A DNA stretch of 64,000 nt from an uncultured archaeon. Its GTDB lineage: Archaea > Thermoproteota > EX4484-205 > JAAOZP01. Both the position numbers and the translations under genes were made by a program. The notes below the pieces were generated by a model. That model was not told the DNA's origin. It worked only from the letters and a program-made list of their open reading frames with translations, and searched no databases. The first letter of the stretch is position 1, and every line of letters begins with the position of its first letter. The stretch spans positions 64,112 to 128,111 of the forward strand of contig CALIBN010000017.1 in NCBI GenBank assembly GCA_938045545.1, given 5' to 3'. Positions 1 through 64,000 of this stretch are shown piece after piece.

Positions 1-507
1 CTTTTCTTCCCCGAGCTTATTCAGACGGATGCTGCGATAAACCCCGGGAACAGCGGCGGGCCCCTGGTCAACCTTAAGGGCGAGGTTGTAGCGGTCAATA
101 CTGCAGTAATACCTTTTGCCCAGGGTATTAGCTTTGCAATACCCATAAGCTCCATCAAGCCCCTCATCGAATCCTTCAAGAAGTACGGCAGGATGGTTAA
201 GCCCTGGCTCGGCGTTAAGTCGATAGACGTCAACAGGCAGATCGCAAGCTATTACTCGCTCGGCGTTGACTACGGGGCGCTCGTCGTGGAGGTTTCTCCG
301 CGGAGCCCTGCTGAGAGAGCCGGCCTGAGGCCTGGGGACGTTGTCACCATGATAGACGGTAAGCCTGTTAAAAACTCAGCCTCCTTGGTGAGGGAGCTTA
401 GGAGGAAATCCGTAGGCCAGAGGATAGAGCTCCTGATATACAGGGGTTACAGCAGGTATGTTGCTTCACCTGTTCTCGAGGAGGCCAGGTTTCAAACTCT
501 CGGCTAA
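1..507 (+). CDS. HtrA/DegP-like serine protease, 3' part
   Basis: The reading frame is open from base 1, so the 5' part lies outside the window; 168 residues remain. The catalytic serine motif GNSGGPL is at residues 17-22, with the usual [11 protein letters not shown] context of trypsin-fold HtrA proteases. A PDZ domain follows (about residues 70-160, including [11 protein letters not shown] and a [11 protein letters not shown] strand). These proteins degrade or refold damaged proteins, usually at the membrane or outside the cell; the N-terminal anchor or signal cannot be seen here. One PDZ domain is present and the gene ends with TAA. It converges with the ferredoxin gene that follows. Family assignment is firm; the substrate is unknown. 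Confidence 0.9.
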
Positions 508-525
508 GCCTCTTCTAGAGTGACT

Positions 526-1014
526 CTACTTGACGGCGAGCTCCTGCATAAGGGTCTGAACAGCCTTCTTGCTTAGCTCCCTAGCAGCCTGGTCGAGAGT
601 AACGTATTTCAAAGCCTCCTTCGGACAGTATTCGACGCACCTCGGGTAGCCGTGTTTCTCACAGTAATCGCATACAATGATCTTCCTCTTGTCGAGATGG
701 AGCCTTATGACTCCGAAGGGGCATGTTTCAACACACCAGCCGCACCCGTTACACTTATTCTCTTCTACAACTATGATTCCACTGGGCTTCTGCGTTAAAG
801 CGTCCCTCGGACATGCTTTGACGCAGGGAGGGTCCTCACACTTCCTGCAAGCTACAGCCAGGTTTAGGAAGGGCTCTATCCTTACAACCCTTATCCTGGA
901 CTTCTTAATGTTTAGAACGCCCTCGCTTACGAAAGAGCATATGTATTCGCATATCCTGCACCCGTTGCACTTGTCAGGGTCGCAGACAATTATCTTCCTA
1001 AGCCTCGACTCCAA
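526..1014 (-). CDS. Four-cluster ferredoxin, electron partner of AOR
   Basis: A 162-residue iron-sulfur protein with a TTG start. Four cysteine groups are visible: CDPDKCNGCRICEYIC near the N-terminus, CRKCEDPPCVKACP, CNGCGWCVETCP, and CDYCEKHGYPRCVEYCP. This is the layout of DmsB/HycB-like 16Fe ferredoxin subunits. It overlaps the end of the upstream AOR gene by 17 bases and is therefore co-transcribed and probably translationally coupled to it. By family knowledge, such a subunit takes electrons from the tungsten enzyme and passes them to a membrane or cytosolic carrier. Stop codon TAG. The exact partner is inferred from gene order only. Confidence 0.88.
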   Translation of the reverse strand: MESRLRKIIVCDPDKCNGCRICEYICSFVSEGVLNIKKSRIRVVRIEPFLNLAVACRKCEDPPCVKACPRDALTQKPSGIIVVEENKCNGCGWCVETCPFGVIRLHLDKRKIIVCDYCEKHGYPRCVEYCPKEALKYVTLDQAARELSKKAVQTLMQELAVK

Positions 1015-2848
1015 CCTCTTCCGCCTCCTTGGATAAGCCGAGCTCTAAAAGCTTGCGTTTCAAAGGCACTCCGTTCCTGCTCCAGCCCCTGCACTCGTAG
1101 TAGCCGTCTAAAGCCTCCTCGTACTCCTCCCTCCTTATAACCGCCCCCTTGACGATGTCGTCGGGCAACGGGTCTTCGAAAGCCCTTGGAGGCGGGTAGT
1201 CGTCCTTCCTTGTCACGCCGCACTTAACGTTGAAGCATCTCGCGACATTATGTATTCTCTCCCCTGCCTTCAGGATCTGCTCGCCAGTCATGCTTAAGCC
1301 TGTTACGAGCGTGTAGAGCTTCGCAAGCTCGCCCATGGACTTGAAGACTCCTCTGGTGAACTTGCATATTATCAGGGAGTCTATCACCGCATACTGGTTT
1401 TCACCATCGTAAACTATCTTCCCCCTGCTCTTATCAAGCCTAAGCCTGTCAACCTGGCCTTTGACATCAACCTGGTATGAGCCCGACCTAAGGTAGTCCG
1501 CACCCCTGTTTGAGACCGCGAAGCCCAGGGTTGATGTTTGGAGCGACCTTAACTCGTATGCAGCCCACTCAAGCCCTTTACAATGCACAGCGAACCTTTC
1601 AGAGCCCTTCCCAACTATTTGAGACGCCCTCCTGACTCCCTCGCTGAGCAGCATTCCAAGCCTACCCTCTTTAAGACACATTCTCCTAAGGGCTTCGAGC
1701 AGGGCCTCGTCATTGCCGAACCTGAGCTCAACGCCGTCAGTATCATCCTTCGTCAGAATGCCTCTTTCGAAACACTCCATAGCCCATCCAACCACGTTAC
1801 CCGCGGAAATCGTGTCTACGCCAAGCGTGTCGCAAATCTCAACTGCCTTTGTTATAGTGTCTAGGCTACGTATGCCACAGTTGGGGCCAAGCAGCTCCAG
1901 ACTCTCGTAGTCGACGCTTGAAACCGTGCCGGCATAAGCCTCCCTAGCTTGGTTAACATGGTCACAAGCTATGGGGCATCCTGCGCATGCAACTATCTTC
2001 TTAACGTGTGTTTTAAGCATCATCTCCCCGGAAACTTCCTCAGCATACTCAAACGTGCCCCTTTGGAAATTGTATGACGGCAAGCATCCCAGCTTGTCGT
2101 GCACGAGAATGTTCGCAGGAGTCCCATAAACCCTGTACTTCTCTGTTGCAGGCCCTTGGCAGCGCTCGTTCAACTCAGCTATGAACTTTACGAGACCCTC
2201 TATATCGAATACTTCAACATCCTTTGTCCCTCGGGCTGCAACCGCCTTAAGGTTTTTAGAACCCATTACCGCGCCTAGGCCGCATCTGCCGACCTGCCTG
2301 TTCCTCTCGTTAGTAATGTTCGCCAGCCTAACCATTCTTTCGCCAGCCGGGCCTATTGAGGCTACTGTGAAAGACTCGTCTCCAAGCTCCTCCTTGATCA
2401 TCTCCTCAGTCTCCCAAGTTGTCCTGCCCCAGATGCTGGAAGCGCTTCTAAGCTCAATATTCTCATCGTCAATAGTAAGGTAGACGGGTTTCTCAGACCT
2501 GCCTGTGAAAACAACACCATCCCAGCCTGCGCTCTTAAACTCTGACGCGAATAGGCCTGACGAGATTCCGAAGCCGAAAATACCCGTCAAGGGGGATTTC
2601 GCGAAAACAGCATACTTGTTGCCTGCTGAAGAGATCGTCCCTGCCAACGGGCCGGTCCACCAGATTAAAACGTTCTCGGGTGAAAACGGGTCCACCTCCG
2701 CTGGCTTAGGCATCATGTCGTAAAGCATCCTCGCCCCAAACCCGTAGCCACCTATGTAGTTTAGGGCGAAAGACTCGTCAACCCTGCCCATGGAGGTCTT
2801 ACCCCTTGTCAGGTCTATAATCAAGTATTTCCCAGCGTAGCCTTTCAA
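998..2848 (-). CDS. aor: Aldehyde ferredoxin oxidoreductase family, tungsten enzyme
   Basis: A 616-residue protein with an ATG start, normal length for the AOR family. It opens with the family's KGYAGKYLIIDLT motif and continues with YIGGYGFGARMLYDMM and the GPLAGTISSAGNKYAVFAKSPLTG type N-terminal domain that binds bis-molybdopterin. The [4Fe-4S] ligands CAGCPIACDH (near residue 290) and the later cysteine in NVKCGVTRKDDYPP are present. Family members oxidise aldehydes or other carbonyl compounds and reduce ferredoxin at low potential. The gene lies between a MoaD-like protein (2 bases upstream) and a four-cluster ferredoxin (overlapping), forming a three-gene operon. The substrate cannot be read from sequence. 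Stop codon TAG. Confidence 0.93.
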   Translation of the reverse strand: MKGYAGKYLIIDLTRGKTSMGRVDESFALNYIGGYGFGARMLYDMMPKPAEVDPFSPENVLIWWTGPLAGTISSAGNKYAVFAKSPLTGIFGFGISSGLFASEFKSAGWDGVVFTGRSEKPVYLTIDDENIELRSASSIWGRTTWETEEMIKEELGDESFTVASIGPAGERMVRLANITNERNRQVGRCGLGAVMGSKNLKAVAARGTKDVEVFDIEGLVKFIAELNERCQGPATEKYRVYGTPANILVHDKLGCLPSYNFQRGTFEYAEEVSGEMMLKTHVKKIVACAGCPIACDHVNQAREAYAGTVSSVDYESLELLGPNCGIRSLDTITKAVEICDTLGVDTISAGNVVGWAMECFERGILTKDDTDGVELRFGNDEALLEALRRMCLKEGRLGMLLSEGVRRASQIVGKGSERFAVHCKGLEWAAYELRSLQTSTLGFAVSNRGADYLRSGSYQVDVKGQVDRLRLDKSRGKIVYDGENQYAVIDSLIICKFTRGVFKSMGELAKLYTLVTGLSMTGEQILKAGERIHNVARCFNVKCGVTRKDDYPPPRAFEDPLPDDIVKGAVIRREEYEEALDGYYECRGWSRNGVPLKRKLLELGLSKEAEEVGVEA

Positions 2849-2850
2849 CC

Positions 2851-3156
2851 CTATCCTCCTCCAGCTACCGAGGGTGCTAGAACAATCCTGTCTCCAGGCT
2901 TAATAAATTGCTCGCCCATCCTAGTTAGGTCAATAACCCTTCCGTTAACTATTATCAGGGAAGACTCCTCCATTGGCTTGCCATCAGGCCCTATGAATTC
3001 CGAGCGTAGATCAACCCCAATAGCCCTGCCCAGCTCCGTGACGATTTTGAGTAGACTTGTCCCTGGCTCGATACTGATCCTCATGCTTTTCCTTTTGAAG
3101 AGCTCGCGGAACCTCCCCACGAGCTCCAGCTCAACCTCGTTCAAAGCACTAGCCAA
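2851..3156 (-). CDS. MoaD/ThiS-family small sulfur carrier protein
   Basis: A 101-residue protein ending in Gly-Gly-Gly, the exposed glycine tail that MoaD/ThiS-fold proteins use after adenylation and thiocarboxylation. The body has the beta-grasp pattern (SLLKIVTELGRAIG, SSLIIVNGRVI, GDRIVLAPSVAGGG). It sits 2 bases upstream of the AOR gene, as is common for tungstoenzyme operons, so it probably supplies sulfur for the tungstopterin cofactor. The TTG start at 3156 is favoured because a TATA-like box lies about 20 bases upstream, giving a leaderless mRNA. It is somewhat longer than a minimal MoaD (about 80), with an extra N-terminal helix. Confidence 0.85.
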   Translation of the reverse strand: MASALNEVELELVGRFRELFKRKSMRISIEPGTSLLKIVTELGRAIGVDLRSEFIGPDGKPMEESSLIIVNGRVIDLTRMGEQFIKPGDRIVLAPSVAGGG

Positions 3157-3173
3157 ATATTCATGGAGAGCAC

Positions 3174-3181
3174 GATATAAG
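3174..3181 (-). promoter_or_regulatory. TATA-like box for the MoaD-AOR-ferredoxin operon
   Basis: On the minus strand the bases read CTTATATC about 18-25 bases before the TTG start of the MoaD-like gene. This spacing suits a leaderless archaeal transcript. The intergenic space of about 100 bases is shared with the divergent polyferredoxin/HdrA operon. Confidence 0.5.
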
Positions 3182-3260
3182 ACTTTCCGAGTGGGTTTAA
3201 CTAGTCGTTAAACCGCTTCAAAAAGTTTTTCTACAGCGCTGGGAAGTCTTCCCCGGTTAA

Positions 3261-4082
3261 TTGACGGTAAGGCTGTCCGAGGATGCTTCTCTGCTAACCG
3301 TTGAGAGGCGTTTCTACACTGATTACGTTCGTCTAACCTTGGAAAGGGGCAAGTGTATTTTCTGCGACGTGTGCATCAGGGTATGCCCTAAAAATGCGAT
3401 CAGGCTTGCGAAAAACGAGGATGGCTCGCTAACGCTTAAAATAGGGGAGGAATGTAGCCTATGCGGCGCGTGTGAACCATTCTGCCCAACTAGTGCGATA
3501 ACCATGACGGTTAACGGTAAGCGTTTTAACCCACTGGTTTCCTCAGGAGGCTTCCCCCTCTCTTTGCCTAAGATCAGGGTTGACCAAGCGAAATGCAGGA
3601 GCGATTGCTTCGAATGCTCTAGAGCCTGTCCAACCGGCGCGCTGAAGATAGACTCTGCGCACAACGTTAGGGTTGACGAGGAGAAGTGTTTAAGATGCCC
3701 ATGGTGCGAAGATGCCTGCCCTGAGAAAGCGGTAAAGGTAAACTCCTTGTTCGAGGGAACAGCATTTATAGATGAGTCTAAATGTGAGGAGAAGTGCGAC
3801 GCCTGCGTGGAAGCCTGTCCGACGAAAGCCATCTCTAAAACCGGCGGGAGAATAAGCATCAACCCCAGGTACTGTATACTGTGCAACGTCTGTGTCCATC
3901 TAGATGTCTGCAGGAATCACGCGATAACCGTGGTCAGGCGGAGGGTTCTTCACGGCGAGGGTTTCTCAGCAGTCTGGGCTAACGCTATTGAGAACCTTCT
4001 GGGCGGGAAACCCTTGGCGAGAGAGCTGGATGCTGAAGGCTACCGGAGGATAAGGAGGCTTATCGAGGAGGCTAGGCTCTGA
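3261..4082 (+). CDS. Polyferredoxin with about six iron-sulfur motifs
   Basis: A 273-residue protein with a TTG start. Cysteine motifs in order: CIFCDVCIRVCP, CSLCGACEPFCP, CRSDCFECSRACP, CLRCPWCEDACP, CEEKCDACVEACP and CILCNVCVHLDVC. That gives up to six [4Fe-4S] clusters, the last with an irregular ligand spacing. The C-terminal 50 residues have no cluster (LARELDAEGYRRIRRLIEEARL). Its TGA overlaps the ATG of the HdrA gene by one base, so the two are coupled. It probably wires electrons into or out of the HdrA fusion. It resembles MvhB-type polyferredoxins or the ferredoxin modules of formylmethanofuran dehydrogenase in general form; no closer family is recognisable. Confidence 0.85.
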   Translation: MTVRLSEDASLLTVERRFYTDYVRLTLERGKCIFCDVCIRVCPKNAIRLAKNEDGSLTLKIGEECSLCGACEPFCPTSAITMTVNGKRFNPLVSSGGFPLSLPKIRVDQAKCRSDCFECSRACPTGALKIDSAHNVRVDEEKCLRCPWCEDACPEKAVKVNSLFEGTAFIDESKCEEKCDACVEACPTKAISKTGGRISINPRYCILCNVCVHLDVCRNHAITVVRRRVLHGEGFSAVWANAIENLLGGKPLARELDAEGYRRIRRLIEEARL

Positions 4083-6514
4083 TGAGCGGAGAGCCGAGGA
4101 TAGGTGTCTTCGTATGCCACTGCGGCAAGAACATCGCGAGCACAGTCGACGTCGTCAAGGTTGCCGAGTACGCTAAGACTCTTCCCAACGTCGTCTACTC
4201 TTCTCACAACCTTTACACCTGCTCGGACGCCGGCCAGGCTGAGATAAAGAGGATAATTAAGGAATACGGGCTTAACAGGGTTGTCGTCGCAGCCTGCAGC
4301 CCGAAGATGCATGAGCCAACGTTCAGAGCATGCGTCTCGGAAGCAGGTTTAAACCCGTATCTTTTCGAGATGGCTAACATAAGGGAGCACTGCTCCTGGG
4401 TCCACATGAGTGACCCTGAGGGCGCCACTAGGAAGGCCATCGACCTTGTTAAGATGGCTGTCGCCAAGGCCCGGCTCCTGGAGCCGCTTGAGCCGATAAT
4501 CGTCCCGGTGGAGAAAACACTGCTAGTGGTAGGCGGCGGGCTGGCGGGCATGAGGGCTGCGCTTGACGTTGCGGACGCGGGTTTCAGTGTAATACTTGTT
4601 GAGAAACAAGCTATGCTAGGCGGTAAAGTAAGGCTTCTCGGCAAAACTTTCCCCATGGTGGACTGCACAGCCTGCCTTGTTAACGAGATGATCAACAGGG
4701 TTCTTACACACCCCTACATAAGAGTGCTGACACAATCTGAGGTCGTCGCGGTGGAGGGCTACGTTGGCAACTTCATTGCAACATTAAGGAGGAAACCGTC
4801 GAAGGTTTCGGAGGAATGCGTGGGCTGCGGCAAATGCGTTGAGAATTGTCCAGTCCAGGTTGAAGAGGAGTTTTCTTACGGGCTTTCAAAAAGGAGGGCG
4901 ATATACTTGGTTGAGAAGACTCAGGGCACTGTTGCCTGCGATCAGGGCCTTGAGAAAACCCTTCATGTTCACGGGCTTGTCGGAAAACCCTTGGCGGCAG
5001 TAATAGACGAGAAGAATTGCACGGGCTGCGGCAAATGCGTGGAAGCATGCCCAGTTAAAGCAATAGACCTTAAAGCACCGGGCGTGGAGGAAGTCTTAAA
5101 GGTTGGAGCGATAATTCTCGCAACAGGCTTCGACCTTTTCAATCCCTTAAGGAAGCCAGAGTACGGCTATGGCCGGCTTAGAAATGTTCTGACAAGCATG
5201 GAGCTGGAGAGAATGCTCACACCCGACGGCCCCACGCGGGGAAGACTAGTCAGGCCCTCAGACGGGAAACCCGCTGGAAAAACGGCCTTCATACAATGCG
5301 TAGGATGCAGGGACGAGCAGACAAACATCTACTGCTCAAGAATATGCTGCATGATAACCCTGAAGCAAGCGCTCCTCGTTAAGAAGAACAACCCTAGCAT
5401 GGAGGTAACAGTCTACTACATTGACATCAGAGCGGGTGGAAAAGAGTATGAAACAATATTCAGAATGGCGAGAGAAAAAGGGGTAAGATTCATCAGGGGA
5501 AGACCCAGCGGAGTTGAGGAAGAGAACGGAATGCTGAAGATACGGGTTGAAGACACTCTAAGCGGAGAAATAATAGAGGAGCTATACGACCTCGTGGTCC
5601 TAGCAATAGGCATGCAGCCCTCGGAAGGCACAGACAGGCTTGGCGAAATACTCAGAGTACCAAGAGACCAATACGGGTTCTTCATGGAGGCGCACATCAA
5701 GCTCAAACCCGTTGAAACAGTTGTAAACGGGATATTCCTAGCGGGCTCGTGCGCAGGCCCAACGGACATTCCGATGACGATAGCTAGGGGGCATGCAGCG
5801 GCCTCGAAAATACTCATGCTCTTCTCGAAAGACTTCATGGAGCTCGAGCCAATAACAAGCTACGTTGACCCGCTGAAATGCAAAGGCTGCCTAGTATGCA
5901 CAAAAATGTGCCCCTTCCAAGCCCTGAAACCCGTCGAAATGGAAGGCAGGAAAATCATCCAGATTACGCAATCAATGTGTGCAGGATGTGGAACGTGCAC
6001 AGCAGGCTGCCCCTTCAGCGCACTCAACCAGCACCATTTCACAGATGAGCAAATATTTGCGCAAATCGATGCAGCCTTGGAAGAACAACCGAGAGAAAAA
6101 ATTATAAGTTTCTGCTGTAATTGGTGTAGTTATGCCGGATCGGACTTCGCTGGAGTTTCTAGGCTTGAATATCCTTCAAGCGTGAGGATAATCAGAGTCA
6201 TGTGCTCAGGTAGAGTGAGTGAGAAGATGATCCTGAGGGCCTTCGAGAAGGGAGCGGGCATGGTTCTAGTTGCACCATGTCACCCTGCAGATTGTCACTA
6301 CATCAGCGGGAACGAGTGGGCTAAGAGGAGGGTTGAGGCTTTGAAGAAGCTTGGCAAGATGGGTGTTAATCCTGATCGCTTATGGTTCGTCTACGTTTCT
6401 GCTGCTGAAGGGAACGTTTATCAAAATACAATTATTAAAATGCATGAATATTTGCAGAAGCTTAAGAACGGGGAGGTAAGCTGGGGTGCTGAGGAGGCTA
6501 AGGCAGTAGCCTAG
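4082..6514 (+). CDS. hdrA: HdrA-like flavin iron-sulfur protein fused to MvhD
   Basis: An 810-residue protein. The N-terminal HdrA part has VFVCHCGKNIA and the flavin-binding motif LLVVGGGLAGMRAALDVADA (about residues 148-167). Ferredoxin motifs follow: CVGCGKCVENCP, CTGCGKCVEACP, then the CVGCRDEQTNIYCSRICC insert, then CKGCLVCTKMCP and CAGCGTCTAGCP. The last 140 or so residues (FCCNWCSYAG, MCSGRV, APCHPADCHY) are an MvhD/FlpD domain, the [2Fe-2S] subunit that normally links HdrA to a hydrogenase or formate dehydrogenase. HdrA subunits bifurcate electrons at FAD. No hdrB or hdrC is in the window, so the electron acceptor is unknown. HdrA-MvhD fusions are known in other archaea. Confidence 0.92.
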   Translation: MSGEPRIGVFVCHCGKNIASTVDVVKVAEYAKTLPNVVYSSHNLYTCSDAGQAEIKRIIKEYGLNRVVVAACSPKMHEPTFRACVSEAGLNPYLFEMANIREHCSWVHMSDPEGATRKAIDLVKMAVAKARLLEPLEPIIVPVEKTLLVVGGGLAGMRAALDVADAGFSVILVEKQAMLGGKVRLLGKTFPMVDCTACLVNEMINRVLTHPYIRVLTQSEVVAVEGYVGNFIATLRRKPSKVSEECVGCGKCVENCPVQVEEEFSYGLSKRRAIYLVEKTQGTVACDQGLEKTLHVHGLVGKPLAAVIDEKNCTGCGKCVEACPVKAIDLKAPGVEEVLKVGAIILATGFDLFNPLRKPEYGYGRLRNVLTSMELERMLTPDGPTRGRLVRPSDGKPAGKTAFIQCVGCRDEQTNIYCSRICCMITLKQALLVKKNNPSMEVTVYYIDIRAGGKEYETIFRMAREKGVRFIRGRPSGVEEENGMLKIRVEDTLSGEIIEELYDLVVLAIGMQPSEGTDRLGEILRVPRDQYGFFMEAHIKLKPVETVVNGIFLAGSCAGPTDIPMTIARGHAAASKILMLFSKDFMELEPITSYVDPLKCKGCLVCTKMCPFQALKPVEMEGRKIIQITQSMCAGCGTCTAGCPFSALNQHHFTDEQIFAQIDAALEEQPREKIISFCCNWCSYAGSDFAGVSRLEYPSSVRIIRVMCSGRVSEKMILRAFEKGAGMVLVAPCHPADCHYISGNEWAKRRVEALKKLGKMGVNPDRLWFVYVSAAEGNVYQNTIIKMHEYLQKLKNGEVSWGAEEAKAVA

Positions 6515-6653
6515 CCAGAGTTTTAAGACCTAACGGACATGATTTACGCTAAAAACATGAAATGAAATTTAAACCTCAGAATTAGCTTACTAGCTTTGAT
6601 TTTTCCAACAGTTCCTTATGAAACTCTTTATATCCTTAATTATTTGATCACCT

Positions 6654-7346
6654 TCATTTTTTAACTTCCCTGTTTCTTCTTACCTTAGCTAAGAACTCTC
6701 TTTTGAACTCTTTGTATTCTTCATTTTCATGCGACCTCTTATGCTCATCATATAATTTAAAGGCCGTGTAAACCGCTTCAACTCTTTTCAATACCTCATT
6801 AATCATCTGTTCTTCTGTCATACCCTTTGAGTCAAAGGACGACATGAAAAAGGAATCGTATCCAGGGTTTATATGGTATATCACTTCCACGGAAAACTTC
6901 TTGCCGATTTCTTAGCTATTTTGTCAGCCCATAATAGTCTTGTGAAAACACGTCCGTGGGGCTTCCTAATGTGCTTCTCGATATTCCTCCTATTTATAAA
7001 ATCGTCCAGTATCTCTTTCTCTTTTCTATCTATCTTAGCGAAGACCTCCTCTTTCTTCGTCTTGAACTCGCGTTGATGAAGCCTAACCAAAACCTCGCCG
7101 ACTTCATCCCCAGGAGCATCAAAGCATAGAGATTCTACTTGCACTCTTCCATCCTCATATTCATAGATGTATCTGCAACTAATGAATGCTCCAGTCCCTA
7201 TTTCCCACCTTCCCCGCGCCATTTTTTTTATTTTCGTCATAACACATTACATCTCTTGTTTCTATTTTAAATTGCTCAGTGTTTAGTTCATTCCTGAACC
7301 GCTCATTAAGATAGTTTTTCAACTTTTCTAGTAAGGCTTGACTCAC
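6654..7346 (-). pseudogene. Island 1 gene C: frameshifted hypothetical gene
   Basis: Three consecutive minus-strand reading frames look like one gene of about 230 residues. The first (GTG at 7346, ribosome site AGGAGG just upstream) runs to 7179 and starts SQALLEKLKNYLNERF. It passes into the second frame (about 7240-6881, RGRWEIGTGAFISCRYIYEYEDG) at a run of eight A/T bases near 7222-7229. The third frame (6890-6654, VEVIYHINPGYDSFF) overlaps the end of the second by ten bases and ends in a charged helix, EEYKEFKREFLAKVRR. No family is recognised. Alternatives are two or three separate overlapping small genes, or slippage at the A8 run producing one protein. A loose resemblance in layout to gene C of island 2 cannot be confirmed by eye. 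Confidence 0.45.
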
Positions 7347-7423
7347 TTCTTAATCTCCTCCTATAATCATAGCAACCAACTCGTCTACACTCTTTTCCAT
7401 TATGTCAGACCTCTTAAATATTA

Positions 7424-8750
7424 CTATGAATGGATTCTTGTAATTACCACGAACTCTGGGTAAACATCATCTAAGAGTAAGTGCACAGGGTCATAGGCAA
7501 GTGAAGCTGCAATTCCGGCGTAAGCATTCAGGTTTTCTCCAATATGATTCTTAAGATCAGCTATTGCCCTTTCCATTTGTTCCCTAAACTGGCCCACATT
7601 ATCTGCTAGCGTTGTACTCCCAACCTCCACAATTACGATTTTAGTTTCTTTAGGAATAGTTTTCCCTTCTATAACTATCTCCTTATTTGTAATCACATAG
7701 ATATCAGGAAATCCAGGTCTTCCATATCCTTCTCCGCTAGGCTCCAATCTCAAACTATCTGGGGAGATTTTATATGCTTCAGCAAACTTAGCAAGAATAC
7801 TGTCCTTATACTTCTCTCTAAGCGTAATTTCGCCAACCACCCCTATTTGCCATTTATGTGCTTCTGGGTCCTCTATTATGTTGCAGAGCATCATCTTTAC
7901 CTTTATCTTCGAAGACTCTTCTAAAGAAACTATGTGTACTGTTTTTAATGTTTTGGCTTCCTGGGATACATGGACTGCTAGCCTTTTGTTTCCGCAATAC
8001 TTAACGCCGTTGTCGTAATCAGCGATTATTACAAGCCTGTCTTCAGCGTCTACGCCCTCCCTCATTCTGCTTACCAATTCTTGGTAGGCATCATACCCGA
8101 GTTTTCTGAATAGCTTCTCCTTTAAATTAAGTTGCGTCTGATCTTTAATCTCCTCGTTAAGCTCTACTACCAGCTTGCCGCCATACAGTTGAAGAGGTTC
8201 CAGCTTAATGCTGTATTCTCCTACACTTGGTTTTGCTTCTCGAACGTATATGAACCTTATTACTCCGTCTTTATCAAGCTCGATGTCAGTTACAGGATAA
8301 CCTGTTTCTGAACTAGAGCTCCAGACTTTTATGACTTTATTCTCGTAGAGTACTAGTTTAAGTGTTTCGCCATCGATGTTCTTAGCCCTTATCTCCACCC
8401 TAGCACAAACTTTTCCATCCGCGCACCATTTCTTCTCAACTTTGGATTCAATTTCTTTCCCATCTATGCTTATTTTCATGTTTGCATAGTCAAAAATCAT
8501 CCTCTTACCTGCGACTGAGAATTCGTTTGGAAAAAGGTTTCAAAATCATACTCGTAAATCTCTAGACTGGCTATCTCTTTTTCAGCTACGCTGTCTACGC
8601 CTTCCAAGTATTTATGGGGTACATTGAGCCACAAAGATTCTTCCTCTACGCTGAATGCAAATTCTACTTCCTTTCCTCCCTCCAGCCTGAGCCTTGCTAT
8701 ATAGATTCCCTTACTTATCCTATCCTTAAGATTATTACACCGTTTTTAGT
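7424..8750 (-). pseudogene. Island 1 gene B: PD-(D/E)XK-like protein, frameshifted
   Basis: The main frame (8500-7424) gives 358 residues. The frame upstream, from about 8718 to 8504, gives KGIYIARLRLEGGKEVEFAF and matches the N-terminus of island 2 gene B (KRVYIARVYWQHG), so the gene is broken by a frameshift near 8500. Shared segments with the other copy: KLGYDAYQE/LLGYEAYG, DYDNGV/EYDNGK, and a C-terminal SLAYDP/ILGYNP. The C-terminal domain contains FPDIYV (near 7703), then 25 residues, then VEVGS (7619-7627). This matches a PD-(D/E)XK core in which the lysine is now glycine. Function unknown; a DNA-cleaving or DNA-binding ancestor is inferred. Confidence 0.5.
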
Positions 8751-8878
8751 TACGCTCCTTGAAATCAGTTCAGGTCTGAGATGCTTAAGACTATTTATCG
8801 CATTAAAGATTCCTTCCAATTCTTCGGGATTCCTTAGGACCTTATCGAGAAGAGGGCCGTCTAACTGGGGGAGGAAGT
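8715..8878 (-). pseudogene. Island 1 gene A remnant, C-terminal tail only
   Basis: A minus-strand frame reads LDGPLLDKVLRNPEELEGIF and continues to the stop at 8715. The segment NPEELEGIFNAINSLK matches SPEELESILKSLK at the end of gene A in island 2, and in both islands it lies directly before gene B. No start codon is visible; the 5' part is missing and abuts the divergent small gene at 8880. It is therefore a truncated remnant, or an N-terminal extension read in frame with gene B. Confidence 0.35.
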
Positions 8879-8879
8879 A

Positions 8880-9126
8880 ATGTTCAATGGGCCAGGTAAA
8901 AAGCTGGAGGAAATTGAGAATGCCGTGAGCTTCAGGGTCTACCCGCTAAACGTTGATCCGTTGAGGAGCTTGAGATGGTGAAGGAGGTTGCTGAGCGGCA
9001 CAGCATCAAAGCTAGAATGGGCTTCAGGGTAGCTTGGGTGTAAATGCAGGAACTCACAAGTATCTGACGCTCGGGCTTGAGGGAAGTAAGTTCAGGTTTG
9101 GCTACAAGCCCTATAGAGCAGCTTAG
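8880..9126 (+). pseudogene. Small frameshifted gene, about 80 residues
   Basis: It starts at ATG 8880 with a good ribosome site (GGAGGA 8 bases upstream) and reads MFNGPGKKLEEIENAVSFRV. One shift near 8962 moves to the frame VEELEMVKEVAERHSIKARM. A second shift near 9030 moves to NAGTHKYLTLGLEGSKFRFG and ends YKPYRAA-TAG. Each piece looks like good protein with no internal stop, so this is a recently broken gene (or one with two single-base errors). The family is not recognised; the final segment is reminiscent of archaeal repeated-family proteins, but I cannot confirm it. Bases 9127-9265 after it hold no gene I can support. Confidence 0.45.
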
Positions 9127-9265
9127 TCAAAGGCGGGAGAGCGGAGAGTTATTGCCTAGAGGGATTCGGATGTACGTGGGTCATAGATTTTTCAGGGCGT
9201 CGGATTTTCCAAAAGGGATTCCTAATCCTTATTAGCTACGTGAAAATGTTTAAATCGTTTTCGGC

Positions 9266-10603
9266 TTACTTGCTGGCTATCACCACGTTTCGGAACTTTA
9301 AGGAGGGTGCTGAAACCCCGTAGTCTTGTCTGGTATCGTTGCCAACCATGTCTAAACCGTCTTTAAACATCTCGTAGAAATTGCCCGAGATAACCCCGTT
9401 CTTCACGGGCCTAGCTATCTCGCCGTTCTCAACCACGTATGCGTGGGTTATGGTGGCGTTTAAATGCCCGCTCACAGGGTTCGACATCCATTCTCCTATC
9501 GTGCTCATCACTAGCACACCGTTCCTTGTCTCGCTGATGATCTCTTCAAAGGTTGCGTCTCCGGATTTAAGGTGGAGATGATGTAGAGAGGGCCTCGGCG
9601 CCGTGGAGTAGCCTCTCGACGCGTTGCCAGTGGACTCCCTCCCCTCCCTGTTCGCGGTATAAGTATCGTAGACAAACGTGTTTAGAACACCCTTGCCCAC
9701 TATCGTCAGGTTCCGCGTGGGGAATCCCTCGTCGTCAAAGGGCTTGGAGCCCAGCGTGTTCACGTTGGAACCAAAATCCTCTATAGTGATCTTTTCCGAC
9801 ATTATCTCCATGCCTATCTTTCCGACTAGGGGCGACCTGCCCTCCTGAACGTTCAAAGCTGAAACAGCTGGGCTAAGCATGACGGGTAGCAGGGAGTCTG
9901 AAACCCTGTTGAGCGTCACCACCTCGTACTTCCCGTTGGGTATTGAGCCTGCTTTAACGAACTCTCTGGCTCTCGACCCTGCTTCAACACCCGTCTTCCC
10001 AGCCTCCAGCCTCCTGAGGCTTCTAGCTATACTGTATTCAGAGTAGGTGCCGACTTCACCAGCCTCGTCGACCCTCGCATCTATGTAGAGGAACGCCATG
10101 GTCTCCCTCCTTGTAACCGGCCCACCGTAAGTGTTAGCGTAAGTCGCCTCCATGGCTCTGGACGTCAGGAAGCCTCGGATAGGCTTAGCCTCCCTACAGC
10201 CCTCCTTAACAGAGTCGAAAAGCTCCCTCGCGATGGGAAGCAGGTCCACCGGCGTCGCCTCTGCAGTAGCCTTGTCAAAGGTTTCTCCAATATCCTTTGT
10301 CCCGATCTTCTCATTCATCCCCGCCCATCTTGGGTCGGGTGGAGAAACCCTTGCTATTGAAACAGCAGACCTTACGGCGTTCTCAACACCTGTTTCGCTT
10401 AAATCCTGGGTTCCGACGATGGCTGTAGACTTTCCAACGGCGATCCTGATTCCGAAGGATTTCAGCCTGACAGTCTTCGAAGCCTCAACGTCTCCCGCAA
10501 GGGTTAAGGATGTCTCAGCCGTGCTCAGCAGGAAGGCCTCTGCCTCTGAGGCGCCCAGTTCAACAGCCCTCTTAACAGCCTTCTCAACATCCATCTTAAC
10601 CAC
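9266..10603 (-). CDS. tldE: TldE/PmbA-type metalloprotease partner subunit
   Basis: A 445-residue protein of the TldD/PmbA family, usual length. It lacks the HExxxH zinc motif of TldD, as expected for the TldE half of the heterodimer. Family-typical features are the N-terminal SEAEAFLLSTAETSLTLAGD helix-strand region and the C-terminal GVLVMSTIGEWMSNPVSGHL and GNFYEMFKDGLDMVGNDTRQ segments. The ATG start overlaps the end of tldD by 8 bases, so the pair is translationally coupled. TldD/TldE proteases degrade small or unfolded peptides and, in bacteria, process peptide antibiotics; the archaeal substrate is unknown. Confidence 0.93.
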   Translation of the reverse strand: MVKMDVEKAVKRAVELGASEAEAFLLSTAETSLTLAGDVEASKTVRLKSFGIRIAVGKSTAIVGTQDLSETGVENAVRSAVSIARVSPPDPRWAGMNEKIGTKDIGETFDKATAEATPVDLLPIARELFDSVKEGCREAKPIRGFLTSRAMEATYANTYGGPVTRRETMAFLYIDARVDEAGEVGTYSEYSIARSLRRLEAGKTGVEAGSRAREFVKAGSIPNGKYEVVTLNRVSDSLLPVMLSPAVSALNVQEGRSPLVGKIGMEIMSEKITIEDFGSNVNTLGSKPFDDEGFPTRNLTIVGKGVLNTFVYDTYTANREGRESTGNASRGYSTAPRPSLHHLHLKSGDATFEEIISETRNGVLVMSTIGEWMSNPVSGHLNATITHAYVVENGEIARPVKNGVISGNFYEMFKDGLDMVGNDTRQDYGVSAPSLKFRNVVIASK

Positions 10604-11984
10604 CTCCGACGATGAGCTCCCTAATCATCACGTGGGGTCCCCCGTCTCCAACCCTGGCTAGCTGGTTATCCTTGCCGCAGCCGCCGAAGGCTGAGGTCGT
10701 TATCCTCAGGTCTCTCCCGACTGCTTCAACACCATTAAGCGTTTCAAGTATTGAGCCGGAGATGACTACACCCCTTACCAGCTCGGCAAGCCCCCCCTCG
10801 CGTATCATCCATGAGGGTCCGGCGGAGAAAGTGAATGTTCCGGAAGCGGTGTCAACCTGGCCTCCCGTTGCCCCCCTTCCCAAAATATATATTCCCTCCC
10901 CCACTTCCCTAATGATCTCCTCGAAACCATGATCCCTAGGCGTCATGAAGAAGTTTGTTTGCCTCACGATCGGGAAATGGGTGAAGTCCTGCGCCCTACT
11001 GTTCCCTGAAACAGGCAGGTTAAGCATGCCTGCCGTCTCCCTGCCCGTCATGAAGGATTTTAACACGCCGTTTTCAACGACAACAACCCTCCTTTTAATG
11101 TTGCCCTCGTCGTCAAACGGGACGAAGTATCCCCCCTCAGCAAGACCGTCGTCAACTATTGTCACCGAGGGTGAAGCTATCTCGCTTCCAAGCCTTCCGG
11201 ATAGTATTGAGTCACCTGAGGAAACAAGGTCGCCCTCGCACGCATGCCCAAAAGCCTCGTGAAGTATTAGGCCAACCATCTCCGGGTCGGCAACAGCCTT
11301 AAGCCTACCCGGCGGAGGAAGCGGCGCTCTAACAGCCTCATTAGCCAGCTTGCTGACGCCTAGCGAGAACTCTGCCCAGTTTTTGCCCTCTATGAACTCC
11401 CAGCCGGCTACGGCGGACTCCTGGTCGCCAACCCTCTCCATCGCCCCAGCTTCAAAAGCAACGCTCATATGTCCAAGACCAAGCAATGATGACTCGTATT
11501 CCAGGTCCACCCCGTCGCTCGTAACGACATACCTCCAGTCGCGCTGGACGCCTAACCTAGTTACAGCAGACTTTATCCCCTCTAGGCTCAACCCAGCCTT
11601 ATTAGCCTCTAGTGTAAGACTGACCTTCTCCTCGTCTGAAACATCCTCGGGTTTTTTCCTGCAGGCGGATTTGAAAACCCCTTTGCATGCCTTTCTCTCG
11701 CCAAGCTTCTCCACCTTCCTGGATACTCTGGCTGCGGATATGGCTTTCTCAACAGCCTCCTTGACGCTTTCACGGTTAAGGTCGTTCGTAGACGAGAAGC
11801 CGAACCTGCCGTTGTAAAACACTCTGATGCCCAGCCCGGCTGAGAAAGTCTTGGAAAACTCTTTCAGAACCCCGTTGTCGATCGTGATCAACTCGTAGTT
11901 TGTCCGTTGAGCCCTGGCTTCAACATAGGTCGTGCCAAGTTTTTCAGCTATGTTCAACCCATAGGCCGCAAGCTCCTTCAACAT
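10596..11984 (-). CDS. tldD: TldD zinc protease subunit
   Basis: A 462-residue protein with the zinc motif HEAFGHACEGD (HExxxH, near residue 240) in the context LILHEAFGHACEGDLVSSGD, which identifies the catalytic TldD half. The C-terminus carries GPSWMIREGGLAELVRGVVI and GGCGKDNQLARVGDGGPHVM, typical of the family. It overlaps tldE downstream by 8 bases. It starts at ATG 11984, a short distance from the divergent SppA gene; an AT-rich stretch immediately upstream may hold its promoter. It acts as a heterodimer with TldE in the cytoplasm, with the active site enclosed in the dimer. Confidence 0.95.
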   Translation of the reverse strand: MLKELAAYGLNIAEKLGTTYVEARAQRTNYELITIDNGVLKEFSKTFSAGLGIRVFYNGRFGFSSTNDLNRESVKEAVEKAISAARVSRKVEKLGERKACKGVFKSACRKKPEDVSDEEKVSLTLEANKAGLSLEGIKSAVTRLGVQRDWRYVVTSDGVDLEYESSLLGLGHMSVAFEAGAMERVGDQESAVAGWEFIEGKNWAEFSLGVSKLANEAVRAPLPPPGRLKAVADPEMVGLILHEAFGHACEGDLVSSGDSILSGRLGSEIASPSVTIVDDGLAEGGYFVPFDDEGNIKRRVVVVENGVLKSFMTGRETAGMLNLPVSGNSRAQDFTHFPIVRQTNFFMTPRDHGFEEIIREVGEGIYILGRGATGGQVDTASGTFTFSAGPSWMIREGGLAELVRGVVISGSILETLNGVEAVGRDLRITTSAFGGCGKDNQLARVGDGGPHVMIRELIVGGG

Positions 11985-12096
11985 TTCAACTATTTAAAAA
12001 AACGGGTTAAACAGGCTATTAAGTCTTCCTATGGGCATCGGCCTGTATTGCTCTAAAGGAAATTCTGGTTGCGCCTATTTCGACTGGGAAAAATAG

Positions 12097-12105
12097 TTTT
12101 ATATC
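12097..12105 (+). promoter_or_regulatory. TATA-like box of the SppA gene
   Basis: TTTTATATC lies 36 bases before the TTG codon at 12141. Transcription would start near 12125-12130, just before a GGGAG ribosome-site-like stretch. Confidence 0.45.
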
Positions 12106-12140
12106 TAGTTCTCCCATTCAATAGGGCAGGGAGTTGAGCG

Positions 12141-13811
12141 TTGAGGAGCACCGTGAATGACGGTACTGTTGTTTCAGAGGAGATGCGGATGGGCCGGGGG
12201 AAAGGCTTTAGGGTTTTCTCAATGCTTAAGTCTCGTAGAAAGATGTTGGCTCTGAGCCTCATAATCATTATACTTTTCTCTACCGCAATATACTTTTTAG
12301 CAAGTTTTGTAGCAAGGCCCAGTGTAATAGGCATTCTAAAAGTAGAGGGAGCGCTGCTCACCGGTGACCAGGCTGCCCTATATTCGCAGGCGATAATGGA
12401 GGCAATGTTAAACGACAGTATAAGAGGGATTGTGCTTAAAGTGGATTCTCCAGGAGGCTACGCCGACCTGGTTGAGCAGGTTTACCTGGATCTTTTAGAG
12501 CTGAAAGCTAGGAAGCCGCTCGTAGCCTCAATAACAATGGCCCTGTCTGGAGGCTACTATATTTCCGTCGCCTCAGACTACATATATGCGCATCCGAGCG
12601 CGACTGTGGGGAACATCGGAGTAATCGGTATCGGTCCCCCGATCCTCGTGCCCTCGGAAACTGTTCTCGAGAGCGGTGTGCATAAGGCAACAGGATTCTC
12701 GAGACTACTGTTCTCCTTTAACATGAGCCGGGTTCTTGAAAACTTCGTCAAGGCTGTTGAGCTTGGAAGGGGAAGCAGGCTTAGACTCCCCCCTAACGTG
12801 CTTCGCAGGGGCTCTATATACATGGGGAGCGAGGCTTTGGAAGCCGGGCTCGTCGACGAGCTGGGCTCGGTTGAGAGCGCCCTGAAGAGGGTTGCGCAGG
12901 CAGCCGGGGTGGCTAAGTATTCCGTCGTGGACCTGGTTGAATCAGTGAAGAGCAGGTTTAAAGCTGGGACCAGCTTAGAGGAGCAGGCTCCCTGGGCTAA
13001 CCTGACGGTGGATAAGCTTAAAGAGCTTCACCCACCACCCTCCATCTACTATCTTTACCTTCCTACTAACGCTTCACTCTACTCTTCTTCGGCGGCTGCT
13101 CAAAACTTCGGCGAATGGGCTGGCGTAGATGGTAAAAGCCTGGTTCTAGTCGACATGTCTCACGGCAACAGGGTTACCTACTGGAACCTTGAGGTTTTAG
13201 CTAGGGAGCTTATGCTCAGGAACGCCACAATCTCCCTCGCGACGAGCTGGAACATGCTGGAGTCTAAGCTTGGTTCTGCTGAAGGAGTGTTAATAGCTGC
13301 TCCAACACTGCCCTACTCGGAGGAACAGGTTGAAAGGCTAAGGAGCTTCGTGGAGTCGGGGAAGACACTAGTGATAATGTATGATCCTGCGGAGGAATAC
13401 GTGAAGATCCCGGACCTTACTTGGCCGGTGAACTCCCTATCCATGGGCCTCGGCATATTCTTCAACAGCGGCTATCTTTACGACGAGCACCAGTTCTTCG
13501 GCATGTATAGAAACATATATGTAGAGGACTTCAGGAATCACACGCTCACCCTGAACATCTCTAGAATAGTTTTTTTCACGGCTACAGGTGTTTGTTCAAC
13601 CGGTAAAGGTGTTGCCTGGACTTCTAACACTACTTTCTCATCGGTATCGGAGAAGGCAAAAACTTATGATGTGATTAGCGTCGTTGAGTTAAAAGGGATG
13701 GTCATAGCCATTGGCGACATCACCTTCATGCAGGAGCCCTACTGCTACGTTGAGGATAACTATAGGCTCGTGCAAAACTTAGCCTCCCTTATGACCTCCG
13801 GGGCGAAATAG
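12141..13811 (+). CDS. sppA: SppA-type S49 peptidase with C-terminal fold like DUF4350
   Basis: A 556-residue protein. The TTG start at 12141 is favoured by the promoter position; an ATG at 12183 is the alternative. One membrane anchor (MLALSLIIIILFSTAIYFLA) lies near residues 37-57. Residues 65-270 are an S49 peptidase domain: KVDSPGGYAD, the serine in TMALSGGYYISVAS, the strand ATVGNIGVIG, and a candidate lysine in GVHKATGFS. The last 230 residues (KSLVLVDMSHGNRVTYWNLE, YSEEQVERLRSFVESGKTLV, VVELKGMVIAIGDITF) look like a class-I-glutamine-amidotransferase-like sensing domain of the DUF4350 type. The peptidase probably cleaves signal peptides or membrane fragments with the active site outside. 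The fusion is unusual and the tail's role is unknown. Confidence 0.82.
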   Translation: MRSTVNDGTVVSEEMRMGRGKGFRVFSMLKSRRKMLALSLIIIILFSTAIYFLASFVARPSVIGILKVEGALLTGDQAALYSQAIMEAMLNDSIRGIVLKVDSPGGYADLVEQVYLDLLELKARKPLVASITMALSGGYYISVASDYIYAHPSATVGNIGVIGIGPPILVPSETVLESGVHKATGFSRLLFSFNMSRVLENFVKAVELGRGSRLRLPPNVLRRGSIYMGSEALEAGLVDELGSVESALKRVAQAAGVAKYSVVDLVESVKSRFKAGTSLEEQAPWANLTVDKLKELHPPPSIYYLYLPTNASLYSSSAAAQNFGEWAGVDGKSLVLVDMSHGNRVTYWNLEVLARELMLRNATISLATSWNMLESKLGSAEGVLIAAPTLPYSEEQVERLRSFVESGKTLVIMYDPAEEYVKIPDLTWPVNSLSMGLGIFFNSGYLYDEHQFFGMYRNIYVEDFRNHTLTLNISRIVFFTATGVCSTGKGVAWTSNTTFSSVSEKAKTYDVISVVELKGMVIAIGDITFMQEPYCYVEDNYRLVQNLASLMTSGAK

Positions 13812-13872
13812 ACAACTAACCCAAAAAGCAAAGAAAAGATTTATATTATAAGGCTGTGGATATATCAACGTC

Positions 13873-14276
13873 ATGTCCAAAGTAGAAAAAGATTGAGGGT
13901 ATCGGATCCACATACGCAAAAAAGCTCGGTGAAGTCGGGATCAAAACTACCGATGACCTACTTGAGGCCGGCAGGACGAAAGATGGAAGGAAGGCCTTGC
14001 TGAGAAGACCGGCATTCCGGAAAAGCTATTCCTTGAATGGGTGAACCTCGCAGACTTCTTCGGGATCAAGGGAATTGGAGAGGAATACTCCGACCTGCTT
14101 GAGGAAGCTGGCGTCGACACGGTTGCTGAACTTGCCAGAAGAGACCCGGCGAGCCTCCACGCCAAGATCCTTGAGGTCAATAAGGAGAAAAAGCTCGTGA
14201 GGAGGCCGCCCACGCTAAAGCAGGTACAGACTGGATTGAGCAAGCGAAGAAACTTCCGAGGAAAGTAGAATACTGA
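13873..14276 (+). pseudogene. Helix-hairpin-helix DUF4332-type protein, three indels
   Basis: Reading across frames gives about 134 residues: MSKVEK then EGIGSTYAKKLGEVGIKTTD, later FGIKGIGEEYSDLLEEAGVD, and ending DWIEQAKKLPRKVEY-TGA. The two IEGIG/IKGIG hairpins are the DNA-binding helix-hairpin-helix pattern of DUF4332 proteins. The frame is broken three times by single bases: an extra A at 13888-13892 (A5 run), a missing base near 14000, and a missing base near 14231. No stop or obvious amino-acid decay is visible otherwise. A TATA-like box (TTATATTATA, 13841-13850) lies 23 bases upstream of the ATG, so the gene was leaderless and highly expressed in form. It is either very recently inactivated or contains sequence errors. 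Confidence 0.65.
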
Positions 14277-14298
14277 AAACCGGGCCGCCCAACCCCTA

Positions 14299-14346
14299 GG
14301 TTTCCTTCTCCTTTTTCTAATTTTTCTAATTTTACATATTTTTGAC
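14299..14346 (+). terminator. Oligo-T-rich archaeal terminator candidate
   Basis: Several T runs (TTTTTCTAATTTTTCTAATT and later ATTTTTG) follow the helix-hairpin-helix gene on the plus strand. Archaeal transcription stops at such runs without a hairpin. Confidence 0.4.
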
Positions 14347-14478
14347 TTAGAACCTCCTCTTCCTTGCTATTGTTGATTAAGGGCAACCGAATGCTTAAAA
14401 TTGGTTGGCAAGTGAGAAAAAAGTATCATGGCATTTAACAGGCTTAAGGCAGATAGGTTTGCCGAAGCCGTGGGAGTG

Positions 14479-15660
14479 TCAAGTCACGATTTCCTCAAGC
14501 CTATTATTCGCGGCAGCGTGTTTAATCTCGAGCATCGGCAGGTCCATGGGAGTCTCTATTCTCTCTAATCCGTATTTTCTAAGGAAGCTGAGGTATTTCA
14601 GGGTGAGCCGGCGCATCTCGGGAGAGGTCGGTCCCACGCACGGGCACCCGGGTATCCTTGGACTGACGTCGAAAACGTAGAACTCCAGCCTTTTCTGCTC
14701 AGGGTCTTCAGCATCGTATGCTATTGCTCCCTGAAGCGCGAAAAGCCCTATCATCCCAGGCGGGTACTCCTTTTCACATATCCTTCTGAACTTTTCGGCA
14801 GCCCTGTAGACTAAAGGTTTTAGAGATTCCCTCATCGTCAACCCGTAGTGGCCGACCTCCTCGTTCTTAATAGGCACGTCCAGAGATAACTGACTTTTAG
14901 CAGGTAGCCCGAGTACGCCGTGTAGGTTTGTTTGCTTCCTGTCGTCGAATCCAAGTAGGTCGAAGTCGTCGAAAACGTCTTTCAAAGCCCATCCTTGAAA
15001 GTTAGCGTTAAACTTCTGGCCCAGCACATACTCCTCTATCCTTGCTTTTCTCAATCCCTCCTCGCTTATCACATCCCTTCTGATGAGCTCCTCAACCTTC
15101 TCGTAGTACTCTTGCGGCGAGGAGGCGTAGAAGAATGCTCTTTCAAGCGGCTTCCTCTTCTGCTGAACCTTAACTATCACCAGCCTGTCGATCTCCTCAG
15201 GCTTGCTGAACCTCCGTGGCATTTTTATTCCCGCCTTCTCCAGAAGCCAGTACTGGTTTCTCTCCTCGCCGCGCTCCTCCGCCCTCAGAATCATCCTGTT
15301 GCCGTATAATGGAACCCTGAAGACCTTCTCAATATTATCGTAGCCAACGTAGACTGAGAAAGACCTATTCGGAATAAAAATGGTGCTAAGACTTATCATT
15401 TTCTCCTGAACCTCTTCGCCAACCATGTCTGAGAACCTGTCAACCATTAACACGTGGTCGAAAAGATGCTTGTTATACTTGGCGTACAGCTCCTCCCTGC
15501 CCTTCTGGCATACGACGAGCGTCTTGAAACCCATCGCTTTCGCTGAGACGCCTACCTCCTCCGCTGAATGCGAGCCCAGCACGCCAATGGTTATGTTGCT
15601 GGCGTCGTATTTTGAAACAATTTCCCGAGCCTCCTCCAACCTAACAGTCATGCTGATCAC
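14479..15660 (-). CDS. purP: PurP-family ligase, divergent paralog
   Basis: A 393-residue member of the PurP family (5-formaminoimidazole-4-carboxamide ribonucleotide synthetase, ATP- and formate-dependent). It has the N-terminal ITIGVLGSHSAEE, the ATP-grasp region around RLVIVKVQQKRKPLERAFF, and C-terminal FYVFDVSPRIPGCPCVGPTS. It is longer and more divergent than the copy just upstream (DRLVIVKVQQKR against [14 protein letters not shown]). PurP makes FAICAR in purine synthesis in archaea lacking PurH. The GTG at 15660 or the ATG nine bases inside could be the start. It lies 19 bases downstream of the second purP. Several archaea carry two or more PurP paralogs; which copy is the true FAICAR synthetase cannot be settled here. 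Confidence 0.85.
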   Translation of the reverse strand: MISMTVRLEEAREIVSKYDASNITIGVLGSHSAEEVGVSAKAMGFKTLVVCQKGREELYAKYNKHLFDHVLMVDRFSDMVGEEVQEKMISLSTIFIPNRSFSVYVGYDNIEKVFRVPLYGNRMILRAEERGEERNQYWLLEKAGIKMPRRFSKPEEIDRLVIVKVQQKRKPLERAFFYASSPQEYYEKVEELIRRDVISEEGLRKARIEEYVLGQKFNANFQGWALKDVFDDFDLLGFDDRKQTNLHGVLGLPAKSQLSLDVPIKNEEVGHYGLTMRESLKPLVYRAAEKFRRICEKEYPPGMIGLFALQGAIAYDAEDPEQKRLEFYVFDVSPRIPGCPCVGPTSPEMRRLTLKYLSFLRKYGLERIETPMDLPMLEIKHAAANNRLEEIVT

Positions 15661-15679
15661 TGAATAATGTTTAACCAGG

Positions 15680-16765
<1,086 letters not shown>

Positions 16766-16851
16766 TCAAAAAACCTAAGGAATCAAAACCGTCTCCTACT
16801 TTAAATTAGAGGCGTTCACAGAACCGATTAAGTCCATGTTTCTCCCATTAG

Positions 16852-16860
16852 ATTTATAAA
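16852..16860 (+). promoter_or_regulatory. TATA-like box of the pyrophosphatase gene
   Basis: ATTTATAAA lies about 52 bases before the ATG at 16912. A short leader with a ribosome-site-like AAAGGAGTGG (about 16889) follows, so this gene is probably not leaderless. Confidence 0.5.
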
Positions 16861-16911
16861 CAAGGGTTTTTGTCTCCACGACCCAGTTAAAGGAGTGGCT
16901 AGGGATAAACC

Positions 16912-18963
16912 ATGGGGTGGTTTCAGGCGACGTCGATAGCCGGCTTGGCTGCCGTAGGGTTAGCAGGCTACCTGTATAGGTATGTGGCGAAAGAGGAAAG
17001 CGGCACTGAAAGGATGAAGGAGATTGCGAACGCTATAAAGGAGGGTGCTAAAGCCTATCTTAAAAGGCAGAATTCCACGCTGGCTGTTTTCGTCTTGGTG
17101 ATGGCGATTGTTCTCGGGGTGCTGTACTCTTTCTCCCATGAGAACGTTTACTATGGATTGAGCGTTGCCTCAGCCTATGTGCTAGGCTCCATGTGCTCAA
17201 CTATCGCTGCCTACGTCGGCATGATGGCTGCTGTCGAGGCTAACGTTCGGACTGCTAACTCTGCTAAACAGGGTTTGAAGAAGGCTTTCCCAGTAGCCTT
17301 TTACGGCGGTGCAGTCATGGGGCTTTTCGTCGTCGGCCTTGCTCTCCTAGGCATAAGCTTCCTATTTTATCTTTACAACATTGTCTTCGGCTGGAGTGCC
17401 GAGGACGCGTCAAGCGTTGTCCTAGGGTTCAGCTTCGGGGCCAGTGCCCTCGCGCTCTTCGCCAAGGCCGGTGGAGGAATATATACGAAGACTGCTGACA
17501 TAAGCGCGGACCTCGTTGGAAAGGTTGAGCTAGGTATTCCTGAGGACGATCCTAGGAACCCGGCAGTTATTGCTGACAACGTTGGCGACAATGTGGGGGA
17601 TGTTGCGGGAATGGGGGCTGACCTGGTTGACTCATACATAGCGAGCATCGTCGCCACGATGATCATCGGCGCTGAGCTGCGTGAAGCAGTGTTAACCACG
17701 CTGCCACTAATGATAGCCGCCATAGGCCTTTTCGCCTCGCTAGTAGGTGTCTTCATAGTTAGGCAGAGCATAAAGGGGAACCCTGGCGCGGCGCTCAACA
17801 GGGGCTCGTTCGCCACATGGCTAGTCTTCGCGGTTTTCCTCTTGGTCTTAACCTATTTTTCAGGGCTGGAGGGCAACAGGTGGCTCGGGGTGTTTCTACC
17901 CACGGCCGCGGGTTTAACAGCCGGGGTAATCATCGGAATCACGTCGGACTACTTCACCTCCATAGACAGAATGCCCGCTAGGAAGGTGGCTCAGGCCTCA
18001 GTAACCGGGGCTGCTATAAACATTCTCACAGGCTTCTCCTACGGTATAATCAGCATAGTTCCGTCTGTAATCGGCATCTGCGCCGCTACTCTAGCAGCCT
18101 GGTATCTGGCCGAGGCTTTCGGCGTAAGCCCGTTCTACGGCATTGCGATATCAGCCGTTGGAATGCTCGCAACAGTAGGCATGACTATTGCGGCCGACGC
18201 TTACGGGCCTGTTTCAGACAACGCGAAGGGTATTGCTGAGCAATCCGGCTTGGGGGAGGAGGTTATTGAGATTGCAGACAGGCTTGACGCCGCTGGGAAC
18301 ACTACGAAAGCCATCACGAAAGGTTTCGCCATAGGTGCGGCAGCGCTTACTGTTCTAGCGCTTTTCGCAGCCTATGCTCACCTGGTCGATATTGAAATGC
18401 TTGACCTGATGAAGCCGGGTGTTGTCGTCGGGGTTTTCATAGGCGGGATGATGCCGCCGCTGCTCTCAGCCCTCCTGATACTCGCTGTCGGAAGGAACGC
18501 TGAGCGAATGGTTGAGGAGGTTAGGCGCCAGTTTAAAGAGATCCCTGGCTTGATGGATGGGAGTGCGAAGCCTGATTACGCTAGGTGCGTAGACATCGCT
18601 ACAAAGGGTGCAATAAGAGAGCTGATGCTGCCCTGCTCTTTAGCAATAGTGGTCCCGGTTTTGATCATGGTGCTGCTTGGGAAGGAGGCGCTCGCAGGCT
18701 TCCTCGCAGGCAGCATTGTCACGGGCATAATATTCGCGCTCTTCATGGCCAACTCGGGTGGGCTCTGGGATAACGCTAAGAAATACATCGAGTCTGGGGC
18801 GCACGGTGGGAAAGGCTCGGAGGCGCATAAGGCTGCTGTCACAGGCGACACCGTGGGAGACCCGTTTAAAGACACAGCCGGCCCGTCGTTGAACACTATG
18901 ATCACAGTCATGTCCCTGGTGGCGGAGGTCTTCGCCCCGTTAATACTCTTATTGGCCCAGTGA
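16912..18963 (+). CDS. hppA: Membrane-bound proton-pumping pyrophosphatase
   Basis: A 683-residue, many-membrane-segment protein. The pyrophosphate-binding motifs are intact: [20 protein letters not shown], then [19 protein letters not shown], and near the C-terminus [17 protein letters not shown]. The segment [18 protein letters not shown] has Lys after GNTT where potassium-dependent enzymes have Ala, so this is the K+-independent class. It hydrolyses PPi in the cytoplasm and pumps protons outward, saving energy from biosynthetic PPi. ATG start. It stands as a single gene, 82 bases before a calcium-type P-ATPase in the same orientation. Confidence 0.96.
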
Positions 18964-19045
18964 TTTTTCAAAAAGACGTTCTAACAATAGTTAATCTTAT
19001 AAGCTGGTTTCTCCGCGCTTTGCTGAGAATAAGGAGAGGTCATCA

Positions 19046-21871
19046 ATGTCTAAGCCTTGGCACGCCAAGAGCGTTGAAGAAGTCTTACAGGAGCTGGGCG
19101 TGAACCGTGAAGGATTATCCATTCAAGAGGCTGTTGAAAGGCTCAAGAAATATGGGCCTAATGAGATCAAGGAGGTGAAGCGCAGAACCGTCCTCCAAAT
19201 GTTTCTAGACGAGTTTAAAGACATCTTTATTCTTCTGCTGATCGCCGCGACGGTCTTCTCCGCGATAATCGGCTACTATGAGATGCTGCAGGGCGGGGAG
19301 TTCATGGAGTCTTTCGCCGATGTTATTACGATAAGCGCGATAGTTTTTATGTGCGCTGTCACCGGTTTCATTCAGGAATACAGGGCTGAGAAGGCTGTTG
19401 AAGCCCTTAAGAAATTGGCTGCTCCCAAGGCCCGCGTAATAAGGGATGGTGTGGAAAACATTATTCCGGCGAGCGAAGTAGTCCCAGGAGATATTCTTGC
19501 GCTTGAGGCGGGCGACCATGTTCCGGCTGACGCCCGCATTATTGAGGCGGTTGAGCTGAAGGCTAACGAGGCGGTTTTAACAGGGGAATCCGTCCCGGTG
19601 GTTAAAGAGGCAACGGTCCTTAAGGAGGATGCGCCTGTTTCCGAGAGGCGTAACATGGTTTTCTCCGCAACCCACATAGTCTACGGCAGGGGGAAGGCTG
19701 TTGCAACAGCCACAGGCATGAACACGGAGTTCGGAAAAATCGCGCGCATGGTTCAGACGGCTGAAGAAGAGGAGACTCCTCTCCAGAGGAAGCTGAACAG
19801 GTTTGCAAGTAAAATAGCTCGAGTCGTCATCTTGGTATGTGCAGTGATTTTCGCACTTGAAGCCTTAGAGGTGGTGATGCAGGGCCGTTTCGAGCCTGAG
19901 GGCTTTATCCAGGCTTTCATGTCATCCATAGCTTTAGCAATATCCGCCGTACCAGAAGGGCTTCCAGCAATAGTCACAGTAGCCTTAGCCCTCGGCGCCA
20001 GAGAGTTTGCGAAGCGGAACGCTATTGTGAGACGCTTATCTTCAGCGGAGAGCTTGGGCGCGGTTACGGTAATATGCTCAGACAAGACTGGCACAATAAC
20101 CAAGGGAGAGATGACTGTTCGAAAACTATATGTTGAAGATAAGCTTTTCGAGGTTACCGGGGTTGGCTACGAGCCGAAGGGGGAGTTCCGTCTCGGCGAC
20201 GATTCGGTGAAGCCTGAGGGTAGCCTTGAGCTGCTCCTGAGGATAGGTGTCCTGTGCAACAATGCCAGCTTGAGGAGGAATGACAAGAACAATACTTGGG
20301 AGATCTTCGGAGACCCTACTGAGGGAGCTCTCATCGTTGCGGCTGCTAAGGCTGGGCTTGAGAAGGGGGCTCTGGAGGAGAGGTTCCCAAGGATTGGCGA
20401 GATCCCGTTCACTTCCGAAAGGAAACGCATGACCACTATCCATAAGACTCCGGATGGAGAGATCCATGCTTACATGAAGGGGGCTCCTGAAATCGTGTTA
20501 GAAAGATGCACTCGCATCCTTGAGAACGGTGTGGAAAAGGATTTGACGATGGAGAAGAGAAAGAGGATTCTCGAGGTTAACGAGCAGCTGGCTGGGGATG
20601 CTTTAAGGATGCTTGCGATGGCTTATCGGCGCCTGCCGGAAAACATGGAGAAGCATGAGGATGAGGCTGTGGAGAGAGATATGGTTTTCATCGGGCTCCA
20701 GGGGATGATTGACCCACCGAGGGAGGAGGCTATAGAGGCTAACAAGCTTTGCCAGAAGGCAGGCATAAAGACCGTTATGATAACCGGGGACCATAAGCTG
20801 ACGGCCGTCGCGGTTGCCAGGGAGGTAGGGATCTTCAAAGAGGGCGACCTGGTTTTAACAGGCAAGGACTTGGATGAGTTGAGCGACGAGGAGTTTGAGA
20901 AGAACGTTGAAAGAGTCACGGTTTACGCGAGGGTTTCTCCTGAACATAAGCTTAGGATTGTTAACGCGTTGAGGAGGAAGGGCCACATTGTAGCAATGAC
21001 CGGGGACGGGGTTAACGATGCCCCTGCGGTTAAGGCTGCTGACGTAGGCGTTGCAATGGGCATAACTGGGACTGACGTTACCAAGGAGGCTTCAGACCTG
21101 ATCTTGATGGATGACAATTTCGCAACCATAGTTAAGGCTGTTGAACAGGGGAGAGTAATCTATGACAACATTAGAAAATATGCCCGCTTCCTTCTCGCAT
21201 GCAACTTCGACGAGCTGCTTGTAATAGGCACGTTCGCCATCCTAGGCGGGTTGTTCGGTGAAACCATGTTTCCACTCCCGCTCCTTCCTGCGATGATCCT
21301 CTGGATAAACCTGGTTACTGACGGTGGTCCTGCAATTGCCCTAGCGACGGATCCTCCAGATGTGGATGTTATGGAGAGACCACCCCGCAAACCGGAGGAA
21401 GGCATTCTCCATGGAATGGGCGCCTTCATAATAGCATCCTTCATACTACAAGCCACTGGAACGTTCCTCGTTTTCTGCTTAGAGTATTACATTTGGCCGG
21501 CACACCCATGGATGCTCCCAAACGGGACAATAGACGAAATCGCTAGGGAGCTGACTTACAGGGAGGCCACAACCACAGCCTTTGTTCAGGCAGCCATGTT
21601 CGAGCTTTTCGTCGTCTGGAACTGCCGCTCGGAGAAACACAGCGTCTGGAGAATGGGTGGGAAGGCCTTTAGAAACAAGTTCTTCGTGATAGCTGACTTA
21701 GCATCCGCCGCGTTAACCCTCGGAATAACCTACATACCAGTAACACAACAATTATTCCACCTGACTGCATTAAGTCCTGTCGATTTAGCGTACGACATAG
21801 GGGTGGCAAGTTGGGGCCTATTCATCTTTCCGGAGCTATTCATGGGAAGAAAAGTCTGGAAATGGGAATAA
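19046..21871 (+). CDS. Calcium-transporting type II P-type ATPase
   Basis: A 941-residue P-type ATPase, usual length. In order: cation N-domain (EVLQELGVNREGLS), actuator motif LTGES, M4 motif SAVPEGLPAIVTVALALG, phosphorylation motif CSDKTGTITKGEM, ATP-domain KGAPE, hinge MTGDGVNDAPAVKAADVGVA, M6 motif NLVTDGGPAIALATDPP, and a C-terminal cation-ATPase domain. PEGLP in M4 and NLVTDG in M6 are the calcium-site signature of the SERCA/PMCA class. It should expel Ca2+ (possibly Mn2+) from the cell at the cost of ATP. The ribosome site AGGAGAGG stands before the ATG. It may share a transcript with hppA. Confidence 0.93.
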   Translation: MSKPWHAKSVEEVLQELGVNREGLSIQEAVERLKKYGPNEIKEVKRRTVLQMFLDEFKDIFILLLIAATVFSAIIGYYEMLQGGEFMESFADVITISAIVFMCAVTGFIQEYRAEKAVEALKKLAAPKARVIRDGVENIIPASEVVPGDILALEAGDHVPADARIIEAVELKANEAVLTGESVPVVKEATVLKEDAPVSERRNMVFSATHIVYGRGKAVATATGMNTEFGKIARMVQTAEEEETPLQRKLNRFASKIARVVILVCAVIFALEALEVVMQGRFEPEGFIQAFMSSIALAISAVPEGLPAIVTVALALGAREFAKRNAIVRRLSSAESLGAVTVICSDKTGTITKGEMTVRKLYVEDKLFEVTGVGYEPKGEFRLGDDSVKPEGSLELLLRIGVLCNNASLRRNDKNNTWEIFGDPTEGALIVAAAKAGLEKGALEERFPRIGEIPFTSERKRMTTIHKTPDGEIHAYMKGAPEIVLERCTRILENGVEKDLTMEKRKRILEVNEQLAGDALRMLAMAYRRLPENMEKHEDEAVERDMVFIGLQGMIDPPREEAIEANKLCQKAGIKTVMITGDHKLTAVAVAREVGIFKEGDLVLTGKDLDELSDEEFEKNVERVTVYARVSPEHKLRIVNALRRKGHIVAMTGDGVNDAPAVKAADVGVAMGITGTDVTKEASDLILMDDNFATIVKAVEQGRVIYDNIRKYARFLLACNFDELLVIGTFAILGGLFGETMFPLPLLPAMILWINLVTDGGPAIALATDPPDVDVMERPPRKPEEGILHGMGAFIIASFILQATGTFLVFCLEYYIWPAHPWMLPNGTIDEIARELTYREATTTAFVQAAMFELFVVWNCRSEKHSVWRMGGKAFRNKFFVIADLASAALTLGITYIPVTQQLFHLTALSPVDLAYDIGVASWGLFIFPELFMGRKVWKWE

Positions 21872-22335
21872 CGATGAAGTGCTTAAAATACTATTCTTGT
21901 CTCAAAATTCTCGGCGAGGAGCTGGCTTGGTTTAAGCAGAGAGTTATCTAACAGCCACTTGGAGGAATACTGTTGATAAAGGTTAAGTATGCTTATTCAT
22001 TACAGCTTGCCATATCTTTCGGTAATGGTGGCTAGATATATTCGTTGGAGGGATAGGATGGCGGACCCTGAATCCGATACGTATATTATCCTAAGCTTAT
22101 CCTCTGCGAGAACGGGGGAGATGCTCGCTTCATCCGACGCATTATCGGTGAAGGAACTGGTATGCATAATGCAGTTTTAGCAGAATTAAAGGGGTAAAAG
22201 CGTTTTAGACATTGTTAAGCCTCTACATGGTCGGAGAAAAGGCACATACGCACCGTTTAAACATGAGCATTAAAGGATAGTTTAGTGGACTTAACTAGCC
22301 TTTACTGTACTTTTTTTGAAACCGGTCAGATAAGC
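21872..22335. other. 464-base gap; one weak ORF
   Basis: The gap contains a 63-codon plus-strand frame (21989-22180; ARYIRWRDRMADPESDTYII and SARTGEMLASSDALSVKELV) whose second half looks protein-like. It starts without a clear promoter or ribosome site and matches no family I know; it may be a remnant. Nothing else stands out. Confidence 0.25.
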
Positions 22336-22368
22336 TTAATAATTTGTCAATCTTAACTAATAGTTAAG
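22336..22368 (+). promoter_or_regulatory. Promoter and palindromic operator of the MNT-HEPN pair
   Basis: A TATA-like TTAATAATTT (22336-22345) is followed by a perfect inverted repeat, CTTAACT-AAT-AGTTAAG (22352-22368), that ends five bases before the ATG at 22374. The palindrome covers the expected transcription start. It is placed so that a dimeric repressor bound there would block initiation. The MNT protein downstream has an N-terminal winged-helix domain, which makes autoregulation likely. Confidence 0.6.
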
Positions 22369-22373
22369 TAAAA

Positions 22374-23111
22374 ATGTGGATACCTGCTTGGCTCGGAGAA
22401 GTGTATTCGAGGCTTTTCCTAAGGTTTGAGAGCGAGTTATTCACCTTTAAGGACGCCTTGGAGTTTCTAAAGGTTAGTGAAAACAGGCTTTCAGTAGCCT
22501 TCAGCAGGCTTCATAAAAATAGGGTTCTGCTCGTTTTCGACGATGGTCGGCCTAGGCGGTATCGGCTTATCGACCCTAGGGGCTTCATCCTCTTAGCATC
22601 AGGCACAGTTAAAAACCTGCATATGGTTCCTCAAGAAAGGTATGTTAAAGTTTTATGCGACGCCTTCCAGGTTCTTTCACGCTACTTAAGGCTGACTTCT
22701 CTAGCTGTGTATGGCTCTGTCGCCCGTGGGACGGCGAAGGAGAATAGCGACATAGACCTGCTTATTGTTTCTAACGATTTCTCTGGAAGCATTGGGAGGA
22801 GAATAGACGTGCTTTACCGGTTAGAGAAGAATCTGGAAGAATTGGCATGGCTCAGGAGGAATGGTGTCTACACTGGTTTCAGCTTCTATCCTCTGACTGA
22901 GGAGGAGGCTTCCCGGAAGCCTTTGCTCTTCATCGACATGACTGAGGATGCTGTAATAATTTACGATAGGAACCGGTTTCTGGAGAGAGTATTGACGGAG
23001 TTTAAAGCCGAGCTTCTCAAGCTCGGCGCTAAAAGGGTTTTCATGGACAAGGAAAACTGGTACTGGGATCTGAAGCCTGACTACAGGTTTGGGGAGGAGA
23101 TAGCTGTTTGA
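22374..23111 (+). CDS. MNT nucleotidyltransferase with N-terminal winged helix
   Basis: A 245-residue protein. Residues 1-75 look like a winged-helix DNA-binding domain (FTFKDALEFLKVSENRLSVA and a basic RPRRYRLIDPRG wing). From about residue 115 comes the minimal nucleotidyltransferase motif YGSVARGTAKENSDIDLLIV, i.e. GS-x9-DxD, with both metal aspartates intact. The TTG of the HEPN gene overlaps its TGA. In known HEPN/MNT systems the MNT protein is the antitoxin and AMPylates the HEPN toxin. Here the extra DNA-binding domain suggests it also represses its own promoter through the palindrome just upstream. Confidence 0.85.
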   Translation: MWIPAWLGEVYSRLFLRFESELFTFKDALEFLKVSENRLSVAFSRLHKNRVLLVFDDGRPRRYRLIDPRGFILLASGTVKNLHMVPQERYVKVLCDAFQVLSRYLRLTSLAVYGSVARGTAKENSDIDLLIVSNDFSGSIGRRIDVLYRLEKNLEELAWLRRNGVYTGFSFYPLTEEEASRKPLLFIDMTEDAVIIYDRNRFLERVLTEFKAELLKLGAKRVFMDKENWYWDLKPDYRFGEEIAV

Positions 23112-23533
23112 GGCTCGTCAAGATCGCCCGATCATACTTGAAACAGGCTGAGGCTAGGCTTAGTGATGCTAAGGACGCATGTCAAGAGGATAACTATCCT
23201 TATGCTGTGAGGCTGAGCCAAGAGTGCGTTGAACTTTCTTTGAAAGCTGTGCTTAAGGCAGTTGGCATAGAGTACCCGAAGGTGCACGATGTTTCAGATG
23301 TATTGTTGAGTGTTGGACAGAGGTTTCCAGAATGGTTTCAACAGGAGTTGACCTATCTTTCTGAATCCTCTAAGATTCTGGTTAAGAAGAGGGAGGTAAG
23401 CTTCTATGGAGGTGAGGAAGCTTTTCTGTCTCCGGATGAAGTAATAGGGGAGGAGGATGCTAGGGATGCTATCGAAAGAGCTGGGAAGGCTTTCACCATT
23501 TGTAGAAAACTGGTGGAGGAGCTCGAAGACTAG
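23108..23533 (+). CDS. HEPN-domain protein, probable toxin of MNT/HEPN pair
   Basis: A 141-residue all-helical HEPN protein: ARSYLKQAEARLSDAKDACQ, then YAVRLSQECVELSLKAVLKA, the standard helix pair of HEPN partners of nucleotidyltransferases. Family toxins cut RNA using an R-x4-6-H motif. I do not see a clear copy of it; the nearest arginines are in KKREVSF, so RNase activity is uncertain. The start is TTG at 23108, overlapping the stop of the MNT gene by four bases, so the two are translationally coupled. Stop TAG. Confidence 0.82.
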   Translation: MRLVKIARSYLKQAEARLSDAKDACQEDNYPYAVRLSQECVELSLKAVLKAVGIEYPKVHDVSDVLLSVGQRFPEWFQQELTYLSESSKILVKKREVSFYGGEEAFLSPDEVIGEEDARDAIERAGKAFTICRKLVEELED

Positions 23534-23704
23534 AAAGGTAAGGCTTTAACCCCTCCAAATGGCTTGAAGAAAGATTAGGGTTGTAACTGTTATTAACTTG
23601 GCTATCGGTTTTCCGCGCCTGTCTTCTGATGCAGAAAGTCTGGATCAGAATCTTCTTAGAGGACGGTGTTTTCAAAAGTGGCATAGCCTTGTCCCTAGAT
23701 ACGT

Positions 23705-24008
23705 TTAATCTGTCAGTTTCCCAGCCTCAAGAATCTTCCTGTATAGCGATATCCATTTTTTGTAGCCGCAGTCATCTCCCTTCAGTTCTTCTCCTACACC
23801 AGCACCCACTGTATGCTGCCTAGCTTCACAACAAGCAGCGAGTTGAGATGCGGTATCTGCCCCAGGCCATCAAGATGGTGTATTACTCTATCCAGTCTTT
23901 CACACTGCTCTCGACATGGGAGACGCTCGTTGAACAGCTTGGAGGAAAGCATGGATGTGAAATCACATTGAATCGAGTACATCGTTCAGAACACTATATT
24001 TCATCCAT
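23705..24008 (-). pseudogene. Possible decayed small gene
   Basis: Minus-strand frames read, in order, HVESSVKDWIE, then VIHHLDGLGQIPHLNSLLVV and KLGSIQWVLV, then GEELKGDDCGYKKWISLYRK and ILEAGKLTD-TAA. Two single-base shifts (near 23893 and 23795) are needed to join them. An in-frame TAG lies four codons after the candidate ATG at 24008. The joined product would be about 100 residues. No family is recognised. It could be chance, but the last two segments look strongly coding. Confidence 0.3.
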
Positions 24009-24094
24009 GCTGGCGTGCCCTCCGCGTTCTTCATAACTTAGTTTCCCCCTTAATGGGTAAACTTTATTAAATACTTTACCGCAAGTATAAACAT

Positions 24095-24172
24095 ATGAAT
24101 CTAAGGACGTACATGCTGACAAAAAAGGAAACCGTAAGAGACCTGAAGCGCGCCTTGAACCTATTGTCCTAA
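24095..24172 (+). CDS. Very short ORF with a promoter-like box
   Basis: A 25-codon frame (MNLRTYMLTKKETVRDLKRA, then LNLLS) starts 20-30 bases after an AT-rich TATTAAATACT stretch, as leaderless archaeal genes do. It might be the 5' stub of a deleted gene. The rest of the space to 24202 shows nothing else. Confidence 0.2.
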   Translation: MNLRTYMLTKKETVRDLKRALNLLS

Positions 24173-24202
24173 TATTTACTGTCATATAGCCTGCATTAAA
24201 GT

Positions 24203-25321
24203 CTAGATGAGAATATCCAGTATTAGCAGAACGGATGCTGCTATAACAAGCGTGGTCCACACAGCCTTATTCCATCTAAGTATCTTTTTTCCATCCCACA
24301 CGAAGCCTCCTGCTGCCTGTATCGGAATCAGATTGAGAATGACAATCAGCAGATTAGTAATGTATCCGACTGTTGCTGGCACCGCTAGCAGAGTCTCAGC
24401 CGTAATGGTTGGTATTGCCCAGAATGCGAAGCCAAGCGTCAGGCTGACGAACGGGCCTATGGCGAAGATGATTCCAGTCTTATCTTTTTCCGGGTCATAC
24501 CACCAGTCTAACTGTTTCACGTATGTTGAGCCGTACGCTGGGAAGATGCTGCCGATTAGTGCCAGCAGCCAGCTGAATAGGATTCCTGACCCCCAGGCTT
24601 TGAAGGTTGTTTCTAAGCCAAGTCTGCTTGCTGCAAGCTTTTGCGAAAGCTCGTGTGCCAGTAGGCTGACGGCTACAACCGTGAAAACCATCGGGATAAG
24701 CATTAGTGGTCCTCGGCCTCGCAGTATTTGAATCCACCATGCCACGGATACGCCTAGCAGGGCAGCCAGCCAATGCCATGCTTCCCTGGTTTCACGATGC
24801 CTTGTTTTCTCTTTATCTCGCCTGAGAAAAAACGTTCCGAAGCCTATGAAGTGAAACTCTGTCATCCAGAGTCTTAGAAAGTCCAGCCCATAGTCTCTGA
24901 GTTGCCCCGGAATCTCATAGAGATTAAAGCCCCTGTGTATGAACATGTTCCATGAGGGAGAATTATACCTGTCGGCTGTGGCATAGATGACTTCGCACCC
25001 ATGCTCCTCCAGCCACAATATGGCTCCATCCACTAGGGATTTTCCGATGGCTCTCCCACGAAGCTCTTTGTCTGAGACCAGCGCATCAATGAAGCCTGTC
25101 CTCTTACCTTTTATAACCTGGATCCGCATGGAGACTGTCCCAACTATCTTTCCCCCGAACTCTGCAACTAAAGTGGTTCCTCTTTGCTTCTCTGCACTCT
25201 TCCGTGCCTCCTCAAACGATAGTTGAAAGATAATCCTGTCAGTTATGCCAAGGCTCCTCGTAAAAAGTTTCTTAACTTCTTTTTCTTCGCCTGGTTGCAT
25301 CTCGCGGACGACAATCCTCAT
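24203..25321 (-). CDS. GNAT acetyltransferase fused to M50-like membrane protein
   Basis: A 372-residue fusion. Residues 1-150 are a GNAT domain: TTLVAEFGGKIVGTVSMRI, then acetyl-CoA loop-like DKELRGRAIGKSLVDGAILW and a final MFIHRGFNLYEI. Residues 170-372 form a multi-pass membrane domain resembling site-2/M50 zinc proteases: VVAVSLLAHELSQKLAASRL in the first active-site helix and NLIPIQAAGGFVWDGKKI in the second. The first motif should be HExxH; here it is HELSQ, so one zinc ligand is replaced by glutamine. The DG of the second motif is kept. Proteolytic activity is therefore doubtful. ATG start; divergent from the sulfatase-like gene with 72 bases between the start codons. Confidence 0.75.
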   Translation of the reverse strand: MRIVVREMQPGEEKEVKKLFTRSLGITDRIIFQLSFEEARKSAEKQRGTTLVAEFGGKIVGTVSMRIQVIKGKRTGFIDALVSDKELRGRAIGKSLVDGAILWLEEHGCEVIYATADRYNSPSWNMFIHRGFNLYEIPGQLRDYGLDFLRLWMTEFHFIGFGTFFLRRDKEKTRHRETREAWHWLAALLGVSVAWWIQILRGRGPLMLIPMVFTVVAVSLLAHELSQKLAASRLGLETTFKAWGSGILFSWLLALIGSIFPAYGSTYVKQLDWWYDPEKDKTGIIFAIGPFVSLTLGFAFWAIPTITAETLLAVPATVGYITNLLIVILNLIPIQAAGGFVWDGKKILRWNKAVWTTLVIAASVLLILDILI

Positions 25322-25393
25322 TTATAACGCCTTCAAGCTATGATTATGACTGTTTATAAATCTTATATAGATTTTCTCAAGAGATTTGTCTTC

Positions 25394-26863
25394 ATGGATG
25401 GAAACATAGTAGTCATAGTGTCTGATACTTTCAGGTTTGACCTGCTCCATGAAGGTTTCATCGTTAAAAACAATTTTAGGGTAAAACTAAATAGTGTTGA
25501 GAAGCTATGTTCAGAATCTGTTGAATTTGCCAGAGCGTACCACGCTTCTTTCCCCACTGTTCCAAACAGGGCCGACTTGTTTACAGGCCTGTTCACTTTT
25601 ACTCGTTACGACTGGTCTCCACTGCCTAAGGAGTGGGTTACGATCGCAATGATTCTAAGGAAAGCGGGCTACACCTGCATGATGGTGGCGGACACCCCCC
25701 ATATACTTAAGGACGGGTATAATTTTGACCGTGGCTTCGACGGGTGGGTTTGGATTAGGGGTCAGGAGAACGACCGGTATAGAACAAGCCCGGCGGATGT
25801 CAGGCTTCCATGCAGCCCTCAGAAGTTGAGAAGTGTTGAAACAACTATGCAACATATTAGGAACAATTACCACAGGAGGCACGAGGAAGACTGGATACCC
25901 GCTAAGACCGCGATGGAGGCTTCACGCTGGCTCGAGGAGAACTATAGGGAGAAATTCTTCCTGTACGTGGACTTCTTCGACCCCCATGAGCCGTGGGACC
26001 CGCCAGCATGGTACGTGGACATTTATGACCCTTGCTACAAGGGTGAGGAAGTCATCTATCCAGCATACGGGCCGTGCAACTATCTTACGCGCGACGAGCT
26101 CTCGCATATTAGAGCAATGTACGCTGGCGAAGCAACTATGGTCGACAGGTGGATAGGGTTTCTGCTTGAAAAAATGAATAACCTAGGGTTGTTTGAGAAC
26201 ACCACTATCGTTTTTACGAGCGACCATGGCTTCTACCTCGGTGAACACGGGCTTATAGGTAAATCGATAATCATGGGGGAAAGCCATGGTTTAGCTCCCC
26301 TCTACGAGGAAGTAGCCCACATCCCGCTTCTAGTAAGGTTCGCAGATAATCTTGGATTGAGAAAAAAGGTGAAGATAGATGCTCTTGTTCAAACACCCGA
26401 CATAACTGCTACGGTGCTTGACCTTGCTGGTGTGAAAAGCTCCACCGAGACCAGTGTTCAGGGGAAGTCGCTTCTGCCGCTTGTCAGGGGGGAAGCATCC
26501 AGCGTTAGGGACATAGCTGTTTCAACACCCTCACTGATTAAAGGAGTAAGAGCAGGATTGAGAGCGACGGTTACAACGGATGAGTGGTCTCTTATACTTG
26601 CGCCTGAGACAAGTATGGCTGAGGCTGAAAAAATCGAGGTTACGTTTATGGTTGACGGCGAACCTAGGAGGCTTAAGCCCATGGGCGAAATAACCACAGA
26701 ACTCTACAACCTTAAGTCAGACCCTAAGCAGGAGAGAAACCTTGTGTCTGAGGAAACCGAAACAGCTAAATGTATTCAGGCGAAGTTTATAGGATTCCTC
26801 TCAGAGCTTGGGGCCGATAGAGAAACAATTAGTCCATGGCTTAAATGCAGAGGATTAATCTAG
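25394..26863 (+). CDS. Sulfatase/alkaline-phosphatase superfamily hydrolase
   Basis: 489 residues from ATG 25394. This start is preferred because the 54 bases before it contain a TATA-like TTTATAAATCTTATATAG, although the frame is open to an ATG at 25340. Superfamily motifs: NIVVIVSDTFRFD (first metal aspartate), nucleophile region FPTVPNRADLFTG, YVDFFDPHEPWDPP, and TIVFTSDHGFYLGEHGLIGK. True sulfatases have C/S-x-P-S-R; here the motif is T-V-P-N-R, so the nucleophile would be threonine. That points to a phosphodiesterase, phosphonate monoester hydrolase or phosphotransferase rather than a formylglycine sulfatase. No signal peptide is visible. Confidence 0.82.
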   Translation: MDGNIVVIVSDTFRFDLLHEGFIVKNNFRVKLNSVEKLCSESVEFARAYHASFPTVPNRADLFTGLFTFTRYDWSPLPKEWVTIAMILRKAGYTCMMVADTPHILKDGYNFDRGFDGWVWIRGQENDRYRTSPADVRLPCSPQKLRSVETTMQHIRNNYHRRHEEDWIPAKTAMEASRWLEENYREKFFLYVDFFDPHEPWDPPAWYVDIYDPCYKGEEVIYPAYGPCNYLTRDELSHIRAMYAGEATMVDRWIGFLLEKMNNLGLFENTTIVFTSDHGFYLGEHGLIGKSIIMGESHGLAPLYEEVAHIPLLVRFADNLGLRKKVKIDALVQTPDITATVLDLAGVKSSTETSVQGKSLLPLVRGEASSVRDIAVSTPSLIKGVRAGLRATVTTDEWSLILAPETSMAEAEKIEVTFMVDGEPRRLKPMGEITTELYNLKSDPKQERNLVSEETETAKCIQAKFIGFLSELGADRETISPWLKCRGLI

Positions 26864-26984
26864 TTCTTTCTGCACAACTATTCGGTGCAGGCTTACGCAT
26901 CTAAAATCTGTTTTTACTGCTTGACTTTTATCTGTAGCAACTTTGAAGCAAAATGTTTATATTGCATCGTTTGTTTCCCGGACT

Positions 26985-27503
26985 ATGGCAGGGTCAGGTT
27001 ATGAAATAGCAAGGTTTCTCTATTGTTCCGGGCTGTTCGAGGAGGAAGTCGCCAAGAGGTATCGTCACGTGGCTGAAATTACACGCGACGCAAACATTAA
27101 GTGTCTATTGAATTACATTGCTGACGACTCTTATAAGCATGCTGCAATGTTTAAGGCTCTCAGCGGGTATCTGACAAATGTTGACAGGAGTGTTTTTGAA
27201 GACTGTGAAAAGGTCTTGGGAAGCCTATGGAGGAATATCACTGAGCATTCGAGAAGTATACGGGGGGAGAGCGAAATAGGTAACCAGGAGCTCCTCAAGC
27301 TGATAGATGGTTTAGAGAAGTTTGAGGGTTTCGTGGCGGAAGAGTATTTGTCAGTTTTAAACGTGAAAACCATCGAGCTCATGGCACGAGAGACAGGGTT
27401 ACCAATTGAACCTTACAGAATGATTTTTGAGTGGATGGTTGAGGATGAAAAGAGGCATGAGCAAATTCTAAAAATCATTAAGAATCATGTGTTGCATGGA
27501 TGA
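26985..27503 (+). CDS. Ferritin-like four-helix diiron protein
   Basis: 172 residues from ATG 26985. This start is chosen because a TATA-like TTTATATT box (about 26956-26963) lies 22-29 bases upstream; a TTG at 26943 would put the promoter inside the gene. The helices carry metal-ligand patterns of ferritin-like proteins: GLFEEEVAKRYRHVAEITRD, ADDSYKHAAMFKALSGYL, EKFEGFVAEEYL, and VEDEKRHEQILKIIKNHV. No rubredoxin domain is present. Likely roles are peroxide reduction or iron handling; the precise family cannot be fixed. It ends near the tRNA-Arg gene, which is on the other strand. Confidence 0.7.
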   Translation: MAGSGYEIARFLYCSGLFEEEVAKRYRHVAEITRDANIKCLLNYIADDSYKHAAMFKALSGYLTNVDRSVFEDCEKVLGSLWRNITEHSRSIRGESEIGNQELLKLIDGLEKFEGFVAEEYLSVLNVKTIELMARETGLPIEPYRMIFEWMVEDEKRHEQILKIIKNHVLHG

Positions 27504-27607
27504 GCTTGACAATGAGAATGGTTCCCCCTTATGGGGATGGTTAACAATAGGCTGGATGCGTTAAAAGAATTACTCCCACTATTGTCCCATAGTTTAAGCA
27601 ATGAAAC

Positions 27608-27701
27608 CGGGCCCGCTGGGATTTGAACCCAGGTTCTCCGGCTCCGAAGGCCTACGCGAGCAATCCTCTCGACGCCTTTATCCTGGCTTGGCCACGGGCC
27701 C
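27608..27701 (-). tRNA. tRNA-Arg(TCG) with an 18-base intron
   Basis: Minus strand from 27701: acceptor GGGCCCG, then TG, D-arm GCCAAGCCAGGATAAAGGC, T-arm CTGGG-TTCAAAT-CCCAG, 3' acceptor CGGGCCC and discriminator G at 27608. The anticodon loop CTTCGGA gives anticodon TCG (27647-27645). The 3' anticodon-stem half GCCGG needs a 5' partner YCGGC, which appears only if 18 bases (27670-27653) are removed between positions 28 and 29. The intron folds as a small hairpin (CGAG...CTCG). After removal the tRNA is 76 bases. CCA is not encoded. Confidence 0.85.
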
Positions 27702-27903
27702 TGTGTAACCATGCTAAACGTTATACTTAAATCTGTATTCGGTCAAACAATATTGTAATGATGCGTGCGGTTAAAAACTCGCGGGCCAATTGAACGGTTA
27801 ATTGTCAACTTTCAATAAACTAATGGTGGAAAATGCGTGAGATAATAATATGGTTAACCGATTGCAAAAGGATAAATAGTTAGCTGTTTGAGGCCGTTTG
27901 GAG

Positions 27904-28145
27904 GTGACCGAGACTTGAAGCAGGGGCGGTGGCTGCCACGGCAGCGGCCAGAAGAATAGCGGAAGCCGTGAAGTCATCTGGAGCAATAGTTGAGGTCGAG
28001 AAGAACTTCACAGATATACTTGCTAGGTCAATAAGCCTTAGTTATAATGGCTCTAGGCGGAGTAGTAAAGAAAAACTATAGGAATCTTGTAGGATACAAG
28101 GGTTTTGTCTTCTTCACCCGGTCAAAACCCCTTAGAGTTACCTAG
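27904..28145 (+). pseudogene. Small frameshifted gene, about 79 residues
   Basis: A TATA-like GGATAAATA (27870-27878) lies about 26 bases before GTG 27904. The first codons read VTETE only if one T of the following ACTT is dropped. The frame then runs AGAVAATAAARRIAEAVKSS, GAIVEVEKNFTDILARSIS. A second shift near 28045 gives MALGGVVKKNYRNLVGYKGF and VFFTRSKPLRVT-TAG. Each part looks coding. The product would be a small alpha/beta protein of unknown family, found between tRNA-Arg and metG. Bases 28146-28238 hold nothing I can support. Confidence 0.4.
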
Positions 28146-28238
28146 TGGAATAGATGTGATTGTAGCGAAGCGTATTTGGATACCTAGCTACCCTCGCGCG
28201 CGCAATTAATTGCAATTAACACGGAATTAAATGGTTTC

Positions 28239-29762
28239 TCATATTTTTCTGAAAACTATCTCCGGCCTACTCACCCTGTGTCCAGGCTTAATCGCAAGCC
28301 CCCCCGCTGAATCCCATCCGTAGTCTTCAGGCAAGCCCTCGAGATTAAGCATCTTCCAAATCTTCTCGGATGAGCTTGGCAAGTATGGCCGTAAAACTAT
28401 AGCCAGCGTTCTCACGGCGTTCACGCAGATGAACAATGCGTCAGGATCCTTAGTTTTCCAAGGCTCCTTAACCTGCAGGAACCTGTTGCATTGAATAGCG
28501 AAGTCAGCAACCTCTTTCAGGGCCCTGTCTATTTCATAATTTTCGAGCCTGTCTCTCATAATGCTGGGAAGCTTCCTAATGCTTTCAACAAGCTTTATGC
28601 ATTCCTCGTCCTTCTCATAATTCTTCGGCTCAGGCACTTCGCCAGCGTAAAGATTCCAAATGAGTGTTAAAGTTCTGTGAATAAAGTTCCCAATGTTTCC
28701 AACAAGCTCCCCGTTAACCCTCTCCACCAGTGCTTTCTCAGTGAAATCACCGTCCTCGAAGAAAGGAATATCCCTCGCTAGAAAATATCTCACAGCATCA
28801 ACCTCATACTTCTCCAACAGCTTAAACGGGTCGATTGCAGTTCCCTTCGACTTCGAGAGCTTCTCCCCACCTATAGTTATGTACCCATGGACAAGAATAT
28901 GCTTAGGTAGCGGAATGCCACATGAAAGCAGTATCGCCGGCCATATAACAGAGTGAAACCAATTTATACCCTTGCCTATAAGGTGGACATCCGCAGGCCA
29001 GTACTTCTTATACTTCTCCCCATCAGGGTAGCCCAGTGCTGAAACATAGTTTACCAGTGCGTCGACCCAGACGTATATCTTGTGCTTAGGGTCGAAGGGG
29101 ACGTTGACGCCCCAGCTTATGCGCGACCTGCTTACCGCCAGGTCCTTAAGGCCCTCGGTTTTTATTCTGGCCAGGATCTCCTGCTTCCTCTTCTCAGGTA
29201 TGATGAACCTGTTTCTTTCGATAAGCTCTAGCACAGGCTTCTCATACTTGCTCAGCTTGAAGAAGTAGCATTCTTCCTCAATATGCTCTGGCTCAGTGCC
29301 GTGCTCTGGGCACTTGCCGTCGACAAGGTCTTTCTCAGTCTTATACTCCTCGCAGCCGTAGCAGTATAGGCCGCTGTAGCTGCTCTTGTAGATGTCTCCG
29401 TTTTTAAACATTTTCGCGAATATTAGTTGCGAGACTTTTCGGTGCCTGTCCTCAGTCGTCCTTATGAAGTCATCATTAGAGATGTGGAATGCTTTACAAA
29501 GCTCTTGAAACCTCTTAGCGTTCCTATCTATAAATTCCTTAACCTCTAAACCGGCTTCCTTAGCTGCCCTCTCGTTCTTCGCAGCGTTCTCGTCAGTACC
29601 TGTTAGGAAGTAAACATCTCTGCCGACGAGCCTGTTCCATCTCGCTATAATGTCTGCGCAAACCTTCTCGTAAAGATGGCCTAGATGTGGGTAAGCGTTA
29701 ACATAGTCGATCGCAGTCGTTATGTAGAATTTCTCCTGCTTTAAGCTCATTATTGGAAACAC
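28239..29762 (-). CDS. metG: Methionyl-tRNA synthetase, short archaeal form
   Basis: A 507-residue class I synthetase. Signatures: YITTAIDYVNAYPHLGHLYE (HIGH-type motif HLGH), a zinc-binding insert CYGCEEYKTEKD with CPEHGTEPEH, WVDALVNYVSALGYPDG, and KLSKSKGTAIDPF (KMSKS motif). The C-terminal tRNA-binding beta-domain found in longer MetRS is absent, so the protein ends after the anticodon-binding helices. The start could be 29762 or the ATG four codons inside (MSLKQEKF). It charges tRNA-Met in the cytoplasm. It stands alone. Confidence 0.95.
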   Translation of the reverse strand: MFPIMSLKQEKFYITTAIDYVNAYPHLGHLYEKVCADIIARWNRLVGRDVYFLTGTDENAAKNERAAKEAGLEVKEFIDRNAKRFQELCKAFHISNDDFIRTTEDRHRKVSQLIFAKMFKNGDIYKSSYSGLYCYGCEEYKTEKDLVDGKCPEHGTEPEHIEEECYFFKLSKYEKPVLELIERNRFIIPEKRKQEILARIKTEGLKDLAVSRSRISWGVNVPFDPKHKIYVWVDALVNYVSALGYPDGEKYKKYWPADVHLIGKGINWFHSVIWPAILLSCGIPLPKHILVHGYITIGGEKLSKSKGTAIDPFKLLEKYEVDAVRYFLARDIPFFEDGDFTEKALVERVNGELVGNIGNFIHRTLTLIWNLYAGEVPEPKNYEKDEECIKLVESIRKLPSIMRDRLENYEIDRALKEVADFAIQCNRFLQVKEPWKTKDPDALFICVNAVRTLAIVLRPYLPSSSEKIWKMLNLEGLPEDYGWDSAGGLAIKPGHRVSRPEIVFRKI

Positions 29763-29941
29763 TGTTTTTCAGAAGATTTAACCTTATCGTCGGGTAGGAA
29801 CCCTGTTATTCATACAAGCGTTAAAATATCATTAATGTTGGGTGAACCGTTACTTGACGAGTAAAACTGTTTACGTTCTTCTCAATCTATAGCTCTTTAA
29901 AGCAATACGCGCTTCAAGACTTATTGTTTAAACAGTTTGGA

Positions 29942-30682
29942 TTAAAGGACGACGTCTAGAATCATCATTGTTACGAAGCCTATGATCATGGAAAGCATAG
30001 TGTCTTTTCCGAAGCCGCTTGAATGAGCCTCCGGTATCATCTCGCTACCTATAACGTATATCATCGCGCCTGCTCCAAAAGACAGGAAGAAAGGCAGAAG
30101 CCACTGGAAAGCCTGCACTAAGAGGGCGCTAAATAAGGCTCCCAATGGTTCAACAACCCCAGATAATAATCCGAGCAAGACGGATTTCCCCCTACTCTTA
30201 CCCAGTTTAACGAAGGGGATGGAGACCGCTGCCCCTTCAGGAAAATCTTGGAGAGCTATGCCGGCCGTTAAGCCCCAGGCGGCTTTAACATTGCCCGATC
30301 CGAAAACCACCCCCACTGAGAAGCCTTCAGGCAAGTTGTGCAAGGTTACCGCGGTTACTATCTTAACAAGCCTATTGGATTTCTCGTTTTCCCCGCTCGT
30401 CTTCAAAGGATGCTCATGCGGGATAAAAAGGTCTGAACCGTGCATTAGAACTGCTCCTGCTAGAAAGCCAATGCTGGTTACGAGTATTCCGCCCATCTCC
30501 ACAGCAGGTTGGAGAAGGCTGAAGAAGGAGGCGGCCATCATTATTCCTATTGAGAACCCGAAGAAAAAATCCAGCTTCCTCCCTGATAAGCCTGTCTTGA
30601 CAAAAGCTATTGTTGCACCCAAGCCTGTTGCGGCTAAACATACGAGACCACCTAAGAAGGCGTTCAACAATATTTCAAGCAT
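29942..30682 (-). CDS. ZIP-family metal transporter (GufA/ZIP11 type)
   Basis: A 246-residue membrane protein with about eight membrane segments. The metal-site helices carry LHNLPEGFSVGVVFGSG and IALQDFPEGAAVSIP; glutamine in the second motif in place of histidine is usual for the GufA/ZIP11 branch. A variable loop contains FIPHEHPLKTSGE, a likely metal-collecting loop. It should import Zn2+ or related divalent metals. The start is ATG 30682. It is not in an operon with its neighbours. Confidence 0.9.
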   Translation of the reverse strand: MLEILLNAFLGGLVCLAATGLGATIAFVKTGLSGRKLDFFFGFSIGIMMAASFFSLLQPAVEMGGILVTSIGFLAGAVLMHGSDLFIPHEHPLKTSGENEKSNRLVKIVTAVTLHNLPEGFSVGVVFGSGNVKAAWGLTAGIALQDFPEGAAVSIPFVKLGKSRGKSVLLGLLSGVVEPLGALFSALLVQAFQWLLPFFLSFGAGAMIYVIGSEMIPEAHSSGFGKDTMLSMIIGFVTMMILDVVL

Positions 30683-30787
30683 AAGGCTACTCCGGTGACA
30701 CTCCGTAAAAACTTTTTCCCAACGAGTTTAACCTGTTTACCAATTCAGTTGATTATGAGAGAAAACTCCGAATAACAAGAATTTTTG

Positions 30788-31345
30788 TTAGAATCCGACA
30801 TACTTGTCTTTAGGTGCGTTGCATATCGGGCATTTCTCCGGCGGCTCGTCGCCAACGTAAGTATGGCCGCATATCGGGCATATCCAGATTCTTCCCTTGA
30901 GAGGCCAGTCCTTCTTCTGGTCAACATAGCTCTTAGCCTCTCTGTATAGTTGGGCATGAATCTTCTCAGCCTCATAGGCCCATTTGAAGCTTAGTTCAGC
31001 AGCCTTCTCCCCTTGAAACCTTGCTACTTCAATAAAGGTTGGGTACATCTCGTTAACCTCGTATTCTTCACCAATTATCCCGAGCTCGAGGTTCTTACGG
31101 GTGTCTCCCGGCCCTGCCGGGGTCCCGGAGGCCACTTTAAAATCCTCCTTAAAGTTTTTCAACTTATCATAGTGGTTTCTTGCGTGGATAAACTCTGCGA
31201 ATGCTATTGCCCTGAAAAGCCTTGAAACATTAGGATAATTCTCCTTTTCAGCGATGTCGGCGAACACTAGGTATCTCATGTGAGCCATGGATTCTCCACC
31301 AAAGGCGCTCAGAAGAAGGTCTCTTGTAGCAAGTCTTATACTCAT
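30788..31345 (-). CDS. rbr: Rubrerythrin
   Basis: A 185-residue protein with an N-terminal diiron four-helix domain (AFGGESMAHMRYLVFADIAE, FAEFIHARNHYDKL, EEYEVNEMYPTFIEVARFQG, YEAEKIHAQLYREAK) and a C-terminal rubredoxin-type FeS4 site, WICPICGHTYVG with EKCPICNAPKDKY. It reduces hydrogen peroxide with electrons from ferredoxin or rubredoxin in anaerobes. ATG start. Together with the ferritin-like protein and the DUF438/PAS protein nearby it suggests an oxidative-stress neighbourhood. Confidence 0.95.
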   Translation of the reverse strand: MSIRLATRDLLLSAFGGESMAHMRYLVFADIAEKENYPNVSRLFRAIAFAEFIHARNHYDKLKNFKEDFKVASGTPAGPGDTRKNLELGIIGEEYEVNEMYPTFIEVARFQGEKAAELSFKWAYEAEKIHAQLYREAKSYVDQKKDWPLKGRIWICPICGHTYVGDEPPEKCPICNAPKDKYVGF

Positions 31346-31421
31346 GGTTTTTCACCGGAAGAGATGCGAATAATCGACTTTTAAGCGTTTTCCGAAATAC
31401 TAATCTCAGAAATTTTTATGG

Positions 31422-31808
31422 CTACTTGCTGAAAACCTTTGAGCAGATTCTGCATTTAACAATATCCATCGTAGGGTTTATCTTTTTATGAGTCCCGCAG
31501 AAATATTTCTTCGACATGAAGTAGGTTGCTATCTCGGCAATTTCTTCTTGAACCCTGTATTCGTCCATTTCTCCCTGAATAATGTTTTCAGCCAATTTCT
31601 CGACTAGATTCATCACGTCTTCAAGCCCAGCTATTTTTATGAGCACTCCTCTCTCAGAGTTTAAGTATCTTGAGACCGCTGAACGCGACAATCCTAGAAG
31701 TTCTGCAGCTTCCCTCCTAAGCATTCCTTTCTCAACTAGTTTGCCAGCTAGGGCACGTCTTACTGATGGCACGACGTATCTGTACGTTAACTCGAACACG
31801 TCCTCCAC
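31422..31808 (-). CDS. HTH transcription regulator with C-terminal zinc-like site
   Basis: A 128-residue protein. Residues 25-55 form a helix-turn-helix (MLRREAAELLGLSRSAVSRY), the XRE-like type seen in small archaeal predicted regulators. The C-terminus has CGTHKKI and CRICSKVF, four potential metal ligands (C, H, C, C). It starts 4 bases after the end of the DUF438/PAS gene, so the two form an operon. The arrangement suggests that the sensor protein and this regulator act in one redox- or ligand-responsive pathway, which is inference. Confidence 0.78.
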   Translation of the reverse strand: MEDVFELTYRYVVPSVRRALAGKLVEKGMLRREAAELLGLSRSAVSRYLNSERGVLIKIAGLEDVMNLVEKLAENIIQGEMDEYRVQEEIAEIATYFMSKKYFCGTHKKINPTMDIVKCRICSKVFSK

Positions 31809-31812
31809 TTTT

Positions 31813-33141
31813 TCAGAGCACCATTATCTTCCTCTTCACTTCATCAGGGTTGTCCACGACTTCTGTTAAATCCTCAACTATCTCGATGGAGCCGAGGTAG
31901 TCTCGGTTCTCGTTCCTCACGGGAACTACCAGCACCCTTATTATCCTGCCGCCGCTCCTAGTCCAATACTCCCTACACTCGGCAACCCCAAGCTTCACGT
32001 CGTCGATATTCTTCCTAACGATGCTTTCAAGCCTAGGGGGATGGCAGTACTCGACTCTTCTCCCTATTATTGTTTTGGCTCTAGCGAAACCCTTATGCAG
32101 TATGCTTTCGGTGAAGAACTTTATCCTGTCGTTCTTATCGGCGAAAGTTACTTCAAGCGGCAGGGATTTGAATATGGCTTTAATCTCTTCAACGTTCAGG
32201 AAGCCGGTATTCAGATCAATATCTTCTATGCCCGGCACCTTGTAAACATCAGGCTCAATACCGTTGAAAGTCACCATCGACTGGAACTCTGGGGGAAGCC
32301 TATCCATCTGCTCACTGGTGATTTTAGCCTCCAATTCGTAGGGTAGTATTGGCTTCGCGTCAGTCCTCCACTCTTCTTCAACGCCAACTATGTAACCCAG
32401 GTCCTTGGAGATTTCTGCAATAGCAGCCCATTCTCCTTCGCTGAGCAAGGCGTACGCCGCTGGGAAGAGGATCTTGTTCTCTCTGAATACAAGCTCTGAG
32501 GCCTCTCTAGCTATTTCAACAGCCTTTTTCACAGCCTGGTTAACCAGTTGAGGGTTGAAAGCTTCCTCTGACTTCTGCATGACCTCTGATAACTGTCTCA
32601 GCTTAACCCTAAGCTGGTCCTCTCTTCCCCATAAAACCCTTGGAACAGCAGAGATTCCACGCTTCTCCAGATAGGGGAACAAGAGCATCTGTATCTTACG
32701 ATAGTGTAGTCCAATTTTAAGCAGCTCTGAGACGGCAGCCTTAAGTCTAGTAAAAACTTCTTTAGACTGTTTTTCATTCTCAACTTTAAGCAGGATTGAA
32801 GCGTAGAGTTCGATTGTTTCCGACTGCTTAAGTATCCAGTCGTTCTCCTTCATGAGTGCGTCTAAAGGATGGCCTTTAGGGACTCCTTCAAGCTCCCTTG
32901 GTTGAAGATGCTTTCTGAAAAGAGCCACGTGTAAATCGCATAGTTTCAATATCTCTTCTACAGATACTCCTTCTTTGACAAGCTGTTGTTCTATTAACGG
33001 TATTTCCGTTGGAGAAACACGTGAAAGAATGCTTCCGAATCTTCTACTGATCTCTTCAATATCTCCTCCGCGATGAAGCTCCTTCAGGATTTCCCTGACT
33101 GCTCTAGTCGTTTCCTCTCGATCACGTTTTTCAGTTGACAT
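31813..33141 (-). CDS. DUF438 protein with hemerythrin-like and PAS domains
   Basis: A 442-residue protein. The N-terminal third matches DUF438 (EISRRFGSILSRVSPTEIPL, EQQLVKEGVSVEEILKLCDL). A helical hemerythrin-like middle follows (HPLDALMKENDWILKQSETI, LHYRKIQMLLFPYLEKRGIS, FRENKILFPAAYALL). Residues 315-435 are a PAS domain (FKSLPLEVTFADKNDRIKFF, GRRVEYCHPPRLESIVRKNI, YLGSIEIVEDLTEV). Such proteins are thought to sense oxygen, redox state or a bound cofactor. There is no kinase domain. It is followed after 4 bases by an HTH regulator. The bases from 33142 to the small ORF at 33362 hold nothing I can support. Confidence 0.85.
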   Translation of the reverse strand: MSTEKRDREETTRAVREILKELHRGGDIEEISRRFGSILSRVSPTEIPLIEQQLVKEGVSVEEILKLCDLHVALFRKHLQPRELEGVPKGHPLDALMKENDWILKQSETIELYASILLKVENEKQSKEVFTRLKAAVSELLKIGLHYRKIQMLLFPYLEKRGISAVPRVLWGREDQLRVKLRQLSEVMQKSEEAFNPQLVNQAVKKAVEIAREASELVFRENKILFPAAYALLSEGEWAAIAEISKDLGYIVGVEEEWRTDAKPILPYELEAKITSEQMDRLPPEFQSMVTFNGIEPDVYKVPGIEDIDLNTGFLNVEEIKAIFKSLPLEVTFADKNDRIKFFTESILHKGFARAKTIIGRRVEYCHPPRLESIVRKNIDDVKLGVAECREYWTRSGGRIIRVLVVPVRNENRDYLGSIEIVEDLTEVVDNPDEVKRKIMVL

Positions 33142-33361
33142 GCGTCAACAAGAATATTTCCACTTTTAAGCATTTCCCGAAAAACGATAAGTTTACATGG
33201 AAAACCGCAAAATGGTTATGGTTCAGAGTTGTCGCAGTTCACGCTGGTTGGATGCCGTCCTCAAACTGGGGGCAGGCCACCGTTCATACCCTCTTAGGCA
33301 TGAGCTTGTAGTGTTCAACACGATTAGGGCTCGAGATGGTTGTAAACTGTTGTTTCAGTCT

Positions 33362-33475
33362 TTACCTTTTCAACAAGTCATCCACGGGTACTATTAGTAT
33401 GCGGTTTCTCTTGAAACTAGTTATCACGTTAAACGACTTGTCTAAAATTGACGCTGACTCTTGGTTCCGGGGCAT
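33362..33475 (-). CDS. Small ORF divergent from valS
   Basis: A 37-residue minus-strand frame: ATG at 33475, reading MPRNQESASILDKSFNVITS and ending RILIVPVDDLLKR. It is too short to be called by length, but a TATA-like GTTTAAATG lies just upstream, in the space shared with valS, and the residue pattern (charged helix, then hydrophobic strand) looks coding. No family is recognised. The rest of the 33142-33515 gap looks non-coding. Confidence 0.35.
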   Translation of the reverse strand: MPRNQESASILDKSFNVITSFKRNRILIVPVDDLLKR

Positions 33476-33515
33476 AAAACATTTAAACGCTGAAAATATT
33501 TCTTAGGCCTGATAA

Positions 33516-35921
33516 ATGAGCATAAAAAAAGAGCCCAAGATAAGGGAGAAAAGATGGTCTCCGGAGCTTGAAGAGGAGCTCTTAAAACTCTGGGATAAGG
33601 AGGGTCTTTACAGGTTCGACCCGGGTAAACCGGGAGAGATATACACGATAGACACTCCTCCTCCCTATATCTCCGGCAAGTGGCACGTGGGCAGTGCTGC
33701 TCACTACGCCGGCATAGACATGGTCGCTAGGTATAAGCGGCTCCTAGGCTACAACGTGCATTTTCCAATCGGCTGGGATAGGAATGGTCTACCTGTTGAG
33801 GTAATAGTTGAGAGGCAGTTCAACATCAGGGTTAAGGATGTCGACAGAGAGTACTTCATCAATCTTTGCAAGCAGGTCTTGGACAGGGTTGAAGCTGAAG
33901 TTATAAACCAGGCTAGGAGGCTTGGGCTCAGCTGCGACTTTGAAAACATGTATAGGACTGACTCCCCAGAGTACAGGAGCCTGACGCAGGAGACCTTCAT
34001 AGAGCTTTGGAGACGCGGCTTAATATATGAGGCTGAGAGGCCTACGAACTGGTGTCCAAGGTGCGGCACAGCTATTGCGGATGCCGAGGTTGAGTATGTT
34101 GAAACCACGTCTAGGCTTTTCTACATTATCTTCAAGGTTAAGGAGACGGGTGAAGACGTTCAAATAGCCACGACTAGGCCGGAGCTCCTGGCTGGCTGCG
34201 ACGCCGTTATATTCAACCCGACGGACGCGCGTTACGCTAGGCTTGAAGGGAGAAAGCTGGTAGTTCCGATCTACGGTAAGGAGGTTAGGGTTTTTGCAAA
34301 CAGCTACGCTAAGCCGGATTTCGGCACTGGATTGGTGATGATATGCAGCTACGGGGATACTTCCGACATAAGGCTGTTCAGGGAGCTTGACTTAAGGCCG
34401 ACTAAGGTGATAGATGAGAACGCTACCCTGACGGAGGAAGCCGGCTTCCTCAAAGGGTTGAGTGTTGAGGAAGCTAGAAGGAGGATTGTGGAAGAGCTTT
34501 CTAACAGGGGCTTGCTCGTTAAAGCTGAAGAGATTTTGCAGAGAGTACCTGTTTGCTGGAGGTGTCGTACACGCTTAGAGTTCGTCGAGATGAGTGAGCT
34601 TTACCTTAAGCAGGAGGATTTTATCGACAAGGTTAGGGAAGCCTCCAGCAGGATGGTTTTCCACCCTGAGTCCATGAGGCAGATACTTATCGACTGGATA
34701 AACAGCGTAAAAGGGGACTGGCCTATTTCCCGAAGGAGATACTATGCTACTGAGGTTCCATTATGGTATTGCAGCAAGTGCGGCGAGCCTTATGCTCCAA
34801 AGCCTGGGAAATACTACCGGCCTTGGAGGGATTCTCCGGGTGAAAATGCTAAATGCGGTAAATGCGGCGGAACCGACTTCAAAGGTGACGGGAGGGTTCT
34901 AGACACATGGATGGATTCAAGCATTTCCCAGCTCTTCGTGACGGGTTATAGGAGGGATGAGGATCTTTTCAAAAGATCCTGGATATGTTCCCTGAGGCCC
35001 CAGGGCTACGAGATAATAAGGACTTGGCTTTACTACTCCATTCTCAGAACCATCCAGATTCTTGACACACCTCCATTCAAGGAGGTGAGGATCAGCGGAC
35101 TTGGGCTGGATGAAAAGGGTGAGGCGATGCACAAGTCTAAGGGGAACCTTGTTTTCCCCGACGAGTATCTTGAGAAGTATGGGGCTGACGCCTTCAGGTT
35201 TTGGGCCGCCTCAGAAGCTAGGCTCGGCTCGAACTATCGCTTCTCCGAGGAAAGGCTTAAGGGAGCCAAGCTTTTTCTGACTAAGCTGTGGAACATAGGG
35301 CGTTTCATATCTTCTTTCGAATACTTAGATAGTAAGCCTAGGGAACTGTGTTTCCTAGACCGGCTTGCGTTAAGCGAGCTTAAAAGGGTTTTTGAAGAGG
35401 CCAAGAAGGATTATGATTCCCTGGACTTCTATGGTCCATCAAACCTCTTGAGGAACTATGTGTGGAACTTTTTCGCAGACCATTACTTGGAGGCTGTTAA
35501 GCCAAGAGCCTACCTGCAGGGAACCAGGGAGGAGGCTGAGTCAGCCTGGTATGCTCTCCACAGGGTTCTAAGAGCCTGTCTAATAGGCCTATCGCCCATC
35601 ATACCATTCATAACAGACTACTTGTTCCGAAACATTTATGGAGAGCCAGTTATCTGCCAGTCTTTCCCAGTGCTGGAGGACGTGGAGCCTGTTGAAAGCG
35701 AGGTCGCGACGCTCTTTATGAATGTTAACTCGGCTATCTGGAAGTTTAAGAAAAAGCTAGGAGTCTCTCTGAACGAGGAAATCGGCTACAGGGTTTACGT
35801 TTCAGAGAGGCTGAAGCCTCTGGAGCAGGATTTAGCAAGGATGCACAGGGTTAAGGTGTCGTTCAGTTCTCCGGGTGAAGGCTTTGAAGAGGTTGACGGG
35901 GTTTTCTTCGAAAAACTCTAG
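33516..35921 (+). CDS. valS: Valyl-tRNA synthetase
   Basis: An 801-residue class I synthetase. Signatures: PPPYISGKWHVGSAAHYAG (HIGH-type motif HVGS), FPIGWDRNGLPVE, an editing domain with ATTRPELLAGCDAV, and MHKSKGNLVFPDEYLEKYG (KMSKS type). Zinc-ribbon pairs are CPRCGTAIADAE, CWRCRTRL and CSKCGEPY with CGKCGGTDF. The archaeal N-terminus and zinc pattern favour ValRS over IleRS. It charges tRNA-Val and edits Thr-tRNA-Val. The ATG start has no strong ribosome site. Stop TAG. The 3' end overlaps the convergent TIM-barrel gene by four bases. Confidence 0.94.
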   Translation: MSIKKEPKIREKRWSPELEEELLKLWDKEGLYRFDPGKPGEIYTIDTPPPYISGKWHVGSAAHYAGIDMVARYKRLLGYNVHFPIGWDRNGLPVEVIVERQFNIRVKDVDREYFINLCKQVLDRVEAEVINQARRLGLSCDFENMYRTDSPEYRSLTQETFIELWRRGLIYEAERPTNWCPRCGTAIADAEVEYVETTSRLFYIIFKVKETGEDVQIATTRPELLAGCDAVIFNPTDARYARLEGRKLVVPIYGKEVRVFANSYAKPDFGTGLVMICSYGDTSDIRLFRELDLRPTKVIDENATLTEEAGFLKGLSVEEARRRIVEELSNRGLLVKAEEILQRVPVCWRCRTRLEFVEMSELYLKQEDFIDKVREASSRMVFHPESMRQILIDWINSVKGDWPISRRRYYATEVPLWYCSKCGEPYAPKPGKYYRPWRDSPGENAKCGKCGGTDFKGDGRVLDTWMDSSISQLFVTGYRRDEDLFKRSWICSLRPQGYEIIRTWLYYSILRTIQILDTPPFKEVRISGLGLDEKGEAMHKSKGNLVFPDEYLEKYGADAFRFWAASEARLGSNYRFSEERLKGAKLFLTKLWNIGRFISSFEYLDSKPRELCFLDRLALSELKRVFEEAKKDYDSLDFYGPSNLLRNYVWNFFADHYLEAVKPRAYLQGTREEAESAWYALHRVLRACLIGLSPIIPFITDYLFRNIYGEPVICQSFPVLEDVEPVESEVATLFMNVNSAIWKFKKKLGVSLNEEIGYRVYVSERLKPLEQDLARMHRVKVSFSSPGEGFEEVDGVFFEKL

Positions 35922-36694
35922 GGGGCAGTCATCCTTCTAATCGTGTCCACGTAGCTGCTCAACTCCTCCATGCTACACGCCTCTTTAAGCTGGAGTGAAA
36001 CATATCCGTCGTAAGCCTTTGTCCTCAGTATTCTAATCACTTTTTCAAGGATGCTTTTCTCAAGGTTTTTCAAACAGGCTTCGCTTACCGTTACATGGTT
36101 CACCAGCGGAACAAGTTTCTCAAGCATCTTCTCGTCGAGCCTGCTAAAGCTCTCCGAGTCGAGTGTCAACCCTATTGTCTCCGACCCTATGTCTTCAATC
36201 ATGGCTGCCAGCCTGTCCATGTCGGAGAAAGCAGCCTTATCGGTGCTTATACTGATCTCAACGTTATTCTTCTCAGCTGAGGAAAGAATATTAAGAAGGT
36301 TCCTATAGAGGAGTTTAAAATCTTTTTCACAATATGTTTCTCTGTCAACGGGCGTGGCCCTTAGCCTTAACACTTTGCAGCCGTTTTCCCCACAGAACTT
36401 TATCCAGTTTTTAACATCATTCAAATATTTCTCGTTGCTCTTAACGTCCCCGCCAAGCAGGTTCAGCCTAAGGTTTAGGACTGCGACATTGCCACCATTA
36501 TTCCTTATCTCGTTGAAGAATTGTAGAACCTGCTCCCTGCCTCCGGAATTCGGCTCGTCGAGCTCAAGGTTTCTAATACCTTTCTCGAAGCACTTAGCCA
36601 GGGCCTGTTCGAAGCCTATTCCTTCTCTGGACGCCAGGTGGCTGATGCTCAAAGTATTAATGCAAATGTTCAATTGGTTTTCCACACCTAACAA
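35918..36694 (-). CDS. Sugar phosphate isomerase/epimerase-like TIM barrel
   Basis: A 258-residue protein of the AP-endonuclease-2/xylose-isomerase-like fold. Recognisable elements are the N-terminal NICINTLSISHLASREGIGF, the strand GCKVLRLRATPVDRETYCEK, SISTDKAAFSDMDRLAAM, IGLTLDSESFSRLDEK, and VNHVTVSEACLKNLEKSIL, where barrel-end acidic and histidine residues sit. The substrate is unknown. The start is TTG 36694 or GTG nine bases inside. The gene is convergent with valS, overlapping by four bases. Confidence 0.65.
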   Translation of the reverse strand: MLGVENQLNICINTLSISHLASREGIGFEQALAKCFEKGIRNLELDEPNSGGREQVLQFFNEIRNNGGNVAVLNLRLNLLGGDVKSNEKYLNDVKNWIKFCGENGCKVLRLRATPVDRETYCEKDFKLLYRNLLNILSSAEKNNVEISISTDKAAFSDMDRLAAMIEDIGSETIGLTLDSESFSRLDEKMLEKLVPLVNHVTVSEACLKNLEKSILEKVIRILRTKAYDGYVSLQLKEACSMEELSSYVDTIRRMTAP

Positions 36695-36912
36695 GTCTCA
36701 ACACGATTTTTTAACATTCTTCTCCCCGTGACTGTGAACTGTACTTTTTACTGAAAAGCTTCTCTACATGTCTGCTAATGCCACTCGTCTCCGGAAGCAG
36801 ATTATCCGTATACGCTCCGCCTGCCATGTTTTCGAGACGGGAAAACCTATTAGCCACTCTTATTTTAAGCTTTCCTCCATCAAGGATGCCTCCGTTAAAA
36901 AGGGGAATAATG

Positions 36913-38325
36913 CTAAAGTATATAGATTATCGTGCCCTCCTTAGAGTCTTCAACGAGTATTCCAATCTTTCTAAGCTCGTCTCGAATCATGTCGGCAAGC
37001 CCGTAGTCTCCTGAAGCCCTAGCCTCCTCCCTAAGCTTAACCAGTATTTCTGCCAGCCTTCTCTCCCTCTGAGTAGCTCTTTCGACACCCTCTTGGAAGA
37101 ACCCTAGCATCCTCCAAAGCTTGGAAAACCTGTGCAGGAGACTTTTCGAAACTGTGTTCCTGTTTAAATCCTCCAGAATCCTGTTGGCAGCATCCATGAG
37201 CGTCGCAATAGCACGAGGCGTGTTGAAATCGTCGCATAAATGGTTTAAAACCTCGGTTTCAAGCTCATCGGCCTCCCTGCTCTCCCCATCCTCGCCTTCG
37301 CCCAGCCTTACCAGGATTCTCCTAACCCTGTCAAGCCCTTTCTTAGCAGCCTCAAGCGACTGCTCACTGTAGTCCAACGGGCTCCGGTAATGCGTTGAAA
37401 GAATGTAGAACCTAAGAGTATCCGCGTCAAACCTGTTTAAAACCTCTCTGACAGTCACATAGTTTTTGAGGCTCTTCGACATTTTCTCGCCTCCAACGTT
37501 TAAAAGCCCATGGTGCATCCATATCTGCACAAACCTCTTCCCTGTTAACGCCTCGGATTGTGCCCTCTCATTCTCATGGTGAGGAAAAACCAGCTCAGTC
37601 CCGCCTGCATGTATGTCGAGAGTCTCGCCTAGATACTTCATAGCCATCACGCTGCACTCGATATGCCAGCCTGGTCTACCATTTCCCCACGGGCTCTCCC
37701 AGGAAGCCTCCCCCGGTTTTGCTGCCTTCCAAAGCGCGAAGTCAAGCGGGTCCCTCTTATTCTCCCCCGGCTCAATCCTGGCGCCAGCAAGGATCTTATC
37801 TAGGGATTGGCTTGAGAGCTCTCCGTAGCCCTGGTACTTTCTTACAGAGAAATACACGTCACCATGGGACTCGTAAGCATACCCTTTCTCCACCAGTTTT
37901 TTAACGAATGCTATTATGTCTGGGATGTGATCGGTCACCCTAGGGTTGAAGGTAGGAGGCCTTATCCCAAGCCTCAGAGTGTCGATGAAATATTCAACCG
38001 TGTATTGAAGTGAAACCTCGCTCGCAGGCCTGCACTCCTCAACAGCCCTATTTATTATCTTGTCGTCAACATCAGTGATATTCCTTACGAAGATAACCCT
38101 GTAGCCCAGGTACTCCAGAAACCTTCTAAACGAGTCGTAGATTATTTCCGACCGGGCGTGACCCAGATGGGCTACATCGTAGACCGTGGGGCCGCACACG
38201 TACATTCTGACCTCCCCGAGATGCATTGGAACCAGTTTCTCAATCCTCTTAGTCAAAGTGTTGTAGATGAAGACGTCCCTAAGATTTTCCCCACGCCTGT
38301 TCATGGTCATTACTTTCGACCTCAC
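36913..38325 (-). CDS. cysS: Cysteinyl-tRNA synthetase
   Basis: A 470-residue class I synthetase with MYVCGPTVYDVAHLGHARSE (zinc cysteine and HIGH-type motif HLGH), NITDVDDKIINRA, the zinc-ligand regions HIECSVMAMKYLGETLDIHA and ELVFPHHENERAQSEA, and GEKMSKSLKNYVTVREVLNR. It charges tRNA-Cys directly, so the organism does not depend only on the SepRS route. The frame is open to ATG 38325; ATGs six and eight codons inside are alternatives. It is the last gene of a tight four-gene cluster, starting 2 bases after nreA. Confidence 0.95.
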   Translation of the reverse strand: MRSKVMTMNRRGENLRDVFIYNTLTKRIEKLVPMHLGEVRMYVCGPTVYDVAHLGHARSEIIYDSFRRFLEYLGYRVIFVRNITDVDDKIINRAVEECRPASEVSLQYTVEYFIDTLRLGIRPPTFNPRVTDHIPDIIAFVKKLVEKGYAYESHGDVYFSVRKYQGYGELSSQSLDKILAGARIEPGENKRDPLDFALWKAAKPGEASWESPWGNGRPGWHIECSVMAMKYLGETLDIHAGGTELVFPHHENERAQSEALTGKRFVQIWMHHGLLNVGGEKMSKSLKNYVTVREVLNRFDADTLRFYILSTHYRSPLDYSEQSLEAAKKGLDRVRRILVRLGEGEDGESREADELETEVLNHLCDDFNTPRAIATLMDAANRILEDLNRNTVSKSLLHRFSKLWRMLGFFQEGVERATQRERRLAEILVKLREEARASGDYGLADMIRDELRKIGILVEDSKEGTIIYIL

Positions 38326-38327
38326 GA

Positions 38328-39617
38328 TTACTCTTTTAAGTATTCTGTAATTCTCCTCCTTTCCCTAATGTTCCTCAGAAGCCTGCTTTCTCTCAAGACC
38401 ATTCTCCAAGGCGTCTTAAGCCTTTTAGCTGCATACGTTATTGCTGCTTCGAGTGTTCCGAAGCGCACGGGCTTGCCTGCAAGGGCCTTTCTAACGTTTT
38501 CTCTTACAAGCCAGACTCCTGCCGGCAGCAGGTATCCTGGGCCTGCTTCTCTGAGCACTAACACAGCTCCCTGCCTTCTAATCCTGTTGAGATGCTCGAC
38601 GACCGCAAGCCTAGCGGCATAATAGCAGCCGCCTATTCTCGCATAGGTTGTCCTCCCCTCGGTATCCTCATAGTCTGAGCCTATTGCAACATCTTCCCCT
38701 CCGCCTATGTTCCAGACTGAGCCGGGGTGAAACATCTCTATGAACTCGTATGACCATTTTCCCGGGATTATGATCACTATAAACTTATTGTCGATATGCT
38801 GAGACTCGTAAACCACGTGTTCACCCGCCTCAGGGTACTCTTTGATTTTCTCCATGAGCCTCTCCGCCAGAATACTGTCCACAGCCGTTATGCTCCATCT
38901 GGTGGGCACAAGCCGTCTGCGCTTACTTACTCCAAAAACGGCTGCACTCAGCGCCTTCTGAATAGAGGAAACAGGGATGCCTGCTGAGTAGGCGTAGTAT
39001 ACTGCTTCAGAAGCCTTAAGGTCCGCGTCGTAATACGCTTTTTCAATCACACGGTTAACCTTTATGCTTCCTGCTTCAATCTTCTCAACGGGCCCATATG
39101 GGCCGAAGGGCTGAGCATCCTCGTCGAGAATTACTCTAGCCTTAACCGGCTTAGAAAACTCTAAGGATGCGTCTGCAGGCTGGCTTGCCATCGCCATCTC
39201 CTGCGTTAGCTCGAAAAGCCTTCCGGCTTCCCAAGGATTATGAACGTCAACCCTGAAGATGCCTCTCACGAGGCTCGACCTATACTCTACAAGCCTATCC
39301 AGGTTTATGCTCCACCATGATTCAGGCCGGTCGAGGATACTCGTGTCTCCGAAGAAAGGTGGAACTAGGGGTCCAACGCTAACCTTCGGGTAGCCTATTC
39401 TCCCCACAAAGACTCCAGGCGGGGAAGCGCCGTCCATCGCCATCCTTTCTTCAAGCCTCAGGCTCACCACGGGTTGAAGCTTGCTGTAGCGGAGCAGTAT
39501 GGGGCACTGTCTCTTTCCACAGAGTGCTCTTGACCCTAAGCAGTATATGCACTGGCTTCCGCTGGGCGCGTGGACCTCTACTCCGCCGGAGGAAGACCAG
39601 GGGAGTGAGGATTGCAT
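38328..39617 (-). CDS. nreA: NreA-type archaeal DNA repair protein
   Basis: A 429-residue member of the archaeal Nre family (DUF650/DUF651). An N-terminal zinc motif CIYCLGSRALCGKRQC is followed by the conserved VGRIGYPKVSVGPLVPPFFG and DNPESWW-like RPESWWSINLDRL regions, SVDYEDTEGRTTYARIGGCY-type strands and the basic C-terminus RNIRERRRITEYLKE. NreA works with PCNA in repair of mitomycin-type damage in haloarchaea. I do not see an obvious PIP box. It sits 3 bases after the hsp20 gene in a stress and quality-control cluster. Confidence 0.85.
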   Translation of the reverse strand: MQSSLPWSSSGGVEVHAPSGSQCIYCLGSRALCGKRQCPILLRYSKLQPVVSLRLEERMAMDGASPPGVFVGRIGYPKVSVGPLVPPFFGDTSILDRPESWWSINLDRLVEYRSSLVRGIFRVDVHNPWEAGRLFELTQEMAMASQPADASLEFSKPVKARVILDEDAQPFGPYGPVEKIEAGSIKVNRVIEKAYYDADLKASEAVYYAYSAGIPVSSIQKALSAAVFGVSKRRRLVPTRWSITAVDSILAERLMEKIKEYPEAGEHVVYESQHIDNKFIVIIIPGKWSYEFIEMFHPGSVWNIGGGEDVAIGSDYEDTEGRTTYARIGGCYYAARLAVVEHLNRIRRQGAVLVLREAGPGYLLPAGVWLVRENVRKALAGKPVRFGTLEAAITYAAKRLKTPWRMVLRESRLLRNIRERRRITEYLKE

Positions 39618-39620
39618 TTC

Positions 39621-40022
39621 TTATTCAACCGGTATTCTTCTTCCACGCTTCCTCTTAGTCAAAATCACTTCGAGAATGCCGTTGTAGTATCTCGCCTTAG
39701 CAGGCTCCTCTTCAACCTTCGTCGGAAGAGGTATTCTAACGCTGTAATACAAGGGGGTTTCCTTGAAGAGTCTTCTCGCTGATGGCGTTTCCTTCCTACA
39801 CAACCCTTCGACTACAAGAGAGTCCTCGTACAGCGTCAGCTTAATATCATCCTTCTCCACTCCAGGCAGGTCTACGCTGATCCTTATCTCGTTCTCGCTT
39901 TCAATAATGTTGTACAACGGCTCCACACACCCCATGCGCCTAGCCCTACGCCTTCCAAGGCTCTCGTCGAACATTCCCCGCATCTCCTCGAAAATTTTTT
40001 CAAAATCCTCCATGCCATTCAC
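39621..40022 (-). CDS. Small heat-shock protein, Hsp20 family
   Basis: A 133-residue alpha-crystallin-type chaperone. The domain shows ENEIRISVDLPGVEKDDIKL, LYEDSLVVEGLCRKE, YYSVRIPLPTKVEEEPAKAR and YYNGILEVILTKRKRGRRIP, with the usual LPGV and A-x-x-x-N/Y-G-I-L motifs. It holds unfolding proteins. It is 3 bases downstream of the PAC2 gene and 3 bases upstream of nreA. ATG start at 40022. Confidence 0.92.
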   Translation of the reverse strand: MNGMEDFEKIFEEMRGMFDESLGRRRARRMGCVEPLYNIIESENEIRISVDLPGVEKDDIKLTLYEDSLVVEGLCRKETPSARRLFKETPLYYSVRIPLPTKVEEEPAKARYYNGILEVILTKRKRGRRIPVE

Positions 40023-40025
40023 CCC

Positions 40026-40775
40026 CTAGACAAGGCTCTGCTCAGCCATCGGCGGCAGGCTTCTCATCCTCCTTATCTCGTCGTCAGTCCTCCTCATGAG
40101 CTCCCTGTACTGCATCCTGATTTCCTCTGCGGAAGCTATTAGGGAATCCACCTCCACCTTCTCCAAGCCTATTTGCGGCAGCAGTGTTAAAACCTTTGCT
40201 GCTGAGCCAGGGTCGGGATAGTTCAAGTAGGATTGGACGAAAAGCCCGAGCCCAGTTATCCCAAGCCTTTCAAGCCTCCTGAGGATAAGTGCTTTCGGGC
40301 CGAAAAGCAGGCCGTCCTTCAAAATCTCCACGTTCTTCATCCTTGAAACAATCGTTAAGGCTTCTTCGCTGGTCGGCACCGCGTAAACCTTAGGATCAGT
40401 AATGTCTATCCTGTAGGGGTGCGGTATTCCGCCGAGGCTTAGGAAGAGCCTCGGGTTCTTGCTCTTAACCCAGTCCACTATCTGTCCAACTATGTCGTAT
40501 ACTCCCTCTTGGGGTATTGGCAGCTCAGACCTTAAAATGTAAACATTATCCTTATAGTATATTTCAAACACGTCCATGATCCTCCCGTTTCTCATTATCA
40601 GCATCGGGGGGAAGTCGTCCGTTTCAAGATACCCTGTTTTCTCAAAACCCAGTTTCATAAGATAGTGGCTGAGCGATATTGTTCCAACAAGACCGGTGTC
40701 CGGAAGGCCTTCGAGTATCAACGGCCTGTCGAAAACCGTTTTAACCTCTTCAATAATCATGCTTCTCCCAACCAT
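40026..40775 (-). CDS. PAC2-family proteasome assembly chaperone-like protein
   Basis: A 249-residue PAC2 protein: RPLILEGLPDTGLVGTISLS, PPMLIMRNGRIMDVFEIYY, LFLSLGGIPHPYRIDITDPK, GITGLGLFVQSYLNYPDPGS, AAKVLTLLPQIGLEKVEVDS. Archaeal PAC2 homologs (PbaA/PbaB) help assemble or cap the proteasome. The C-terminus is PPMAEQSLV and lacks a clear HbYX docking tail, so direct docking on the core particle is uncertain. It leads the cluster PAC2-hsp20-nreA-cysS, all with gaps of 2-3 bases. Confidence 0.85.
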   Translation of the reverse strand: MVGRSMIIEEVKTVFDRPLILEGLPDTGLVGTISLSHYLMKLGFEKTGYLETDDFPPMLIMRNGRIMDVFEIYYKDNVYILRSELPIPQEGVYDIVGQIVDWVKSKNPRLFLSLGGIPHPYRIDITDPKVYAVPTSEEALTIVSRMKNVEILKDGLLFGPKALILRRLERLGITGLGLFVQSYLNYPDPGSAAKVLTLLPQIGLEKVEVDSLIASAEEIRMQYRELMRRTDDEIRRMRSLPPMAEQSLV

Positions 40776-40813
40776 CTCGTTGAGACATATTTCAGTCGGG
40801 TGGATAAAAAGCT

Positions 40814-42205
40814 TTAAGCCTGGTCTTCAGGCTCCACGTGGACGACTACTTCAACTTTTCCTTCAAGACTGTGTTCAACACGGTGCTCGAGCCTGGAAGC
40901 CGCCTCATGGGCCTCAGCCATGCTCCTGTCCCCCTTCATGCTGACGGTGAGCTCTATCCTGTTTAAGCCGGAGGCTTCTTTGAAAATCCTTATCCTCCTA
41001 AGCCCCTTAACGCTGTGGAACTGCTTAACTTCTTCCTCAACAGCCTGCTTAACCTTAAGGTATAGCGTGGAGTTTGAGCCGATTGTTCTAATGGGTGTGA
41101 CGGCTGAGCCGGCTGTCTCCACGTGAACCATGACGCTTCCAACGTTCTCCACGTTTTTCAAAACGTTCTCCTCCACATCGTCGGCAATCCTGTGAGCTTC
41201 GGAAAGGCTCATCTCCGACGGGACTTCGATATGCAGAGAAACTAGCATTTTACCATTCGTCTGTGAAACAAGAATATCGTGAACGTTCAGAACATTCTTG
41301 ACTCTAAGCGCAGAATCCTTTATGATTCCACGTAGGTTTTCAGAACCCTTTGGAAAAGTATGGGTTCTTACAACCACCTCTCCTTCGACAATCCTTGAAA
41401 TTTTCTCCTCGACATTCTTAACGCTCTTCTGAATGCTTGAAACACTGCTCTCCACCGGCACCAGTGCGCCGACGTCAACATACGTCTTTTTATCCAGCCT
41501 TCTTACGTTCAAGTAGGAAACTCCGTCCACACCATACTCCTCCTCTAAAACCCTCCTTATTCTTCTCACGATGGCTGGTGATGCAGTGTCGGTCAGCTCC
41601 AAACCTGTTTCGTAAAGCAGCTTGGCGTTGAGATAAAGCATCATGGCTGAGAGTAAAAGGCCTGCGGCAACATCAGCGTAAGCCATGTTGAAATATCCCG
41701 CTAGAGTAAAACCTAAAAGGGCTATGAGAGTGTCGGAAAAGTCGGCTAGAGCGTGGAACATGCCCGCTTTCAAGCTGGGCTCGCCGCCCGGAGCCTTCGA
41801 AAGCAGCGTGATCCTAGTGAAATCCACGGCCAGCGTGTAGGCCAGCGCTAGGAACCCTACTGGGCCAGGGTGGACTGGAGACGGGTTGGTAAACCTATCT
41901 AGGCTTTGCAGGATAAGCTGGGCAACGAGGTAAAGAAGAACTATGCCGCTCGCGAAGGATCCGAGGGTTTTTATCCTGCTGTGCCCATACGTGTGGCTTT
42001 CGTCCGCGGGCTTAAGGCTAATCCTGTACGTTATGAAAAGCATTCCGGTGACGAGGAAATCATAAGCAGCGTGAATCGCGTCTCCAAGGATCGCTAGACT
42101 GTTAGTGAGGATTCCCGCGGCAACCTCCAGCAGCATTACTGAGCCTATTAAAAATGTGGATGCTAAATGCGTCCTCAGAATTCTCTCTTCCTCTTTTTTA
42201 CCCAA
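40814..42205 (-). CDS. CDF metal efflux transporter with three C-terminal domains
   Basis: A 463-residue cation diffusion facilitator, much longer than the usual 300. The membrane part has about six segments with metal motifs LAILGDAIHAAYDFLVTG (HxxxD) and MFHALADFSDTLIALLG (HxxxD). The cytoplasmic part has three ferredoxin-like dimerisation repeats in a row (GVDGVSYLNVRRLDKKTYVD; VLNVHDILVSQTNGKMLVSL; VKGLRRIRIFKEASGLNRIE). It should export Zn2+, Mn2+, Fe2+ or similar metals by antiport. ATG start 42205. The triple regulatory domain suggests metal sensing over a larger surface. Confidence 0.9.
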   Translation of the reverse strand: MGKKEEERILRTHLASTFLIGSVMLLEVAAGILTNSLAILGDAIHAAYDFLVTGMLFITYRISLKPADESHTYGHSRIKTLGSFASGIVLLYLVAQLILQSLDRFTNPSPVHPGPVGFLALAYTLAVDFTRITLLSKAPGGEPSLKAGMFHALADFSDTLIALLGFTLAGYFNMAYADVAAGLLLSAMMLYLNAKLLYETGLELTDTASPAIVRRIRRVLEEEYGVDGVSYLNVRRLDKKTYVDVGALVPVESSVSSIQKSVKNVEEKISRIVEGEVVVRTHTFPKGSENLRGIIKDSALRVKNVLNVHDILVSQTNGKMLVSLHIEVPSEMSLSEAHRIADDVEENVLKNVENVGSVMVHVETAGSAVTPIRTIGSNSTLYLKVKQAVEEEVKQFHSVKGLRRIRIFKEASGLNRIELTVSMKGDRSMAEAHEAASRLEHRVEHSLEGKVEVVVHVEPEDQA

Positions 42206-42319
42206 GACTTTTTGTTGAGGCAGGCTTCAAAAAAGCTGCTTTTAAGCTTATTCTGTTCGAGAGGAAGGGGCTTAAGTAGCCTTTAAAACTTAAAATCCTT
42301 ATCAAGCCGCTCTCAACCA

Positions 42320-42985
42320 ATGTTTCCAACAGGGGACGAGACTAAGCGTTATACATATCCGATCATAATTTACATGCTGATAGGTATTAACACTGGTGTC
42401 TTCATCTTGGAGTTGTCAGACACATGGGCCTACGAGCTCATGATATTGCAATACGGCTTTATACCTAGGCTTCTGACGCTCAACCCCTTTATGGGAGTGT
42501 TAAGAATGTTAACATCCATGTTCCTTCACGCGGATATTCTGCATATCTTCGGCAACATGCTTTTCCTCTACGTCTTCGGAGACGATGTGGAGGACAGGAT
42601 GGGGCACGTCAAGTTCCTGTTTTTCTACCTTTTCTCCGGGGTTGCCGCATGCCTGGCTCACTTTATGATCGACCCCGTTTCAATGGTTCCCGCCATAGGG
42701 GCTTCCGGCGCTATCTCCGGGGTCATGGGTGCGTACATGGTTATGTTTCCCTTCGCCAGGGTGAGGGTTTTCTACCGCTTCTTCATGGTGCGGCTTCCCG
42801 CCGTTGTCTACCTGGGATTCTGGTTCCTAATGCAGCTTTTAGAAAGCATGCTTCCGGAATATGTTGGAATCGCGTACTGGGCCCATATCGGCGGGTTCGT
42901 AACTGGAGTAATCGTTGCACTACTGTTCTTCAGAGGAGAACGTAAACGTCGCGTTGACCAATATTCTTATTACAATTACTCTTAA
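42320..42985 (+). CDS. Rhomboid-family intramembrane serine protease
   Basis: A 221-residue protein with six or so membrane segments. Catalytic features: LHADILHIFGNMLFLYVFGD (HxxxN-type helix 2), AIGASGAISGVMGAYM (GASG, active serine) and AHIGGFVTGVIVALLF (active histidine). It cleaves within membranes; substrates are unknown. ATG start at 42320, single gene. It ends with a tyrosine- and basic-rich tail. Confidence 0.93.
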   Translation: MFPTGDETKRYTYPIIIYMLIGINTGVFILELSDTWAYELMILQYGFIPRLLTLNPFMGVLRMLTSMFLHADILHIFGNMLFLYVFGDDVEDRMGHVKFLFFYLFSGVAACLAHFMIDPVSMVPAIGASGAISGVMGAYMVMFPFARVRVFYRFFMVRLPAVVYLGFWFLMQLLESMLPEYVGIAYWAHIGGFVTGVIVALLFFRGERKRRVDQYSYYNYS

Positions 42986-43079
42986 ACTTCCCTATTCGTC
43001 TAGCCATAGTTGAAAATCATAGATTTCGCCCCCTGTTTCACTGTATTAACACACACTCTGCCAAGCTTTCCTCATATCA

Positions 43080-43160
43080 TTAGAGCACGGTCTGAGCTCG
43101 CATGCGACACAGCCCGTGACTAGCCGGAATGAAGCCGGGCCAAGAGCCCGTGGAGCCCCG
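43080..43160. other. GC-rich structured intergenic segment, possible ncRNA
   Basis: The 191-base gap after the rhomboid gene contains a GC-rich stretch with short inverted repeats: GCCCG/CGGGC around 43117-43151 and GCCGG/CCGGC around 43123-43138. It looks more structured than neighbouring gaps. It could be a small RNA or the 3' end structure of the hyp operon. A GAGGAAAG on the minus strand recalls RNase P RNA, but the gap is too short and other conserved blocks are missing. Confidence 0.2.
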
Positions 43161-43176
43161 GTTTCAAGCTGCGTCG

Positions 43177-44178
43177 TCAACAAATCCTTGGCAATGGTAT
43201 CCCGTGAAGCATGGGTAGGCTTCTAACTCCTCCAACTCTTGTTAAAAGCCTAACTTCGCCGGTCTTAGATCTTCCAGACACTCGGCCTATTACGCAGGCG
43301 TCTCTACTGACCTCGAGCCTCCTCAAAGCCCTTAATGTCTCCTCAGCGTAGCGTGGTGGCGTGAATATGATGAGCCTGCCTTCACACCCAAGGTAGAGCG
43401 GGTCTATTCCAAGGATCTCACAGAGGCTTGAAACCCCCTCCTTGATAGGTACCTTCTCCTCCTCAACCTCTATTATGACTCCGGAGGACTCCGCGACCTC
43501 GTTGAGCGAAGTCGCCAAGCCCCCTCTAGTGGGGTCTATAAGAGTGTGGAGGATTGTTTTCCTCCTGACGAGTGTTTCAAGAATGCTTGCCAGGGGGGCG
43601 CAGTCGCTTGAAACATTCGTCTCCAGCTGGAATTCCCCCCTGGCGGCGAGGACTGCAGCACCATGGTCTCCAACACTCCCCGTGACGATCACGGCATCCC
43701 CTGGCCTCGCGTTCAATGTTGAAACCCTAATGTTGGGGTATACTCTTCCAACGCCTGAAGTGTTTATGAAAATCTTATCACAACCCCCTTTCTCAACAAC
43801 CTTCACGTCTCCAGTCACTATCTTGACTCCTGCCCTCTTAGCAGCGTCTCCAACGCTTCCAATAATCCTCATGAGAAAATCCTCTGCCAACCCTTCCTCT
43901 ATTATCAGCGACAGGCTCAGGTACTCAGGCTTAGCGCCCATCGTAACAAGGTCATTCACAGTACCGTTGACCGAGAGCATTCCTATGTCGCAACCATTGA
44001 CGACAGGGGGCTTCATCACAAAGGAGTCGGTTGTGAAAGCAACCCTGCCCTTGGGAGTCTTGAACACGGCCTTGTCAACCCCCCTTCTATGAGTGTTGAG
44101 CCTGCCGGCTATGACTCCTATAAGCTCGTGCATGAGTCTTCCGCCGGCGCCGTGCTCCAGGATTATTTTTCCACCCAT
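43177..44178 (-). CDS. hypE: HypE, hydrogenase maturation carbamoyl dehydratase
   Basis: A 333-residue protein. N-terminal KIILEHGAGGRLMHELIGVI and TTDSFVMKPPVVNGCDIGML are typical ATP-binding AIR-synthase-like motifs. The C-terminus ends PRIC, the conserved terminal cysteine that carries the carbamoyl group and is dehydrated to thiocyanate. It forms cyanide ligands for the iron of [NiFe] hydrogenase with HypF. It is the last gene of hypF-hypC-hypD-hypE, starting 3 bases after hypD. Confidence 0.96.
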   Translation of the reverse strand: MGGKIILEHGAGGRLMHELIGVIAGRLNTHRRGVDKAVFKTPKGRVAFTTDSFVMKPPVVNGCDIGMLSVNGTVNDLVTMGAKPEYLSLSLIIEEGLAEDFLMRIIGSVGDAAKRAGVKIVTGDVKVVEKGGCDKIFINTSGVGRVYPNIRVSTLNARPGDAVIVTGSVGDHGAAVLAARGEFQLETNVSSDCAPLASILETLVRRKTILHTLIDPTRGGLATSLNEVAESSGVIIEVEEEKVPIKEGVSSLCEILGIDPLYLGCEGRLIIFTPPRYAEETLRALRRLEVSRDACVIGRVSGRSKTGEVRLLTRVGGVRSLPMLHGIPLPRIC

Positions 44179-44181
44179 TAC

Positions 44182-45270
44182 TCACAGCCCCGCGTAATAG
44201 TATGCTGCGCATGTTCCCTCGGAGGAAACCATGCACGGCCCTACCGGGTTATCTGGCCTGCAAACCCTTTTGTAAAGGCTGCATTCAACGGGTTTCCTGC
44301 TGCCCCTGACGACCTCCCCGCACAGGCATCCCTTAGGCTTAACCGTCTCAACAGGCTTCAACCCGTACTCCTCAACTGCGTCGAAAAACTTGAACTCTTC
44401 CCTTAAAGCCAAGCCGCTTCCACCTATCACGCCGAGGCCACGCCACTCGGAGTCGACGGGTTTAAAAACCTCGTGCATAAGCCTGGCCGCCTTAACGTTC
44501 CCCTCGTACCTCACGGTCCTCGTATACTCGTTCTCAACCATACTCCTTTTTTCAACAAGCTGCTGCAGGATCATGCGGACTGACTCAACTATGTCGACAG
44601 GCTCGAAACCGGTCACTACCGCAGGGACACCGTATTTCTCCACGAGCTTAACATACGGTCTAACACCTATTATCGTGCTCACGTGGCCCGGCAGTATTAA
44701 CCCGTCTATCTCAAGGTCCTCAGCCTGGAGCAGCATGTCCAACGCTGGCGGCATCGTTTTAAAAAGGCTTATCAGCCTAAGGTTGCTGACCCCCCTCTTC
44801 CGGCACTGGAGTATGGTTGAGGCGAAGAGCGGCGACGTAGTTTCGAAACCTATCCCCGCCATGACGAACTCTTTCCTAGGCTCCTCCTCAGCCATTTTAA
44901 GAGCATCGTAGGGAGAATACATGACCCTTATGTCTAGGCCTTCGCTCCTAAGGGTTAACAGGCTCCTGCCGTTCAACGGAACTCTCATCATGTCCCCGAA
45001 GGTAATCACGGTCTTCCCTGCTTCAGCAGCCTGGAAGACAAGTGAGAAGCCGGAGTCGGGTGTCACGCAAACGGGGCAGCCTGGGCCTGAAATAAGGTCA
45101 AGATTCCCCCTGAAAAGCCCCTTCAGGCCGTGTCTTGCTACAGACATCGTATGCGTTCCACATACCTCCATTATCTTGACTTCCCTTCCAAGCCTTTCAA
45201 GAAGCTCGTTAGCCTTGTTAGCTATCCTTCTGACAAGCTCCCCATCCCTATACTCTTGCATGAATCTCAT
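44182..45270 (-). CDS. hypD: HypD, hydrogenase iron-site assembly scaffold
   Basis: A 362-residue protein with all family motifs: IMEVCGTHTMSVARHGLKGL, ISGPGCPVCVTPDSGF, AGIGFETTSPLFASTI, VTGFEPVDIVESVRMI, and the C-terminal iron-sulfur region CLCGEVVRGSRKP with YKRVCRPDNPVGPCMVSSEG. With HypC it assembles Fe(CN)2CO. Its ATG overlaps the end of hypC by four bases. Full length. Confidence 0.97.
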   Translation of the reverse strand: MRFMQEYRDGELVRRIANKANELLERLGREVKIMEVCGTHTMSVARHGLKGLFRGNLDLISGPGCPVCVTPDSGFSLVFQAAEAGKTVITFGDMMRVPLNGRSLLTLRSEGLDIRVMYSPYDALKMAEEEPRKEFVMAGIGFETTSPLFASTILQCRKRGVSNLRLISLFKTMPPALDMLLQAEDLEIDGLILPGHVSTIIGVRPYVKLVEKYGVPAVVTGFEPVDIVESVRMILQQLVEKRSMVENEYTRTVRYEGNVKAARLMHEVFKPVDSEWRGLGVIGGSGLALREEFKFFDAVEEYGLKPVETVKPKGCLCGEVVRGSRKPVECSLYKRVCRPDNPVGPCMVSSEGTCAAYYYAGL

Positions 45271-45482
45271 TCTTTAAAAACCTCCTTGAGCGCTTCCAGC
45301 ATCTCTATGGCTGTCTCCTGGTCGAGAACCTCTATGGCGAAACCGGCGTGAACAATAACGTAGTCTCCAATGGCAACATTGTCGACAAGGTCCAGCCTCA
45401 CGCTTCTGCGGGTGCCTCCGAATGAGACAACAGCCTCCTCTCCTTTAACCTCCTCAACCCTTCCAGGTATGCCCAAGCACAA
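45267..45482 (-). CDS. hypC: HypC/HupF hydrogenase maturation chaperone
   Basis: A 71-residue protein starting MCLGIPGRVEEVKGEEAVVS, where Cys2 is the iron-coordinating residue after Met removal. The rest is the small OB-fold (GDYVIVHAGFAIEVLDQETA). It carries the iron centre with HypD to the hydrogenase large subunit. It overlaps hypD by four bases and is one base from hypF. Confidence 0.97.
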   Translation of the reverse strand: MCLGIPGRVEEVKGEEAVVSFGGTRRSVRLDLVDNVAIGDYVIVHAGFAIEVLDQETAIEMLEALKEVFKE

Positions 45483-45483
45483 T

Positions 45484-47760
45484 TCACTTCTCCTCCATCA
45501 GGCCGCTTGCCACAGCCTGCCCAAGAGATATCCCGCCGTCGTTAGTCGGAACGATATTGTTGAAGAAGGTTTTTAAACCGTGATCCTCAGCTAAACGCTT
45601 AACTCTTGAAGAAAGTATCCTGTTCTGAAAAACTCCTCCCGTTAAAACAATAGCGTCAACACCCTCCTCAAGCCTTATGATGTCCGCCAGCTCGACGGTG
45701 ATCCTGGCGATGGTTTCGTGAAACCTTCGGCTGACCGTTTTAACCGGGGTGTTGCTTTTAAGGTCTTCAACTATCGAGCGTATAATGGGGGTGGTGTCCA
45801 CAACATACTCTTTCACACCCGTAATTCTAAACGGGTAGCTTTCTCCGTCGCCCTCGCCAGCAGCCATTTCAAGCATTACAGCCGGCTCCCCCTCGAAGGT
45901 TCTTGTTAAACATATCCCTAGCAGGGCTGAGACAGCGTCGAACATTCTTCCAAGGCCGCATGTCATGGGGGTGTTGATCCTCTTGTCAACCATCCTCTTC
46001 AAGGCTGTTTTAAAACTGTCGTTCAACCCCATGTTTATCTTTAAAGCATCATCACCCATCGCATCGTAGAGGTAGCTGAAAGCCATCCTCGCGGGTTCTA
46101 GGATAGCCTTCTCCCCGCCGGGCATCGGTACATATTTGAAGTGGCCCCTTCTAACGTATTCCCCCTTTCTAACGACGAGAAACTCCGATCCCCAGAGGCT
46201 CCCGTCCTCGCCGTAGCCAGTTCCGTCGAAAGCCACTCCCAAAACATCTAAACCCAAAATACTGTTTTCAGCCATTGCTGAAAGAACGTGTGCGTAATGA
46301 TGCTGGACAGCAGCCTTCTCTCCGTCCAGCGAAACCCCTATCCGTGTTGAATAGTAAGCCGGGTGAAGGTCGTGGGCAATCCTGCTGTACTCCAGGTTTA
46401 AAAGCCGTCGCATGCTTCTAATCGCCTCGAGATATCTTTTCCTGATGAGCATGTTTTCAAGGTCGCCCATGTACTGGCTTATGAAAACCCTGCCCTTTTT
46501 AGCTAGAGCAAAAGTATTGTTCAGGTCGGCCCCCATCGCGAGCACGCCGTCAACCTTAACCTCAACCTCAACAGGCTCGGGCACGAAGCCCCTGCTCCTC
46601 CTGACTAGTCTAAGCGTGCCGTCTTGAACGAAGCCTACCGAGTCGTCGGCAAAGTTAACAATCCTACGGTTGAAGGTGAGAATGTAGTCAGCCATATCTT
46701 TAAACTTTTCAAATGCTTCACTGTCCTTGAAAACTATCGGCTCCTCGGAAACGTTTCCACTCGTCAAAACTATTGCCGGAGGCTCAACGCTCCTCATGAG
46801 AATATGGTGTATCGGAGTATAGGGTAGGAAGACTCCGAGATACCTCATGCCTGGGGCGACCTGCTCTACAACAGGATTTGGCTCCCTCTTTCTCGCGAGA
46901 ATAATCGGGGCGGAATGATGAGTCAGCCATTCTTTCTCGGAATCGTTAAGATCAACAATCCTCTCAGCCTCCTCAACGCTTTTAACCATTATTGCGAAAG
47001 GCTTATTGCCCCTTCTCTTCCTCCTCCTGAGCTCACTGACACTGCTCCCGCTGGTTGCGTCGCAAGCAAGGTGGAATCCACCGTACCCTTTAACCGCAAC
47101 TATGAAACCCTTGTTTATCAGCCTAGCCGCCTCTGAAATAGGGTTTTCAACCCTAATTGGCCTGCCATCGTGGTAGAGCCTAACCGTCGGCCCGCACCTT
47201 CTGCAAGCATTGGGCTCAGCCTTAAACCTCCTGTCGGAAGGCTCAGAATACTCCCTCTCGCAGTCGCTGCACATCTTGAAAGTTTTCATGCTCGTGTTAA
47301 CCCTGTCGTAGGGAAGCTTCTCAAGTATCGTAAACCGGGGGCCGCAGTTTATGCAGTTTATGAACGGGTAAAGATGTCTCCTATCCTCAGGGTTAAAAAG
47401 CTCGTTTAAACAATCCTTGCAGACAGCTACGTCGGGCGGGCAAAGGGTCTCAACCTCCTCGCTAAGGGTCTGTTCAACCCTGAAGCCCCTGTATCCCCTG
47501 GGAGTTATCTTGACGCAGGAGAATGTTTTAACAACCGCCCTGGGGGGCTTCTCAACCCTAAGCCTCTCTATGAATCGCAGGCAGTCCTCAGGCCTTCCCT
47601 CAACCTCTATTAGCACACCGTTGCCTGAGTTTAATACGAAACCATTCAAGCCTAGGGTGCTGGCAATATTGTAGACGAAAGGCCTGTATCCGACTCCTTG
47701 CACAATCCCATTTACATTAATCCGGTATGCGGCCACCTCCTCCGGCTTCTGGCTGGGCAT
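45484..47760 (-). CDS. hypF: HypF carbamoyltransferase
   Basis: A 758-residue protein with the standard domain order: acylphosphatase (GIVQGVGYRPFVYNIAS), two zinc-finger pairs (CKDCLNELFNPEDRRHLYPF with CINCGPRF; CSDCEREYSEPSDRR with CRRCGP), a YrdC-like domain (INKGFIVAVKGYGGFHLACD, KRRGNKPFAIMVK) and a Kae1-like domain (AHDLHPAYYSTRIG, VQHHYAHVLSAMAEN, GVAFDGTGYGEDGSLWGSEF, VLTGGVFQNRIL). It transfers carbamoyl from carbamoyl phosphate to HypE. First gene of the hyp operon. No hydrogenase structural gene, hypA or hypB lies in the window. Confidence 0.97.
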   Translation of the reverse strand: MPSQKPEEVAAYRINVNGIVQGVGYRPFVYNIASTLGLNGFVLNSGNGVLIEVEGRPEDCLRFIERLRVEKPPRAVVKTFSCVKITPRGYRGFRVEQTLSEEVETLCPPDVAVCKDCLNELFNPEDRRHLYPFINCINCGPRFTILEKLPYDRVNTSMKTFKMCSDCEREYSEPSDRRFKAEPNACRRCGPTVRLYHDGRPIRVENPISEAARLINKGFIVAVKGYGGFHLACDATSGSSVSELRRRKRRGNKPFAIMVKSVEEAERIVDLNDSEKEWLTHHSAPIILARKREPNPVVEQVAPGMRYLGVFLPYTPIHHILMRSVEPPAIVLTSGNVSEEPIVFKDSEAFEKFKDMADYILTFNRRIVNFADDSVGFVQDGTLRLVRRSRGFVPEPVEVEVKVDGVLAMGADLNNTFALAKKGRVFISQYMGDLENMLIRKRYLEAIRSMRRLLNLEYSRIAHDLHPAYYSTRIGVSLDGEKAAVQHHYAHVLSAMAENSILGLDVLGVAFDGTGYGEDGSLWGSEFLVVRKGEYVRRGHFKYVPMPGGEKAILEPARMAFSYLYDAMGDDALKINMGLNDSFKTALKRMVDKRINTPMTCGLGRMFDAVSALLGICLTRTFEGEPAVMLEMAAGEGDGESYPFRITGVKEYVVDTTPIIRSIVEDLKSNTPVKTVSRRFHETIARITVELADIIRLEEGVDAIVLTGGVFQNRILSSRVKRLAEDHGLKTFFNNIVPTNDGGISLGQAVASGLMEEK

Positions 47761-47952
47761 CTAATGGTTCAAGATTTTTCCAACAGGCTAAATAAGTTTT
47801 CCCCCAAAAAATCACCGTCACGCCCATTTTTAAAGGCTCTAACATATGCCGCTTTGAGAACCATGGTACTGTTTAAACGCGCTACGCCCCCGCGTTTTTA
47901 AGTCATGCCACATAATGCCGGTTGGGCCAACAGGGATTGTAGATAAGGCTTT

Positions 47953-48915
47953 TTAAACGGCGAGTAGGCTGACCAGCCTATACTTATTCTCATCTATCTT
48001 TTTAACGCTGGTGTACGAGTCCAGTATGCTTATGTCCACAACCCTATTATCCCTGAGGCCTACAAGCCTGTTCTTCTTGCCTTCAGAAATCAGCCTGACA
48101 GCATGGTTTCCGAAGAGGCAGGCTAAGGTTCTCGACCTTGCCGAGGGCACTCCTCCCCTTTGAATATGGCCGAGCACAGTAACCCTGAAATCATATCCCG
48201 TCAGCCTGCTGAGCCTTGAAGCTGTTTCAAACGGGTCTCCCATTGCTCCCTCAGCCTTCACTATTATGCTGGACTTCTTACCTAGCGAACCCATTTTCAA
48301 GAGTCTTTGGCTAACATCCTCATGGGTTACCGGGTGCTCCGGTATCAGAGCGATCTCGGCGCCTGAAGCAAGGGCAACGTCTATGGCGAGGAAGCCGCGT
48401 TGCCGTCCCATAACCTCCACGATGAAAACTCTTTCGAACGTTACTGCAGTATCCCTTATCTTGTCTATTGCTTCCACAGCAGTGTTGACAGCGGTGTCGA
48501 AGCCTATAGTCTCGTCCACGCCGGCTATATCGTTGTCGATCGACGCAGCCATGACAGCTACCGGTATGCCACTAACCTCGCTAACCTCCTTAGCGCCCTT
48601 CAGAGACCCGTCTCCGCCGATCGCGACCAGCCAGTCGACGTTCATAGCCTTCAGGTTCTCCGCAGCCTTCTCCAATCCCTCAGGCGTCTTGAAAAGCTCG
48701 CACCTGCTTGATTTCAACACGCTTCCACCCAGGTTTATTATTCCGCTCACATCTCTAGGGCTCAGTTTTCTGAAGGCGTTTTCTATTAGACCCATGTATC
48801 CCCTTTCAACGCCGAACACCTCGAAGCCCTGTGAAGCAGCGGATCTGACCACCGCCCTGATTGCAGCGTTTACACCCGGCGCATCTCCCCCAGGAGTCAC
48901 TACCGCAATATTCAT
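47953..48915 (-). CDS. pfkA: 6-phosphofructokinase, bacterial ATP-type
   Basis: A 320-residue PfkA. Motifs: MNIAVVTPGGDAPGVNAAIR, AIGGDGSLKGAKEVSE (GGDGS, glycine typical of ATP-dependent enzymes), SIDNDIAGVDETIGFDTAVN (catalytic IDND), VEVMGRQRGFLAIDVALASG and GHIQRGGVPSARSRTLA. It phosphorylates fructose 6-phosphate in glycolysis. Many archaea use ADP-dependent or other kinases instead, so this enzyme is informative about metabolism. ATG start 48915. It is divergent from the isoprenoid genes, 81 bases away. Confidence 0.93.
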   Translation of the reverse strand: MNIAVVTPGGDAPGVNAAIRAVVRSAASQGFEVFGVERGYMGLIENAFRKLSPRDVSGIINLGGSVLKSSRCELFKTPEGLEKAAENLKAMNVDWLVAIGGDGSLKGAKEVSEVSGIPVAVMAASIDNDIAGVDETIGFDTAVNTAVEAIDKIRDTAVTFERVFIVEVMGRQRGFLAIDVALASGAEIALIPEHPVTHEDVSQRLLKMGSLGKKSSIIVKAEGAMGDPFETASRLSRLTGYDFRVTVLGHIQRGGVPSARSRTLACLFGNHAVRLISEGKKNRLVGLRDNRVVDISILDSYTSVKKIDENKYRLVSLLAV

Positions 48916-48996
48916 CGGCTAAACCCTGTCTCGGCCTTGATAAAAAGCTTCCGCGGTTAAGAGTTTTTAAACATGCTTTGAGGCTAAATCTGCATA

Positions 48997-50022
48997 TTGA
49001 AGGAGGATGAGGGGCTTCCCGAGGTGCTTGAGGAGGTCGCTAGGAGTGTTGAACCAGTGATTTACGATGCTCTCTCAGAGAATGCTTCGCCGGAGTTTCA
49101 AGAGGTTCTGCTCTACCCTGTGAAGGCGGGTGGAAAACGGATTCGGCCGGCAGTCCTGATGCTTTCATGCGAGGCTGCCGGCGGGAATCCTGAAGACGCT
49201 TTGAATGCTGCAGCAGCCATAGAGCTTATCCACAACTATACTCTCATAATAGACGACATTATTGACCATGGTGAAGTCAGGAGGGGTATGCCTACTTTAT
49301 GGCGGAAGTATGGTTTAACAATGGCTCTTCTCGCCGCGGTTCAGTACAGGGAGGTTGTTTCAGAGCTCCTGCTGAAGTCTAGGAACTCTAGCAGGCTACT
49401 CTCCATCGTTGACCGTTATGTGATGAGGCTCGTGGAGGGTGAGCGTCTAGACGTTCTCTTTGAACAGGTTGGTAGGGAGGACGATCCTTATGTTGTTGAA
49501 CACCGGAGGATGAGCGTCGGTTTCGACGATTACGTGGACATGGTTGCCCGCAAGACTTCTTCCCTCTACGAGGCGAGCGCGATGATGGGCGCTGTGGAAG
49601 CAGGTGCGGACGAGAATATTGTTGAAGCCTTCAGAGGTTTCGGCTTAAACCTCGGAATATCTTTCCAAATTGTCGACGACCTTCTAGACCTGTTCGGCTC
49701 AACTGTTGAAACTGGTAAGCAGGTTGGGAAAGACATTTTAGAGCATAAGCTTGGAAACATGCTGATTCTCAGGGGGTTGGAGAGGATGGATGGTGAGAGC
49801 AAAAGGTTTTTCATGAGTGTTTTAAGAAGTAAACAGGTTTCCCAAGAGGATTTAGACGAGGCTTTAAGCATTCTGGCTAGAACCGGTGTTAGGGAGAATG
49901 CTGTGAAGGAAGCCTGGCTTTTCTCCGAGAAGGCTAAGTCAATGCTAAGCATGCTCCCGGATTCAAAGGCTAAGAGGCTCCTGTTCGAGCTTGCCGACTA
50001 CGTGGTCTACAGGAATAGGTGA
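48997..50022 (+). CDS. Polyprenyl diphosphate synthase (probable GGPP synthase)
   Basis: A 341-residue trans-isoprenyl diphosphate synthase. Substrate motifs: GGKRIRPAVLMLSCEAAGGN, first aspartate motif LIIDDIIDHGEVRRGMPTLW (DDxxD), second aspartate motif FQIVDDLLDLFG (DDxxD). The TTG start sits 20 bases after an AT-rich stretch, with no separate ribosome site. It likely makes geranylgeranyl (or farnesylgeranyl) diphosphate for ether lipids. IPK starts 3 bases downstream, so both are in one operon. Confidence 0.9.
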   Translation: MKEDEGLPEVLEEVARSVEPVIYDALSENASPEFQEVLLYPVKAGGKRIRPAVLMLSCEAAGGNPEDALNAAAAIELIHNYTLIIDDIIDHGEVRRGMPTLWRKYGLTMALLAAVQYREVVSELLLKSRNSSRLLSIVDRYVMRLVEGERLDVLFEQVGREDDPYVVEHRRMSVGFDDYVDMVARKTSSLYEASAMMGAVEAGADENIVEAFRGFGLNLGISFQIVDDLLDLFGSTVETGKQVGKDILEHKLGNMLILRGLERMDGESKRFFMSVLRSKQVSQEDLDEALSILARTGVRENAVKEAWLFSEKAKSMLSMLPDSKAKRLLFELADYVVYRNR

Positions 50023-50025
50023 GAA

Positions 50026-50820
50026 ATGAAGCCTCTAGTCATTGTCAAGCTTGGGGGAAGCGTGGTAACCAGGAAGAATGAGCCTTTCACGCCTAACACT
50101 CCTGTTATAGAGCAGGTTTCAAAAGAGGTTTCCGAGCTTCTCCGAGATTACAGCCTTATTCTGGTTCACGGCGGAGGCTCATACGGGCATGTTGTTGCTT
50201 CCGAGTACCGTATCGCCGAGGGCTATCTCCAGCCAAGCCAGCTCATAGGGCTATCAAGGGTTAAGCTGAGGATGAACGAGCTGACTCAGCTGATACTTGC
50301 AAGCCTCGCTTCGCACAGTGTTCCAGCAGTGCCGGTTACTCCTGTCAGCTGCTTAACATGCTCGTCAGGAAGGATAGAAAGCTTTTTCACTGAGCCGCTG
50401 AGGATGATGCTGAGCCTAGGCCTCGTACCCTTGATCCCTGGGGACATCGCCATGGATTCTTCTGAGAAAAGGTTCACAATAGTCTCGGGAGACCAGTTAT
50501 CATCTTTTCTCGCTGTTAGACTGGGTGCCGTCAAGCTTGTATACGGGACTGATGTTGACGGCGTCTTCACCGGCGACCCTAGGCTTGACCCTAACGCAAG
50601 CCTGATCCCCCGGTTAAGGAGGAGCATGTTGTCAGGCCTAACAGCCACGCTTAGAGCGGGCGACGTGACCGGGGGTATCTATAGGAAGATCGAGGAAGGG
50701 CTGTACGCTGCTGAAAAAGGTGTGAAAGTGATGATTGGGAACCTGACACGGCCGGATGCTTTAAGCCTCATGATTACGGATGAGTCCAGTATTGAATGCA
50801 CTATTCTAGAAGCCGGATGA
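50026..50820 (+). CDS. Isopentenyl phosphate kinase
   Basis: A 264-residue amino-acid-kinase-fold protein. [19 protein letters not shown] and [20 protein letters not shown] carry the lysine, glycine loop and histidine typical of IPK. Later regions are [39 protein letters not shown] and [20 protein letters not shown]. It phosphorylates isopentenyl phosphate to IPP in the archaeal branch of the mevalonate pathway. It lies 3 bases after GGPP synthase, so the operon links IPP formation to chain elongation. Its 3' end overlaps the convergent HTH gene by 20 bases. Confidence 0.93.
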
Positions 50821-51367
50821 GCCTTGAAGCCACCGCGTAGAGAAGGATTCCCAGCAGTATTCCTCCGAGAATATAAGTGTATCTTACTTCACGGATCGCT
50901 TCAGCAGAGGCTACGAGTACTGCGGACACTCCTATGGCCAGTGGTATGAGTCTCTTGGGTCTTAAACCTGTAGCTGCATGCTTCTCAACTTTTACAGCCG
51001 TCTCGCTTTTCCCAGCCTTTCCGGTTTCCGGATGCGTCACCACTATTGCCCTGCCTTTCCCAACCCTCCCTATTTCAAAGTGGATCTTCAGTATTTCTGA
51101 GACTATTGTTTTCGCAGCCTCTGTAGCACTATACATCTCCACGTTTCCAACCTTCCTTCTAGACACGAGCCTGCTCCTCTCCAACGTCTCCAAATGGTGG
51201 TCTACAAGCTGCCTAGAATACCCCAGAGTTTTAGAGAGCGACGCCACAGTACCCTCTTTGTTAAGCAGTTCCATCACTATCCTTATCCTATGCGGGTTTG
51301 AAGCAACCTCGATCATCCTGAGCTTCTCAGGGTCTAGCTGGGGCTCTCCGTTCTCCTCGTTCAACAA
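50801..51367 (-). CDS. ArsR-like winged-helix regulator with membrane tail
   Basis: A 188-residue protein. Residues 12-100 form an ArsR/GntR-size winged helix ([60 protein letters not shown]). After a basic linker come two membrane segments ([19 protein letters not shown] and [19 protein letters not shown]). It is probably a membrane-anchored transcription regulator. The signal is unknown. It is convergent with IPK, and shares a short upstream region with the DUF123 gene. Confidence 0.8.
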
Positions 51368-51421
51368 CGCTTTTCACAGCAGCTTGGAGTTTCTTAAGCA
51401 TTCTGATCCAGGTGAGTGTTT

Positions 51422-51889
51422 ATGAGGGGATCCTATATTCTCGTTATTTCAGTCGGGAGAAACGTCTGGTTTAAGCCGGGTTCTCTTCCAAGGGTCAGGC
51501 TTCCCCCAGGCTGCTATGTTTACGTGGGCTCCGCCATGGGGCCGGGTGGCTTTGAGAAAAGGGTTTTGAGACACTTGAAGAGAGATAAGAGGGCAAGGTG
51601 GCACATAGACTATTTGACGAGGCTCAGGAGTGTTAAGGTTGCAGGCGTTATCTATGCTTCTCTCCCACACGGAGAGTCTAGGCTTACGCGCATCCTTTCC
51701 TCCCTAGGTTTCGTTAAGGTGGTTAAAGGGTTTGGAGCAACCGACTCCCCAGGTGATTTTTCCCACCTCCTGTTTTCCAAGGAGGGCTCAAGGAAGACGG
51801 TTGAAAGAATAGCATATGGGATGAGGAGAAGCGGCCTGCGGTTTAGGCTTTTCAGCCGAGAGGATTTAATAAGCTCGTCAGAGTGTTAA
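51422..51889 (+). CDS. GIY-YIG-like DUF123 protein
   Basis: A 155-residue protein from ATG 51422 (a GTG two codons earlier is possible). It has the family's RGSYILVISVGRN, CYVYVGSAMGPGGFEKRVLR, RARWHIDYLT and FGATDSPGDFSHLLFS. DUF123 proteins resemble GIY-YIG nucleases; the second tyrosine region YVYVGSA and the downstream arginine fit. Some are found as small nucleases in endonuclease-III-linked contexts. The activity is unproven. It is followed after 4 bases by a small unknown gene. Confidence 0.85.
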   Translation: MRGSYILVISVGRNVWFKPGSLPRVRLPPGCYVYVGSAMGPGGFEKRVLRHLKRDKRARWHIDYLTRLRSVKVAGVIYASLPHGESRLTRILSSLGFVKVVKGFGATDSPGDFSHLLFSKEGSRKTVERIAYGMRRSGLRFRLFSREDLISSSEC

Positions 51890-51893
51890 ACGC

Positions 51894-52172
51894 ATGTTTA
51901 AAAGATGGGCTGGGGGGGAGTATGAGGTTGAGCTGACCCTTAGGCTTCACGAGGTCGGCGACCGTTCCCCAGCTAAAGCCGTAGAATGGGGGGATGAGCT
52001 TATCCCTTTGAACGTTTTCCTCAGGGAGGCTAAGGAGGTTTCGCCCTCAAACCCTAAGAGGATTATGGTCAGGTCTAAGGGGCTTAAAATAAGCCTGAAA
52101 ATAATCAGGATAGAGATCCTTAGGCTTGGGGAGAAATCTATAGATCTGAGGCTTATCACGGAAAAGGGTTAG
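51894..52172 (+). CDS. Hypothetical protein, 92 residues
   Basis: An unrecognised small protein (ATG 51894, 4 bases after the DUF123 gene, so probably co-transcribed). It is rich in beta-strand patterns: GEYEVELTLRLHEVGD, ELIPLNVFLREAKEVS, LKISLKIIRIEILRLGEK, SIDLRLITEKG. No membrane segment or cysteines. It may be a partner of the GIY-YIG-like protein, by position only. Confidence 0.6.
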   Translation: MFKRWAGGEYEVELTLRLHEVGDRSPAKAVEWGDELIPLNVFLREAKEVSPSNPKRIMVRSKGLKISLKIIRIEILRLGEKSIDLRLITEKG

Positions 52173-52788
52173 GTTCTGCTTCAGGGCTTCTAGGCTGGAG
52201 GGACTGTTAAGCAATTGCAGTGAAACAAAATGCTCCATGACCGCTAGTAAGCATGGATTTGGGCGCCTAAAGGCTTGGAAAAACACTCCTTTTCGAGGTC
52301 GCTTTGAGGATAAAAGGGGGCCTCGCCGGAGTCTCCCTATATGTTGGCCGGATCAGTAAATCGAAGAAAGTAAATGGTAGAGCATAAAACAAAGATATAG
52401 TGAGATATCGAATAGAAGCATAAAAATTCCTGTGTGAAGCGCACGCAGCCCGATGTCAGGTGTAATATACTATGAATATAAGGCAAAGAACTTCGCTGGT
52501 GAAAAATGCGTAGAACCATGCGTATATTTTCAGAACCAACTTTACACGCCGTATTAAGCGCTTAAAAGCCAAACCGCGACCAATATGGAAAATAGGGAGT
52601 ACGTCCAGCTCGTAAGAATTTTAGAGCCCGCGCTATAAGCCAGTTAAAAGCGTCATCAATATCCTTGTCCATAAAAACATCATCCAAATATTAATAGGTA
52701 TCATAGTCTTATAAAGCTTTATAGCGTGCACTGTTCTATGCTGGGGAAATAATTATTAAGCTTCGCAGTATTACCTAAAACTGTTAAC
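52173..52788. other. 616-base gap without a supported gene
   Basis: The gap is AT-rich toward its right end (about 52650-52770). One 36-codon minus-strand frame (52672-52562; MDKDIDDAFNWLIARALKFL, then RAGRTPYFPYWSRFGF) follows a TATTAATATT box by about 20 bases and might be a leaderless microprotein, but I would not rely on it. No tRNA or repeat array was seen. Confidence 0.3.
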
Positions 52789-53844
52789 TCAACGGCAGTA
52801 TTTAGATTCGAAGATAATCGTGGCCTCCGCTATGCGTTTCCTCTCAAGTGTCTTCTTAAAACCGTAGTTGGAGATCTCGCGCACGTTACCGCTGAGCCCG
52901 TCCTCCCTAGCCTTGGCCATAGCCCTCACAACATCCAGTATTATGTTTCCCGCGTTGACACCGTCGTTAGACCTCAGGCTAACGTTAATGGTGAAGCCGC
53001 CGCCCATGAAACCCGTTGCGTTAAACTGTAGATAAGTGATCCTGTTGTTCCCCAGGAAGTCAACGTAGTCCGTTGTTCCAGAAACCACCTCCCAGCCTTC
53101 CTCAACCTCCTCGACTATGGAGGATGTTTTAACCTGCTTCTTGAAATCCCTAAGGTCCTCATACATTGTGTTCAGTGTCTCCAGCCCGCCTCCAACGTCA
53201 AGCTGATAGCTTTTAACAGGCTTAACCCCCCTAGACTTGAGAAACGCTACAAGCCCCCTGTGTAGAGCTGTGCCTCCAAGCTGGCTCATAAGATCGTCCC
53301 CAACTACTATGAGCCCTCTCTCCTCGAATTTTTCAATTATAACAGGGCTCGTAGCGATACTCGTCGGAGTGGTGTTTATGAAGCTCGCTCCAGCCTCGCG
53401 TGCAGCCTCGGCATATGCTAGTGAAGACTTGTCAAGACCGCCGGAAATCATGTTTACAGCTATGTCCACACGGTTCTCCCTTAGGTATTCGACGATGGTC
53501 TCCTTGTCCTGTTTCAAGGGTTTAACTGTTGAGGCGAGATACGGGTTTATCTCATCCTCCAGTAGCCCACTCTCCACCACGACGCCGGTCTTGGATATTG
53601 CGAAGTGTTTCTCAAAAGTGTTTGGCGCTGAGAAAACTGCTTCGGAAATATCTTTCCCAACCTTCCTGGCATCTATGTCTACGGCCGCAGCGATCTCAAT
53701 ATCGCTGACTCTATAACCTCCAACGACGGGGTGCCACAACCCCTCCTTCTCAGGGTTTGTAGAATAGTAGTATAGGCCCTGTATGACTGCTGAGGCACAG
53801 TTTCCCACTCCTATGATCGCGATTCTTATTCGCCTGCCCGCCAT
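52789..53844 (-). CDS. ino1: Inositol-1-phosphate synthase
   Basis: A 351-residue NAD-dependent enzyme. Motifs: RIAIIGVGNCASAVIQGLYY (Rossmann fold), FINTTPTSIATSPVIIEKF, GDDLMSQLGGTALHRGLVAF (the catalytic-lysine/serine region), and NATGFMGGGFTINVSLRSND. It turns glucose 6-phosphate into inositol 1-phosphate (L-myo-inositol 1- or 3-phosphate), used in archaeal inositol phospholipids and in the thermoprotectant di-inositol phosphate. ATG start, 22 bases after a TATA-like box, so leaderless. Single gene. Confidence 0.93.
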   Translation of the reverse strand: MAGRRIRIAIIGVGNCASAVIQGLYYYSTNPEKEGLWHPVVGGYRVSDIEIAAAVDIDARKVGKDISEAVFSAPNTFEKHFAISKTGVVVESGLLEDEINPYLASTVKPLKQDKETIVEYLRENRVDIAVNMISGGLDKSSLAYAEAAREAGASFINTTPTSIATSPVIIEKFEERGLIVVGDDLMSQLGGTALHRGLVAFLKSRGVKPVKSYQLDVGGGLETLNTMYEDLRDFKKQVKTSSIVEEVEEGWEVVSGTTDYVDFLGNNRITYLQFNATGFMGGGFTINVSLRSNDGVNAGNIILDVVRAMAKAREDGLSGNVREISNYGFKKTLERKRIAEATIIFESKYCR

Positions 53845-53865
53845 GATTAAAAAAACATTTTACTA

Positions 53866-53874
53866 GTATATAAC
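53866..53874 (-). promoter_or_regulatory. TATA-like box of ino1
   Basis: GTTATATAC on the minus strand, ending 21 bases before the ATG at 53844. A strong archaeal box A at leaderless spacing. Confidence 0.6.
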
Positions 53875-53888
53875 ATTTTTAGGGCATG

Positions 53889-54560
53889 CTAAACCCAAGC
53901 AGACAGGAGCTCCCTAAGCTCATACGGGTTTAAAACCACCATCTCTGCACCAGCGTCCCTGAGCCTTTCAGCACTGCCGAGGCTTGAAACCATCCCTATC
54001 GCCTTAACCCCGGCTTTCACAGCTGCCTCAATATCTATAGGGGAGTCGCCAACGTGGACGGTTTTCCAAGGATGGACGCCGAGTTTTTCACAAGCCTTAA
54101 GGATAAGGTCTGGAAAGGGCTTAAGCCTGTCAACATCGTTTCTCGTGAAAACATCGTTGAAAAATTTTTTCAAGCCTGTTTTTTCGAGAACTATTTCAAC
54201 CGCCTTCTTGCAATTGTTGGTGCAGACCGCCGTCTTGACTTCGCGCTCTTTAAGCCATGAAAGAAGCTCTGAAACACCGTTCCTAACAACCGGTTTCTCA
54301 GCAGCCCTAAGCTCTACTGCCTCCACAGCCTCATAGACTTTCCTCCTCAAGTCTTTCAACTCGTCTTCGCTAAAGCCCTTTCTCCTCATGAATTCAACCG
54401 CGTTCTCAATGTTTATAGCTATAGGCTTAGATTCCGAGAGGACCCTCCTGTCAACACCCATCTCCAACAGCCTAGCTATACCTATCATCCTGGCTGAACC
54501 GAGATCATAGTTGAACTCTATAAGAGTTCCATCCATATCCAATAGTACCGCTTCGATCAT
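53889..54560 (-). CDS. HAD-superfamily phosphatase
   Basis: A 223-residue hydrolase with LLDMDGTLIEFNYDL (motif I, DxDGT), KTAVCTNNCKKAVEIVL (motif II), RLKPFPDLILKACEKLG (motif III lysine) and VHVGDSPIDIEAAVKAGVKA (motif IV). The cap is a small helical insert after motif I. The closest type is phosphoglycolate phosphatase/Gph; the substrate is not determined. ATG 54560. It is upstream of ino1 in the same direction but ino1 has its own promoter. Confidence 0.88.
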   Translation of the reverse strand: MIEAVLLDMDGTLIEFNYDLGSARMIGIARLLEMGVDRRVLSESKPIAINIENAVEFMRRKGFSEDELKDLRRKVYEAVEAVELRAAEKPVVRNGVSELLSWLKEREVKTAVCTNNCKKAVEIVLEKTGLKKFFNDVFTRNDVDRLKPFPDLILKACEKLGVHPWKTVHVGDSPIDIEAAVKAGVKAIGMVSSLGSAERLRDAGAEMVVLNPYELRELLSAWV

Positions 54561-54680
54561 CTAGCCAATGGCAGCGTTAAGAAAGGGTTTTAAATCTTAA
54601 ATAATCATATTTCCTGGGCTGGGACTATTTTCATGTGCAGCTGAAGTCTCATCCCGTGACAGTATCAACATGTTCATTGA

Positions 54681-54938
54681 TTAATGCATGCGTGCTATGC
54701 CAGCGCGCTCAACCGAGAGCACTACGCGAGTGTCCGTGGTAACTATTGATTCCACGCTTCTTATTTTTAAAACCGTCTTCATAAGCCTCTCAACGTCGAG
54801 CACGTCGACCCTGACGAGCAGGTCTATGTCTCCCGTCAACTCCATAACCTCTCTAACCTCATCGATGCTTAGAAGCTTCTCCATAACCTTCTCCCTGTTA
54901 AAACCCCTGCCTATCTTAGCGAGCACGAAAGCCTGCAT
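54681..54938 (-). CDS. Stand-alone AsnC/Lrp ligand-binding (RAM) domain protein
   Basis: An 85-residue protein equal to the C-terminal effector domain of Lrp/AsnC regulators without the DNA-binding part: AFVLAKIGRGFNREKVMEKL, LTGDIDLLVRVDVLDVERL, VESIVTTDTRVVLSVE. Such free domains form rings or octamers that bind amino acids. A similar gene follows 38 bases upstream and a third lies at 57.9 kb. Which regulators they pair with is unknown. ATG start at 54938. Confidence 0.85.
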   Translation of the reverse strand: MQAFVLAKIGRGFNREKVMEKLLSIDEVREVMELTGDIDLLVRVDVLDVERLMKTVLKIRSVESIVTTDTRVVLSVERAGIARMH

Positions 54939-54976
54939 TCCTAGGATTTATCAAGGCAGCGGCATATATGTTTTTC

Positions 54977-55210
54977 CTACTTGACGATATGCGACAAAAC
55001 TAGGCGCGTGTCCGTAGACTCTACGCCTTTAACGCTAAGGATCTCGTCGGCTATTCTCCTCAAGTCTGTTTCAGACTGGGCTTCAACTTCAACAAGCAGG
55101 TCTATGTCCCCGGTCAGCTCGTAGACCTTTTTCACCCCTTTTATTTGAAGAACCTTTTCAATGTTGCCTTGGAAGCCGCTTGAAACCTTTACGAGTATTA
55201 TCGCTTCCAT
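54977..55210 (-). CDS. Stand-alone AsnC/Lrp ligand-binding (RAM) domain protein
   Basis: A 77-residue relative of the gene just downstream, sharing VKKVYELTGDIDLLVEVEAQ and GVESTDTRLVLSHIVK. No DNA-binding domain. It probably forms homo- or hetero-oligomers with its neighbour and senses a small ligand. ATG 55210. Separated by 38 bases from the next gene, so the two are likely one transcript. Confidence 0.85.
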   Translation of the reverse strand: MEAIILVKVSSGFQGNIEKVLQIKGVKKVYELTGDIDLLVEVEAQSETDLRRIADEILSVKGVESTDTRLVLSHIVK

Positions 55211-55305
55211 AGCGTGCTATGATGATGGGTGACTTAAGATAAGCTTTTCTCTGGGGGGAAAGGTTAAATACTGCCTTGATAAGGGTCTCGCGGAGATGAG
55301 AAGAA

Positions 55306-55719
55306 GTGGCGGAGCAGCTTGTTAAGGTTAAAGACCTTAACACCGACTCCAAACACGTAAACCTTCTCGCCAAGGTGCTCTCCCTCTCTGAAGCAAGGGA
55401 GGTTGCATCCAGGTACGGAGGCTCTACGAACAGGGTTGCTGAAGCAAAGATCGGCGACGAAACGGGAACAATACTGCTGACGCTCTGGAACGAGAATATC
55501 GACTTGGTTAAGCCAGAAGACGTTATAATGATTAAAAACGGCTATGTAACGGTTTACCAGAGGACTCTAAGGCTAAACGTGGGCAAGTACGGTTCCATAG
55601 AGAAGAGTGACGCCCAAATAGGAAGCGTTGATACTTCTAACAACATGTCTGAAAAAGAGGTTTCAGGGGGGTACTACGGCGGCAGAAGGTTTAACCGTGG
55701 TTCAAGGAGGAGGTATTAA
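55306..55719 (+). CDS. ssb: Single-stranded DNA-binding OB-fold protein
   Basis: A 137-residue protein. The OB fold matches the Sulfolobus SSB type: VKDLNTDSKHVNLLAKVLSL, SEAREVASRYGGSTNRVAEA, KIGDETGTILLTLWNENIDL, and YVTVYQRTLRLNVGKYGSIE. The C-terminal tail is flexible and Gly/Arg-rich (GGYYGGRRFNRGSRRRY). It should protect single-stranded DNA during replication and repair. The GTG start at 55306 follows a TATA-like GGTTAAATA (55262-55270). This SSB type is characteristic of crenarchaea and relatives. Confidence 0.87.
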   Translation: MAEQLVKVKDLNTDSKHVNLLAKVLSLSEAREVASRYGGSTNRVAEAKIGDETGTILLTLWNENIDLVKPEDVIMIKNGYVTVYQRTLRLNVGKYGSIEKSDAQIGSVDTSNNMSEKEVSGGYYGGRRFNRGSRRRY

Positions 55720-55884
55720 GGGGTAGTCTGAATAAAAACCTTCTTGGCGGTTAAAACTGGTGAATTCAAAAACCTTAGGCTAGAGCCTGTTATAATCGAA
55801 ACCGGGATCCATTTCTCTGTTTTCAAGTACACTTTTCAAGATGTTTTTCGGCTTGTTTCCGGCCCGCCAGGCTTGACGGTTGCC

Positions 55885-57168
55885 CTACCCTACGAGGCTT
55901 GAAAGCCTGCATGCAATTAAGGGTACTAGAAGCTCGTCCAGCGTTAGAGAACCGTGTGCGCCAGCCCTTACAAAGTCGGGCTCCATCCTCTCCTTCAAAT
56001 CGTAGTGGAACACAAGTCTGCTCTCATCCTTGGACAGCGCAATATAGTCTCCAACCCTGTCCTGGACACATGGCTTAACCTCGCCTGTTCCAAAAACACC
56101 TTTATCCAGCAACGTTCTTGATTTAAACAGTGAGATGTTGCCGCCGACCTCTCTTTGAAATTTTCTCTCAAACCCTTCAACATTCTTCTTAAGGTATAGG
56201 TAGGCTGCCCTAGACTCGCCGGCGGGAGGCATTACGAGAGACTCCTTAAGCCAGTTTAAACTGTTAAGCCTGATCGACTTGTCGTCACTAACCCTTGACT
56301 GGCCGTGGTCTGAAGTCATTACGAGAAGCGTCTCCCTGGCTACATCAGGCTTAACCCTGCTGAAGGCTTCTCTTAGAAGGGTGAGGGTGTTTAGGAGCTC
56401 TAGCTCAGCCTCATTGCTGAACGGCCCGTAATAGTGCGACTGGCCGTCGAAACTATCCCAGTAGGCTACTATGAACCTCGTGGTCCTATCGTTAACGAGC
56501 TTGGCGAGATTTGTAGCGAAATCCACGCTGGTTAAGGCGGGGATAATCTTAGAGCCCTTGTAGAGTAGTGTTGAAAGACCGCTGTTCCTGATGCCGTACC
56601 TGATTATGGTTTTAGCTTCAACCCCTTTTTCCGCAAGCCTCTCCGTCAAAACCTTTACGCCCAGTATCCTGTCGGCATCCATGCCCAGTTCGAAAACCCT
56701 GTTTCTCCTCTCGTCGTTAACAGGGCTCAGGGAGATCATGTTAACCATTGAGCCGAGTTCCTTCATGAAGATCGTGTAAGCAACTACGCCGTGCTCCTGT
56801 GGGCTTAACCCAGTGTTGAGGCTCGTCAGTGCAGCTGATGTCGTCGTTGGGAAGACTGATGTTAACGCCTTGACGGATATGCCTCTTTTAGCAAGCAGAC
56901 CGTCCAGGAAACGTTTAACCCCCTCAGAAGCCTTTTCAAAGACGTTAAGACCCATAGCATCCATGATCAGGAGAACAATCTTGCACGGGTTTTTGAAGTC
57001 TGGGAGAACATCTTTCCTAAGCCTTCTCCCAGAGGGCTTGGCACCCGTGAGTTTCATTAGGCTGTTTGAAAGGTTTGGGAGGGAGAAGCCGTCGTACCTT
57101 GGAATGAACAGGCCGTCGGATAATCTTTTCAGCTGAAGCTCCTCAACCTCTTCCCAGACAGTTGGCAT
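55885..57168 (-). CDS. Type I phosphodiesterase/nucleotide pyrophosphatase-like
   Basis: 427 residues from ATG 57168. This start is favoured because a TATA-like GTTTATATT (about 57190-57198) lies 22-30 bases upstream; a TTG at 57189 is the other option. Alkaline-phosphatase-superfamily motifs: VLLIMDAMGLNVFEKA (first metal Asp), SVFPTTTSAALTSLNTGLSP (Thr nucleophile region), AYWDSFDGQSHYYGPFS, MTSDHGQSRVSD and GAHGSLTLDELLVPL. The arrangement fits nucleotide pyrophosphatases/phosphodiesterases and 2,3-bisphosphoglycerate mutase relatives. The substrate is unknown. Confidence 0.83.
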   Translation of the reverse strand: MPTVWEEVEELQLKRLSDGLFIPRYDGFSLPNLSNSLMKLTGAKPSGRRLRKDVLPDFKNPCKIVLLIMDAMGLNVFEKASEGVKRFLDGLLAKRGISVKALTSVFPTTTSAALTSLNTGLSPQEHGVVAYTIFMKELGSMVNMISLSPVNDERRNRVFELGMDADRILGVKVLTERLAEKGVEAKTIIRYGIRNSGLSTLLYKGSKIIPALTSVDFATNLAKLVNDRTTRFIVAYWDSFDGQSHYYGPFSNEAELELLNTLTLLREAFSRVKPDVARETLLVMTSDHGQSRVSDDKSIRLNSLNWLKESLVMPPAGESRAAYLYLKKNVEGFERKFQREVGGNISLFKSRTLLDKGVFGTGEVKPCVQDRVGDYIALSKDESRLVFHYDLKERMEPDFVRAGAHGSLTLDELLVPLIACRLSSLVG

Positions 57169-57286
57169 GTGGAGAATAAGAATCGCCAATATAAACGCTT
57201 ATTCATTAAGCCAACCGTCAAAGCTAACAGGCTTGCCGTATAGATGATGAAAACACTTATCTAAACGCCGTCCTTTCTAAAAGGAT

Positions 57287-57646
57287 ATGGATGGACCTCG
57301 CTGCGTTTATTTGGAGGGGGAGGGCGTGCTCCTCTTGAAAAACCTTGAGCCGGGTAATGCTGAGGTGAGAATCCCAGACAACATTTTGAAAATAGTCTTA
57401 AGGAGGACCCGGGAGGGCTTCAAGCTTTTCCTGTCAACGCTTAAAGGCGAGGCAACGGTTAAAATGCTAGTCTTGGAGAACTCTGGGCCAGGGGTTCTAA
57501 GCATAGCTGAGGGGGTTCCTTGTAGGATTGGGGGCTTCAGGCTGAGCTGGGACGGGAGGAGCCTGAAGATAATGGGGTTGAAGCTTAGCGAGAAACCTGT
57601 AGAGCTTAACCTGATACTTGTTCCGGTGGATTTGAAAAGGTTCTAA
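57287..57646 (+). CDS. Hypothetical beta-rich protein, 119 residues
   Basis: An unrecognised protein from ATG 57287. It has alternating strand patterns (RCVYLEGEGVLLLKNLEPGN, AEVRIPDNILKIVLRRTREG, FKLFLSTLKGEATVKMLVLE, EKPVELNLILVPVDLKRF) and no cysteine-rich motif or membrane segment. It overlaps the convergent small membrane-protein gene by four bases. No function can be suggested. Confidence 0.65.
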   Translation: MDGPRCVYLEGEGVLLLKNLEPGNAEVRIPDNILKIVLRRTREGFKLFLSTLKGEATVKMLVLENSGPGVLSIAEGVPCRIGGFRLSWDGRSLKIMGLKLSEKPVELNLILVPVDLKRF

Positions 57647-57828
57647 TCTGTCTCTTCAAACCAGGGTTGCTCAGGCTTCTCCCTTAGCCTCTTAAACTTC
57701 TCCCTTAGCCTCTTTGTCTCCCTTCTGTGCTTCAATAGGGCGCTTATCAGAAAGCCTAGGAAGCTTACGAAGATCGCAATCATGTAGAAGAGGAAGAACA
57801 TCGACAGGTCGAGTTGAGCCCTAATCAT
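57643..57828 (-). CDS. Small single-pass membrane protein, 61 residues
   Basis: The ORF is open to 57981, but the ATG at 57828 is preferred: a TATA-like box (57855-57862) lies 27-34 bases upstream, and the longer form would overlap the divergent AsnC-domain gene. The product has one membrane helix (MFFLFYMIAIFVSFLGFLIS) and a highly charged tail (RRETKRLREKFKRLREKPEQ). Unknown function. Confidence 0.55.
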   Translation of the reverse strand: MIRAQLDLSMFFLFYMIAIFVSFLGFLISALLKHRRETKRLREKFKRLREKPEQPWFEETD

Positions 57829-57854
57829 TACTTTGTTTTCCGCGCTAAGCACAG

Positions 57855-57862
57855 TTATATAT
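57855..57862. promoter_or_regulatory. Shared divergent TATA-like box
   Basis: TTATATAT, nearly palindromic, lies 27 bases from the ATG of the minus-strand membrane-protein gene. It also precedes the plus-strand AsnC-domain gene by 54 bases. A second AT-rich box (CTTAAACTTTAAAA, about 57880-57893) is closer to that plus-strand ATG and may be its real promoter. Confidence 0.4.
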
Positions 57863-57916
57863 GTTTTATGTTTACAAGGCTTAAACTTTAAAAACAATCT
57901 CCTCAAAGAGGAAGCG

Positions 57917-58141
57917 ATGCTTAAAGCGTATCTGCTAATAGTCTGCGAAGTGGGTTTGGAGAGGAATATTGAGGAAGCCATAAGGGGCGTGGCTAACGTG
58001 AAGGAAGTGGATGTCGTCTACGGTGAGTACGACTTAATAGTTAAAATAGAAGTTGATGATATTAAGCAGCTCGACGGGGTAGTTTCGGAGATAAGGCGTA
58101 TCAAGGGTGTTTTAAGAACCATGACGCTGCTCTGCGACTAG
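57917..58141 (+). CDS. Stand-alone AsnC/Lrp ligand-binding (RAM) domain protein
   Basis: 74 residues from ATG 57917 (preferred because of the AGAGGAAG ribosome-like site and promoter position; the frame is open to 57833). The sequence LKAYLLIVCEVGLERNIEEA and KEVDVVYGEYDLIVKIEVDD, ending RIKGVLRTMTLLCD, is the RAM effector fold without a DNA-binding domain. It is a more distant relative of the two genes near 55 kb. Stop TAG. Confidence 0.83.
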   Translation: MLKAYLLIVCEVGLERNIEEAIRGVANVKEVDVVYGEYDLIVKIEVDDIKQLDGVVSEIRRIKGVLRTMTLLCD

Positions 58142-58280
58142 GCATTAAGCCCCCTCTGCCCGTTAAATTCTTGCCGAAACCGGTTAAGGCTCCCGGCGGG
58201 TCGAGAACACTCTTTTAAGGGTTATTGCCGCTTTCTTTATGGTTGCAATCCTTAAATCTGGCGGATCGTTTCAAAACGCG

Positions 58281-59435
58281 ATGAAAAGGATCTGCGTAAT
58301 ACATTATTCTGAAATAGGTTTGAAAGGCCTTAACCGACCTTTCTTCGAAAAGATGCTCGTTAAAAATGTTAGACGTCTGTTGAGCGGCATAGCTGACTCC
58401 AGGGTTAAGAGGCTTCAGGGAAGGCTGGTTTTCCCGTTAAACGGGGCGGATCCTCAGAGGGTTGAGGAAAGCCTCATGAAGGTTTTCGGAATATCCTGGT
58501 TTGCGTTCGCAACAGTGGCTGAGCCAAACGTTGATTCAATAGGGAGAACAGTTGTGGAGGAGGCCTCACGGGTTGTTAAGCCGGGTGAGCCCGTTAAGGT
58601 TGAGGTTAAGAGGGCTGACAAGAGGTTTCCCGTAACCTCGCTTGAACTAAGCAAGACCCTTGGGAGAATGCTCGTTGAAAAACTTGGGGCAAAGGTTTCC
58701 CTTGAAAACCCCTCTAAGAAAATATACGTTGAAGTCTTAAGCAGGGAGGCTTACATATTTACTGAAAAGAAAAAGGGCTTGGGAGGGCTACCCGTGGGGT
58801 CTTCAGGCAGGGTTCTCTCGCTCCTTTCAGGAGGAATAGATTCTCCAATCGCCTCCTACCTGATGATGAAAAGGGGCTGTGAAGTCAGCTACCTGCATTT
58901 CCATCCTTTCCACGATAATGCTGAGGCGGAGAACTCTAAGGTAATGGAGATAGTTAGGAGACTGCTGCCCTACTCCGGCGAAACCGCTGTGATCTTCGTA
59001 CCCTCATATGAGTTTCAAATAGCGGCGGTCAACATCCCGGCCAAGTATGACCTCGTCCTCTTCAGAAGGTTCATGTTCAGGGTTGCGGAGAGGATTGCTG
59101 AGGCTGAGGGCGCTAGGGCCATCGTGACCGGTGAAAGCCTTGCCCAAGTAGCGTCTCAAACGCTTGAAAACATGGTTGCGATAAGCAGTGGCCTCAGAAT
59201 ACCTGTTTTCAGGCCTCTGATAGCGTTCGACAAGGAGGAGATTGTAAACATGGCTAAGAAGATAGGCACATACGAGCTTTCAATAAAGCCGTACAGAGAT
59301 TGCTGTAGCATCCTTGCACGTCATCCCGAGACGAGGGCCAAGCCCGAGGTCGTCGAAGAGCTCGAGAAACAGATCGACATGGAATCCGTAGTAGACAGGA
59401 GCCTCAAACTGGCTTCAAAAGTAATCGTAAAGTAA
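58281..59435 (+). CDS. thiI: ThiI, tRNA 4-thiouridine sulfurtransferase
   Basis: 384 residues from ATG 58281; an upstream ATG at 58239 would add 14 residues that do not match the family. Order: ferredoxin-like/THUMP region (IHYSEIGLKGLNRPFFEKML, SKTLGRMLVEKLGAKVSLEN) then the PP-loop ATP pyrophosphatase (LLSGGIDSPIASYLMMKRGC, GESLAQVASQTLENMVAISS, RPLIAFDKEEIVNMAKKIGT, YRDCCSILARHPETRAKPEV). No rhodanese domain is present, as in most archaea. It makes 4-thiouridine in tRNA and may serve thiamine synthesis. Confidence 0.95.
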   Translation: MKRICVIHYSEIGLKGLNRPFFEKMLVKNVRRLLSGIADSRVKRLQGRLVFPLNGADPQRVEESLMKVFGISWFAFATVAEPNVDSIGRTVVEEASRVVKPGEPVKVEVKRADKRFPVTSLELSKTLGRMLVEKLGAKVSLENPSKKIYVEVLSREAYIFTEKKKGLGGLPVGSSGRVLSLLSGGIDSPIASYLMMKRGCEVSYLHFHPFHDNAEAENSKVMEIVRRLLPYSGETAVIFVPSYEFQIAAVNIPAKYDLVLFRRFMFRVAERIAEAEGARAIVTGESLAQVASQTLENMVAISSGLRIPVFRPLIAFDKEEIVNMAKKIGTYELSIKPYRDCCSILARHPETRAKPEVVEELEKQIDMESVVDRSLKLASKVIVK

Positions 59436-59960
59436 ATCCATCTTCACTACTCCGGAATATGTTGGATATAAGAGACGATAGTGATGTGCTAATCTTTTTC
59501 CCTCATTATCTATAGCTATGAGGTTGATGCATATCGAATTAGCTTGAAAGGATTACGTAGAGACAAATGCCGACTAAGGTCTCACCGAGGATTCATAGAG
59601 ATTATCTTTCTAGGTTCTCTTCAACCAATGTGAAGAGTGTTATGAATGTTCTAATAGCGTATTGGTTTCGCTACCCCAGTTCTAGTTTCTTACCTTCATT
59701 TGGCAATGTCTTCTAAAAAAAGGCGTCAAGCGTCTTGATTTGGGAGAAAGGCGTCAAAGGTTTGAAGCCCCGGGCAGTGTGAGCTACTGAATATGGTAAG
59801 CAAAAATTTACCTGAGGCAAAAGGGCGTTTACCTGCTGATGAGCAAAGAATTCCGATGAGCAATCATCACTTCCTCGGACACTTTTAATGGCATTTATCC
59901 GCCTAATTTGCCCAAGAATTCGTCCTCGAATGCCGCTTCCCGGAGCTGGCTAAGAACGGT
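59436..59960. other. 525-base gap without a supported gene
   Basis: Mixed-composition sequence at the left edge of island 2. A short direct repeat, AAAGGCGTCAA (two copies, about 59718-59756), is the only structure noticed. No gene, tRNA or inverted repeat at insertion-sequence scale was seen. Confidence 0.4.
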
Positions 59961-59970
59961 GTATATAAAT
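59961..59970 (+). promoter_or_regulatory. TATA-like box before island 2 gene A
   Basis: GTATATAAAT, a strong archaeal box A, lies 25-30 bases before the start of the gene A frame. The next bases are a GC alternation (GCGCGCGCGC), where the initial frame has been lost. Confidence 0.5.
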
Positions 59971-59993
59971 CTTCCGTTGGTAAATTGCGCGCG

Positions 59994-61326
59994 CGCAGGA
60001 GCCCGCAGTTGGAGACGTTGTCCTCGAGCTCGTTAAAGATGGCAGGGTCGTCGCAGGGGTGAGGGTTTCACTCGTGCTTAAGGCGACGATGTTCTGGAAG
60101 GGCTTCTGGGATGGTCTGGCAACGAAGCTCCCCGGAATATAGATCACCGCTGGCGTAATGATCGCCATGGGCTTCTTGATTCCCCACGCCTACATTAGAC
60201 CAGCGTACTATCTCCTTTTGGGCCTAGGAGTGCTATCGAACATACTTGAAGTAACTTCGGACATCGCAGAAGCCAATAGGGCCAAGCCGAGATGCTTGCC
60301 TTAGCTGAGGCCTTCGAGAACCGTTCGAAGGAATTTACAGCTAGAGGCGAGGCTGAACATGCTGCCGAAAGCGTGGGCTTTGCGCTCACGTTAAGGAGAG
60401 AGGTTAACGAGACGATGAACAATCTATTGCTGAACGTTATCTCAGACCTCACCATAGCGATAAGCTTTGATGAGATAAGGATAGCCCTTGGATTGAAGGA
60501 GCCCCTAGCCAGAGACGAGTTTGAGAGACAATATAAGATAGGTTATGCTAGGGGGAGGGTTACTGGCACAGTCATTTCGTGCATGCTTTACGTAACCCTG
60601 CTGGTAATGGTTAATAGGATAAAGGTTGAGAGGATTGGTCAACGCTTAACAGCTGGCCAAGTCCTCAAGCTGATGGCGAGGGGATTTACAATTGGATAAC
60701 TCCAGCGGTATGGGACGCCGCCGTCCTGATGTGGGGAAAGATAAAGGGCTTCACTAGCAACGTCATTGACCTGCTCTTAGGGAATAAGTATAGCAGGAGG
60801 TTTGGGGAAGCGGTTGGAAGCCTGCTCCAGAACGCGAGGGGAGAGCTGCCTAAGATTAAGGATACGCTGGACATTTCCTCAGGAATCTCGAAAAATGTCT
60901 TAGAGAACGTTCCGAGCAGGGAGAGCTCAAAGAAGATACTCGACGCCATAGGGGGGCATTGTTGAACGGTATTCCCTGGAGGAGCTGAAGGAGAAAGGTG
61001 GAACGATGGCGAGAAGCATAGTATCGATGTGGATCAAAGATGGTGACGAGACGATAGACAATCTGAACGATTGGTTAAACGGAAATCCCGATAAGATAAG
61101 GGCATTTATAGACGAGATACTGTTAGCAATAAAGGGGGATGCCACAAAAGATGTCGGATTAAAGATAGGGGACATCGCCGCCAATTACTTCGATATTAAG
61201 AGCAAATATAGCGAAGAGGCTGCAAAAGCTTTCCTCAATCTCATCTTGAAAAGTCCTGAAGAGCTGGAGAGCATATTGAAATCTCTTAAATGCAAAATCT
61301 TCACGAAGACACATGTGTCACATTAA
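59994..61326 (+). pseudogene. Island 2 gene A: broken helical/membrane protein
   Basis: About 440 codons spread over frames. PAVGDVVLELVKDGRVVAGV (a strand-rich domain) runs to an in-frame TAG at 60140, then membrane segments (MIAMGFLIPHAYIRP, AYYLLLGLGVLSNILEV). A shift near 60287 leads to MLALAEAFENRSKEFTARGE with another membrane helix (SCMLYVTLLVMVNRI). Shifts near 60693 and in a G6 run at 60951-60956 lead to helices VWDAAVLMWGKIKG, ETIDNLNDWLNGNPDKIRAF and SPEELESILKSLK. No start codon is in frame after the promoter. The C-terminal end matches the remnant in island 1. Family unknown. The first part may be a separate gene. Confidence 0.5.
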
Positions 61327-61343
61327 AGAGGGAGGAAGCATAT

Positions 61344-62840
61344 ATGATAGTATTAGGCGAAAGATTCGAGAAAAGAGTCTACATCGCAAGAGTTTACTGG
61401 CAGCACGGAGATAAGAGCAGCATCATAGAGTTTCCAATTTCGACTAGGGGCTCAAACGTGATTGCCATACCGGCAGATAAGGCCGATGAGATCCTAGACG
61501 CGATAGGCAGCAATGAGGCAAGGGTGGAGATGACCAAGATCGTCATGATGGATTATAGGCTCTCCTTCGTATCAAGCTTTTGGAACGGCCAGATAGAGCT
61601 AGACCTCTTCAATAACGAGATAATGCTGGGCAGAGAGCGATACAAGTGCTCAGTAGAAGCTGGTCACGGCAAAGAAGGGATCTTTGTCGAAGTAACCGTG
61701 GGGTCTAGAAATACGCAAGGGAAATCCCTTGTCCTGGTCTTCCACAGTAATGGCAAAGTAGCTGTGTTACACGCCGGGCATAAGTTTCCTCTTGAAAGCA
61801 TTGAGATAGATGCTGAGCACAACGCGGTGAAGGTGACTTATGAAATGGAGGGACAGAAACAGGAGTGCGTATACAGCCTTTGGTCTGGAATTGAGGAGGT
61901 AGTAGTAGACGGAAAGAAGATCAGAAAGCTGGTTAACATAGATAAACGGCTCCAGTGGGAGGAGAAGGTAGGGGAGAGGACAGCTATTGGCCTGAAACAG
62001 AACCTCCTCATATTATTAGGTTATGAAGCCTATGGGATCGTGAAGGAGGAGATAGGAAAGAATTATTTCATCGTCGTGGAGTATGATAACGGCAAGATAG
62101 CGAGTACCAAAGATGAAAGCATTGCCATCAAAGTGCCTGAGGGCGCTAAAGAGACGAAAGCGATATACGTATTCTCACTAGAGATATCTCCAGTAGAAGG
62201 ACATCCAACTTTACCAGAGGTAATAAAGAAGAAAGTAATAAATGCTCTCAGGAGGGTGATAAAGCATCTCGCTGAAGGAAGCCTAAGAGCAGCAGCCGTT
62301 CCACTATGGACCGCCGGAGAGTATGCTGTACATGTGAAGAGTAGTGACAGCATTCTCAATAAGCTCGGGAAAGCGCTGAATATCCCGGAGAATGAGCTCG
62401 AGGCATTCAAGAACGCAGTGAATGTCGAATAGCATGGAGAGCTTAATCCAGATAAGGGAAGCGCCGATATAATAATTAAGGCTAAGAGGGATATAACTAT
62501 AAAGGGAAGGATATTCAAATCCAATGATGTTATCGCGATAGTTGGGGTTAAAAGCACTGTTCGAATAGGTGTAGATGCATTTCCAAATGCATTCAAAGAA
62601 ATGTATGATGATGCTGTAAAAGGTCTCAGGGATCACATTAAGAACTATGGAACCGCAACGTATGGTGTTATAGTTATCCTCGGCTACAATCCCGAGATGA
62701 TGCTTTGGAGTATGCATATGAAGGATGAGCCGTTCTTCCCCGTCGAGATTCTTACTAAAGAAGGGATCTATGAGAATCCTTACATAGAGGTACTTCCAAG
62801 GGAGAAAATACTACCTCCTCAAGTAGGTCAAGGAAGCTGA
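61344..62840 (+). pseudogene. Island 2 gene B: PD-(D/E)XK-like protein with in-frame TAG
   Basis: ATG 61344 follows a GGGAGG ribosome site (61331-61336). The frame runs 362 codons to TAG 62430-62432 and then continues in the same frame for 136 codons to 62840. The part after the TAG matches the C-terminal third of island 1 gene B, so the TAG interrupts one gene. Segments: KRVYIARVYWQHG (N-terminus), LLGYEAYGIVKEE, VEYDNGK, then after the TAG SADIIIKAK, a D-x25-G-V-K core (62466 and 62544-62552) and GVIVILGYNPEMM. The acidic residue expected two before the lysine is Gly. The homologous core in island 1 has EVG. Nuclease function is inferred, and probably lost. Confidence 0.55.
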
Positions 62841-63643
62841 GGAGACGAGTAGGCTTAAAAGGCTCGAATCCGCAATTGTTAATGGAAATGATAGACCCTG
62901 GGCTCGAGAGGCGCTTCGTGAGCTCGATAGAGTACCTTCGCAGGATGAATTTCTTTAAAGAGTACTTCGACTTGACCTCCGAGGAGATATTCGAAAAGAT
63001 CTTGAATGGTGAAATAGATTATGAGACCAAATGGTTTGCAGAGAAATAGTCTGAGGGGGAACGGAAGTGGGAGAGGGAGTTACTGAAAAAGACGCTGGGA
63101 GCAGGAGCCCACGGACAATTTTTGAAGGAATCGCTTGAGAGTGGCACAGAATATTGGATGAAGGTCAGTGGGTATGAGGTAGACGTTGAAGTGGCGCGCT
63201 TTGATATCCATAGGGTCTTCCTCGAAGATCCGGAGACCGTCATAAGGGACGGAATATGTGAAGCAATAGTGGAGAAGCTTGCAAGAGTCTCAAGGGGCTT
63301 TTTCAGCCCGACGGATGTTAAGGGAGAAATGCTGGACTGGATGGGTGAGCCGCCGCCGGAGCTAAAGGAGGAGTTAAAGGGATGCATCTCCCCACAGGGG
63401 TGTATCTTCAAGGTGGACTTCAAGTTTAGGGGAAAGGAATATGCAGCGGAGTTTTACAGCAATGCGGATTACCTCCGCATGGACTCATTCGTGAGGAAGA
63501 TAAACGATCTCATAAAGGATACCGGATATCAATACTATTGGCCTCGCTATTTACATATAGAGTACTTAGTCTACATGGTATTTTCGGAGGATGAAGCGAG
63601 GAAATTGGAGAAAGAAAGAGGCTGGAAGCTCTCTTTGCACTAG
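62827..63643 (+). pseudogene. Island 2 gene C: broken hypothetical gene
   Basis: The frame from 62827 reads VKEAEETSRLKRLESAIVNG and RPWAREALRELDRVPSQDEF. A shift near 62955 leads to FKEYFDLTSEEIFEKILNGE and an in-frame TAG at 63047. The same frame then continues SEGERKWERELLKKTLGAGA and to 63643 (VDVEVARFDIHRVFLEDPET, YQYYWPRYLHIEYLVYMVFS). The intact part from 63122 is 173 residues. The full product would be about 270. No family recognised. Gene order A-B-C parallels island 1, but I cannot show that the two C genes are related. Confidence 0.45.
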
Positions 63644-63709
63644 TTAGCACTATCTCAAAATTTTTGTAGAAACTTTCATATAGGATTTCATTCTTGCCTG
63701 CATTAAGAA

Positions 63710-63844
63710 ATGAAAACGGAAGTTAAAGAACTAATAACCTGTCCCAGCTGTCAGAGGCGAATATCAAGCGATTCCAAATTCTGCAATTATTGTGGGACGA
63801 GCGTGACGAAAGTTGAAATGCCTCCGCCACCTGGGTTGGAGTGA
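63710..63844 (+). CDS. Zinc-ribbon microprotein, 44 residues
   Basis: ATG 63710, reading MKTEVKELITCPSCQRRISS and SKFCNYCGTSVTK. The four cysteines (C-x2-C-x12-C-x2-C) make a zinc ribbon, the common archaeal double-CxxC type. A TATA-like CATATAGGAT box about 25-32 bases upstream suits a leaderless gene. It ends PPPPGLE-TGA. It may be a free zinc ribbon or the N-terminal piece of a larger, broken gene. After it, to the window end, no gene is evident. Confidence 0.55.
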   Translation: MKTEVKELITCPSCQRRISSDSKFCNYCGTSVTKVEMPPPPGLE

Positions 63845-64000
63845 AAGAAGCCTCAGCACCTCTAACAACTGCTAAAAAACTTTTAATTTTGATATGCATA
63901 TTTGGAAGCATCATTAGCACCCTGTCTCGATGCCCGCCCTTAATGATTATTATCAACGGAATTAGTTTTACAATATACAGCTATTAAAAAAGAGAGCCTT

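What the first reader, a model, noticed from the sequence alone, without database searches (positions are those of the whole stretch)
6654..9126. Island 1 carries a two-gene module that recurs 53 kb away in island 2
Minus-strand genes A (tail only) and B at 8878-7424 match plus-strand genes A and B at 59994-62840 in the same order. Matching segments by eye: NPEELEGIFNAINSLK with SPEELESILKSLK, KGIYIARLRL with KRVYIARVYW, KLGYDAYQE with LLGYEAYG, DYDNGV with EYDNGK, SLAYDP with ILGYNP. Identity is low, so the copies are old relatives rather than a fresh duplication. A third, unrelated-looking gene C follows in both. A recurring A-B pair with a nuclease-like domain, repeatedly found in decaying form, is what one expects of a mobile or defence-type module not yet described.
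Basis: partly seen in the sequence, partly recalled or inferred. Interest (0 to 1): 0.78.

Follow-up and report, generated by a model that had tools for sequence, protein, structure and literature searches.

The report
Decayed archaeal toxin-immunity cassettes (Brockarchaeota)
Two wrecked genes 53 kb apart are remnants of a large, so far undescribed family of giant, probably surface-exposed proteins in hot-spring archaea that carry swappable nuclease tips next to protective genes, the hallmark of weapons microbes use against their close relatives.

Summary
The two B regions are homologous (E=5e-14) and lie with A-like sequence in the same order. But A and B are not two genes: in relatives they are the centre and C-terminus of one giant protein (1550-2450 aa), and both window copies are pseudogenes.

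Across the genus (the genus of several Candidatus Brockarchaeota MAGs) I found about 43 such giants, full or partial, in three delivery types. Alpha has a signal peptide and Ig-like ectodomain, beta six N-terminal membrane helices, gamma a Glu-rich N-terminus without a signal. Delivery parts are well conserved; identity then collapses into swappable C-terminal cassettes ending in PD-(D/E)XK-like nucleases. A small gene (families F0, F1, F2, F3) follows directly in 32 of 37 cases; F1 is always convergent. Orphan cassettes, orphan F genes and cassettes shared between unrelated delivery types occur. Intact genes are under purifying selection.

Best explanation: an archaeal polymorphic toxin-immunity system, with 'C' as immunity. 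Toxicity, neutralisation and delivery are inferred, not shown. None of the parts reached a curated family cut-off. One other archaeal family has relatives.

The parts
8683..8861 (-). Island 1: remnant of the helical region and first beta domain of a giant toxin-like protein ('A tail' plus KGIYIARLRL), split over two frames
   Evidence: Motif positions; homologous stretch in intact giants; frames read
7424..8539 (-). Island 1: B1 = C-terminal cassette (beta domain plus PD-(D/E)XK-like domain) of a giant; catalytic ExK reads EVG (7633-7613), so probably inactive
   Evidence: tblastn of L040 giant residues 1207-1546, E=6.7e-35; profile A12 E=5e-110; alignment A9
6654..7346 (-). Island 1: gene C = F0-type immunity-like gene, broken into three frames (7346-7179, 7240-6881, 6890-6654)
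   Evidence: F0 profile E=1.3e-9, 1.8e-20 and 2.1e-21 for the three pieces, in order; tblastn of L046 F0 protein E=4e-22
59984..61314 (+). Island 2: 'A' = decayed central part of an alpha giant (FWKGFWDG next to the membrane segment 60092-60115, YNWITPAVWD 60687-60716, helical region), with several frame changes
   Evidence: Pieces 59996-60298, 60289-60684, 60675-60953 and 60952-61293 at 55-75% identity to L126 giant; profile A3 hits
61305..62840 (+). Island 2: B2 = C-terminal cassette of the same giant, one in-frame TAG at 62430-62432; catalytic ExK reads GVK (62529-62558)
   Evidence: 41% identity to L043 giant residues 1209-1686; translation; profile A12
62876..63643 (+). Island 2: gene C = F1-type immunity-like gene with one in-frame TAG; co-directional here, although all intact F1 genes found next to a toxin are convergent
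   Evidence: 53% identity to L050 F1 over 62903-63637, E=2.9e-69; translation; profile A6

Best explanation
The two islands are dead remains of an archaeal polymorphic toxin-immunity system. In its intact form it is a two- or three-gene locus. (1) In alpha and beta loci, a partner protein with an N-terminal hydrophobic (signal-like) segment and, in most alpha loci, a C-terminal membrane helix. (2) A giant protein. Its N-terminal part takes it to the cell surface: a signal peptide plus Ig-like ectodomain and mid-protein membrane helices (alpha), or six N-terminal membrane helices plus a large further part (beta). A third, gamma type has a Glu-rich N-terminus and must use another route. Its C-terminal cassette is a beta-rich carrier domain followed by a PD-(D/E)XK-like nuclease. 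(3) A small soluble protein (F0, F1, F2 or F3) encoded right after it. Proposed action (inferred): the cassette is delivered into a neighbouring, usually closely related archaeon and cuts its nucleic acid; siblings survive because the F protein binds and blocks the cognate nuclease. New specificities arise by swapping cassette plus immunity gene under a conserved delivery part; old toxins decay while immunity genes are sometimes kept. Shown here: homology, architecture, the sharp conserved/variable boundary, cassette exchange between unrelated delivery types, adjacency of F genes, orphan cassettes and orphan immunity genes, and purifying selection. Inferred: surface location, nuclease activity, toxicity, neutralisation and delivery.
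For: About 43 giants, full or partial, linked by homology in the genus. Alpha pairs are mostly 65-88% identical over about 800-1000 aa, then fall to 5-25% (one pair declines gradually); beta pairs reach 93%, then 5-22% before or at the tip. C-terminal 170 aa fall into at least four nuclease groups, most showing the D...[ED]xK pattern. The same cassette sits on unrelated delivery parts: gamma L054 358-720 vs beta L050, 51%; gamma L042 vs beta-type L058, 49%; nothing else aligns. The first downstream gene belongs to F0, F1 or F2 in 30 of 37 giants, usually overlapping or within a few bases; F1 is convergent in 11 of 11, F0 and F2 are co-directional, and F2 goes with all 7 'ECKHG' nucleases and with none of the B-type. 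Immunity family follows the nuclease tree (3 changes vs 6.2 in shuffles, 5 of 500 as low); delivery type needs 5 changes. Orphan second cassette plus F0 (L061), an F0-F0 tandem fusion (L051), F1 genes without an adjacent toxin (L202, L203), and an orphan F1 beside pyrG in another archaeal family (L200). Immunity proteins lack membrane segments, 0 of 30. dN/dS 0.10-0.30 by NG86. Pfam PDDEXK_1 3e-5 and PDDEXK_4 1.7e-4 in single members. AlphaFold2 pLDDT 88.8 with helix, three strands, helix, strand order in the tip. Foldseek nearest nucleases BstEII (prob 0.87) and Hjc (0.82).
Against: No experiment shows toxicity or neutralisation. No nuclease was shown to reach a curated Pfam cut-off, and no Foldseek hit is at E<=1e-3 for the whole cassette. 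No known translocation apparatus or processing protease was recognised; the gamma type has no signal peptide. Pairing is not strict: nuclease group 2 occurs with F1, F2 and F3, and for L052, L124 and L133 no recognised immunity family follows. The window copies themselves are dead.
Confidence: 0.82

Rival explanations
1. Surface-anchored innate antiviral defence: the ectodomain senses a virus at the envelope and the C-terminal nuclease destroys incoming DNA; the F protein is a brake that prevents self-damage.
For: Nuclease tip, membrane segments, an ectodomain with beta domains resembling alpha-2-macroglobulin and complement folds, many copies per genome.
Against: Diversity lies at the nuclease/F end, not at the sensor end, the opposite of what target sensing predicts. 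F genes without toxins make no sense as brakes. No PADLOC model matches.
Confidence: 0.08
2. Mobile genetic element: B is a homing-type or transposon-associated nuclease that spreads the module between sites.
For: Many decayed copies; the hdrA-tldE site is empty in G004 and variably occupied in others; a PD-(D/E)XK-like domain.
Against: The nuclease is the C-terminal tip of giants with export signals. No recombinase or terminal repeats were noticed at the loci examined (not searched systematically). No F1 relative in viral contigs. Cassettes swap while delivery parts stay.
Confidence: 0.04
3. A self/nonself recognition or adhesion system like the VARTIG modules of Thermococcales, in which the nuclease-like fold has lost catalysis and serves as a binding module.
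For: Similar layout: large Ig-like secreted protein followed by small genes, PTS-like shuffling (PMC8416519). Some members have degenerate catalytic motifs.
Against: VARTIG has no recognisable toxin domain and its following genes mostly encode membrane proteins (PMC8416519). Here nearly all intact tips keep the acidic D and most keep ExK, and the F proteins are soluble.
Confidence: 0.06

Closest known systems
Polymorphic toxin systems (Zhang et al. 2012, PMC3482391), especially Tox-REase toxins
   Same: Conserved trafficking part, variable C-terminal toxin of restriction-endonuclease type (GxxxE, D, ExK), adjacent immunity gene, orphan cassettes, polyimmunity loci
   Different: No match to any Tox-REase or Imm Pfam model was found; delivery proteins are new; no RHS, FilH or HINT parts reported by Pfam in the proteins scanned; one immunity family is always convergent to its toxin
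Archaeal polymorphic toxins (Makarova et al. 2019, mBio e00715-19, not held here; related summary in PMC6393860)
   Same: Archaeal loci with PD-(D/E)XK domains predicted as polymorphic toxin systems
   Different: Markers named in PMC6393860 (DUF4157 protease, colicin D) were not found; lineage and protein families are different; the primary paper could not be read, so overlap with its tables is unchecked
VARTIG modules of Thermococcales (PMC8416519)
   Same: Large Ig-domain secreted protein, hypervariable, followed by variable small genes; PTS-like organisation
   Different: VARTIG lacks identified toxins; here the variable part is a nuclease-like tip and the Ig-like part is the conserved one
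Contact-dependent growth inhibition (CdiA/CdiI)
   Same: Giant protein with exchangeable C-terminal nuclease, small immunity gene, orphan toxin/immunity cassettes (from general knowledge of CDI)
   Different: No TPS/FHA repeats or CdiB recognised by Pfam; archaeal cell envelope; partner protein of another kind

Membership tests
Polymorphic toxin system | Conserved N-terminal trafficking region joined to divergent, exchangeable C-terminal toxin domains | tested here: met
   Windowed identity; nuclease groups; cassette shared across delivery types
Polymorphic toxin system | Small immunity gene immediately downstream, co-varying with the toxin | tested here: met
   30 of 37 with F0/F1/F2 directly following, plus L051 (F0-F0) and L132 (F3); F2 only with the ECKHG group apart from L121; F0/F1 clustered on the nuclease tree
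Polymorphic toxin system | Orphan toxin cassettes and orphan or multiplied immunity genes | tested here: met
   L061 second cassette, L051 F0-F0 fusion, F1 without adjacent toxin in L202, L203 and L200
Polymorphic toxin system | Secretion signal or export route | tested here: inconclusive
   Hydropathy shows an N-terminal hydrophobic segment in most alpha giants and six membrane segments in beta; gamma has none. No dedicated signal-peptide predictor and no secretion experiment
Polymorphic toxin system | C-terminal domain is toxic and neutralised by its neighbour | not testable with these tools
   Needs expression assays
PD-(D/E)XK (restriction-endonuclease-like) superfamily | Core fold and D...[DE]xK motif | tested here: inconclusive
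   Motif conserved in A4 and A5; single members hit PDDEXK_1 at 3e-5, and the one member whose scores were shown was below the cut-offs; model has the expected topology; Foldseek BstEII and Hjc but none at E<=1e-3
DUF4157-marked archaeal polymorphic toxins | DUF4157 zinc protease marker (as stated in PMC6393860) | tested here: not met
   No such Pfam match in the giants scanned; not filed under this subset
VARTIG | Homology to the arCOG07710 Ig protein, found in Thermococcales | not tested

The most novel reading that the evidence does not exclude
An undescribed archaeal polymorphic toxin system with three unrelated delivery architectures (including one without any secretion signal) sharing one pool of interchangeable nuclease-immunity cassettes, in which one immunity family is always transcribed towards its toxin; it would amount to a lineage-specific arms race between closely related hot-spring archaea.
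Probability: 0.65. Interest if true: 0.75.

Novelty: new variant of a known kind. Interest (0 to 1): 0.64.

Why it matters
Weapons that archaea use against one another are barely known, and archaeal cell-to-cell protein delivery almost not at all. This family has many loci, at least four immunity families and clear toxin-immunity pairs, so toxicity and neutralisation can be tested directly in laboratory E. coli. It also explains part of the unannotated genome of Brockarchaeota and offers a natural series of swapped cassettes for studying how such systems diversify. I found no description of it in the papers that could be searched; the main survey of archaeal polymorphic toxins (mBio 2019) was not held.

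Tried and rejected
Pyrrolysine or stop-codon reassignment as the reason for the in-frame TAGs: rejected, because TAG is a common stop and no PylS passes its cut-off. Known defence system: no PADLOC match of note for the B and C proteins scanned (one KwaA hit at 0.022 judged chance). Known toxin or immunity families: nothing at a curated cut-off in the Pfam and NCBIfam scans of giants and F proteins; a PQQ-type beta-propeller gene next to L052 is well matched but is not an obvious immunity candidate. PDB sequence search gave only weak nuclease hits, best NucS 0.02 and Card1 0.18. Virus origin: no F1 relative in IMG/VR; the B profile was too diverse for that search. The gamma-type upstream gene as a general partner: three loci have a Metallophos_2 gene, but the own-genome locus L056 has an Nnr-type housekeeping gene there, so it is not required. 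A tandem run of 229-242 aa frames in L053 was first read as an F0 array; only one member was confirmed as F0, so it is not used as evidence.

Full report
1. The observation. Three more loci came up in that first search, and later searches raised the number in this genome to more than ten.

2. A and B are one gene. In the same genus the homologous region is the end of very long open frames, up to 2445 aa. tblastn of these giants against the window lays island 2 out as one gene broken into successive frames (59984-60298, 60280-60687, 60675-60953, 60952-61314, 61305-62813). Island 1 keeps only the C-terminal end. Both copies have lost the catalytic ExK in different ways (EVG in B1, GVK in B2). 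TAG is an ordinary stop in this genome, so the stops are real damage.

3. Lineage. A scan of named genomes with the ectodomain alignment returned 25 loci. In 398 genomes of the phylum the B profile is confined to the genus apart from three weak hits between 1e-5 and 1e-4. The F1 family recurs once outside (G085, E=3e-40) and the ectodomain once strongly (G193, E=2e-38), both in genus g54 of another family; weaker ectodomain hits elsewhere fall in one Ig-like stretch. G193 has giants ending in a 'VKYW'-type tip followed by a small gene homologous to the one beside L132.

4. Anatomy of intact loci. Alpha loci: partner D (about 380-450 aa, N-terminal hydrophobic segment and usually a C-terminal membrane helix), giant (1550-1830 aa, N-terminal hydrophobic segment, beta-rich ectodomain, 1-3 membrane segments mid-protein, helical region, C-terminal cassette), then F. 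Beta loci: D (489-546 aa), giant with about six N-terminal membrane segments (2340-2450 aa), then F. Gamma loci: 720-850 aa, Glu-rich N-terminus without a membrane segment. A model of the alpha ectodomain has moderate confidence (pLDDT 70). Its best fold matches are Ig-like, fibronectin-type and alpha-2-macroglobulin/complement-type beta domains (E about 1e-7), so only 'tandem beta-sandwich domains' should be read from it.

5. Polymorphism. Identity along alpha pairs is mostly 65-88% for about 800-1000 residues, then 5-25%; the closest pair, L040/L045, declines more gradually. In beta pairs it is up to 93%, then 5-22%. L133 and L036 align over residues 1-2021, then only over the last 90. Gamma L054 aligns with beta L050 only over the cassette (51%), and gamma L042 with the beta-type L058 only over the cassette (49%). 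On the nuclease tree delivery type needs 5 changes and immunity family 3. So cassettes, together with their F gene, move between delivery parts.

6. The tip. Alignments A4 and A5 keep a conserved D and [ED]xK, preceded in many group-0 members by GxxxE or a variant of it. Single members reach PDDEXK_1 3e-5, PDDEXK_4 1.7e-4 and NERD 1e-3 in Pfam. The AlphaFold2 model of the L137 cassette (pLDDT 88.8) has a helix with GxxxE, three strands carrying D and ExK, a helix and a strand. Foldseek with the whole cassette is dominated by the beta carrier domain, but the nucleases BstEII (prob 0.87), Hjc (0.82) and FokI appear; none is at E<=1e-3. I take the PD-(D/E)XK assignment as likely, not proven.

7. 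The F genes. Thirty of 37 giants are followed directly by F0 (co-directional), F1 (convergent, 11 of 11) or F2 (co-directional). L051 carries an F0-F0 fusion and L132 an F3 gene. F2 goes with all seven 'ECKHG' tips and no B-type tip; one group-2 tip (L121) also has F2. F proteins show no membrane segment (0 of 30). F1 genes occur away from any recognised toxin (L202, L203; L200 beside pyrG), and L061 has a second, free-standing cassette plus F0. In the own genome several damaged toxins stand next to an undamaged F gene (L059 twice, L201); no case of the reverse was seen among the loci listed, but the sample is small.

8. Selection. dN/dS between intact relatives is 0.10-0.30 by NG86 for ectodomain, tip and F genes; YN00 gives 0.16-0.58, with dS near saturation in some pairs. 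These are maintained genes, not random open frames.

9. The site. hdrA and tldE flank island 1. In G004 the same neighbours are about 500 bp apart with nothing recognisable between; in the sister G003 F0 remnants lie there; in G005 other genes do. Behind thiI (island 2) a giant remnant is also present in G003 and none was seen in G004, G005, G002 or G007. So these are gain/loss sites of the system.

10. Interpretation. The features match polymorphic toxin systems as described in PMC3482391: exchangeable C-terminal toxins, adjacent immunity, orphan cassettes, multiplied immunity genes. The alternatives (envelope-based antiviral defence, mobile element, VARTIG-like recognition) each fail on the place where variation sits, on the orphan F genes, or on the retained catalytic residues. 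What is not shown is function: no toxicity, neutralisation or delivery data exist, and how such a protein crosses from one archaeon into another is unknown. The window contains only broken members; interest comes from the family they lead to.

Noticed in passing
window 62876-63643: The F1-type gene of island 2 is co-directional with B2, while all 11 intact F1 genes next to a giant are convergent, and B2's nearest relative (L043) pairs with F0; island 2 may be a mosaic of two modules.
   Followed up: partly
L042, L048, L054 (upstream gene): Gamma-type toxins without a signal peptide follow a gene with a calcineurin-like phosphoesterase domain (Metallophos_2, E about 1e-5) and a Cys-rich N-terminus; remnants of it also lie beside decayed gamma copies (L057, L060, L201).
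   Followed up: partly
L231:6292-10046: In G005 the hdrA-tldE spacer holds about 3.7 kb with two genes that resemble window genes 22374-23111 and 23108-23533 (34% identity): another occupant of the same variable site.
   Followed up: no
L052:522-1796 and L132:4033-5097: Two giants with related tips (nuclease group 2) have a nearby PQQ-type beta-propeller gene (54-59% identical between loci); its role is unclear.
   Followed up: no
L133:9939-11360 and L124:2491-3906: The first sizeable gene after two giants encodes a 471-473 aa protein unrelated to F0-F3; possibly further immunity families.
   Followed up: no
L053:3136-6003: A run of similar-sized frames (229-242 aa) follows a truncated B-type toxin and one F0 gene; whether they are further immunity genes was not tested.
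   Followed up: no

What the first reader, a model, noticed from the sequence alone, without database searches (positions are those of the whole stretch)
7619..7708. Reciprocal loss of catalytic residues in two PD-(D/E)XK-like cores
Island 1 gene B has PD, then exactly 25 residues, then E-V-G. Island 2 gene B has A-D, then exactly 25 residues, then G-V-K (62466-62552). Together they imply an ancestral PD-x25-EVK site followed by S-T and a long helix, the standard restriction-endonuclease-like core. Each copy has lost a different catalytic residue, so neither should cut alone; a heterodimer with one complete site is a speculative alternative.
Basis: partly seen in the sequence, partly recalled or inferred. 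Interest (0 to 1): 0.7.

Follow-up and report, generated by a model that had tools for sequence, protein, structure and literature searches.

The report
Dead relics of archaeal nuclease toxins
The two damaged enzyme sites are remains of two broken genes from a large, previously unnamed family of archaeal proteins that look like swappable-tip nuclease toxins paired with protective partner genes; neither site is half of a working pair.

Summary
The second lies after an in-frame TAG (62430). Homologs confirm the inferred ancestral D...E-x-K site: across 43 scorable relatives the E is kept in 40 (18/18 long open frames) and K in 32, with E replacing K in 8.

Both loci are pseudogene relics. Intact homologs are 1552-1820 aa proteins in a three-gene operon: a membrane-anchored coiled-coil protein, a giant secreted or membrane protein ending in this PD-(D/E)XK-like tip, and a partner of about 195-246 aa. 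Giants up to 85% identical over about 1020 residues end in unrelated tips, and the partner family follows the tip, not the body (permutation p = 5e-5): the logic of a polymorphic toxin-immunity system. The nuclease family was found only in one Brockarchaeota genus.

The two window cores are not sisters (29% over 83 aa), each has a closer relative with a complete site, and each sits beside a broken partner gene. The heterodimer idea is not supported; ordinary decay explains both losses.

The parts
7424..8539 (-). Island 1 gene B: open frame (ORF 7424-8500) homologous to the C-terminal ~340 residues of a ~1560-aa giant protein; a 1-base deletion at ~7452 relative to the G070 ortholog replaces the native C-terminus
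7619..7708 (-). PD-x25-EVG core: P-D 7708-7703, E-V-G 7627-7619; the K position is G, shared with the G070 ortholog
7829..7843 (-). G-V-V-G-E segment, candidate motif I glutamate of the nuclease core
   Evidence: alignment
8530..8745 (-). Continuation of the same gene in another frame (SKGIYIARLRLEGG...), joined to gene B by a frameshift at ~8535
   Evidence: hmmsearch domain E 2.9e-10, profile positions 109-181, followed by 180-222 in the next frame
6654..7346 (-). Island 1 partner gene (family d1), broken by two frameshifts and by a recombination whose counterpart in G070 spans an extra ~0.9 kb; intact 227-aa ortholog in G070
59993..61314 (+). Island 2: middle of the giant gene (L035_2 residues ~754-1211) in four pieces in different frames, with an in-frame TAG at 60140
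61290..62432 (+). Island 2: 380-aa open frame, C-terminal beta region of the giant protein, ended by TAG 62430-62432
62433..62837 (+). Island 2: nuclease-like tip beyond the stop, D-x25-GVK at 62466-62552
62888..63643 (+). Island 2 partner gene (family d3, otherwise seen convergent to its giant gene) with in-frame TAG at 63047

Best explanation
The two cores are degenerate remains of the variable C-terminal nuclease tips of a polymorphic-toxin-like family in a Brockarchaeota genus. In intact loci a three-gene operon encodes (1) a coiled-coil protein anchored at the surface, (2) a giant protein with signal peptide, ectodomain, hydrophobic FWxGFWDG helical module, and a replaceable tip with a D...E-x-K metal site that would cut nucleic acid in a target cell, and (3) a small soluble partner that would neutralise that tip. 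Tips and partners move together by recombination, leaving orphan or truncated cassettes. Island 1 is such a truncated cassette; island 2 is a decayed giant gene lacking its front ~750 residues. Each site carries a substitution (E to G in island 2; K position to G in island 1) that intact copies do not show. Shown here: homology, pseudogene lesions, body/tip swapping, partner tracking of the tip, conservation of D/E/K. Inferred: secretion, nuclease activity, immunity.
For: Long homologs of 1552-1820 aa with upstream and downstream genes. Swap: L118 and L033 are 85% identical over 1022 residues then unrelated; L122/L035 78% over 1191; L111/L112 75% over 1079. Partner family tracks the tip: 24 loci, permutation p = 5e-5; nearest body relative has a different partner family in 11/15, nearest tip relative the same family in 12/14. 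Site conservation: E 40/43, K 32/43, E-for-K 8/43. Single members hit many PD-(D/E)XK-clan Pfam families below threshold, best 2.8e-5. Lesions: frameshifts and TAGs; no PylS in the genus, so TAG is a stop. A second family (G193) has the same hydrophobic module with E/D-V-K-Y-W tips and ~180-aa downstream genes.
Against: No structure model could be made. No Pfam hit passes its curated cut-off, and hhalign to archaeal Hjc was weak (best probability 57%). Secretion and topology rest on hydropathy only. No toxicity or immunity data. Island 1's core and partner show dN/dS about 0.2 against G070 (pooled p = 0.0002), so they were under constraint for part of the time after that split although the EVG site was already present.
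Confidence: 0.75

Rival explanations
1. The giant proteins are self-acting: a surface receptor whose intracellular nuclease tip kills its own cell, or blocks entry, when the ectodomain meets a virus or a foreign cell, with the partner as a restraining antitoxin.
For: Signal peptide, long ectodomain and hydrophobic helices before the tip fit a membrane receptor with a cytoplasmic tip; a surface-anchored companion gene precedes it.
Against: Bodies and tips are exchanged with the partner following the tip, typical of weapons under rival-driven selection; no PADLOC match.
Confidence: 0.2
2. A self/non-self recognition or adhesion module like VARTIG of Thermococcales, in which tip variability serves recognition and the nuclease sites are incidental.
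For: Large secreted protein with hypervariable C-terminus and variable downstream genes, as in PMC8416519.
Against: Here the variable part carries a conserved D...E-x-K site rather than Ig domains only; Pfam clan hits are nucleases.
Confidence: 0.08
3. One reading: two half-dead copies complement each other as a heterodimer with one complete site.
For: The two losses are at different positions.
Against: Both genes are broken by stops or frameshifts; the cores are 29% identical and nearest to different intact copies; intact homologs have D, E and K in one chain.
Confidence: 0.01
4. The island-2 TAG codons are read through (for example as pyrrolysine), so the gene is intact.
For: All three in-frame stops in island 2 are TAG.
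Against: No PylS over cut-off in any of 8 genus genomes, while one of the 14 control genomes does pass it; frameshifts also break the gene; other relics carry TAA and TGA.
Confidence: 0.01

Closest known systems
Polymorphic toxin systems with Tox-REase tips (Zhang et al. 2012, PMC3482391)
   Same: Constant body, replaceable C-terminal nuclease tip with a D...[E/Q]-x-K site, adjacent small gene that follows the tip, orphan cassettes.
   Different: Archaeal, with no recognisable RHS, filamentous-haemagglutinin, WXG/LXG or other Pfam trafficking module; a dedicated membrane-anchored coiled-coil gene precedes the toxin gene; the partners tested match no Pfam, NCBIfam or PADLOC model; one partner family is usually convergent.
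Predicted archaeal polymorphic toxins (Makarova et al. 2019, mBio; paper not held, known here from memory and from its citation in PMC8416519)
   Same: Large secreted archaeal proteins with variable C-terminal toxin domains.
   Different: Whether this Brockarchaeota family was included there could not be checked.
VARTIG modules of Thermococcales (PMC8416519)
   Same: Lineage-restricted giant secreted proteins with a hypervariable, recombining C-terminus and variable downstream genes.
   Different: VARTIG varies an Ig domain; here the variable end holds a nuclease-like site. PMC8416519 reports no close counterpart outside Thermococcales.
PD-(D/E)XK nucleases of the E-x-E type (BamHI; PMC4081073)
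   Same: E replaces K in the motif, as in 8 of 43 copies here.
   Different: Recognition, partner and context differ; no fold test was possible.

Membership tests
PD-(D/E)XK nuclease superfamily | Conserved D ... (D/E)-x-K (or known variants) on adjacent core strands | tested here: met
   For the family: E 40/43, K 32/43 (E 8/43); D in 26 of the 34 rows with a letter there. Not met in the window copies themselves: EVG and GVK.
PD-(D/E)XK nuclease superfamily | Sequence similarity to known families of the clan | tested here: inconclusive
   Many clan families hit below threshold (PDDEXK_1 2.8e-5, PDDEXK_4 2.2e-4, NERD, HSDR_N, Cas4); none over a curated cut-off that was shown; no PDB sequence match.
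PD-(D/E)XK nuclease superfamily | Alpha-beta-beta-beta-alpha-beta core fold | not testable with these tools
Polymorphic toxin system | Conserved body with interchangeable C-terminal tip | tested here: met
Polymorphic toxin system | Adjacent immunity-type gene that tracks the tip | tested here: met
Polymorphic toxin system | Secretion or surface export | tested here: inconclusive
   N-terminal hydrophobic segment and later hydrophobic helices by hydropathy only
Polymorphic toxin system | Toxicity of the tip and neutralisation by the partner | not testable with these tools
   needs experiment
Known anti-phage defence systems (PADLOC) | Match to a described defence protein | tested here: not met
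Pyrrolysine-decoding gene | PylS present in the genome | tested here: not met

The most novel reading that the evidence does not exclude
A toxin tip with a lost catalytic lysine (E-V-G) is kept together with an intact partner gene in G070 under purifying selection (pooled dN/dS about 0.19), serving as an immunity-carrying or decoy cassette rather than as mere debris; active-site loss would then be a selected disarming step that precedes loss of the partner, as seen in the window.
Probability: 0.12. Interest if true: 0.6.

Novelty: new variant of a known kind. Interest (0 to 1): 0.45.

Why it matters
Polymorphic toxins are scarce and untested in archaea. This family is expanded to dozens of copies in one uncultured genus, shows clear tip swapping with partner tracking, has body parts without a known domain, and has a related body with nuclease-like tips in another Thermoproteota family. 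It gives concrete toxin-partner pairs that can be tested in the laboratory.

Tried and rejected
Heterodimer of the two window copies: rejected (both broken, distant, different partners). TAG readthrough: rejected (no PylS, frameshifts). hhalign against archaeal Hjc: weak for the C1 tip, 57% for the C2 tip, reversed controls under 1%. PDB sequence search: none. PADLOC and NCBIfam: nothing convincing for the toxin or partner. Weak single-protein hits in G236, G248, G250: not pursued as homologs.

Full report
Observation. Translation confirms both motifs. In ORF 7424-8500 (-) the P-D at 7708-7703 is followed by exactly 25 residues and E-V-G at 7627-7619. In the + frame of island 2, D (62466-62468) is followed by exactly 25 residues and G-V-K (62544-62552). 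The island-2 core is not part of the 380-aa ORF: it follows that ORF's TAG at 62430-62432 in the same frame.

What the genes are. The window is part of contig C17 of a 2.03-Mb assembly with 51 contigs. The genome with the orthologous locus (G070, the same contig as L006) is titled Candidatus Brockarchaeota. Searching the phylum found convincing homologs only in the same genus, and the best of these are in open frames of about 1550-1690 aa, not 358 aa. They sit in an operon: a 378-449 aa protein with signal peptide, coiled coil and C-terminal hydrophobic segment; the giant protein; and a small gene of about 195-246 aa. The window genes are fragments of such loci.

Both loci are broken. Island 1: the gene-B frame continues upstream in another frame (8745-8530) across a frameshift at ~8535; its C-terminus is changed by a 1-base deletion relative to G070, and its partner gene is broken by two frameshifts and a recombination. 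Island 2: tblastn with L035_2 matches residues 754-1686 in pieces in three frames, with TAG at 60140 and 62430; the partner gene has TAG at 63047. There is no PylS over cut-off in the genus, so TAG is a stop here.

Are D, E and K conserved? An alignment of 47 related segments gives E in 40 of 43 scorable rows and in all 18 long open frames; K in 32, E in 8, G in 2 (island 1 and its G070 ortholog), T in 1. E-x-E is a recurrent variant here and the form found in BamHI; PMC4081073 lists E, Q and N as replacements of K in active enzymes, not G. The E-to-G change in island 2 needs one transition (GAG to GGG). The island-1 G predates the split from G070.

The two cores are not a pair. Island 1's tip is nearest (after its G070 ortholog) to L033, island 2's to L035; they share 29% over 83 aa with each other. 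Their partner genes belong to unrelated families, d1 and d3.

A polymorphic system. Giants with 65-85% identical bodies over about 1020-1190 residues end in unrelated tips. Tip types include E-V-K-S-T, E-C-K-H-G, E-V-K-Y-W and E-V-K-T-G forms. Three unrelated partner families follow the tip type (24 loci, permutation p = 5e-5); the nearest body relative has a different partner family in 11 of 15 cases and the nearest tip relative the same in 12 of 14. Related loci are not independent samples, so the p value is a guide. Another Thermoproteota family (G193) has the same FWxGFWDG hydrophobic module with other ectodomains, E/D-V-K-Y-W tips and ~180-aa downstream genes.

Nuclease identity. Individually scanned tips hit many PD-(D/E)XK-clan Pfam models below threshold, best 2.8e-5; PDB sequence search was empty, and profile comparison with Hjc was weak. 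The fold is therefore likely but untested.

Selection. Against G070, the island-1 core has 7 nonsynonymous and 8 synonymous differences over 184 codons, and the partner 2 and 4 over 139 codons; pooled Fisher p = 0.0002. Constraint persisted for part of the time since the split, either before the G000 frameshifts or in the G070 lineage. The counts are small.

How it most likely works (inference except where cited). The giant protein is exported, presented at the cell surface with its coiled-coil companion, and its tip is delivered into a neighbouring cell through the hydrophobic module, where it cuts nucleic acid; the partner protects the producer. The swap of tip with partner and the conserved metal site are shown; export, delivery, cutting and protection are inferred.

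Conclusion. The finding is best read as two relics of an archaeal polymorphic nuclease-toxin-like family that no library tested here names.

Noticed in passing
L169:3675-6884 and L170:3385-8673 (genome G193): Another Thermoproteota family has the FWxGFWDG hydrophobic module with different ectodomains and E/D-V-K-Y-W nuclease-like tips, each with a ~180-aa gene downstream.
   Followed up: partly
window 60140, 62430, 63047: All three in-frame stops of the island-2 relics are TAG; no PylS was found in the genus, so this looks like chance.
   Followed up: yes
L126, L127, L128, L129: A second class of giants of 2339-2445 aa, with a 489-546 aa upstream gene in three of the four and the same kinds of tips; L126 and L128 are 62% identical over 2129 residues but end in different tip types.
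   Followed up: partly
L032, L043, L044, L113, L129, L130, L131, L133: E-x-E instead of E-x-K in otherwise conserved tips; L032 is in a complete three-gene operon.
   Followed up: partly
G000:C17:12946-13462 (outside the window, same contig): Remains of the upstream companion gene with a TAG stop: another relic locus.
   Followed up: no
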